Shown here in pieces: positions 1 through 34,187 of a stretch of 34,187 bases of DNA. A program made the position numbers and the translations under genes. The stretch lies in assembly GCF_000341265.1 (NCBI RefSeq), contig NZ_ANAE01000109.1, forward strand, positions 1 through 34,187, in the 5' to 3' direction. The DNA is from Nocardiopsis prasina DSM 43845 (GTDB taxonomy: Bacteria; Actinomycetota; Actinomycetes; Streptosporangiales; Streptosporangiaceae). The notes under the pieces are model-generated. The model was not told where the DNA came from. It saw only the letters and a list, made by a program, of their open reading frames with translations, and searched no databases. Positions within the stretch are counted from its first letter, which is position 1, and every line of letters starts with the position of its first letter.

Positions 1-496
1 ACGGCCCGGGGTCCGGCTTTCCCACGCCCAAGTGGCGATGGGCGAGCAGCCTCAGCAGCTCCGTTCGCGTGGGTGCGGTAATCCGCTCGAAGGGGTCGCC
101 CTCGCCCGCCCAGCCAAGGGGGCGGCGCGCCACGTACTTCTCGTGGGGTGGCTTTCCCTCGATGGTCATCGCCCAGTGCCGGTAGAGCAGATCGCAGAGG
201 ACGTGCTCCGGAACGGGCGGTTCGCCGCCGGATGAGCCTTCCCGGGGGACCCGTCGCTCAGCCCGGGGAGCGGCCGGGAGGTTGGGGTGGTCGGTGATGG
301 CCTGGTCGATCATCTGGGTGGCCAGCTCGGCGTCGTCTTCCTCCTGAGCCATGCGCAGGGCCTCGTGGATCAGTGGGAGCCGGTTGCGCAGGGTGTGGGC
401 GTGCCACTCGGCCAGTTCCTGAGGGGTGAGGCGGGCTGGAGGGAGGAGGGCGTCCCCGACTGCGGCGAGAAGGTCCCCGGTGTAGGTGTCCAGCAT
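1..496 (-). CDS. Hypothetical protein, 3' end cut by window edge
   Basis: An open frame reads leftwards from an ATG at 494-496 to the window edge with no stop, giving at least 165 residues. It begins MLDTYTGDLLAAVGDALLPP and continues with a mostly helical, acidic segment (LAEWHAHTLRNRLPLIHEAL, then AQEEDDAELATQMIDQAI) and a later HWAMTIEGKPPHEKYVARRP stretch. Its ATG overlaps the TGA of the small gene at 496-717 (TGATG), so the two are very probably translationally coupled and in one operon. I do not recognise a family. Because the C-terminus is missing, length cannot be used as a guide. The pair lies downstream of two tandem palindromes at 816-862 that look like operators, so it is probably under specific control. 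Confidence 0.6.
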   Translation of the reverse strand, partial: MLDTYTGDLLAAVGDALLPPARLTPQELAEWHAHTLRNRLPLIHEALRMAQEEDDAELATQMIDQAITDHPNLPAAPRAERRVPREGSSGGEPPVPEHVLCDLLYRHWAMTIEGKPPHEKYVARRPLGWAGEGDPFERITAPTRTELLRLLAHRHLGVGKPDPGP

Positions 497-717
497 CAGA
501 GGGACACCCCCAGTCGGCGCAGTCCGGCCAGGACGGCGTGGAGGACGTCCAGGGGTGCGGTCTCCAGCGGTCGCCGGGGCGAGGGGATGAGCGGCGGGCG
601 GAGGGACGCGGCGTAGCCGCGCACGCGCCCAGCCCTGCGCGGGCGTCGGGGGCGGTGTGAGAGGTCTCCGGCAGCGCCAATGATTCGCGGGGCGAGCCAG
701 GGGATAAGGTCGGGCAT
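496..717 (-). CDS. Small basic hypothetical protein, coupled to the next gene
   Basis: This 73-residue frame starts MPDLIPWLAPRIIGAAGDLS and is rich in Arg and Pro (SHRPRRPRRAGRVRG). It has no recognisable domain, no signal peptide and no clear membrane span. Its TGA overlaps the ATG of the following leftward gene by one base, which is the best argument that it is real. It is the first gene after the tandem palindromes at 816-862. I cannot assign a function; the low-complexity composition leaves some chance that it is not translated. Confidence 0.45.
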   Translation of the reverse strand: MPDLIPWLAPRIIGAAGDLSHRPRRPRRAGRVRGYAASLRPPLIPSPRRPLETAPLDVLHAVLAGLRRLGVSL

Positions 718-815
718 GTCGGCGCTCCTAGTCAGCGTTGGCCGTGCCCCGGGAGCCCTCCTACCGGCTCGCCGGGGTCTGGACTCCCTGACCCTAGGTC
801 TCCGAACGCGAGGGA

Positions 816-836
816 GGGGGTAGCGTCGCTACCCCC
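816..836. promoter_or_regulatory. Perfect palindrome, operator candidate 1
   Basis: Ten-base arms (GGGGGTAGCG and its complement) flank a single central T, giving a perfect 21-base palindrome. It contains GGGGTA-N7-TACCCC, the same pattern as the palindrome centred 27 bases to the right. It lies about 100 bases upstream of the leftward operon starting at 717 and just past the 3' end of the XRE regulator gene. Odd-length symmetric sites like this usually bind a dimeric repressor; the XRE regulator next door is the obvious candidate, but that is inference. Confidence 0.6.
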
Positions 837-843
837 TCGACAA

Positions 844-862
844 GGGGTACGAGTCGTACCCC
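844..862. promoter_or_regulatory. Perfect palindrome, operator candidate 2
   Basis: Nine-base arms (GGGGTACGA and TCGTACCCC) flank a single central G. The GGGGTA-N7-TACCCC pattern is shared with the site at 816-836 while the seven central bases differ, as expected for two binding sites of one protein rather than a simple duplication. The 27-base centre-to-centre distance is between two and three helical turns. Confidence 0.6.
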
Positions 863-876
863 CGGACCCGCGCCAC

Positions 877-2106
877 TCAGGCGACCCGTACTCCGATCCT
901 GCGAGCGAGCGAGCGTACGTCGTCGCGAATCATGCCGTTCCTCGACTCACTGAGCCTGATCACGGCTGAGCGCGCGAACCGGTTGTACCTCGCGGTCTCG
1001 GGGGACTCCTCGTAGGCCTTGTTGAGCAGGTGGACGACCGCGATGTCCTCGTTCTGGAGATCGTGTGCACGAGCCGACTCGATCAGGTGGAAGCTCCTCC
1101 GGGTGGCCGAGGGCATCGACGCGAGGTCGATCCTGGTCGCCGCCCGAACGGCAGACCCGCCCTGGAGAAGGTCCGCGTTCATGGTGACGGCGTAGGCGTC
1201 GACCATCCCCCGACCGAAGATCAGATAGGGGTGCGCGTACTGATCCCCGAGCCGCCGGGCCGCTTCGTCAGCCCGGTCCCAGTAGCGCCAGGCGTCCCCG
1301 GACTTGCCGACTTTGGCGTGTGACAGGGCAGCTCCGAGTTGCAGCAGACCCCACCGAGCAAGATCCTCGGGGCCGTGGGCGGGCTTGACCAGTCGTGCCG
1401 CGCTCATGGCGAGGTCGACACGGGCTTCATGCCGTTCACCGGCGTCGCGGAACACGTGGTTCATGTACCAGGCGGCCACTGCGATGGCGTGGGGGTCGTC
1501 CGCGTCCTGGGCCGCCGCCATCGCCCGGTCCCCGGTGAGGGTCACCAGTTCCTGCGCGGGCTGGAAGCTCACGTAGAGCTGCGCCAGGTGGTACACCTGC
1601 GCCAGAGCGGTGAGGGCCCGGCGCCGCTCGTTTCCCTCGACTTGGCGCACGGTCCGCTGGATGTCGGCCAGCAGATCCGGGATCACTTCGGCCACCCCGC
1701 TGCGGTGGTTCCGGTTGCCGTGCCACAGCTGCCATCCGTGCCGCACCCGGTCGGCCACCTGACGAGAGGTCAGAGGTTCCGTGTCCGAGGAGGTCAGGTG
1801 ATAGGTGGTCAACGCGGTGCGGATCGCGGGCAGCTTCTCGTGAGCGTCACGTGTGACAGTGGTGGCCGACAACCGTTGTTCTCCGGTGAGGTCCGCGAGG
1901 TCCTTCACTTGGAGCACCTCGGCGAGCCGCAGCAGCAGCGGTAGCCGGGGCACCTGTAGACGGCCGGTCTCGATCGCTTTGACCCATTCGGCCGAGCGGC
2001 CGACGAGCCCGCCCAGGACCGCACGGGTCAGGCCTTTCCGTGTGCGGTGGTGCCGTAGGCGTTTTCCGAAATCGGGCACTTCCGTCGGGGTACAATCGGT
2101 GGGCAT
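877..2106 (-). CDS. XRE-family transcriptional regulator (WhiJ-like)
   Basis: A 409-residue protein with an N-terminal XRE helix-turn-helix at about residues 12-75 (FGKRLRHHRTRKGLTRAVLG ... WVKAIETGRLQVP ... LLLRLAEVL), followed by about 330 residues of Ala/Leu-rich helices of TPR-like character. This is the architecture of the many actinomycete regulators that pair with DUF397 proteins, the group that includes Streptomyces WhiJ. Members act on development or secondary metabolism; the target here is unknown. The ATG at 2106 is preceded by a strong GGAAGGGGAGG ribosome-binding site. A ten-base palindrome (CCTGATCAGG, 2120-2129) sits immediately upstream of that site and could serve autoregulation. 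Two DUF397 genes are divergent from it across about 230 bases. Confidence 0.85.
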   Translation of the reverse strand: MPTDCTPTEVPDFGKRLRHHRTRKGLTRAVLGGLVGRSAEWVKAIETGRLQVPRLPLLLRLAEVLQVKDLADLTGEQRLSATTVTRDAHEKLPAIRTALTTYHLTSSDTEPLTSRQVADRVRHGWQLWHGNRNHRSGVAEVIPDLLADIQRTVRQVEGNERRRALTALAQVYHLAQLYVSFQPAQELVTLTGDRAMAAAQDADDPHAIAVAAWYMNHVFRDAGERHEARVDLAMSAARLVKPAHGPEDLARWGLLQLGAALSHAKVGKSGDAWRYWDRADEAARRLGDQYAHPYLIFGRGMVDAYAVTMNADLLQGGSAVRAATRIDLASMPSATRRSFHLIESARAHDLQNEDIAVVHLLNKAYEESPETARYNRFARSAVIRLSESRNGMIRDDVRSLARRIGVRVA

Positions 2107-2228
2107 GGCCCCTCCCCTTCCTGATCAGGTCGCACTGTCAGGCTACGGGGCGGGGCCTTTGCCATGAAAGGAATTCACGGAACTCCGCTCCCGCCAATGA
2201 GGAATCCCGTTCCCAGGAGGATCAGAGT

Positions 2229-2259
2229 CAGGTGACCTCGGAATGGTCGGCCTCACCTG
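2229..2259. promoter_or_regulatory. Inverted repeat upstream of the DUF397 genes
   Basis: CAGGTGA at 2229-2235 and TCACCTG at 2253-2259 form a seven-base inverted repeat with a 17-base spacer, in the region between the divergent XRE gene and the DUF397 pair. A further CAGGT half-site occurs near 2293. It may be an operator for the neighbouring regulator; there is no direct support for that, and seven-base repeats arise by chance in G+C-rich DNA. Confidence 0.3.
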
Positions 2260-2339
2260 TGGGTAGCTCTCTGAGAGCGCTGCGGTCCAGCGTCAGGTCC
2301 CCTGCGCGAGGTCCTCAAGACAGTCTGAAAGAGCCCCCC

Positions 2340-2568
2340 GTGAACCTCATGATCAACTCTGACGTCCTCGGCTTCCGGATCTCCAGCTACAGCGACCGAA
2401 CCAACTGTGTCGCCATCACAGACACCCCAAGGGGCGCCATGGTCCGCGACTCCAACGCACCCGGAGCGCGTTCACCTGCCCTTCCCTGGGGCGGAGTGGG
2501 TCGCGCTCCTAAGCACCGAATGTCCTCAGACAAAAGAGCAGGAAACCAACCATGCATCAGAGCCGTGA
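2340..2568 (+). pseudogene. DUF397 protein gene, interrupted by a +1 frameshift
   Basis: From a GTG at 2340 (or ATG at 2349) the frame reads MINSDVLGFRISSYSDRTNC ... MVRDSN, a typical N-terminal half of a DUF397 domain. After about 2456 the characteristic C-terminal half (HPERVHLPFPGAEWVALLS) continues in a different frame and ends at the TGA at 2566-2568. Removing one base near 2455-2458 would restore one continuous protein of about 75 residues. As read, the first frame runs on with unrelated sequence to 2579. Either the gene is inactivated, or there is a base-calling error, or the frameshift is programmed. DUF397 proteins are small partners of XRE/WhiJ-type regulators in actinomycetes. The restored reading would overlap the next DUF397 gene by 17 bases. 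Confidence 0.7.
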
Positions 2569-2827
2569 CCAAGGGCTAACCTTCCGGAAGTCGTCCTACA
2601 GTGCGACTGCGAATGACTGTGTCGAGGTCGCTGACCTGACCACCGGGGCTGCCGTCCGTGACACCCAGAACCGCGAGGCCGGACACCTCCTCTTCCCCTG
2701 TCAGGAATGGTCAGCCCTCCTCACCGGGGTGCGCGCCGGGAGCTGGAAACACAAAAAGGCCCCGGGAAAAACCCAGGGCCTCTTCGGTGGCTACAGCGGT
2801 TCAGGAATCCGGACGCCGCATTCCTGA
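2552..2827 (+). CDS. DUF397 domain protein with unusual C-terminal tail
   Basis: A 91-residue protein. Residues 10-60 are a clear DUF397 domain (LTFRKSSYSATANDCVEVAD, then AAVRDTQNREAGHLLFPCQEW and SALLTGV). Family members are usually 60-75 residues and stop soon after this motif; here the frame continues for about 30 residues (AGSWKHKKAPGKTQGLFGGY ...) through sequence that forms the leftward terminator at 2753-2784. The tail is therefore probably non-functional extension after loss of the original stop codon. An AGGA eight bases before the ATG supports the start. It overlaps the end of the preceding DUF397 reading and probably partners the divergent XRE regulator. Confidence 0.75.
   Translation: MHQSRDQGLTFRKSSYSATANDCVEVADLTTGAAVRDTQNREAGHLLFPCQEWSALLTGVRAGSWKHKKAPGKTQGLFGGYSGSGIRTPHS
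2753..2784 (-). terminator. Intrinsic terminator of the leftward PTS operon
   Basis: On the minus strand a stem of AGGCCC with an inner GGG pairs with CCC and GGGCCT around a T-rich loop, with one unpaired base on each side, and is followed by a run of five T. It lies about 55 bases past the stop of the Enzyme I gene. On the plus strand the A-run precedes the stem, so the U-tract works only leftwards. It overlaps the C-terminal tail of the DUF397 gene. Confidence 0.75.
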
Positions 2828-2830
2828 ACC
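2798..2830. repeat. Perfect 11-base inverted repeat between convergent genes
   Basis: GGTTCAGGAAT (2798-2808) and ATTCCTGAACC (2820-2830) are perfect complements separated by 11 bases. The element sits between the convergent DUF397 and Enzyme I genes. It has no T-run on either side, so it may be an accessory hairpin to the adjacent terminator or a protein-binding site. Confidence 0.6.
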
Positions 2831-2839
2831 CTGTCGCGA

Positions 2840-4528
2840 TCAGAGGTCGGTGACCTCCGCGTGAGCGGCCTTCCTGACGGCCTCCCGCCCCTGCGCCGGA
2901 GTCTCCGCGTTGAGGGCGAGGTTGGCCAGCGCGCGGCACTCCTCCTCGGTGTGCCGCGCCAGCGCGTAGCGCACGGCGGGCAGCGCCGGGGGCGCGGCGG
3001 ACAGGCTGGTCACGCCGAGTCCCACCAGAACCACCGCGAGCAGCGGGTCTGCGGCGGCCTCACCACACACCCCCACGGAACGCTCCGCCCTCTTCCCTGC
3101 CGCCCCCACCTGGCCGATCAGGCTCAGGAGCGCGGGCTGCCAGGGGTCCAACAGGTCAGGCAGCGAACCCAGGGTGCGGTCGGCCGCCATCGTGTACTGG
3201 GCCAGGTCGTTCGTGCCGATGGACACGAAGTCCACCCGGGACAGCAGCCGGTCAGCGAGCAGCGCCGCGGCGGGCACCTCCACCATCACGCCGACCTCGG
3301 TGATCCCCGCTTCACGGGCGAGGGTGGCGAACTCCTCGGTCTCGGCGGGCGTGGACACCATCGGCGCCATCACCCGGACCCGGGTGTTCTCGCAGGCCTT
3401 CGTCGCGGCCGCGATGGCCGTGAGCTGGTCGGAGAGCAGATTCGGGTGCACGCGGGTCGTGCGGAAGCCACGCACCCCCAGCGCGGGGTTGTCCTCCTCG
3501 CCGGTGTCAGCGAAGGCCAGCGGCTTGTCCGAACCCGCGTCCAGGGTCCGCACGGTGACGGTACGGCCCTCGAAGGCGCGGAACAGCTTGGTGTAGGACT
3601 CGGTCTGCTCGGCGACCGTGGGCGGCTCAGCCCTGTCGAGGAACAGGAACTCGGTGCGCAACAGACCGATGCCCTCGCTGTCGTGCGCACCGGCCTCGTC
3701 CGGGTCGCCCTCACCCGCGTTGAGGAGCAGCGAAACCGGGACACCGTCGGACGTGCGGCCGGGACCGGAGCTCTCCGCCAGCACGGCCCGACGCCGCTCG
3801 GCCCGCAGGCGAACCCGCTCGGCCACCTCGGGGTCCGGATCCACCTCGACGGTTCCCTTGTCCCCGTCCACGGCGACGAGCGTGCCGTCGGTCAGCTCCT
3901 CCGCTCCCGGACAGCCCACCACGGCGGGCAGACCCAGGGAACGGGCGAGGATGACGGTGTGGCTGGTGGGACCACCGAGGCGGGTGACGATGGCCTTCAC
4001 CTGGCTGGTGTCCAGGCGCACGGTGTCGGCGGGCGCGAGGTCCTCGGCCACCAGCACGTGCGGGTGACCGGGGTCGGGCAGCCCGGGCATGGGCAGCCCG
4101 AGCAGGACAGAGACCGCACGGTCCCGGATGTCGGCCAGGTCAGCTGCGCGCTCGGCCAGGTAGCCCCCCGCGGCCAGAAGCAGGTCCTGGTAACGGCCAC
4201 AGGCGTCCCGCACCGCCCAGGCGGCGGCCCGGTTCTCGGTGATGCCCTCCTCGACCTGGCGCCGCAGCTCCGGGTCGCGGGCCATGAGCGCCTGCGCGTT
4301 GAGCACGGCCGCGGCCTCACCGTCGAGCCCGGCGGCCCGGCCTTCGAGGTCGGTCGCCACACTCTCCAGAGCGGCGCGCGCCGACTCCTTCTCGGCCCCG
4401 ACGTCGGTCACCTCGGGCTCGGTCTCCGGGAGTGAGGGTGGGGCCGCCATCCTGGCCACCGGAGCGACGGCCCCACCCGGACCAGCCGCGATGCCTTCCA
4501 GTGCCCGGGTGGGGTTCGTCTGCTCCAT
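2840..4528 (-). CDS. ptsI: PTS Enzyme I (phosphoenolpyruvate-protein phosphotransferase)
   Basis: A 562-residue cytoplasmic enzyme that takes phosphate from PEP and passes it to HPr, the first step of the PTS relay. The active-site histidine lies in GGPTSHTVILARSLGLPAVV, at His190 (E. coli His189). The PEP-binding barrel follows, with LLLNAGEGDP, GIGLLRTEFLFLDR, GVRGFRTTRVHPNLLSDQL, VMVEVPAAALL and FVSIGTNDLAQYT, and the catalytic cysteine is in VGVCGEAAADP near the C-terminus. Length matches the family (about 560-575). It is the last gene of the leftward operon that also encodes the mannitol-type permease and the dehydrogenase; HPr is encoded in the divergent operon. A terminator follows at 2753-2784. 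Its place inside a sugar-specific operon, rather than beside ptsH, suggests substrate-induced expression of the general PTS. Confidence 0.95.
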   Translation of the reverse strand: MEQTNPTRALEGIAAGPGGAVAPVARMAAPPSLPETEPEVTDVGAEKESARAALESVATDLEGRAAGLDGEAAAVLNAQALMARDPELRRQVEEGITENRAAAWAVRDACGRYQDLLLAAGGYLAERAADLADIRDRAVSVLLGLPMPGLPDPGHPHVLVAEDLAPADTVRLDTSQVKAIVTRLGGPTSHTVILARSLGLPAVVGCPGAEELTDGTLVAVDGDKGTVEVDPDPEVAERVRLRAERRRAVLAESSGPGRTSDGVPVSLLLNAGEGDPDEAGAHDSEGIGLLRTEFLFLDRAEPPTVAEQTESYTKLFRAFEGRTVTVRTLDAGSDKPLAFADTGEEDNPALGVRGFRTTRVHPNLLSDQLTAIAAATKACENTRVRVMAPMVSTPAETEEFATLAREAGITEVGVMVEVPAAALLADRLLSRVDFVSIGTNDLAQYTMAADRTLGSLPDLLDPWQPALLSLIGQVGAAGKRAERSVGVCGEAAADPLLAVVLVGLGVTSLSAAPPALPAVRYALARHTEEECRALANLALNAETPAQGREAVRKAAHAEVTDL

Positions 4529-4612
4529 GTGCGCTCTCCTGAGGGGGTCTGTTTTCGAGTAGCTACCCGGAATCGGTCTGGTGTGCCGGACCGAACCGGA
4601 GAAGGGTCAGCG

Positions 4613-5653
4613 TCAGGGCTGGATGGTGACCTTGACGGCCGTGCCCGAGGCCACGGTCTCGATCGCCTTGTGGACGTCCGACAGCGGCATCCGCTCGGTG
4701 ATGAGGTCGGCGACCGGGACGGCACCCGAGGAGATCAGTTCGAGGGCCCGCTTGTTGTGCGCGGGGCTGGAACCGTTGGCACCGAAGATCGAGATCTCCT
4801 TGTAGTGCACCACGTTGGCGTCCAGCTGGATGATGGGAGCGTCCTTGGGCAGACCGCCGAAGAAGCTGATCCGGCCGCTGCGCGACACCATGCGGAGCGC
4901 GTCCTCCTGGGCCTTCCCGGAGGCGGCGGCGGTGATCACCACGTCCGCGCCGCGCTCACCCGTGAGGCGCAGGACCTCGGCGACGGCGTCGGTCTCCTCG
5001 CCGCAGATCGAGGCGTCCGGCTCCACGATGGCGGCGGACATGTCCAGGCGGCCGCGGTTGAGGTCGACCAGGTACACCTTGGCCGCGCCCTTGGCCCGGG
5101 CCAGCCGCACGTGCAGGCAGCCGATCGGACCGGCGCCCATGACCACGACCGTGTCGCCCTCGCCCACACCGGCGATCTCCTGGCCGTTGAGCACGCAGGC
5201 CAGCGGCTCGGCCACGGAGGCCTCGGCGAGGTCGATGTTGTCCGGCACCCGGTTGACGCCGTCCACCGCGAGAACGGCCTCGGGGATGATCATGTACTCG
5301 GCGAAACCACCGTCGTAGTGGTACCCCATGGACTCCTGCTTGGAGCAGACGGTGAAGCGGCCGTCGGAGCACTCCACGCACTTCCCACAGGGGATGGCCG
5401 CGATGACCTGGACCCGGTCGCCCTCGGCCCAGCCGTCGACGCCCTCGCCGACCTCGACGATCCGGCCCGCGATCTCGTGGCCGATGACCCGGGGCGGGCG
5501 GATGTGGTGGTGGCCGTGCTTGGAGATCTTCACGTCGGTGCCGCAGGTGGAGCAGTTGGCGACGGCGATCTTGAGCTGCCCCGGTCCGGGGGTGGGCTCG
5601 GGTGCCTGCTCCAGACGGATGTCACCTGGGGCGTAGAAGCGGGCGACGAGCAT
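4613..5653 (-). CDS. Zinc-dependent sugar-alcohol (phosphate) dehydrogenase
   Basis: A 346-residue medium-chain dehydrogenase of the sorbitol/GatD type. Catalytic-zinc ligands are Cys37 (CGTD) and His59-Glu60 (IGHE); the structural zinc is held by Cys89, Cys92, Cys95 and Cys103 (CGKCVEC ... C). The nucleotide-binding Rossmann motif is VVVMGAGPIGCLH. The family oxidises polyols or polyol phosphates with NAD(P). Lying between the mannitol-type EIIA and Enzyme I genes, it most likely oxidises the phosphorylated product of that permease, for example mannitol-1-phosphate to fructose-6-phosphate. Classical MtlD belongs to an unrelated long-chain family, so this would be a non-orthologous replacement. 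The same length and fold as galactitol-1-phosphate dehydrogenase leave the exact substrate open. Confidence 0.85.
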   Translation of the reverse strand: MLVARFYAPGDIRLEQAPEPTPGPGQLKIAVANCSTCGTDVKISKHGHHHIRPPRVIGHEIAGRIVEVGEGVDGWAEGDRVQVIAAIPCGKCVECSDGRFTVCSKQESMGYHYDGGFAEYMIIPEAVLAVDGVNRVPDNIDLAEASVAEPLACVLNGQEIAGVGEGDTVVVMGAGPIGCLHVRLARAKGAAKVYLVDLNRGRLDMSAAIVEPDASICGEETDAVAEVLRLTGERGADVVITAAASGKAQEDALRMVSRSGRISFFGGLPKDAPIIQLDANVVHYKEISIFGANGSSPAHNKRALELISSGAVPVADLITERMPLSDVHKAIETVASGTAVKVTIQP

Positions 5654-5680
5654 GTTCGGGCCTTTCTGGTGGGGCTTGGC

Positions 5681-5701
5681 CGGGGCGGGTTCTCCGCCCC
5701 G
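5681..5701 (-). repeat. Intercistronic hairpin before the dehydrogenase gene
   Basis: CGGGGCGG (5681-5688) and CCGCCCCG (5694-5701) form an eight-base perfect stem with a five-base loop, between the EIIA stop and the dehydrogenase start on the leftward transcript. There is no T-run, so it is more likely an mRNA-processing or stabilising hairpin than a terminator. Confidence 0.4.
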
Positions 5702-5732
5702 ACCGGTGGAGCGTCTGTTCGGTGGTTGGGGA

Positions 5733-6173
5733 TCAGCCCGCGGCGGGTGCGAGGAGCTCGAGGACGTCCTCGACGCTGGTCGCTCCGCGCAGGCTGGCAG
5801 CGCGCTCGGGGTCAGTAAGGACCCCGGCCAGCGAGGACAGCACCTTGAGGTGCTCGTCGCCGGAGGCCGCGATGCCGATGGCGACGTGCACGGTGGGCCC
5901 GCCCCAGTCGATCCCCTCCGGGAACTGGATCACGGCCAGGGCCGTCTTCTTGACCATCGTCCGCGAGGCGTCGGTGCCGTGCGGGATGGCCACCCCCTCC
6001 CCCACGAAGGTGGGGATGGAGGCCTCGCGCTCGTGCATGGCGGGCACGTAGCCGGGTTCGACGGCGCCGAGCTCCACGAGGAGGGCCCCGCACTGGTCGA
6101 TGGCGTCGGCGCGGTCCTTGGCGGTCCCGCCGAGCCGCACCGACTCGGCGGTGAGGGTGAGGTCAGTCGCCAA
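5733..6173 (-). CDS. mtlF: PTS mannitol-type EIIA component
   Basis: A 146-residue cytoplasmic phosphocarrier that accepts phosphate from HPr and gives it to EIIB. The active-site histidine is His65 in VGEGVAIPHGTDASR; the downstream AVIQFPEGIDWGG, AIGIAASGDEHLKVLSSLAG and SVEDVLELL match the EIIA domain of MtlA/MtlF. I place the start at the TTG at 6171-6173, which overlaps the last codons of the EIIB gene by 11 bases and gives a normal family length (about 145); longer readings run far into the EIIB gene in another frame. The overlap implies translational coupling with EIIB. Confidence 0.88.
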   Translation of the reverse strand: MATDLTLTAESVRLGGTAKDRADAIDQCGALLVELGAVEPGYVPAMHEREASIPTFVGEGVAIPHGTDASRTMVKKTALAVIQFPEGIDWGGPTVHVAIGIAASGDEHLKVLSSLAGVLTDPERAASLRGATSVEDVLELLAPAAG

Positions 6174-6471
6174 GGGTGCCACCGTCCCGGATGGCCGCCT
6201 CCACGCGGGCGAACGCGGGGTCGCCGAGGAACATCTGGAAGGGCACGACCACGGTGTCGCCCGCCCGGTGGCGGGCGCGGTCGACGAGACCGGCGTGGCA
6301 GAGGACGAGGTCGGCGTCCTCGGGGATGCGGTCGACCGGCGAGTGCTCGACGGTGACGCCGTGGGGCGACAGGCTCTTCTTGAGCTGCGAGGTGAGCAGG
6401 ACGCTGCTGCCCATCCCGGCGTCGCAGGCGACGACGACCTTCTTGATGTCGGAGCCTTCGATGGTGGCCAT
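6163..6471 (-). CDS. PTS mannitol-type EIIB component
   Basis: A 102-residue protein carrying the phosphocysteine loop KKVVVACDAGMGSSVL, with Cys16 the phosphorylation site, as in the B domain of E. coli MtlA (ACDAGMGSS). It takes phosphate from EIIA and transfers it to the sugar alcohol bound in EIIC. In E. coli the A, B and C domains are fused; here all three are separate proteins encoded in the order C, B, A. The gene starts about 40 bases after EIIC and overlaps EIIA. Confidence 0.9.
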   Translation of the reverse strand: MATIEGSDIKKVVVACDAGMGSSVLLTSQLKKSLSPHGVTVEHSPVDRIPEDADLVLCHAGLVDRARHRAGDTVVVPFQMFLGDPAFARVEAAIRDGGTLGD

Positions 6472-6513
6472 GAACGGTTCTCCCAGTTCTGTGGTGGTTG
6501 GGGTTTCGGTGGA

Positions 6514-7611
6514 CTACTCGCCCTGGTCTGCCTTGGCCTTCTCCGCCTCGGCGGCCTCCCGCTCAGCCTTGCGCTCGGCCCGGCCGAAGCCGAGGAGCAG
6601 CGAGGCGACGGCGAACGACGCGAGCGTTCCGACCAGGACTCCGGCCAGGACACCGATGTGGTCGCCGCGCGGGGTGACCGCCATGAGGGCGAAGATGCTG
6701 CCGGGCGCCGGGGTGGCGAGCAGGCCGACGTCGAAGAGGAGGAACGTGGTGATGCCGGACATGCCACCGGCGATCGCCGCGAGGATGAGCTTCGGCTGGG
6801 CGAGGATGTACGGGAAGTAGATCTCGTGGATGCCACCGAAGAAGTGGATGATGATCGCACCGGGGGCGGTCGCCCTGCTCAGCTTCGGGCCGAAGAGCAT
6901 GCAGGCCACAAGGATGCCCAGACCCGGGCCGGGGCTGGTCTCGATGAGGAACTCGATGGCCTTGCCCTGGTCGGCGACCCGCACCACGCCCAGGGGTCCG
7001 AGGACACCGTGGTTGATGGCGTTGTTGAGGAACAGGACCTTGGCGGGCTCGATGATGATCGAGACCAGCGGCAGCAGCGACAGGTCGATGAGGAACTGCA
7101 CGCCCCGGCCGAGCCAGGAGGCGATGGTGGTGACCACAGGGCCAATGGCGTAGAGCCCCGTGATGGCCATGAGGCCACCGAGGATGCCGGCGCTGAAGTT
7201 GTTGACCAGCATCTCGAAGCCGCTGGGGGTCCTGGGCTGGAGGACCTTGTCGATCTGCTTGATCAGGTACGCGGCGAGCGGACCGGCCAGCATCGCGCCG
7301 AGGAACATCGGGATGTCGGCGGAGACGATCACACCGATGGTGGCGATGGCACCGACCACGCCGCCGCGCTTGTCGTAGATGAGGTGACCGCCGGTGTACC
7401 CGATCAGCAGCGGCAGCAGGAAGCTGATCATCGGGTCGACGAGCTGGGCCATGTGCTCGTTGGGCCACCAGCCGTCGGGGATGAACAGCGCCGTGATGAG
7501 GCCCCAGGCGATGAACGCGCCGATGTTGGGCATCACCATGCTCGCCAGGAAGCCGCCGAAGCGCTGGACTCCCGAGCGCACGTTGACGAGTCTGCTCTGC
7601 TGGGTTGACAT
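6514..7611 (-). CDS. mtlA: PTS mannitol-specific EIIC permease
   Basis: A 365-residue integral membrane protein that carries and phosphorylates its substrate across the membrane. The family signature GGIHEIYFPY is at residues 259-268, preceded by LFLNNAINHGVLGPLG (193-208) and ETSPGPGLG, all diagnostic of the MtlA C domain rather than the fructose or glucose families. Several hydrophobic segments are visible (about residues 20-45, 60-80, 85-120, 140-170, 300-340), and the protein ends in a charged tail (ERKAEREAAEAEKAKADQGE). The ATG at 7611 has a strong AGGAGG site six bases upstream; an in-frame upstream reading passes into the DeoR gene and is not needed. D-mannitol is the likeliest substrate, with related hexitols possible. 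Confidence 0.92.
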   Translation of the reverse strand: MSTQQSRLVNVRSGVQRFGGFLASMVMPNIGAFIAWGLITALFIPDGWWPNEHMAQLVDPMISFLLPLLIGYTGGHLIYDKRGGVVGAIATIGVIVSADIPMFLGAMLAGPLAAYLIKQIDKVLQPRTPSGFEMLVNNFSAGILGGLMAITGLYAIGPVVTTIASWLGRGVQFLIDLSLLPLVSIIIEPAKVLFLNNAINHGVLGPLGVVRVADQGKAIEFLIETSPGPGLGILVACMLFGPKLSRATAPGAIIIHFFGGIHEIYFPYILAQPKLILAAIAGGMSGITTFLLFDVGLLATPAPGSIFALMAVTPRGDHIGVLAGVLVGTLASFAVASLLLGFGRAERKAEREAAEAEKAKADQGE

Positions 7612-7679
7612 GGGGGAACCTCCTGGGAGGTCCGGCGGGCGGTCTGCCTCGGCCGGGGAGAGAGTGGTTGTGGGGTGGG

Positions 7680-8441
7680 TCAGACGGCGCGGACGTTGGG
7701 ACCGGCCGTCTCCAGTTCGTCCGCGAGTCCGTCGGCGAGTCCGTTGTCGGTGATGACGAGGTCGAGGTCCTCGACAGCGGCGAAACGGGCGAAGTGGTCG
7801 TTGCCGACCTTGGTGTGGTCGGCGAGGAGCACGGAGCGCCGAGAGGAGGCGATCATGGCCCTCTTGACCTCGGCCTCGGCCGGGTCGGGGGTGGTCAGGC
7901 CTCGTTCGACGGACACTCCGTTGGAGGCCATGAAGGCCACGTCGACGTAGCACTCGGCGAGGGCGCGCAGGGCCCAGGACTCGACGCTGGCCTGGGTCCG
8001 GGTCCGGATACGGCCGCCGAGAAGCATGAGGTTGATGTTGGTTCGTGGGGTGAGGGTGAGAGCTATTGAGAGGGAGTTGGTGACGACAGTGAGCTCGCGG
8101 TCCGTGGGCAGCTGTTCGGCCAGACGCCCCGTGGTGGATCCCGCGTCCAGGAGGATGGCGCCCTCGTCCGGAAGTTCGGCGAGCGCGGCCTTGGCGATCC
8201 GCTCCTTCTCCTGGGTCATGACGGAGTCGCGCACAGTGAGGGCGGGCTCGAAGCCCAGTCGCTCGACGGGGATCGCGCCACCGTGGACCCTGCGCAGGAC
8301 CCCGTGCCGCTCAAGGGCGGTGAGGTCGCGGCGGACGGTCTCGTAGGTCACGTCGAACTCCGAGGCGAGACCCGTCACGTCGACCCGACCATCGTGGCGG
8401 GCGCGTTCGAGGATCACCTTCTGGCGCTCTTCCGCGTACAT
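7680..8441 (-). CDS. DeoR/GlpR-family transcriptional repressor
   Basis: A 253-residue regulator. The N-terminal winged helix-turn-helix is at about residues 6-60 (VDVTGLASEFDVTYETVRRD then LERHGVLRRVHGGA), and the C-terminal sugar-phosphate sensor domain has ILLDAGSTTGRLAEQL, VVTNSLSIA, GGRIRTRTQASVE and LLADHTKVGNDHFARF, all typical of the family. Such proteins repress PTS and sugar-catabolic operons and are released by phosphorylated intermediates. It is the first gene of the leftward mannitol operon, 68 bases before EIIC, and divergent from the kinase-HPr operon, so it probably controls both through the repeats at 8457-8476. Use of a DeoR protein rather than the MtlR types of enteric bacteria or Bacillus is worth noting. 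Confidence 0.92.
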   Translation of the reverse strand: MYAEERQKVILERARHDGRVDVTGLASEFDVTYETVRRDLTALERHGVLRRVHGGAIPVERLGFEPALTVRDSVMTQEKERIAKAALAELPDEGAILLDAGSTTGRLAEQLPTDRELTVVTNSLSIALTLTPRTNINLMLLGGRIRTRTQASVESWALRALAECYVDVAFMASNGVSVERGLTTPDPAEAEVKRAMIASSRRSVLLADHTKVGNDHFARFAAVEDLDLVITDNGLADGLADELETAGPNVRAV

Positions 8442-8456
8442 GTTGGATCACCTGTG

Positions 8457-8476
8457 TTTCGGTGTGGTTTTCGGTG
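8457..8476. promoter_or_regulatory. Direct repeats, probable DeoR operator
   Basis: TTTCGGTG occurs at 8457-8464 and again at 8469-8476 (CACCGAAA twice when read leftwards), 12 bases apart, 16 bases upstream of the DeoR start codon. DeoR-family repressors commonly bind direct or imperfectly inverted repeats near their own promoters. The position would let the protein repress its own operon. Confidence 0.45.
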
Positions 8477-8651
8477 AGTTTAATGGTGTTGCATGGGACA
8501 CACAAGGGGTATCTCACCCCAATATCCCAGCAACCCCACCAGGTTGTCAGCAGAAGGATCATCCGACCCTCGGGCGTTGTGACCAGGAGACAGCACGGGT
8601 CACGCGACCCTCGGTCCACCGAGAAGCATCCATCGGATCCGCGTCACACCA

Positions 8652-8679
8652 TTGACACACACAGACAAACACACATAAT
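8652..8679 (+). promoter_or_regulatory. Sigma-70-like promoter for the kinase-HPr operon
   Basis: TTGACA at 8652-8657 and CATAAT at 8674-8679 are separated by 16 bases, an excellent match to the housekeeping consensus in an AT-rich patch of otherwise G+C-rich DNA. Transcription would begin near 8686, leaving a leader of roughly 115 bases before the ATG at 8804. Confidence 0.6.
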
Positions 8680-8803
8680 CAAAGACAGAACCACATCCCC
8701 CATGGAGACACCCACAGCCAGCGGAACCCCACCTCCTCGGGCGCACCCTTCCACTGCGGAGGCACCCGGACCGGGCGCGTCACACCCCTCGAAGAGAGCA
8801 CCC

Positions 8804-9748
8804 ATGATCCTGACCCTCACCCCGAACCCGAGCGTCGACCACACCCTTGAGGTCGACCGCCTCGTCCGAGGCGAGGTGCTCCGCGTGCGCGACACCCGCT
8901 CCCAGGCGGGCGGCAAGGGAGTGAACGTCTCCCGGGCCCTGTTCGGCAACGGGGTCACCACACGCGCGCTCCTCCCTGTCGGCGGCGGCGGTGGGGCCGA
9001 ACTCGTCACCCTCCTCGGCGACCTGCCCCGCGTCACCGTGCCCATCGCTGGTGAGACCCGCGGGAACGTCACCGTCACCGAGTCCGACGGCACCACCACC
9101 AAGCTCAACGCCGCCGGCCCCGTGATGTCCCCCGAGGAGGTCGAGGCCCTGCTCGACGCCCTGGAGGACGAGCTGACCCGCTCCCCCGCCTGGGTGGTGG
9201 CGAGCGGCAGCCTCCCCGCCGGGGTCCCCGAGGACCTGTACGTGCGGGTCGCGAGTCTGGCCGCCGCCCACGGCGTGCCCCTGGCCCTGGACACCTCCGG
9301 TGCGCCGCTGACCGCCGCCGCCAAGGCCGGATCCATCACCCTGCTCAAGCCCAACCAGGAGGAGCTCGCGGCGCTGGTCGACCGCGAGCTGACCACCCTC
9401 GGCGACGTCACCGAGGCGGCCCGTGAGGTCCTCGCCTGGGGAAACGAGTCCGCGCTGGTCACCCTGGGCGGCCACGGAGCGCTCCTCGTCACGGAGCGGG
9501 ACGTGCGTTGGGCACGCGGACCCCGGGTCCGCACCCGGAGTACCGTGGGCGCGGGTGACAGCGCGCTCGCGGGATTCCTCGCCGGAGACGGCTCCCCGGA
9601 GGAGCGCCTCCGTCAGGCCGTGGCCTGGGGGACCGCGGCCGTCGCGCTTCCGGGAACGACCGTCCCCCACCCCGACGACGTCGCCACCGACGGCGTCAGC
9701 CCGGCGACCGAGCCCGACCCTGACTGGCGCATCGAACCGTCGTCGTGA
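8804..9748 (+). CDS. fruK: PfkB-family sugar-phosphate kinase (1-phosphofructokinase type)
   Basis: A 314-residue cytoplasmic kinase. The start MILTLTPNPSVDHTLEVDRL is the hallmark of the FruK/LacC/PfkB hexose-phosphate kinase group; it is followed by SQAGGKGVNVSRAL, the substrate-contact region (ASGSLPAGVPEDLY), and the catalytic signature TVGAGDSALAGFLAG, whose Asp is the general base. The usual substrate is fructose-1-phosphate, giving fructose-1,6-bisphosphate; relatives act on fructose-6-phosphate or tagatose-6-phosphate. Next to a mannitol permease and a polyol-phosphate dehydrogenase, fructose-6-phosphate is a reasonable alternative substrate. The ATG at 8804 is chosen because it begins the conserved motif; a 34-residue longer start at 8702 is less likely. 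Confidence 0.9.
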   Translation: MILTLTPNPSVDHTLEVDRLVRGEVLRVRDTRSQAGGKGVNVSRALFGNGVTTRALLPVGGGGGAELVTLLGDLPRVTVPIAGETRGNVTVTESDGTTTKLNAAGPVMSPEEVEALLDALEDELTRSPAWVVASGSLPAGVPEDLYVRVASLAAAHGVPLALDTSGAPLTAAAKAGSITLLKPNQEELAALVDRELTTLGDVTEAAREVLAWGNESALVTLGGHGALLVTERDVRWARGPRVRTRSTVGAGDSALAGFLAGDGSPEERLRQAVAWGTAAVALPGTTVPHPDDVATDGVSPATEPDPDWRIEPSS

Positions 9749-9780
9749 CCACCCGTTCCACAGCCACACACCACCGTGAC

Positions 9781-9803
9781 CGGGGCCGGACCTCCCGGCC
9801 CCG
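9781..9803 (+). repeat. Intercistronic hairpin between the kinase and HPr genes
   Basis: CGGGGCCGG (9781-9789) and CCGGCCCCG (9795-9803) form a perfect nine-base stem with an ACCTC loop. It lacks a T-run. Lying just before the HPr ribosome-binding site, it may stop RNA decay or partly terminate transcription so that HPr and the kinase are made in different amounts. Confidence 0.5.
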
Positions 9804-9826
9804 CCCGACACCCTCCAAGGACTGAC

Positions 9827-10096
9827 ATGCCCGAGCGCACCGTTGTCATCGGATCCCTCCTCGGCCTGCACGCCCGGCCCGCGACACTCTTCGTCCAGGC
9901 GGTCAACGAGACCGGTCTGCCCGTGACCGTCTCCCGCGCGGACCACAAGCCGGTGGACGCCCGCAGCGTGCTGGCGGTCATGGCGATGGGGGCCTCACAC
10001 GGCGAGACCATCACGCTGACCTGCGAGGACGAGAACTCGGACGCGGCCCTGGACGGCCTGGTGGAGATGCTCGGCAAGGAACTGGACCCGAAGTAG
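9827..10096 (+). CDS. ptsH: Phosphocarrier protein HPr
   Basis: An 89-residue cytoplasmic phosphocarrier that shuttles phosphate from Enzyme I to EIIA. The active-site histidine is His15 in GLHARPATLFVQAV. Ser47 (ARSVLAVMAMG) aligns with the regulatory serine of Firmicutes HPr, but no HPr kinase is visible here. The ATG at 9827 has AAGGA five bases upstream and gives the standard HPr length; the frame is open further upstream but only over the hairpin. It is the second gene of the rightward operon, so HPr and Enzyme I are split between the two divergent transcripts. Confidence 0.95.
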   Translation: MPERTVVIGSLLGLHARPATLFVQAVNETGLPVTVSRADHKPVDARSVLAVMAMGASHGETITLTCEDENSDAALDGLVEMLGKELDPK

Positions 10097-10104
10097 CCGG
10101 GACC

Positions 10105-10132
10105 GGGGCGGGCGGCCGTCCCCGCCCGCCCC
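10105..10132. terminator. Hairpin terminator between convergent ptsH and acyl-CoA synthetase genes
   Basis: GGGGCGGGCGG (10105-10115) and CCGCCCGCCCC (10122-10132) form a perfect 11-base stem with a six-base loop, 8 bases past the ptsH stop and 18 bases from the stop of the leftward synthetase. There is no T-run, which is usual for actinomycete terminators, and symmetry suggests it acts in both directions. Confidence 0.7.
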
Positions 10133-10150
10133 TCCAGGCCAACCCGCCCC

Positions 10151-11791
10151 TCAGATCAGCCCGCCGTCGAGTAGACGGACGGCCTCCTCGCGCATCTGGA
10201 CCTTGCGGACCTTGCCGGTGACCGTCATGGGGAACTCGTCCACCACGTGGACGTAGCGCGGGATCTTGTAGTGCGCGATCCGGCCCTCGCAGAAGGCGCG
10301 CAGGGCCTCGGCGGTGAGGGGATCGGCGCCGTCGCGCATGCGCACCCAGACCATCAGCTCCTCGCCGTACCTCTGGTCCGGAACCCCGATGACCTGGGCG
10401 TCCAGCAGGTCGGGGTGGGTGTACAGCAGCTCCTCCACCTCGCGCGGGTAGATGTTCTCGCCGCCCCGGATCACCATGTCCTTGATGCGGCCGGTGATGC
10501 TCACGTAGCCGTCGTCGTCCATGACGGCGAGGTCGCCGGTGTGCATCCAGCGGCCCGCGTCGACCGCCTCGGCCGTCTTGTCCGGCTGGTTCCAGTAGCC
10601 GAGCATCACCGAGTAGCCCCGGGTGCACAGTTCGCCGGGGACGCCGCGCGGGACCGTGACCCCGGAGGCGGGGTCGATGACCTTCACCTCCAGATGCGGC
10701 CCGACCCTGCCCACGGTGGACACCCGGCGCTCCAGAGAGTCGTCGGTCCGCGTCTGGGTGCTCACCGGGGAGGTCTCCGTCATCCCGTAGCAGATCGACA
10801 CTCCGGCCATCCCCATCCGGTCGATGACCTGGCGCATCACCTCGACCGGGCAGGGCGACCCGGCCATGATCCCGGTGCGCAGCGTGGAGAGGTCGTAGGA
10901 GTCGAAGTCGGGCAGGGCCAGCTCGGCGATGAACATGGCGGGCACGCCGTACAGCGAGGTGCAGCGCTCCGCCTGGACGGCGTCGAGCGCGGCGGCGGGG
11001 TCGAACCCGGGGCCCGGGATGACCATGCACGCACCGTGGCTGGTGGCGGCCAGGTTTCCCATCACCATGCCGAAGCAGTGGTAGAAGGGCACGGGGATGC
11101 AGATCCGGTCGGCCTCGGTGTATCCCAGCAGCTCACCGACGGAGTAGCCGTTGTTGAGGATGTTGTGGTGGGATAGGGTCGCGCCCTTGGGGAACCCGGT
11201 CGTGCCGGAGGTGTACTGGATGTTGACCGGGTCGTCCGGGGAGAGCGTGGCCTCGACCTCGTGGAGTGCGTCCGGATCGCCCCCGTCACCGGCGGCGAGC
11301 AGCGCCGCCCAGGCCGGGCCGTCGAAGAGCACCACCTCGCGCAGCTCGGGGCACTTTCCGCGCACCTGCTCGATCATCGCGGCGTAGTCGGAGGACTTGA
11401 ACGAGGGCGCGGCGACCAGCACCGAGATCCCCGCCTGGTTGAGCACGTACTCCAACTCGTGGGTGCGGTAGGCGGGGTTGATGTTCACCATGACGGCGCC
11501 GACGCGGGCGGTCGCGTACTGGACGAGGACCCACTCGGTCCGGTTGGGCGCCCAGACGCCGACCCGGTCCCCCTTCACCACGCCGAGGTCGAGCAGTCCC
11601 AGCGCCACCCGCTCGACCTCCGCGCCGAACTCCCGGTAGGTGAGCCGGAGCCCGGAGGCCCGGTCCACCAGAGCGTCCCGGTCGGGGTGCGCGGCCACGG
11701 TCCGGGCCAGGTCGCCGCCGATGGTGTCGCCGAGCAGAGGGGTGGTGGAGGTGCCGGAGGCGTAGCTGGGAAGGGCGGCGTTCACACTCAA
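10151..11791 (-). CDS. AMP-binding acyl-CoA synthetase (FadD-like)
   Basis: A 546-residue ANL-superfamily enzyme that activates a fatty or other carboxylic acid as an acyl-adenylate and transfers it to CoA. The ATP-binding motif is [20 protein letters not shown], followed by [12 protein letters not shown], the hinge region [17 protein letters not shown] and [20 protein letters not shown], and the C-terminal catalytic lysine in [17 protein letters not shown] choose the TTG at 11791 because AAGGAG stands seven bases upstream; a GTG two codons later would be too far. The SDR gene upstream is 142 bases away on the same strand and may be co-expressed. A CRP-like site lies about 75 bases upstream. 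The acid substrate cannot be told from the sequence. Confidence 0.9.
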
Positions 11792-11862
11792 GTCCAGGCT
11801 CCTTGCCGTGCGGGACAGTGGATCCCACGCCCGGAGGAGCACTGGCCGCACCCCTCCGGACA

Positions 11863-11878
11863 TGTAAGCCAGATCACA
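11863..11878 (-). promoter_or_regulatory. CRP/cAMP-receptor-like binding site
   Basis: Read leftwards the site is TGTGA-TCTGGC-TTACA, matching nine of the ten conserved bases of TGTGA-N6-TCACA. It lies about 75 bases upstream of the acyl-CoA synthetase start, a plausible activator or repressor position. Single sites of this kind can occur by chance, so support is moderate. Confidence 0.4.
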
Positions 11879-11900
11879 CTTATCACGCACCCCGGTCCGA

Positions 11901-11914
11901 GGGAAGGCCTTCCC
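11901..11914. promoter_or_regulatory. 14-base perfect palindrome after the SDR gene
   Basis: GGGAAGG followed by CCTTCCC, with no spacer, between the SDR stop and the acyl-CoA synthetase start. With no loop it makes a weak hairpin, so a dimeric-protein site is more likely than a terminator. The degraded TetR gene nearby may have encoded the original ligand, but this is a guess. Confidence 0.3.
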
Positions 11915-11933
11915 CTCCGCCCCGGGAGGACGC

Positions 11934-12689
11934 CTACTCCTTGACTCGGTGCACCTTGTGCGCGGCCGCCTGGGCGCGCGGACGGACCACGAGCAGGTCG
12001 ACGTTGACGTGCGGCGGCCGGGTGATCGCCCACACGATGGTGTCGGCCACGTCCTCGGCGCTCAGCGGGTCCGGAACCCCGGCGTACACGGCCTCGGCAC
12101 GCTCGGCGTCCCCGCGCAGGCGGTTGAGGGAGAACTCCTCGGTCTTGACCATGCCGGGGGCCACCTCCAGGACGCGGACCGGTTCCCCGCACAGTTCCAG
12201 GCGCAGGGTGGCGGCCAGGGTGTGGGCTCCGTGCTTGGCGGCCACGTAACCGCCGCCGCCCTCGTAGACGCCGTGTCCGGCCACTGAGGAGACGACCAGG
12301 ACGGTGCCGTCCCCGCTGGCGATGAGCTTGGGCAGCAGGGCCTGGGTCATGTTGAGCACGCCCAGGACGTTGACCTCGTACATGCGCCGCCAGTCGGCGG
12401 GGTCGCCGTTGGCGACGGTCTCGGTGCCGATCGCCCCGCCCGCGTTGTTGACCAGCACGTCACAGGAGCCCAGCTCCTCGGCGAAGGCGTCGACGTCCGC
12501 GCGGTCGGTGACGTCGAGGACCCGGGCGCGGGCCGAGTGACCGCTGCCGGTGATCTCCTCGGCGAGCGCCTCGATCCGGTCGGCGCGGCGGGCCACCAGG
12601 ACCACCTCGTAGCCCTCGGCGGCGAGCCCGCGCGCGGTGGCGGCACCGATCCCGCTGCTGGCTCCGGTGACGACCGCGGTCGCTGTCAT
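11934..12689 (-). CDS. Short-chain dehydrogenase/reductase (classical SDR)
   Basis: A 251-residue NAD(P)-dependent oxidoreductase. The cofactor motif is [13 protein letters not shown] at residues 6-18, with the basic ARRADR afterwards favouring NADP(H). NNAG, the catalytic VVSSVAG serine and the YVAAK tyrosine-lysine pair are all present, followed by [13 protein letters not shown], as in SDR family oxidoreductases related to YdfG. Length is normal. It may share an operon with the acyl-CoA synthetase. A truncated TetR-type regulator remnant lies divergently upstream, suggesting the gene was once controlled by it. The substrate is unknown. Confidence 0.9.
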
Positions 12690-12759
12690 GTGGTTCCTCC
12701 CAAGGTCAGGTGTCGCGCCGAGCGTATCCGGGGACGGGGGTACTCATCGCCCTCTGGTG

Positions 12760-13302
12760 ATGGACGCGGTCTACCACCTACAAACCGCTGAACATAACGA
12801 CATTAGTGAGCTGCGCAGAGACCTGCTGGTGCTGCCGCACCAGACCCCGTCCCCTCTCCGGCCCGGCCCGGCCGGGGAGCCCCTGCGCTACCTGCTCGGG
12901 GGTGCGCGACCTTACACGAAGCACGCCGTGGAGATTCGCTCCCATTCCCCGGGAATGGGGCGGCGGATGATGGCGGAGATCATCGGCAGGACCGTGGCGC
13001 GCGGGGTGATCGATCCCGAGGCTGCGGTTAGCACCCAGCTGGAGGTGTGCCAGGCACTACTACGCAACCACTTTCGATTCTGGCTAGAACCCATCCCGGA
13101 CAACTTGGTGGTAGAGGTCGTGGACACAGTCCTGTCCTACTGCTCCACTCGAGCCCGAACCTCGGGGTTGTGCCCGGGAGCTCGCGCTTTCCACCTGCGA
13201 AAATGCCCGATCAACCACCCTGGCTTCAGGTTGAGGGCACGGCTCAAAGGACCGAATATCAACTGCCCTTGCTGTGCTGCTTCTCAGTCAGATCGTCTTT
13301 GA
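12760..13302 (+). pseudogene. TetR-family regulator remnant lacking its DNA-binding domain
   Basis: From about 12760 to 13140 the frame reads like the C-terminal ligand-binding half of a TetR/AcrR regulator: NDISELRRDLLVLPHQ, GEPLRYLLGGARP, MGRRMMAEIIGRTVARGVID, LEVCQALLRNHFRFWLEPIP and LVVEVVDTVL match the helical pattern of the TetR_C families. No helix-turn-helix precedes it: only about 70 bases separate it from the divergent SDR start. After VDTVL the sequence turns into an unrelated tail (SYCSTRARTSGLCPGARAFH ...) with no family match. It is therefore a relic with the front half deleted, sitting at the left edge of the lower-G+C defence block. Confidence 0.6.
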
Positions 13303-13459
13303 TGACCGAGTTGAGCAGCGGAAGCGCGCCACCGAATGCCGCTCCTGCTGTGAGAATTGCAACCGGCCATGACTCTGCGGCCAAGAGCGTAAGCGCGCCA
13401 GCGACAACACTGACCCAGCAGCAGCCGAAGAAGATGGTCGCTGCACGCTGGTCAACCAT
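13259..13459 (-). CDS. Small two-helix membrane protein
   Basis: A 66-residue protein with two hydrophobic segments, about residues 8-27 (TIFFGCCWVSVVAGALTLLA) and 31-51 (WPVAILTAGAAFGGALPLLN), and a charged tail. A GGAGG site seven bases upstream of the ATG strongly supports translation. It starts 31 bases after the HNH endonuclease stop on the same strand, so the two probably form an operon. I recognise no family. Small membrane partners occur in several anti-phage systems as pore formers or anchors, but nothing here proves such a role. Confidence 0.7.
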   Translation of the reverse strand: MVDQRAATIFFGCCWVSVVAGALTLLAAESWPVAILTAGAAFGGALPLLNSVIKDDLTEKQHSKGS

Positions 13460-13490
13460 GCTGATGCCTCCAAAGCCCGGATTTCAAGGA

Positions 13491-14288
13491 TCAGTCCTCT
13501 TCCTCTGAACCGAGCATCCGAGCAAGCTCGCGCCGGAGGCCCTCCCGCTCGACCCCGGGAAGCTGCCGGTAGTGCGCCCAAACCTGTTCAGCTTTGGACA
13601 TGGGACGCCGGTCCAGCGCCATCCAGGAGAGGAGGTTCGTCTTCTCGCGCTTCGACAGCTCCCGAACCTGGTCACGCACATGGTCCGCAGTGAACTGCAC
13701 AGGGGTGAGTTGCTTCGCTGTCTCGTTACACCGAGCACACTCGGTCACGAGATTCTCCGCGGCTGCGCTCGCGCCATAAGCGTGTGCGTTGATGTGACCG
13801 AGAGTCAGCCGGGCGCTGCTACCAGGCTCTTCCGGATACTCTTCACCGGATGAGATACCGCACCGGACGCACCGGTGGTGGTCACGGTCCATGACCTCAC
13901 GTCGAAGCCTCCCGCTGACTGTTCTCAACCCGGTCGAACGTTTCCCCGGTTCCCACACATGAGCGCCGATGGTCTCCAGGAAAAGCTCGTCAGGACTAAG
14001 CGAAGCCATGTCACGGTATGTCTTGATGATCCATCCGGCTGGTCGAAGGTCGCGCATACGCCGGTCGATCTGCTCGACCCCAGGGATAGCTTCCCTCATG
14101 TCCTGTTTGCGGAAACGCTGACCTTCTCCCACCTGCTCATACAGCCAAAGGGCGACACGGATGCGCCCTCCAAGCGACCGGTCGCTCCAGTCAGGACGTC
14201 CTTCTTCTGTGGGCACGCTCGTTCGGGTCCGTTTCTGTCCGGCATGGCCTTTGCCTGCTAATGCGGGCTTACTTGAGGGTGAGAGCAT
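13491..14288 (-). CDS. HNH endonuclease
   Basis: A 265-residue protein. The nuclease core lies at about residues 125-195: zinc-binding Cys140/Cys143 (CVRC) and Cys184/Cys187 (CARC), with His165 (LTLGHINAH), Asn179 (AENL) and Asn188 completing an H-N-N pattern. The N-terminal 110 residues (GGRIRVALWLYEQVGEGQRF, RKQDMREAIPGVEQIDRRMR, AGWIIKTYRD) look like a winged-helix DNA-reading domain. Such HNH proteins are often restriction endonucleases coded beside a C5-cytosine methyltransferase, and one starts 263 bases away on the opposite strand. It could be the restriction partner of that methylase, or a second nuclease alongside the NaeI-like enzyme. The small membrane protein gene follows in the same operon. 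Confidence 0.85.
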   Translation of the reverse strand: MLSPSSKPALAGKGHAGQKRTRTSVPTEEGRPDWSDRSLGGRIRVALWLYEQVGEGQRFRKQDMREAIPGVEQIDRRMRDLRPAGWIIKTYRDMASLSPDELFLETIGAHVWEPGKRSTGLRTVSGRLRREVMDRDHHRCVRCGISSGEEYPEEPGSSARLTLGHINAHAYGASAAAENLVTECARCNETAKQLTPVQFTADHVRDQVRELSKREKTNLLSWMALDRRPMSKAEQVWAHYRQLPGVEREGLRRELARMLGSEEED

Positions 14289-14388
14289 CGTAACCTGTCG
14301 GCACCTTCACGGCAAGATCCGGCAAGCCATCGGCGCCCATCGGCATACTAGTAGACATCGATCCGGTCTGCGGGACTGGTCGGACCCC

Positions 14389-14456
14389 GCCGGTAGAATC
14401 GGCCGGTCCGGGGATCCGCCAAGGCAGTTATCCACAAGTCCGCGTTGCCGGTAGAA
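14389..14456. promoter_or_regulatory. Direct repeats between the HNH and methylase genes
   Basis: GCCGGTAGAA occurs at 14389-14398 and 14447-14456, 58 bases apart, inside the 263-base divergent region. A CGGACC/GGTCCG inverted repeat (14381-14386, 14405-14410) overlaps the first copy. The core GCCGGT differs by one base from GCCGGC, the site NaeI cuts. Some C5-methylases repress their own promoters, and a near-cognate site could serve that purpose; this is speculative. Confidence 0.35.
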
Positions 14457-14551
14457 CCGCTGCTCAGACCTTGGGACGATCAGCGGGGGACCAATCGTCG
14501 GCTTTCCGCCCAGCACGTGAGGTGTGAGGGCGTGGGCAGAGAGGAAACTGC

Positions 14552-15670
14552 ATGTCCGGTGAAGGACGCACGTACACGTCCGTTGAGATCTGCGCAGGCG
14601 CAGGCGGACAAGCCCTCGGCTTGCACCGTGCGGGCTTCGAGCACCGTGCACTGATTGAAATCGACCCCCATGCAGTCCAGACTCTGCAGCACAACACCCG
14701 TAGGCAGGGGTGGCGAAACTGCGCGATCCTCCAGTGGGACCTCACAGACTTCGAGATGGCAGACCTCAAGAAGGAACTGGGAGACGACCGCCTCGACTTG
14801 CTGGCCGGCGGTGTCCCCTGCCCTCCCTTCTCCCTTGCTGGAAAACAGTTGGGCGAAGATGACGAACGCGACCTCTTCCCTGTCATGCTCGACATGGTTA
14901 AGCAGCTTGAGCCACGCGCAGTGATGATCGAGAACGTTCGCGGGCTGCTCGAACCCGAGCACAAGTTCCGTGATTACCGGCTCAAGATTCGGGACTCGTT
15001 GGAGAGCCTGGGGTACCGGGTTCTGGGATGGGATGTCCTAGAAGCTCGCGACTACGGCGTCCCACAGCTTCGGCCGAGGGCCATCCTGGTGGCGATGCGC
15101 GAGCCAGAGGCCTCACATTTCCTTCCGCCCCGTGCAAGCGGAGAGGTTGTTACTGTGGCCAAAGCCCTAGACGAAACCATGCGCATGCGATTCGGAACAT
15201 CTGCCAGGGGTCTGAAGCACTACGGAAAGTGGCGGCAGGCTGCCTTGAAGAAGGGCACTGTGGCTCCGACACTGGTCGGCGGATCGAAGAAGCACGGAGG
15301 TGCGGACCTGGGACCGACCCGCGCCAAGCGGGCCTGGGCTGAACTCGGGGTAGACGGGCACGGGGTAGCCGACCCGCACGGCCAGACCAAGGACAAGCAG
15401 CGAGATTTGTACGGTGAACGCGGTCCCAAGCTGACTGTCGAGCAGGCTGCGATCATCCAGGGTTTCCCCACCGACTGGGAGTTCCAGGGTCGTAAGACGG
15501 CTGCTTACCGGCAGGTTGGCAACGCTTTTCCTCCGCCGGTAGCACAGGCCGTGGGCGAAGCCATCATCCGCGCTCTCAAGGCATCGGACGTCGGCGTCGA
15601 GCGGCCGAAGGAACAGGTTGAAGGCCTACTCGAATTCCTGACCCCGCACCAGCTCACACTTACGGACTGA
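14552..15670 (+). CDS. DNA (cytosine-5)-methyltransferase
   Basis: A 372-residue enzyme that methylates cytosine C5 in a specific DNA site using S-adenosylmethionine. Motif I is VEICAGAGGQALGLHRAGF, motif IV LLAGGVPCPPFSLAGKQ with catalytic Cys90, motif VI MIENVRG, motif VIII PQLRPRAILVAM and motif X YRQVGNAFPPPVAQAVGEAI. The target-recognition region is about residues 190-290 (LKHYGKWRQAALKKGTVAPT, GGADLGPTRAKRAWAELGV). A GAGAGGA site precedes the ATG. It converges with the vsr-NaeI gene pair, only 14 bases separating the stops, and diverges from the HNH gene. With a NaeI-like enzyme beside it, GCCGGC is the likely target, by inference only. Confidence 0.93.
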   Translation: MSGEGRTYTSVEICAGAGGQALGLHRAGFEHRALIEIDPHAVQTLQHNTRRQGWRNCAILQWDLTDFEMADLKKELGDDRLDLLAGGVPCPPFSLAGKQLGEDDERDLFPVMLDMVKQLEPRAVMIENVRGLLEPEHKFRDYRLKIRDSLESLGYRVLGWDVLEARDYGVPQLRPRAILVAMREPEASHFLPPRASGEVVTVAKALDETMRMRFGTSARGLKHYGKWRQAALKKGTVAPTLVGGSKKHGGADLGPTRAKRAWAELGVDGHGVADPHGQTKDKQRDLYGERGPKLTVEQAAIIQGFPTDWEFQGRKTAAYRQVGNAFPPPVAQAVGEAIIRALKASDVGVERPKEQVEGLLEFLTPHQLTLTD

Positions 15671-15684
15671 GGGCCAACCGAGTA

Positions 15685-15945
15685 TCAGTTTCCCGACCTC
15701 AGCGCGTGTTCCCATCGATCTCTAATTCCCAGGAGTCCGGGTTCGTCTTTTCCGAGCAATTGTTTATCCCAAACCCTACTGCGTAGTCCTACCCCATGTA
15801 CCAGGCAGCGCATCGCGACCTCAGGTTCTGCGTCGTGACTACGGTTTCCCTGCATACTGCACCGGTTCGCGGCCGAGGATGCCCACGAACCCTCTGGAGC
15901 GCACCATTGAGCGTTCCCATCCAGCTTCTCCGTTGACTCGTTCAC
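15685..15945 (-). pseudogene. vsr: vsr mismatch endonuclease gene with internal deletion
   Basis: This 86-residue frame starts at a GTG overlapping the TGA of the NaeI-like gene (GTGTGA), so it was translationally coupled. Residues 20-58 (SWASSAANRCSMQGNRSHDA then EPEVAMRCLVHGVGLRSRV) are an unmistakable Vsr N-terminus. The last residues, DRWEHALRSGN, resemble the far C-terminal WECALRG of E. coli Vsr. The roughly 60 residues between them are gone: the catalytic Asp of the PGxPDxVF motif is scrambled (LLGKDEPGLLG) and the GCFWH segment is absent. Family members are about 135-155 residues. No room for the missing part exists before the methylase stop 14 bases away. Intact Vsr nicks T:G mismatches left when 5-methylcytosine deaminates; this version should be inactive. 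Confidence 0.75.
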
Positions 15946-16886
15946 ACTTTCGGCAGTTGGGGTGCTGGTTCGACTGGATCGTCCTCAGAAGCCCGCACCC
16001 ACCAGCGGCCATCGATAAACGCTCGGGGTCTCCCCTCGTGGGAGCCCTCATCAGCACGAACCACTCGAGCGGAAACAAATTCGCCTGGACCAGGTACGGG
16101 CAAACCGAGCTGGGCGGCGATGGTGCGATGCCCCTTGTACTGCCCGAGGATGATGATCCCTTCCGGACGGAGGTTAGACCGGGACCCGCCGTTTCCACGG
16201 ACCCGCTTCATGTAATCGTCCTGCTGGGCAACCGTGGCCACCACCGCCCTCCGGATAGGGATTCCCTGGGCGCGTCGGAACAATTCATCGAGCTTCTTCG
16301 AGCCAGATTTGAGCGCGAAGATCGCCTCCACATCCCCTGGCGGCAGATGCAGCAGGGCGTTTACCGGTAGCTGAGCGTCTGAGAAGAGCCACCGCACAGA
16401 TGCTTTCCCCTGCTTGTTCAGAGTGCGTTTGGCATCACGGTTACTTCCGCTGTTCAGCGAGCCCAAGTCCGCGCGGACCAACCCGGCCCACCAGCGCGAA
16501 TCAACATCACTAGCCCATAGGACGAGGCAGAGTTTTCCAACCGCCTCCGGAGGGATCATCCACGAGCCACGGTTCTGGGAGTACTTGCAGTCGACCTCTA
16601 TACCACAGATACGGTAGTCCAGCTCCTCACCTCCAGAAAACTTGAACTCCCGCTGGAGGTTGATCTCGACCAAGGTTCCGAAATGCGTCTTTTCGGTCTT
16701 GTGAAGCTGGTCCCACCGGTAACGCCCTGTGTTCTGACCGTCAAGCAGCATGTCGAAGGTGCCGCGCAGAGCTGAGGCGAACCGGAGACCATGCCGATCG
16801 AGATCTAGCAAGTGATGGAGGACCTGTTCGAGCTCAGAGTCTGCACTGGCAACGCCCGGCTGGTCGGGGGTATCAAAGAGGTGCAC
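15942..16886 (-). CDS. NaeI-family type II restriction endonuclease
   Basis: A 314-residue protein close to NaeI (317 residues) throughout. The catalytic set of NaeI (Glu70, Asp86, Asp95, Lys97) is found with a constant offset of four as Glu74 (GTLVEINLQREF), Asp90 (ELDY), Asp99 and Lys101 (GIEVDCKYS). The Topo domain is also conserved (IRRAVVATVAQQDDYMKRVR, RPEGIIILGQYKG, GPGEFVSARVVRADEG). NaeI cuts GCCGGC and needs a second site as an allosteric effector (type IIE). Leu47 corresponds to NaeI Leu43, whose change to lysine turns NaeI into a topoisomerase. The start is a GTG; the stop overlaps vsr. The gene is 39 bases downstream of the 276-residue gene and converges with the methylase. Confidence 0.92.
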   Translation of the reverse strand: MHLFDTPDQPGVASADSELEQVLHHLLDLDRHGLRFASALRGTFDMLLDGQNTGRYRWDQLHKTEKTHFGTLVEINLQREFKFSGGEELDYRICGIEVDCKYSQNRGSWMIPPEAVGKLCLVLWASDVDSRWWAGLVRADLGSLNSGSNRDAKRTLNKQGKASVRWLFSDAQLPVNALLHLPPGDVEAIFALKSGSKKLDELFRRAQGIPIRRAVVATVAQQDDYMKRVRGNGGSRSNLRPEGIIILGQYKGHRTIAAQLGLPVPGPGEFVSARVVRADEGSHEGRPRAFIDGRWWVRASEDDPVEPAPQLPKV

Positions 16887-16925
16887 GTCACCAAACTAAC
16901 GGTGTCCCGAACCAAGGAACACCAG

Positions 16926-17756
16926 TTATGTACTCAACTGTCTCAACTGCTCGGCACACGCTCCGACAGCTCCTTCCCCTGGCAGATGCACTCTCCCCCA
17001 CCGCCGCTGGGTAGGGATCTTCAGCTCTACGAAGCGAAGGTCGGGGCGGTCGCGACCGATCAACTTCTCTGCCTGTGGCTTACGCCCTGAGCCGCCGTCC
17101 CTGAACGTTCCGTTCTTGATGTACAGAGACACCGAGATGTTCCCCAACCACGTGTCCGTCCGGTACAGCGCATCGGCCAGCGGGTGGAAGCGAACATCCA
17201 GTCCCAGTTCGCGGAAGCGAGAAATCACGTAGAGCTCGCGGATGAACGAGTAATAGAACAATCCGACCCTCCATCGCATGGCGTTCTTTGCTTGCTCCTC
17301 GGTGCAGCCATCACTAACGGCATCTCTAATCTTTTCCCAGGCCGGATCATGAAGCATATGACGACAGCGATCAAGCGCACACCAATCACGAAACTCTTGG
17401 AATGAGAAAACATCACCCCTCTCCTCAAGGAAGAAGTGGAACACGTGCGAAAAAGCGAAATCCGGAAACCAATCTCGAATCGACTTCACTCCATATCCCT
17501 GACTTGGTCGAATATTCCCGATGGCATGCTCTGAGTTTAGTGCAGAAATATCAGATGATCGGATCCCATAAACTACTTCCGTGCGGTGGCCCAAGACTCT
17601 TTCCGCCACATATGGCCTATTCATTACCCAATCATCCAATAACCTCTTCCCGGACCGAGAGCAAGCGAATTTTCGAAGAACATCATCAGCATCAGTAACA
17701 AGTGTTTGCTTCATCGGCAACCAACCCATCTTCGCCCGAGCGACAAATCTTGCCAT
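16926..17756 (-). CDS. Unrecognised protein in the restriction operon
   Basis: A 276-residue protein I cannot assign; an internal Met (MKQTLVTDADDVLRKFACSR) gives 262 residues and may be the true start, as neither has a convincing ribosome-binding site. Visible parts are a helical aromatic-rich middle (FYYSFIRELYVISRFRELGL), then DALYRTDTWLGNISVSLYIK, RKPQAEKLIG and RPDLRFVELKIPTQRRWGRV. The spacing of acidic residues before FVELKI recalls a PD-(D/E)xK nuclease core, but this is a weak pattern. It is cytoplasmic by appearance, AT-richer than its neighbours, and lies 39 bases upstream of the NaeI-like gene on the same strand, so it probably shares its transcript. It may be a partner, regulator or separate defence effector. 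Confidence 0.65.
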   Translation of the reverse strand: MARFVARAKMGWLPMKQTLVTDADDVLRKFACSRSGKRLLDDWVMNRPYVAERVLGHRTEVVYGIRSSDISALNSEHAIGNIRPSQGYGVKSIRDWFPDFAFSHVFHFFLEERGDVFSFQEFRDWCALDRCRHMLHDPAWEKIRDAVSDGCTEEQAKNAMRWRVGLFYYSFIRELYVISRFRELGLDVRFHPLADALYRTDTWLGNISVSLYIKNGTFRDGGSGRKPQAEKLIGRDRPDLRFVELKIPTQRRWGRVHLPGEGAVGACAEQLRQLST

Positions 17757-17967
17757 ACTACATCAATAAACCCGACCAATCCGCAAACGCGCAGGTAGAG
17801 CAGAGACACCTGCCCCACTGCCCTCCACTGTTCACACCAAGAAGCCCCAGAAGCACGACGGATCGGCGCTCTCAGATCGATTCACCTTGGCTGCGGGACT
17901 CCCAAAGGCAAGCAGATCGCGACAAAAGCGCTCGAACCATCCGACATAACCCGATAAGGTACGCTCC

Positions 17968-19152
17968 ATGCCAGCCAACGGTGAGCGTACTTTCCCCTTC
18001 TCAGTCCTCCCTGAGAGCGACCTGCTTCTAGATGCCGTCTATAAGGGTGGGACAGCCGGAAACACTGGTGACGACCCCATCGCCCGCCTGATCAAAGTAG
18101 GGAACCAAGGCGGCTTCCGAACCATGGGCTCTCCTTGGAAGCAGTCAGTCAAGGTAGCTGTGCTGTACAGCTCCGGACGAGAGCCGGACTGGCCGGACGA
18201 GCTCGATGTCCAGACGGGACGCTTCACCTACTACGGGGACAACCGACGCCCTGGGGACGATCTTCACAACACTCCCAGGGGAGGCAACCTCCTCCTGCGG
18301 AACACCTTCGAGGCAGCCTCAGGAACTGCCAACGACCGAGACAAGATCCCTCCCTTCTTGCTCTTCCAGAAGGCGGGCCAAGGGCGGGACGTGCGGTTTC
18401 GAGGACTCTTGGCGCCCGGTGCTGAGGGCCTGTCCCCGGATGATGAACTAGTCGCGCTGTGGAGAAGCACACGCGGGAAGCGCTTCCAGAACTACCGTGC
18501 AGTCTTCACAGTCCTCGACACTGCTTCAGTCACCAAGGAATGGATCCGAGAGCTATCCACGGGTCTCACAACGGGTCCCCACGCCCCGGTCGAATGGCTG
18601 ACCTGGGTCAAAGGACGTCAATACCAGCCGTTGACAGCACCTGCAACCGTGAATACACGCACCAAAGATGAGCAGGTCCCCGGACCTGAAGGACAGGCCT
18701 TCCTCGCGGAGATCACTGGACACTTCCATGGCCGCTGGCACGACTTCGAGGAGTGTGCCGTGGCTCTGTGGCGGATGCAGGCGCCTGCCACAGGCCAGTG
18801 CGAAGTCACACCACCGCACCGGGATGGCGGGCGTGACGCCATTGGGCAGTACATGCTTGGTCCTGCCGCTGACCCGGTGTCCGTTGAGTTCGCATTGGAG
18901 GCCAAGTGTTACAGCCCTTCTACATCCGTCGGTGTTCGGGATGTAGCACGGCTGATTTCACGACTCCGAAACCGCGAGTTCGGGGTGTTTGTAACCACCT
19001 CCCATTTCCATTCGCAGGCATACAAGGAAATTCGAGACGACCGCCACCCTGTCGTCCTCATATGCGGCAAGGACATCGCTGACCTTCTACAGGCTCGTGG
19101 TTTCAGTTCACCGGAATCAGTGAGACAATGGCTGCGAACGTCATTCCCTTGA
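17968..19152 (+). CDS. AspBHI/MspJI-like restriction endonuclease with Mrr-type catalytic domain
   Basis: A 394-residue protein. Residues 8-210 (FPFSVLPESDLLLDAVYKGG, IKVGNQGGFRTMGSP, GDNRRPGDDLHNTPRGGNLL) match the N-terminal recognition domain of AspBHI. The C-terminal part is an Mrr-type PD-(D/E)xK nuclease with DGGRD at 286-290 and EAK at 311-313 (FALEAKCYSP), followed by a conserved helix (VRDVARLISRLRNREFGVFV). AspBHI and MspJI relatives cut DNA containing 5-methylcytosine in a short sequence context; some homologues may be ordinary type II enzymes. An AAGG eight bases before the ATG at 17968 supports the start. It is divergent from the 276-residue gene across 211 bases without other features. 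Confidence 0.85.
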   Translation: MPANGERTFPFSVLPESDLLLDAVYKGGTAGNTGDDPIARLIKVGNQGGFRTMGSPWKQSVKVAVLYSSGREPDWPDELDVQTGRFTYYGDNRRPGDDLHNTPRGGNLLLRNTFEAASGTANDRDKIPPFLLFQKAGQGRDVRFRGLLAPGAEGLSPDDELVALWRSTRGKRFQNYRAVFTVLDTASVTKEWIRELSTGLTTGPHAPVEWLTWVKGRQYQPLTAPATVNTRTKDEQVPGPEGQAFLAEITGHFHGRWHDFEECAVALWRMQAPATGQCEVTPPHRDGGRDAIGQYMLGPAADPVSVEFALEAKCYSPSTSVGVRDVARLISRLRNREFGVFVTTSHFHSQAYKEIRDDRHPVVLICGKDIADLLQARGFSSPESVRQWLRTSFP

Positions 19153-19212
19153 TTCGGTCCGCGGGATTAGAATGTAGTTCCATCTTTACTCCGGAGACAA
19201 TGACAGCCAAAC

Positions 19213-19491
19213 CTACCGCACAAGGCCGTACTCGGAGTGGCCGGAGTCGCCCTGCTCGTACACCTGTGCGCCAAAGCGCGGGTGAGGCAGGGAGAGGTGG
19301 CCGATCCGATCGTGACCACGCCGCGGAATCCGTGCTCTATCGGACGGAGCGACGGCGAACTTGTCCAGCCAACCCTGACCCAGGAGGCAGCCATAAAGGA
19401 CAAGGTCGTTATCTAGATATCCATTCTTTCTGAGCTGTTTCAGCTTACTTGCGATCGACTCACGAGGAAGGGCTTTGAGATGTCTTTTCAA
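19213..19491 (-). CDS. Doubtful small frame, possible gene remnant
   Basis: A 92-residue leftward frame with a TTG start. The first 45 residues have ordinary amino-acid composition with a Lys/Leu-rich helix, whereas the rest looks like non-coding translation. No family is recognised and no ribosome-binding site is seen. It could be the broken N-terminus of a lost island gene. Confidence 0.2.
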   Translation of the reverse strand: MKRHLKALPRESIASKLKQLRKNGYLDNDLVLYGCLLGQGWLDKFAVAPSDRARIPRRGHDRIGHLSLPHPRFGAQVYEQGDSGHSEYGLVR

Positions 19492-19715
19492 GCCTAGGCA
19501 ACGTTCAATTCCGAAAACCGACCCGCCTCAGCCCTAGAGTCCGATTGGAACAGAAGCGAGCGACTGTGATGATCGACCACGCCGGCGTCACATCCCCGCA
19601 AGAGGCAAGATCAATGCTCGTTTTCGATTCAGAGTAAAGATGATATCGAGTAAATAATCCTCATTTCCATCGGAAATATATACTCAGCTCTCTGCCGGAT
19701 GCATTGAATAGCGAT

Positions 19716-19748
19716 GAGCCCCCTGCAACTGGGATACGCAGGGGGCTC
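19716..19748 (-). terminator. Strong hairpin terminator of the DndB-like gene
   Basis: GAGCCCCCTGC (19716-19726) and GCAGGGGGCTC (19738-19748) make a perfect 11-base stem with an 11-base loop, 18 bases past the stop of the leftward gene at 19767. Rightwards it is followed by an AT-rich GTTAAATATT, so it may also end transcripts coming from the AspBHI-like gene. Confidence 0.75.
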
Positions 19749-19766
19749 CGTTAAATATTATGGAGG

Positions 19767-21050
19767 TCAGACTTCAGCCGGTGCCTTCTTGTGCCAGTCC
19801 GTGATCACCCTGGTCAAGTGCACGACGTTTTGCTGACGCATGATCGGGGCGGAGGCGTTCGGCTCGAAATCCTCGTTCGCAGCCGTGGTACGCCAAATGC
19901 TGGTCTCCGTAACCGGAACAATCATGTGCCTGTCGAGCCGCTTGAAGAACTCTTGGATGTCACCGTCCTCCACTCCCTCCTCCCTCAGGTTGCGGTAAAC
20001 ACCGCCGAGGACGCGGAGCATGCCCACCGATCCCAAAAGCGAGGACTCGCGCAACCTCATGGCCTTAGTGGGTGGCGCCTGCGGCTCGCCCTTCTTCTTC
20101 TCTGAGAGTGCGGGGTCGTAGTTATCCACGTCCTCCTCAGTGATCTCGGCGAGCGCGGCAAACGCGATAGAAACGACGTCCAGGAAACCGCGGACACTCT
20201 CGATGACCTCGTTGTCGGTCAGCGACTCGGCCTTCTTGCTAACTCTGCCACCTGGACCAGCGATGACGGCTCGCGTGATGTCGGCCACGTGCTTGGCACC
20301 CATCAGGTTGCGGTTGCTCAGAGTCATCCGGTCCCGCTCGATGTCGATCTTACCGAGGAAGAGGGGATGACTGACGATGTCGCTAATCGTGCGGTTAGCA
20401 ATCCGGGAAGTGTCGAAGCGGGCACGGACAGCACCGGAAATACCCTTGGCGTTGTCTGCGACATCAACAAACATTTGCTGGCCACTGACGCCGTCTGGCT
20501 CTACATAGATGTCAATGCCGACGAACTCGTCCTTGAGTCGCTGCATTCGACCGACCATGGCCTCACGGTCCCGCTCCAGCTTCGCCTTCTTAGCATCTTT
20601 GGCGCGGTGCATTTCCCTGTCGATGCGGGAAACCTCGTCCGTGATGCGCTTTTTTTCCAGGTGGACCCCAAGGATGCGGTGCTGGCCGTCGATCGTGACC
20701 AGGCGCCCGATACCACCAATGGACCATGGGACGGTGAGATAGCCAACCGACTCGTCTTCGCTAATCGCCTCGAAGCGACAGCCACCGGTGTCACGAATGA
20801 GCAGGGCTGGGGCCACCCAACGAGGGTTATCTGTCAGGTACTGCCCAAAGCCTTTGGCGTGGTTGATATCCACCTTGCGGTTGTCCGGATCTGGTTTGGC
20901 CGGGTCCGGGATCGTGAGGATGACCGAGAGGTCAGCAAGCGGGATGCGCGTCGTGTAGACGGTCCGGCCGCCCTGGCTGGTACGTATCGCCAGGTAGGTG
21001 GACTCCTCACGCACGAGGGAAAGACGCGATGAATCGACGGTGATGCTCAC
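19767..21050 (-). CDS. DGQHR-domain protein (DndB-like)
   Basis: A 427-residue protein carrying the DGQHR motif at residues 121-125 in GRLVTIDGQHRILGVHLEKK, followed by VGIDIYVEPD, GQQMFVDVADNAKGISGAVR and RFDTSRIANRTISDIVSHPLF, as in DndB, the regulator of DNA phosphorothioation operons, and in DGQHR proteins of deazaguanine modification systems. A charged, probably coiled-coil stretch spans about 130-175. No dndACDE or dpd genes are nearby, so this is a solitary copy of unknown role. DGQHR proteins resemble ParB/sulfiredoxin folds and can bind DNA. The GTG start at 21050 has AAGGA eight bases upstream. A strong terminator follows. Confidence 0.85.
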   Translation of the reverse strand: MSITVDSSRLSLVREESTYLAIRTSQGGRTVYTTRIPLADLSVILTIPDPAKPDPDNRKVDINHAKGFGQYLTDNPRWVAPALLIRDTGGCRFEAISEDESVGYLTVPWSIGGIGRLVTIDGQHRILGVHLEKKRITDEVSRIDREMHRAKDAKKAKLERDREAMVGRMQRLKDEFVGIDIYVEPDGVSGQQMFVDVADNAKGISGAVRARFDTSRIANRTISDIVSHPLFLGKIDIERDRMTLSNRNLMGAKHVADITRAVIAGPGGRVSKKAESLTDNEVIESVRGFLDVVSIAFAALAEITEEDVDNYDPALSEKKKGEPQAPPTKAMRLRESSLLGSVGMLRVLGGVYRNLREEGVEDGDIQEFFKRLDRHMIVPVTETSIWRTTAANEDFEPNASAPIMRQQNVVHLTRVITDWHKKAPAEV

Positions 21051-21259
21051 AGATGAGATCCTTTTCGAGCAGTCAAGTTGCTATGCAACCCGGGAGGCAG
21101 GAAGACTGCACGATCTTCTCGCTATTCTCAAAGTTAGCGCGTTAGCCATCGATCAAGCAAGCGAAGCAGAAGACATGCCCGATAATCGGATATGTGAGCA
21201 GAATGTCCTAATCGGCGGACCCCGTGGCGCCGGATGCTGTTTAGAGAAAGGTTTTCTCC

Positions 21260-21290
21260 CTGGTGCTCACCAGACTCCTGCCGGAGTCTG
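21260..21290. repeat. Two adjacent hairpins at the right edge of the island
   Basis: CTGGTG-CT-CACCAG (21260-21273) overlaps by three bases a CAGACTCC-TGCC-GGAGTCTG hairpin (21271-21290). The second has an ideal four-base loop. They could terminate leftover transcription, form alternative RNA structures upstream of the monooxygenase, or be the scar of an integration event. Confidence 0.45.
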
Positions 21291-21356
21291 CGGACTTCAC
21301 CTGGGCGGTGCGGCGGAACGAGGACGCGGCCCGGGCCTGAACCGACCCGTTTGTTA

Positions 21357-21370
21357 ACCTGCGCGCAGGT
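21357..21370. promoter_or_regulatory. Palindromic operator candidate for the monooxygenase
   Basis: ACCTGCGCGCAGGT is a perfect 14-base palindrome 44 bases upstream of the monooxygenase ATG, right after TTGTTA. Its position and symmetry fit a site for a TetR- or MarR-type repressor. No such regulator gene is adjacent. Confidence 0.45.
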
Positions 21371-21414
21371 CACGCGGGAGCGTCCCGCACCGGACCCCAG
21401 CGAAGGCGAGAAGC

Positions 21415-22440
21415 ATGGACCTGCCCGAACTCCTCGGCGCGCGCCGGATCCTCCAGGCCCCGATGGCCGGGGGGACGTCCACCCCGGCCATCGTCCACGC
21501 GGTGGATGGCGCGGGAGGCCTGGGCTTCCTGGCCGCCGGGTACCTGTCCGCGCAGGCGCTGACCGAGCGGATCGAGGAAGTCCGGGGCCTGGGAACCGCC
21601 GTGTTCGGCGTGAACGTCTTTGTCCCCTCCGGTTCCCCGGCCCCCGCTTTCCTGCTCGACGGCTACCGGACGGACCTCGCCGACGAGGCCCGGCGGCTCG
21701 GGGCCGAGGTCGGCCCGGCCACGTACGACGACGACGCCTGGGACGCCAAGATCGATCTGTTGGTGAGCTCCCCCGTTTCCGTCGTGAGCTTCACGTTCGG
21801 CTGCCCGTCGGCGGCAGTGCTGGAACGGCTGCGCGAGGCCGGTTCGGCCACGGTCGTCGCCGTGACCACCGTCGAGGAGGCCCGGACCGCCGTGAACCGG
21901 GGCGCCGACGGGGTGTGTGTCCAGGGCCTGGAGGCGGGAGGGCACCGCGCCGCCTTCGACCCCGCCGTGGCCGACGACCGACCGCTGGCGACCCTCCTGC
22001 CCGAGGTCGTGCGTGCCGTCGACGTGCCGGTGATCGCCGCCGGATCCATCATGACCGGCGAGGACGTCCACGCCGCCCTCGCCGACGGAGCCGACGCCGT
22101 CCAGGCGGGCACCGCCTTCCTCCGGTGCCCGGAGAGCGGCGCGCAGGCAGCGCACAAGGCCGCCCTGGCCGACCCCTCCTACACGGAGACCTCGCTCACC
22201 CGCGCCTTCACCGGTCGCCGCGCGCGCGGTCTCACCAACAGGTTCATGGCCGATCACCCGGCCGCGCCCGCCGCCTACCCCGAGGTGCACCACATGACCA
22301 GGACGCTGCGCGCCGCGGCGGCCCGCGCGGGTGACACCGGGGGCATGGCCCTGTGGGCGGGGACCGGGTTCCGCCAGGCGCGTGAGGTGCCCGCGGCGGA
22401 TCTCGTCGCCGAGCTGCGCGACGCGGCCGGGCCCTTCTGA
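21415..22440 (+). CDS. Nitronate monooxygenase (2-nitropropane dioxygenase family)
   Basis: A 341-residue FMN-dependent TIM-barrel oxidoreductase that oxidises alkyl nitronates, detoxifying nitro compounds. ILQAPMAGGTSTPAIVHAVD and GGLGFLAAGYLS near the N-terminus, GVNVFVP, VCVQGLEAGGHRAAF with His177, the phosphate-binding VIAAGSIMTGEDVHAALADG and AVQAGTAFLRCPESG are family motifs, and length is typical. The ATG has a GAAGGCGAG site upstream. It is a single-gene unit: divergent from the DndB-like gene and convergent with the exporter genes across a large hairpin. Confidence 0.92.
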   Translation: MDLPELLGARRILQAPMAGGTSTPAIVHAVDGAGGLGFLAAGYLSAQALTERIEEVRGLGTAVFGVNVFVPSGSPAPAFLLDGYRTDLADEARRLGAEVGPATYDDDAWDAKIDLLVSSPVSVVSFTFGCPSAAVLERLREAGSATVVAVTTVEEARTAVNRGADGVCVQGLEAGGHRAAFDPAVADDRPLATLLPEVVRAVDVPVIAAGSIMTGEDVHAALADGADAVQAGTAFLRCPESGAQAAHKAALADPSYTETSLTRAFTGRRARGLTNRFMADHPAAPAAYPEVHHMTRTLRAAAARAGDTGGMALWAGTGFRQAREVPAADLVAELRDAAGPF

Positions 22441-22577
22441 ACCAGTGCGGGGTTCGGCGCGGCCGGTCGTCGGTGCGCGCAACCGGTGCCTCGAGCGGTA
22501 CGGCCCGCCATCGGGACCGGTCGTGGCCGTCGTTGTGCTCGGCCGGAGGGCGGCGCGGCGCCTCCCTTCGCCGTCTA

Positions 22578-22630
22578 GGGCGCGGAGGCGCGGGACCACT
22601 GACGGGTGGTCCCGCTCCGCCTCCGCGCCC
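22578..22630. terminator. Large bidirectional hairpin terminator
   Basis: A 22-base left arm (22578-22599) pairs with 22606-22630: nine inner base pairs (CGGGACCAC with GTGGTCCCG), a three-base bulge (CTC), then thirteen outer pairs ending in GGGCGC/GCGCCC, all around a six-base loop. It lies between the convergent monooxygenase and ABC permease genes and should stop transcription from both sides. Confidence 0.85.
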
Positions 22631-22646
22631 CCTGAGGCCCCGTGGA

Positions 22647-23447
22647 TCAGCGGGCGCTGATGAGGACGTAGCGGCGCAGGGCCAGCGGGGCGAAGACGGC
22701 GATGATCACGGCCGAGGACAGCGCCGCGTACAGCACCGCGTTCTCCGCGGGCCAGCCGGTCGGCTGCGCCAGGCCCGGCGGCGGGGCGTTGCCGAACAGC
22801 TCCCTGGCGGCCGAGGCGACCGCCGTGACCGGGTTCCACTCCGCGACGACCCGCAGCGGCGCGGGCATGCCCTCGATGGAGACGAAGGCACCCGACACGA
22901 ACGCGACCGGGAACAGCCAGACCAGGCCCAGGCTCTGGGCCACCTCGACGCTGCGGGCGGTCAGCGCGATGAAAACCCCGATCCAGGAGGTCGCGAAGGC
23001 GAAGAAGAGCAGGAGGGCCACGCCCAGGACCACCTCACTCGCCCCCGTGGTGACCCGCCATCCGATCAGGAGCCCGCACACGGCCGTGACCAGCAGCGAC
23101 AGGGAACTCGTCGCCAGGTCCGAGAGGGTCCGGCCCAGGATGACGGCGATCCGGGACATGGGCAGCGACCGGTAGCGGTCGACGATGCCCTTCTGGAGGT
23201 CGTTGGCCAGCCCGACCGCCGTGAAGGACGAGTTGAACAGCAGGGTCTGCGCGAAGATGCCGCCGATCAGGAACTCCCGGTACTGCGCGCCGCCCAGGCT
23301 GCCGCCGAAGACGAAGGCGAGCAGCAGGACGAACATCACCGGCTGGATGACCCCCGCGACCATGGATCCCGGGGTGCGCACGACGTGGAGCAGGTTCCGG
23401 TGGGCGACGACCCCGCTGTCGCTCACCGATCTCATCAGCGCGTTCAC
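22647..23447 (-). CDS. ABC-2 type exporter permease (DrrB-like)
   Basis: A 266-residue inner-membrane protein with about six hydrophobic segments and the ABC-2 pattern of daunorubicin-resistance permeases: TPGSMVAGVIQPVMFVLLLA, GIVDRYRSLPMSRIAVILGR and SGAFVSIEGMPAPLRVVAEW followed by NPVTAVASAARELFG. Its ATG overlaps the stop of the ATPase gene by four bases, so the two are translationally coupled and form one exporter. At the end of the NRPS-mbtH operon, it probably exports or gives resistance to the peptide product. Confidence 0.9.
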   Translation of the reverse strand: MNALMRSVSDSGVVAHRNLLHVVRTPGSMVAGVIQPVMFVLLLAFVFGGSLGGAQYREFLIGGIFAQTLLFNSSFTAVGLANDLQKGIVDRYRSLPMSRIAVILGRTLSDLATSSLSLLVTAVCGLLIGWRVTTGASEVVLGVALLLFFAFATSWIGVFIALTARSVEVAQSLGLVWLFPVAFVSGAFVSIEGMPAPLRVVAEWNPVTAVASAARELFGNAPPPGLAQPTGWPAENAVLYAALSSAVIIAVFAPLALRRYVLISAR

Positions 23448-24433
23448 CGCGACCCTCCCGCCAGTGAGGCGGGCTCGGCGGCCTCGCCCTCGTCACGTCC
23501 GGTCAGTTCCAGGAACACCTCGTCCAGGGTGGGGCGGCGCAGCGCCACCTCGACCACGGGGACACCGCCCCGTTGCAGCGCCGCCAGAGCCCCGGTCAGC
23601 GCCGACTGCCCCTCCGAGGTGCCCACCGAGAGCCGCCTGGCTCCCGGATCGGTCTCGGGTCGGCCGTTGCCGTGGTCCGCGACGATCCCCGCGGCCGAAT
23701 CCAGGTCGGCGGCGTCGGCGAGGACGAAGTCCATCCGCGCCCCGCCCATGTGCTCCTTGAGGGCGTCCGCGCTGCCCCGGGCGATCACCGTTCCCTTGTC
23801 GATGACCACGATCGTGTCCGAGAGCTGGTCGGCCTCCTCCAGGTACTGCGTGGTCAGCAGGACCGTGGTCCCGTCCTCCACGAGGGTGGAGACGATCTCC
23901 CAGGTGTCCATGCGCCCGCGCGGGTCCAGGCCGGTCGTGGGTTCGTCGAGCACGACCACCTCGGGCCGGGCCACCAGGGCCCCGGCCAGGTCCAGGCGGC
24001 GGCGCATACCGCCCGAGTAGGCGCCCGACCGCTGGTCCGCGACGTCGGAGAGCCGGAAGCGCCGCAGCAGTTCCCGGGCGCGCTCGGCCGCCTGCGCGCG
24101 GTTCATCCCGTACAGACGGCCCACCATGCGCAGGTTCTCGAAACCGGTGAGCTTCTCGTCCACCGCCGCGTACTGGCCGGAGAGCCCGATGCTGCGGCGG
24201 ACCGCGCCCGGGTCGGCCACCACGTCGTGACCGGCGACCCGGACCCGCCCGCCGTCCGGCCGGAGCAGGGTGGTCAGCACGCGGACGGTGGTGGTCTTGC
24301 CCGCCCCGTTGGGGCCGAGCAGCCCCAGGACGTGCCCGCGCGGCACGGCCAGGTCGATGCCCCGAAGCGCGCGGTGTCGCCCGAAGGACTTGGTCAGTCC
24401 CTCGACCTCGATGACATGGTCGTCCCCGTCCAC
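23444..24433 (-). CDS. ABC exporter ATP-binding protein (DrrA-like)
   Basis: A 329-residue cytoplasmic ATPase. Walker A is GPNGAGKT (residues 40-47), the signature is YSGGMRRRLDLAGALV, Walker B is VVVLDEPTTGLDPRGR, and TTVLLTTQYLEEADQLSD carries the switch region. The C-terminal extension (GRPETDPGARRLSVGTSEGQ ... LRRPTLDEVFLELTGRDEGE) is typical of DrrA-type drug exporters. It lies 51 bases after mbtH, separated by a strong palindrome, and is coupled to the permease gene. Confidence 0.93.
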   Translation of the reverse strand: MDGDDHVIEVEGLTKSFGRHRALRGIDLAVPRGHVLGLLGPNGAGKTTTVRVLTTLLRPDGGRVRVAGHDVVADPGAVRRSIGLSGQYAAVDEKLTGFENLRMVGRLYGMNRAQAAERARELLRRFRLSDVADQRSGAYSGGMRRRLDLAGALVARPEVVVLDEPTTGLDPRGRMDTWEIVSTLVEDGTTVLLTTQYLEEADQLSDTIVVIDKGTVIARGSADALKEHMGGARMDFVLADAADLDSAAGIVADHGNGRPETDPGARRLSVGTSEGQSALTGALAALQRGGVPVVEVALRRPTLDEVFLELTGRDEGEAAEPASLAGGSR

Positions 24434-24453
24434 GTCACTCCCTTCGTGGTTGG

Positions 24454-24477
24454 GGGCCCGGCCGCGCGGCCGGGCCC
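24454..24477. repeat. 24-base perfect palindrome between mbtH and the exporter genes
   Basis: GGGCCCGGCCGC at 24454-24465 is followed directly by its complement at 24466-24477. As RNA it would form a ten-base stem with a GCGC loop on the leftward transcript. There is no T-run. It may attenuate the exporter genes relative to the biosynthetic genes, or stabilise the upstream mRNA. Confidence 0.6.
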
Positions 24478-24484
24478 GGGGTTC

Positions 24485-24694
24485 TCAGGCGGCGTCGAGC
24501 TGGCGCACCCGGTGGGGCCGCATGTCGGTCCAGTTGGTGTCGATGTAGGAGAGGCACTCCTGGCGCTCGGCCGGACCGTGGCGCACGACCCAGCCGGCCG
24601 GGACCGGGACGAAGGCGGGCCACAGGGAGTGCTGGTCCTCGGCGTTGACCAGGACCAGGAAGGAGGCGTCGGTGTCGTCGAACGGGTTCTGCAT
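24485..24694 (-). CDS. mbtH: MbtH-family NRPS accessory protein
   Basis: A 69-residue protein with the full family signature: NPFDDTDASFLVLVNAEDQH, SLWPAFVPVPAGW, ECLSYIDTNWTDMRP. MbtH proteins bind NRPS adenylation domains and are often needed for their folding and activity. I start at the ATG at 24692-24694, which gives the standard length; a longer frame upstream overlaps the NRPS gene in another phase and is a shadow. It lies 68 bases after the NRPS stop and shares its operon. Confidence 0.95.
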   Translation of the reverse strand: MQNPFDDTDASFLVLVNAEDQHSLWPAFVPVPAGWVVRHGPAERQECLSYIDTNWTDMRPHRVRQLDAA

Positions 24695-24762
24695 GGCTGT
24701 GTGCCCTTCTGTGTTCGTGCGGCTCGTGATCACGGCCGCGGATTGTCGGTGGTTCGTGGGGG

Positions 24763-27700
24763 TCAGCGGCGGTGCGCCAGTGAGCGGGCCAGACGGTCGG
24801 CGACGACCGGTCCGATCACGGAGAGCGCCTCCGGTGTGGCCATGAGCGCGTGCGTGCACGTGACGTCCTGGTTGTCGATCCGGCCTTCGACGTAGGGCCG
24901 CCAGGTCCGGGCGAGGTCGACTCCGGGAACGCTGTCCAGCGTCGCGGTGAAGAAGAGGAGGTCTCCGTCGAAGACGGGCGGCCGTCCGTGGCGCAGCAGG
25001 GTCACCTGCCGGTCGAAGCCGAGGAGCATGGCCTCGACCGCCTCCTTGGAGAGTTCGCCGAGGGGGTCGCCGTGGCGCCGGAACACCGCGATGGCGTCCT
25101 CGGTCCGCGGTGCCTCGCCGAGGCCTTCGGCGTCCTCGGCGTAGCCGACGGCCCGGAGCAGGGCGACGAGGACCTCGGTGTCGTCGGTGAAGCCCTCCTC
25201 CGCGGACTGGCCGAACGGGTGCGAGTCCAGCAGGGCCAGCGTGGCCACCTCGTCGCCGGTCTCCTGGAGGTGTCCGGCGAGCGCGTGCGCGATGTTGCCT
25301 CCGAAGGACCAGCCCAGCAGGTGGTAGGGCCCTTCTGGCTGGATCTCGCGGATCCGCGCGGCGTAGTCCTCGGTGAGGGATCGCAGGTCGGTGGCGTGCT
25401 CGGTCCGGTCGCCGGGGCTGAGCCCCGGGGCCTGGAGCCCGTACACGGGGTGGTCGGCGCCGATGTGCCGCGCCAGCCCCGCGTAGGGCCAGGCGAGCCC
25501 TCCGGCGGGGTGCACGCAGAACAGCGGGGCGCCCTCGCCGGTGGGCCGGATCGGCAGGATCCGGCCGAGCCCGGTCTCGGTGGTCTCCCCGTCCGCCGCC
25601 TGGATGAGCCCGGCGACCGTGGGGTTCTGGAAGAGCATCGGCACCGTGACCTCCTGGCCCAGGGCGGCGCTGATCCGCCGCACGAGGCGCGCCGCGAGCA
25701 GGGAGTGCCCGCCCAGCTCGAAGAACCCGTCGTGCACCCCGACCCTCGGCAGGTCCAGGATCTCCGCGAACAGCGCGCACATGCGGATCTCGCGCCGTGT
25801 CCCGGGAACACCGGTCACCTGCGGTGCGTGCTCGGCGGGGTCCGGCAGGGCCGCGTTGTCGACCTTGCCGTTCACGGTCAGGGGCAGGGACTCCAGGCGG
25901 ACGAACACCGCCGGGACCATGTACTCGGGAAGCCTGGCGGCCAGGTGTCGGCGCAGCTCGGCGTCGGTGGGGCCGGGGCGTACGAGCGGCACCGGGTAGG
26001 CCACGAGCCTGGCGTCGCCCGCCGCCGTGCGGCGCACCAGGACGGCGGCCTCGGCGACGCCGGGGTGGTCCACGAGCGTCGCCCTGATCTCCCCGGGTTC
26101 GATCCGAAAACCCCGGAGCTTGACCTGGTCGTCGGCGCGGCCGACGAACTCCAGCGTGCCGTCGGCGCGCCACCGCACGAGGTCTCCGGTCCGGTACATG
26201 CGCCCGCCCGCGGCGGCGAAGGGGTCGGCGACGAACCGCTCCCCCGTCATGCCGGGGCGGCTGCGGTACCCGCGAGCCAGCCCCGCTCCGGCGATGTAGA
26301 GCTCACCGAGCGCGCCCACGGGTGCGGGCTGGAGTCCGCCGTCGAGCACGTACACCCGGATGTTGCCCACCGGTCGGCCGATGGTCGGTCCGGCCTCGCC
26401 GCCGATGCCCGCGATGACGGCGTCCACCGTGGTCTCGGTGGGGCCGTAGAAGTTGTAGGCGCGCACGTCGGGGCGGCGGGTCAGGTCGTCCCAGAGGTCG
26501 GCGTCGACCGCCTCTCCGCCCAGGGCCACCACCGAGAGCGCGTCCGAGTGGTCGAGCACGCCCTCGGCGATCAGCCTGCGGGCGTAGCTGGGCGTGGTCT
26601 CGACGGAGTCCACGCGGTTGCGGGTCAGGTAGTCGGCGAGGCCGGAGGGGTCGCGGCGCACCGCGTCCTCCACCACGTGCAGCTCGTGCCCGTCGACCAG
26701 CCAGAGGATCGGGTCCCAGGAGGCGTCGAAGGCCACACCGGCGGTGTGCGCGACTCGGAGCTTGCGGCCCAGCTCCTCGCTGACCGGGGTGAACAGCTCC
26801 TCCTGGTGGCTCAGGAACAGGTTGACCAACGACCCGTGCTCGACCTCGACCCCCTTCGGCCTGCCGGTGGAGCCCGAGGTGTAGATGACGTACACGATGT
26901 CCGAGGCGGTGAGCGGGCGGACCCGTTCGCGGTCGGTAAGCGCGCCCGCGGTGGCGCAGTGGCAGTCGCCGTGCTTGTCGGTGATGGCGTCCACGTCGCG
27001 CACCAGCGGGGCGTCGGGGACCCGGTGGGCGAGCGAGGAGTCGGTGAGCACCAGCCCGGGCACGGCGTCCCCGATCATGGTGGCCAACCGCTCGTCCGGG
27101 TGGTCGGGGTCGAGGGGCAGGTACGCGGCGCCGCTCTTGAGCACGCCCAGGAGGCTCACGACCGTCTCCACCGAACGCTGGAGCAGGACGGCGACCACGT
27201 CGCCGGGCCCGTTGCCGAGCTTGACCAGCGAACGGGCCAGGCAGTTGGCGCGCCGTTCGAGGTCGGCGAAGCTGAGCCGCTCCTGCGCGCAGACCAGCGC
27301 GATCGCGTCGGGGGTGCGCCGGACCTGCTCCTCGAACAGCTCCACGACGGTCTCGACCGGAAGCTCCCTGAGCAGGCCGTGCCCGTCCGCCAGGAGTCCC
27401 TCCCGCTCCTCCCCGGAGAGGATCTCCAGGCGACCGAGACGGGCCTCGGGTGCCCGGGTGGCGGCGTCGAGCAGTCGGACGTAGCGCTCCACGAACAGCC
27501 GGGCCGTGCCGGGTTCGAACATGGCGCTGTTGTACTCCAGCGTGCCGGTGACACCGGCGGCGCCGCCCAGCGGACAGGTCTGCTCGGCCAGGTCGAAGGA
27601 GAGGTCGAACTTGGCACCCAGTGCCGGGGCGCCCGGTTCGGGGCGCACGTCCAGACCCGACAGCTCCATGGTGGGCGTCTCGTTGTTCTGGAGGGTCAGG

Positions 27701-30700
27701 GCCGTCTGGAACAGGGGATGGCGTCCGAGGGCACGGGAGGGGTTGAGCCGCTCCACGATCTGCTCGAAGGGCACCTCCTGGTCGTCGAAGGCGTCCAGGT
27801 CGGCGTCGCGCACCCGCGCCAGCAGCTCGGTGAAGGTCGGGTTGCCCGAGGTGTCGGTGCGCAGCGGGAGCGTGTTGACGAAGAACCCGACCAGTTCGTC
27901 CAGGGCGGGGTCGGTGCGCCCCGCGACGGGGCTGCCGATCACGATGTCGTCGCCCGCGCCCAGGCGGGTGTGCAGGGCGGCGAGTCCGGCCTGGAGGACC
28001 ATGAACAGGCTCGTGGACGAGGACCGGGCCAACCGCACCAGGCGTTCGTGCAGGTCCGCGCCGATCTCCACCCCCGTGCTGGCGGAGGGCTGGGAGGCGC
28101 TGGCGGGGCGGGGCCTGTCGGAGGGCAGGCGCACCTCGTCCGGGGCGCCGGACAGGCGGCGTTCCCAGGCGTCGAGGCTGTGCCGGATCGCGCTCTCGGG
28201 GTCGCCGTCGTCGCCCAGGACCTCGCGCTGCCAGAGCGTGTAGTCCGCGTACTGCACCGGGAGGTCGCGGGCGAGGGCCGCGGTGCCGTGCACACGGGCC
28301 GTGTAGGCCATGGAGAGGTCGCGCGCCAGGGGCGCGGTCGACCATCCGTCACCGGCGATGTGGTGCAGGACCAGCAGCAGGACGTGCTCCCGGCCGATCC
28401 TGAACAGGTGGCCCCGCAGGGGCGTCTCGACGGCCAGGTCGAAGCCCCTGCCCGCCTCGCGGACCAGGGCCTGCCGCAGCTCCTCCTCGGAGGCGACCTC
28501 CACGCACTCGCTGCCCGGGGTGACCGCCTCGGGGGGCAGCACGTGCTGGAGGGGCTCGCCGTCGATGTCGGGGAAGACCGTTCGCAGGCTCTCGTGGCGC
28601 GCGGAGACGTCGCAGAGCGCCCCGCGCAGCGCCTCGGTGTCCAGCTCACCGGTGATCCGGACCGCCATCGGGAGGTTGTAGAGGGCCGCCGAGGTGTCCA
28701 ACCGGTTGAGGAACCACAGCCTGCGCTGGGCGAAGGACAGCGGGACACGCGCGGGCCGGGGCACCGGTCGCAGCGGGGGCCTGGACTGGCGCCCTGTGCC
28801 GAGGGCCGCGGCCAGACCGGCGACGGTCGGTGCCTCGAAGAGCGTGCGGACCGCGACCTCGGCGCCGACCGTGTGACGGATGCGGGCCACCAGGCGGACC
28901 GCGAGGAGCGAGTGGCCGCCGAGGGCGAAGAAGTCGTCGTCGATGCCGACTTCGGGCACGTCCAGGACCTTGGCGAACAGCTCGCACAGGACGGTCTCGT
29001 CGCGGGTGCGCGGGCCGCGTCCACTGCCGGTGACGGCCTCGGGTTCGGGCAGCGCGGCCCGGTCCAGCTTGCCGTTGGGCGTCAGCGGGAGTTCGGGCAG
29101 CACCATGACCACCCCGGGCAGCATGGCGGCGGGGAGCCTGCGCGCCGCGTGGTCGCGGATCCCCCGGGTGTCGGGGCGTCCGCCCGGTCGTGCGGTGACG
29201 AAGGCGGCCAGCCGCGCGTCCCCGTCCCTGGTGCGGGTGAGCACCACGGCCGACTGGGCGACGTCGGGGTGTTCGGCCACGACGGCCTCGACCTCGCCGA
29301 GTTCGATCCGGTGGCCGCGCACCTTGACCTGTCCGTCGGCGCGGCCGACGTAGCGCAGCGCGCCGTCGGACCGACGGGTGACCAGGTCACCGGTGCGGTA
29401 CATCCGGCTCCCGTCGGCGGCGAACGGGTCCGCGAGGAAGCGCTCGGCGGTCATCCCCGGGCGGCCGAGGTATCCGCGGGCGACCCCGGCTCCGCTGAGG
29501 TAGAGCTCGCCGACGACCCCTGCGGGGACCGGGCGGAGCCTGCCGTCCAGGACCCGGGCGCCGGTGTTGGCGATCGGCCTGCCGATCACCGGTTCGATCT
29601 CCTCGTCGGAACGGGCCGTGACGCTGTCGACGGTGCACTCGGTGGGCCCGTACAGGTTGTGCGCCGTCAGGCCGGGGACGTCGCGCAGTTCGTCCCAGAG
29701 CCGGGCGTCGACCGCCTCTCCGCCCAGGGCGAGCACGCGCGGCCCGGTGCCGCCGTCGAAGAGCCCCAGGGCCACGAGCTGCCTGGCGTAGGAGGGCGTC
29801 GTCTCGACCGCGTCGACCTCCCGCTCACGCAGGAGCGCGACGAGCTGTTCGGCGTCCCCCCTGACGGGGTCCTGGACGATGTGGAGTTCGTGGCCGTCCA
29901 CCATCCACAGGAACGGGTCCCACGAGGCGTCGAAGGAGACCCCGGCCGTGTGCGCGACCCGCAGGGGTCGGCCAGCGGCGGCGACGGCCGGTCCGAACAC
30001 GCGCTCCCGGTGCGAGTGGAGCAGGTTGGCCAGAGAGCGGTGCTCGACGACCACGCCCTTGGGGCGCCCGGTGGATCCGGAGGTGTAGACGACGTAGGCC
30101 GCGTCGCGGGGGCCCGGCCTGGCCGGAACCCGCAGCATCGGTGTGTCCAGCGGCAGCGCGTCGACGTACAGCACCGTGCTGTCGGCGGGAACGCGCGTCC
30201 GGTTCCCGGCCGTGGTGAGGACGTGCTCGGGCCGGGCGTCCGCGAACATGTGGTCGACCCGATCGCGCGGGTAGGAGGTGTCGACGGGCATGTGGGCGGC
30301 TCCGCTGCGGAGCACGCCCAGGAGCGCGACCGCCAGGTCGACCGAACGCGGCAGCACCGTCGCCACGGTCGTTCCGGGCCCGGCGCCCCGGTCGGCCAGG
30401 AGGCGGGCCAGGCTCTCGGCGCGGGCGTCCAGCTCCGCGAAGGTCAGCGAGTCGTCGCCCGCGACCACCGCGGTCCGGTCGGGAGTGCACAGGACCTGGG
30501 CCTCGAAGGCTTCCAGGATCGAGTCCGCGGCTCCGGAACGGTACGGTCCCGCCGAGCCCTCGTCCAGCTCCGCCCGCTCTCCGGGGAGGAGGAGCTCCGC
30601 CTCCTCGACGAGGGTGTCCGGGGCCTCGGCCAGGACCGAGAGCAGGTGCGTGAAGCGGTCGGCGACGGAGCGGGCGGTGTGCTCGTCGAAGAGGTCGGCG

Positions 30701-33700
30701 TCGTACTCCAGGTCGCCGAGGAGCCCTTCGGCGACGCCCCCGGACCCCAGGTGCTCCGTCAGGTTGAGGGTGAGGTCGAACTTGGCCTGCCGGGTGCCGA
30801 CGCCCTCCTGCACGGTGGTGTCCAGGCCGCCCAGGGACGGCCGCTCGGCGCGGATGTTCTGGAGGGCGAGCATCACCTGGAAGAGCGGTGGCCGCGAGCC
30901 CGCGCGGGTCGGACGCAGCTCCTCGACCACGCGGTCGAAGGGGGCGTCCTGGTGGGCGAAACCGGAGAGGCAGGCCTGCCGGGACCGGATGACCAGGTCA
31001 TCGAAGGTCGGATTGCCGGATGTCCGGGTCCGGATGACGACCGTGTTCACGAAGAAGCCGACGAGATCGTCGAGTTCGGCCTCCGTACGGCCCGCCGTGG
31101 GTGTGCCGACCGTCAGGTCGGAGCCCGCGCCCAGGCGGGAGAGCAGCGCGGTGAGCCCGGCGTTGAGCACCATGAACAGGCTGGCGCCGTGCTTGTCGCC
31201 GAGCCCGTTGAGGCGCTCGTGGAGTTCGGGTGACAGGCGCAGCGGGACCGAGCCGCCGCGGCCGCTGGACTGTTCGGGGCGGGCGCGGTCCACGGGCAGG
31301 ACCGTCTCCTCCGGGGCCCCTCGCAGGGCCTCGCGCCAGTAGGCCAGCTGCCGGGAGAGCTCGCTCTCCGGGTCGTCGTCCCCGCCGAGCACCTCGTTCT
31401 GCCAGAGCGTGTAGTCGGCGTACTGGACCGGGAGGGGCGCCCAGTCCGGGGCCCGCCCCTGGGAGCGCGCGGAGTAGGCGTCGGCCAGGTCCCGGGCGAG
31501 CGGTCCCAGCGACCACCCGTCACCGGCGATGTGGTGCAGGACCAGCAGCAGGACGTGGTCACGGTCGTCGACCCGCAGGAGCCGGACCCGCAGCGGGGTC
31601 TCCACGGAGGTGTCCAGGCCCCGGCTCGCCTCGGCCGTGATCACCCGCTCCAGGTCGGGTTCGGGGCACGAGACGGCCGCGAAGTCGAGGGGGCTCTCGT
31701 GGGGTGCCAGGACGTGCTGGCGGGGCTCCTCCCCGTGCAGCGGGAACACGGTGCGCAGGGTCTCGTGGCGTTCCACCAGGTCGTCCAGAGCGGCGCGCAG
31801 TGCCCCGGTGTCCAGCTCGCCGCGCAGCCGGAGCGCGGCCGGGATGTTGTAGGCGCCGGAGTCGGGCGCGTACCTGTTGAGGAACCAGAGTCTGCGCTGG
31901 GTGTGCGACAGCGGCAGCACCTCGGGGCGCTCGCGCGGCTCCAGTCGCGGTCCGGTCACCGCCTCGTCCGGGAGCACCCTGGCCAGCCCGGCGACCGTGG
32001 GGTTCTCGAAGAGTTCGCGGATGGCGGGGGCCGCGCCGAACTCGGCGCGGATCCGGCCGATCAGGCGGGTGGCCAGCAGGGAGTGGCCGCCCAGGGCGAA
32101 GAAGTCGTCGTCCACGCCGACCCGCTCGACCCCGACCGCCTCGGCGAAGAGCTCGCAGAGCCTGCGCTCCCGCTCGTCGCGCGGCGCCCGGAGGGCCTCC
32201 GAGCCGCCGGAGGGCAGGGGCAGGGCGGCGCGGTCGAGCTTTCCGCTGGGGGTCAGCGGCAGCTCGGGGACCCGGACGGTCGCGGCGGGCACCATGAACG
32301 CGGGCAGCCGGTCCGAGGCGTGCGCACGGACCCTGTCCGTGTCGGAGGGGTCGTCGACGACCACGTAGGCCACCAGGCGGGTGTCCGCGCCCTCGCCGAC
32401 GGCGATCACCGCGGTCTGGCGGACTCCGGGGCACTCCCGGACGACGGCCTCGACCTCGGCCGGTTCGACGCGCACCCCGCGTACCTTGACCTGGTCGTCG
32501 GCGCGGCCGAGGAAGCGCAGGGTGTGGTCGGGTCCCGGCGAGACGAGGTCGCCGGTGCGGTACATCCGGCTGCCGTCGGCGGCATGGGGGTCGGCCACGA
32601 ACCGTTCGGCGGTGAGCACGGAACGGCCGAGGTAACCGCGCGCGAGGGACGCGCCCGAGACGTACAGCTCACCGGTGCCGCCCGGGGGGACGGGCCGGAG
32701 CCCCGAGTCCAGGACGTAGGCGCGGGAGTTGGCGACCGCGCCCCCGATGTGGGGGTGGCTCTCCGAGGTGACGGGTGCGGTCAGGCTGTCGACGGTGGTC
32801 TCGGTGGGGCCGTACAGGTTGTGCGCGCCGACGTGTTCCAGCGACGCGAGCGTGTTCCACAGGTCGGCGTCCACGGCCTCACCGCCCAGGGCGACGACCG
32901 TGGGGCCGCCGGGCTCGGCGAGCCCCTCGGCCAGGAGCGCGCGGGCGAAGGAGGGCGTGGTCTCGATGGCTTCCAGGCCCTGTTCGCGCAGGTGGGCCAC
33001 GAGCCGCTGCGGGTCGCGGCGAACCTCGTCCTCGACCAGGTGGAGCTCGTGTCCGTCGACCATCCACAGGAAGGGGTCCCAGGAGGCGTCGAACGAGAGC
33101 CCCGCGGTGTGCGCCACCCGCAGCGCCCGTCCGTGGCGTTCGCGGGCGGGGGTGAAGACGAGTTCGCGGTGCGAGTGCAGGAGGTTGAGCAGGGATCGGT
33201 GCTCCACGGCGACGCCCTTGGGCGCGCCCGTGGAACCGGAGGTGTGGATGACGTAGGCGAGGTCCGCTCCGGTGGCGGGGCGGGGCCGGTCCGACGTGTG
33301 CGGACGCGGGCCCTCCTCGACGGCGGTCCTGGTGGCCGGGTCGTCCATCCGGACGGTCCTGGGGGTGTCCTCGGGCGCTTCGCCCGGGGTCCCGGACACG
33401 GTGTCGCCGTGGGTGAGCACGATGTCCGGCCGCGCGTCCCGGACCATCGCGGCCAGTCGGCCCGTGGGGTAGCCGGGGTCGAGGGGCAGGCACACGGCGC
33501 CGGCCTTGAGCACCGCCAGCTGGGCGACGGCGAGGTCGGTGTGGCGCCCCAGCCGGACTCCCACCACGCGCCCGGGGGCGGCGCCGAGCGCGACGAGGTG
33601 GTCGGCCCAGCGGTCGGACAGGGCGTCGAGGCGGGCGAAGGTGAGTCGGCCGTCCGGCGCGACGACCGCCGTGCTCGAAGGGAACCGGGAGGCGGTGATC

Positions 33701-34187
33701 GCGAACTCGTCCGCGACCGTGAGGTCGGGCAGCGCCCGCACCGGGCCGGCGCTCATGCTGGCCCCCGACCGCTCCTCCTCGTCGGAGCGGACGGCCAGGG
33801 TTCCCACCGGGGCGGAGGGGTCCTCGGCGATGGCCCGCATGACGGCGAACAGGCGGCTCTGGTGGTCGCCGAGCTCGTCGCGCGTGTACAGGTCCGGGCT
33901 GCCGTCGAAGTCGACGCGGATGTCCTGGGTCGCCCCGAGCCCGTGGAAGATGACGGACAGGTCCTCGACGGGCCCGACCGAGAGGTTGTGCGTGGTGGCC
34001 GGAAGCCCGGCGAAGACCAGCTCGCCCAGGGCCGGGATGATGTTCACCGACGGCCCGGTGAGGCGGCGACCGGGGTTCCCGCCGCGACGCAGGTCCTCGC
34101 TGCGGTAGCGCTGGTGCCGGAGCACCCGCCGGGTGTCCAGCGCCACCTGCCGCAGGAGTTCGGACACCGGCTGGGCGGGGGGGGCCC
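24763..34187 (-). CDS. Three-module non-ribosomal peptide synthetase, 5' end beyond window
   Basis: At least 3140 residues, open to the window edge; residue numbers count from the GTG at 34167. Domains: tail of a C domain (1-140; [30 protein letters not shown], EntF-like), A1 (about 148-650), T1 (GGHSL, Ser near 693), C2 (737-1165; HHIAGDG near 878), A2 (1216-1700), T2 (Ser near 1753), C3 (1795-2230; HHIAGDG near 1936), A3 (2273-2770), T3 (Ser near 2823) and TE (2870-3134; GWSFGG near 2956, [16 protein letters not shown]), closest in style to EntF. No epimerase, methylation or oxidase domain is seen. The three A domains share FDASWDP, ETTPS, GGEAVDA and YGPTE(T/C)TVD, with Glu and Asp at positions aligned to GrsA 278 and 331 as in ornithine-type pockets, so each probably loads the same or similar, perhaps basic, amino acid. 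Confidence 0.93.

Follow-up and report, generated by a model that had tools for sequence, protein, structure and literature searches.

The window, that is, the whole stretch of 34,187 nucleotides analysed here (contig NZ_ANAE01000109.1 of Nocardiopsis prasina DSM 43845), contains a block of lower G+C content extending from 13.2 to 21.1 kb. G+C content was computed as 59.0% at positions 13201-21060 versus 71.6% in the remaining window (a G+C profile was also taken), and GC3 ranged from 0.58 to 0.75 in the genes of the block versus 0.92 to 0.94 in two flanking genes. The following features were considered:

11934-12689, minus strand: short-chain dehydrogenase-like gene bordering the hotspot on the left (named by reading, no family search); match in 36 of 40 genomes of the genus
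12637-13302, plus strand: hotspot ORF of 221 aa, function unassigned; relatives in L045, L046, L048, L057, L123 and L125
13259-13459, minus strand: protein of 66 aa in which two hydrophobic stretches can be read; linked to HNH in close relatives only
13491-14288, minus strand: HNH-type endonuclease-like protein; sub-threshold HNH matches, recurrent NaeI neighbour
14552-15670, plus strand: C5 cytosine methylase, predicted M component; PF00145 (1.2e-60), TIGR00675 (150.5 bits, cut-off 100.65)
15685-15945, minus strand: decayed Vsr mismatch endonuclease gene; PF03852 (6.1e-6), alignment with intact genes
15942-16886, minus strand: NaeI orthologue, restriction endonuclease; PF09126 (7.1e-118), 1ev7 (1.2e-93)
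16926-17756, minus strand: X, member of an unnamed family, probably beginning at 17714 (262 aa) and separated by 39 bases from the start of NaeI, which lies downstream
17968-19152, plus strand: AspBHI/LpnPI-like modification-dependent nuclease, divergent from X; PF18062, Mrr_cat, 4oc8, 4rzl, 4f0p, PADLOC mREase_II
19767-21050, minus strand: solitary DGQHR-domain protein; TIGR03187, DndB-domain match PF14072
21415-22440, plus strand: right flank of the hotspot, nitronate-monooxygenase-like (named by reading, no family search); match in 37 of 40 genomes of the genus

The original prediction had described a composite defence island of lower G+C content. All the reading frames it named were found in place, the composition does differ from that of the flanks, and profile and structure matches agree with the identities given to the methylase and to the NaeI-like, AspBHI-like and DGQHR proteins. 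The block is real, but is better described as a restriction-modification (R-M) locus of the NaeI type, situated in an integration hotspot and supplemented with variable add-ons. In addition, the listed genes are present, but the decayed Vsr gene was overlooked, so not all reading frames of the block correspond to intact genes.

The protein encoded at 15942-16886 matched the NaeI domain over its full length (positions 2-288 of 288), with 393.5 bits for a cut-off of 25. When aligned with 1ev7, it was identical at E70, D86, D95 and K97, the catalytic residues of NaeI. The adjacent C5 methylase also scored well above the PF00145 cut-off (206.1 versus 22 bits). NaeI, a Type IIE enzyme stimulated by a second copy of its site, recognizes GCCGGC (printed as GCC|CCG in one passage of a published source), and the two genes probably form a NaeI-type R-M locus with this specificity. 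Vsr, which is a common third gene of NaeI systems, is present as a remnant only (26.4 bits, cut-off 27): alignment with the intact genes of L045, L048 and L057 revealed two internal deletions, with loss of the core and of the reading frame. Besides this decayed Vsr gene, the locus differs from the NaeI system by the addition of X, the HNH-type gene and the AspBHI-like gene. We also asked whether such a system can be recognized by avoidance of GCCGGC. The genome carrying the window had 9 sites versus 46.3 expected in 46 kb, yet the observed/expected ratio was also low in the NaeI-less genomes G267 and G478 (0.38 and 0.33, respectively) and was spread from 0.37 to 0.84 in five other NaeI genomes; this test was therefore dropped.

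The protein encoded at 17968-19152 matched both domains of the MspJI-family enzymes AspBHI and LpnPI, i.e., PF18062 (1e-67; 227.8 bits, cut-off 27) and Mrr_cat (7e-17; 62 bits, cut-off 21), as well as the AspBHI structure 4oc8 (2.1e-104), 4rzl, 4f0p and PADLOC mREase_II (2.5e-169). In PMC4499157, W69, D71, Y82, Y83, D85 and R87 are given as residues of the flipped-base pocket, and the specificities of AspBHI and LpnPI as YS(mC)NS and C(mC)DG, respectively. All six pocket residues are kept in the window enzyme. Unlike AspBHI, however, it lacks N63 and has Gly-Asn at positions 41-42, as in LpnPI, instead of Ser-Arg; its specificity may therefore differ from YS(mC)NS. For a GCCGGC site, methylation of the third C would be safe under the AspBHI specificity; under that of LpnPI, a methylated third C would be cut and a methylated second C would be safe. 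The gene is inverted in the window relative to L045, L048 and L057.

The protein encoded at 19767-21050 just exceeded the cut-off of the DGQHR family (59.5 versus 58.85 bits) and matched the DndB domain PF14072 (2.5e-25), but remained far below the cut-off of the DndB equivalog (20.8 versus 328 bits), and no match to DndC was found in its own genome. Among the 40 genomes of the genus, it was full-length in its own genome only and partial in two others, and none of the related islands (L045, L046, L048 and L057) contained it; the gene is not a conserved component of the island. The HNH matches of the 13491-14288 protein fell below curated Pfam cut-offs (20.3 versus 27.5 and 19.7 versus 21.4 bits), and the protein may at most work like an HNH endonuclease. 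Its gene nevertheless recurs as a neighbour of NaeI. HNH matches were found in 49 of the 341 genomes of the host family, 19 of which also contained NaeI (about 7 expected by chance) and 18 had the two genes within 7 kb (all counted by hand); the six relatives showing 63-100% identity to the window protein were all located at most 2 kb from NaeI.

The 66-aa membrane protein, put forward as a possible defence component, had no match in Pfam, PADLOC or NCBIfam. Matches were found in 7 of the 40 genomes of the genus, but they were close and beside the HNH gene only in its own genome, G485 and G223. The four distant matches (43-48% identity) were all in genomes without NaeI, where a BLAST search with the island proteins found no other island gene nearby. 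The protein is not a conserved part of the island. Its gene is overlapped, in antisense, by the C-terminal part of the 12637-13302 ORF, which had no NCBIfam match. Relatives of this ORF also occupy the hotspot of L125, in which a BLAST search using the island proteins detected no gene for restriction; the ORF looks like a hotspot gene.

The block occupies a hotspot of variable content, bordered on both sides by genes that are conserved in Nocardiopsis. Both flanks were present on one contig in 32 of the 40 genomes of the genus (our own count); the gap separating them was smallest in G338 (about 1.3 kb) and largest in G492 (about 37 kb). NaeI was located between the flanks in five of the nine genomes of the genus with a NaeI match (G000, G485, G489, G223 and G471) and outside the hotspot in G283, G481 and G490, and G480 exhibited a NaeI fragment only, with no match to the left flank. 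The island of L045 contained the 66-aa gene, HNH, methylase, Vsr, NaeI, X and AspBHI genes; L057 lacked X but was otherwise the same, L046 and L048 contained parts of this set, and L048 additionally encoded an NgoMIV-type enzyme. In the hotspot of G492, a methylase 82% identical to that of the window and Vsr were accompanied by the DISARM genes DrmA and DrmB, which replaced NaeI and X. A similar C5 methylase and Vsr adjoin DrmA/DrmB also in L105, where X is present, whereas it is absent in G492. A search with seven proteins of the window block detected no drm gene there.

X belongs to a family without a Pfam entry. In the alignment, P0001 (83% identity) starts at the position equivalent to 17714, and the true start of X is probably there, 14 codons later than that of the listed ORF, giving a product of 262 aa. 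X ends 39 bases ahead of the NaeI start, so that the two genes are probably co-transcribed as one operon. A single-sequence search identified 19 relatives, and a profile search at least 154 among 7,993 scored candidates. None of the 120 relatives listed from the profile search had a Pfam domain, and when 54 members were scanned, none exceeded the cut-off of any Pfam family, the best E being 0.011 to unrelated families. One source described the relative P0088 as transglutaminase-like, with which the Pfam scan disagrees. That X comes from a phage or a plasmid was rejected too, as neither the 50,697 phage records nor the 72,556 plasmid records searched contained a match.

When the profile of X was compared with those of Vsr, NaeI, NgoMIV, AspBHI, HNH, methylase and DGQHR, no similarity emerged, and the best match of the X profile to solved structures (nucleolin, E 0.034 or worse) was taken as chance. 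An AlphaFold model of the whole protein gave weak matches only, after which the C-terminal part was folded separately. This half weakly resembled the fold of Vsr and EDxHD (I-Bth0305I) nucleases, but X has no profile similarity to Vsr, and EDxHD, the motif of I-Bth0305I-type nucleases, was not seen in X. In the family, D201 is invariant and E174 nearly invariant; no (D/E)xK follows, Asn215 being found at that position. Variant PD-(D/E)XK active sites exist, and the model hints at a PD-(D/E)XK-like nuclease fold in the C-terminal half.

To describe the surroundings of X, we used a non-redundant set of 42 loci, with neighbours counted within 8 kb. A first scan of genome contigs with the single X protein gave no loci. 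The alignment scan gave 35, of which 6 were on the same contigs as loci from the genomes and were left out of the 42; as these genome-contig loci were found via alignment patterns, distant members are under-sampled. The set includes one broken X (L111) and two partial ones (L055 and L109). Within 8 kb of X, we found C5 methylase in 38 loci, Vsr in 32, NaeI in 30 (including L049, where NaeI is broken in frame, and L107, with a remnant of 62 bits), HNH in 14, and NgoMIV-type and AspBHI genes in 6 each. NaeI or an NgoMIV-type gene was beside 31 of the 42 X genes, with NaeI at most 2 kb away in 28; NaeI was on the strand of X in only 14 of the 30 loci. NgoMIV is given in PMC4081073 as a Type IIF enzyme with the site G|CCGGC; an NgoMIV-type enzyme stands in for NaeI beside X in L052 and is found alongside NaeI in L048, L084, L088, L099 and L106, but a profile search found none in the window.

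In L049, the methylase was about 11 kb from X. None of these partners was near X in L051, L080 and L102, but each of these genomes contained, elsewhere, a methylase sharing 65-75% identity with the methylases of NaeI loci; Vsr, NaeI and HNH adjoined this distant methylase in two of them, and in one also an NgoMIV-type gene. What matters here is how similar these enzymes are to methylases from NaeI loci, since 10 of 14 control genomes also had some C5 methylase. Among the 341 genomes of the host family, X was found in 12, NaeI in 47 and both in 8 (Fisher p 2.4e-5, uncorrected for kinship), and X was found in 6 of 394 genomes in a sample of the class. The four family genomes with X and without NaeI had NgoMIV, Vsr and methylase beside X (G241), methylase and Vsr (G410), methylase, Vsr and HNH next to a truncated X (G315), or a methylase elsewhere in the genome (G437). 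In NaeI loci without X (20 fetched from 39 such genomes), we found methylase in 14, Vsr in 13, HNH in 10, AspBHI in 2 and NgoMIV in none. The linkage of X was kept despite shifting gene order and partner nuclease, also in two Betaproteobacteria. The suspicion that X is a component of restriction loci was thus strengthened: its relatives adjoin C5 methylase, Vsr or NaeI-type genes and do not occur mainly outside restriction loci.

The reading we consider most likely, and to which we would give about an even chance, is that the block is a NaeI-type (GCCGGC) R-M locus inserted in a hotspot, in which X is an accessory methylation-gated nuclease. The methylase would shield GCCGGC sites of the host, the NaeI orthologue would cut unmethylated sites, the AspBHI/LpnPI-like enzyme would cut foreign DNA carrying 5mC in other contexts, and the Vsr gene, decayed here, would once have repaired deaminated 5mC. 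X would be a dedicated accessory of such systems, most likely a nuclease with a PD-(D/E)XK-like C-terminal half, gated by the same methylation, one methylase licensing several unrelated nucleases. What the sequences show are the identities of the genes, the decay of Vsr, the hotspot, the modularity of X and its linkage to the methylase and NaeI; that the specificity is GCCGGC, that X is a nuclease gated by methylation and that phage is the target of the defence is what we infer.

A role of X as a replacement of Vsr was rejected, as Vsr is near 32 of the 42 X genes. X might instead assist the C5 methylase and Vsr in maintenance or repair; its substrate would then not be foreign DNA but GCCGGC sites that are deaminated, mismatched or hemimethylated. 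This seems unlikely, since a Vsr-specific mate should covary with Vsr, which is little commoner with X than in the X-less NaeI loci fetched (13 of 20), and since X is intact in the window while Vsr is decayed. We regard as slightly less probable still that X is a control or anti-suicide protein, which regulates the NaeI-type nuclease or keeps it in check, or that it lets a mobile element tolerate this nuclease. L080 and L102 do look like integrative elements (integrase-, FtsK- and excisionase-like ORFs, by reading) in genomes that carry a complete NaeI system elsewhere; however, G485 and other NaeI genomes manage without X (8 of 47 have it), X is also found without NaeI or NgoMIV, and its conserved residues are, in our judgement, enzyme-like rather than binding-surface-like.

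X is modular, being missing in G485 and reduced to a 26-bit remnant in L063, and the region is an integration hotspot, as would be expected of a mere hitchhiker of defence islands with no functional tie to the methylase. We hold this to be very improbable: the partners are specific and close, as seen from the distance to NaeI, the linkage survives across phyla and changes of gene order, and among the 42 loci no X was found in a genome without such a methylase.

Reading X as an accessory methylation-gated nuclease can be extended. More tentatively, X may found a new family of such nucleases, and NaeI-type loci may be stacks in which one C5 methylase licenses swappable NaeI, NgoMIV-type, HNH-type, X or even DISARM genes, the methylase/Vsr module remaining constant. 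The main result is X itself, a Pfam-less protein linked to NaeI loci; from the evidence, it is probably a genuine additional component of NaeI-type defence, and possibly another DNA-cutting enzyme. NaeI is a textbook enzyme, yet X is tied to its loci in several bacterial lineages. X offers a few residues to examine and an easy assay, namely its toxicity in the presence and absence of the methylase, and the hotspot between two conserved genes is a place to seek more defence genes of Nocardiopsis. If X is a nuclease and the same methylase shields the host from it, an R-M locus would serve as a platform with several independent blades and one shield, and escape by disabling one enzyme would be harder.

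Within the span from 11934 to 22440 of the window, the interval between two conserved Nocardiopsis genes was found to be a variable hotspot, whose size ranged from about 1.3 to 37 kb across genomes. Its cargo, in the window and in four other genus genomes (G492, G223, G471 and G489), consisted of NaeI islands or DISARM.

Within the window island, a remnant was observed between the convergent methylase and NaeI genes:

15685-15945, decayed Vsr gene

Alignment showed that the Vsr counterparts were whole in three related loci (L045, L048 and L057), whereas the window copy was decayed. At the same hotspot in G492 (L123, 6730-19501), Vsr was found together with the DISARM genes DrmA and DrmB and a methylase exhibiting 82% identity to the window methylase.

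The unnamed protein family encoded beside the window NaeI gene (16926-17756, minus strand) also had other neighbours. In a Hamadaea MAG (L105, 1010-8795), the family member, a C5 methylase, Vsr, DrmB and DrmA were all co-oriented. Adjacent NaeI-type and NgoMIV-type enzymes accompanied it in L048, L084, L088, L099 and L106, and a two-gene pair, encoding a 221-aa protein and a SACS/helicase protein of roughly 1,560 aa, was observed nearby in L052 (13156-18778) and L054 (1476-6971).

Of the 11 genus genomes sampled, 10 showed strong depletion of CTCGAG, which was one of the three lowest-ranked palindromes, among those listed, in each of those 10. This observation concerns the window, L137 and 10 further genomes of the genus.

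Finally, the residues of the AspBHI/LpnPI-like nuclease (17968-19152) aligned with AspBHI positions 41-42 were Gly-Asn, as in LpnPI, which hints that this enzyme may recognize a different 5mC context.
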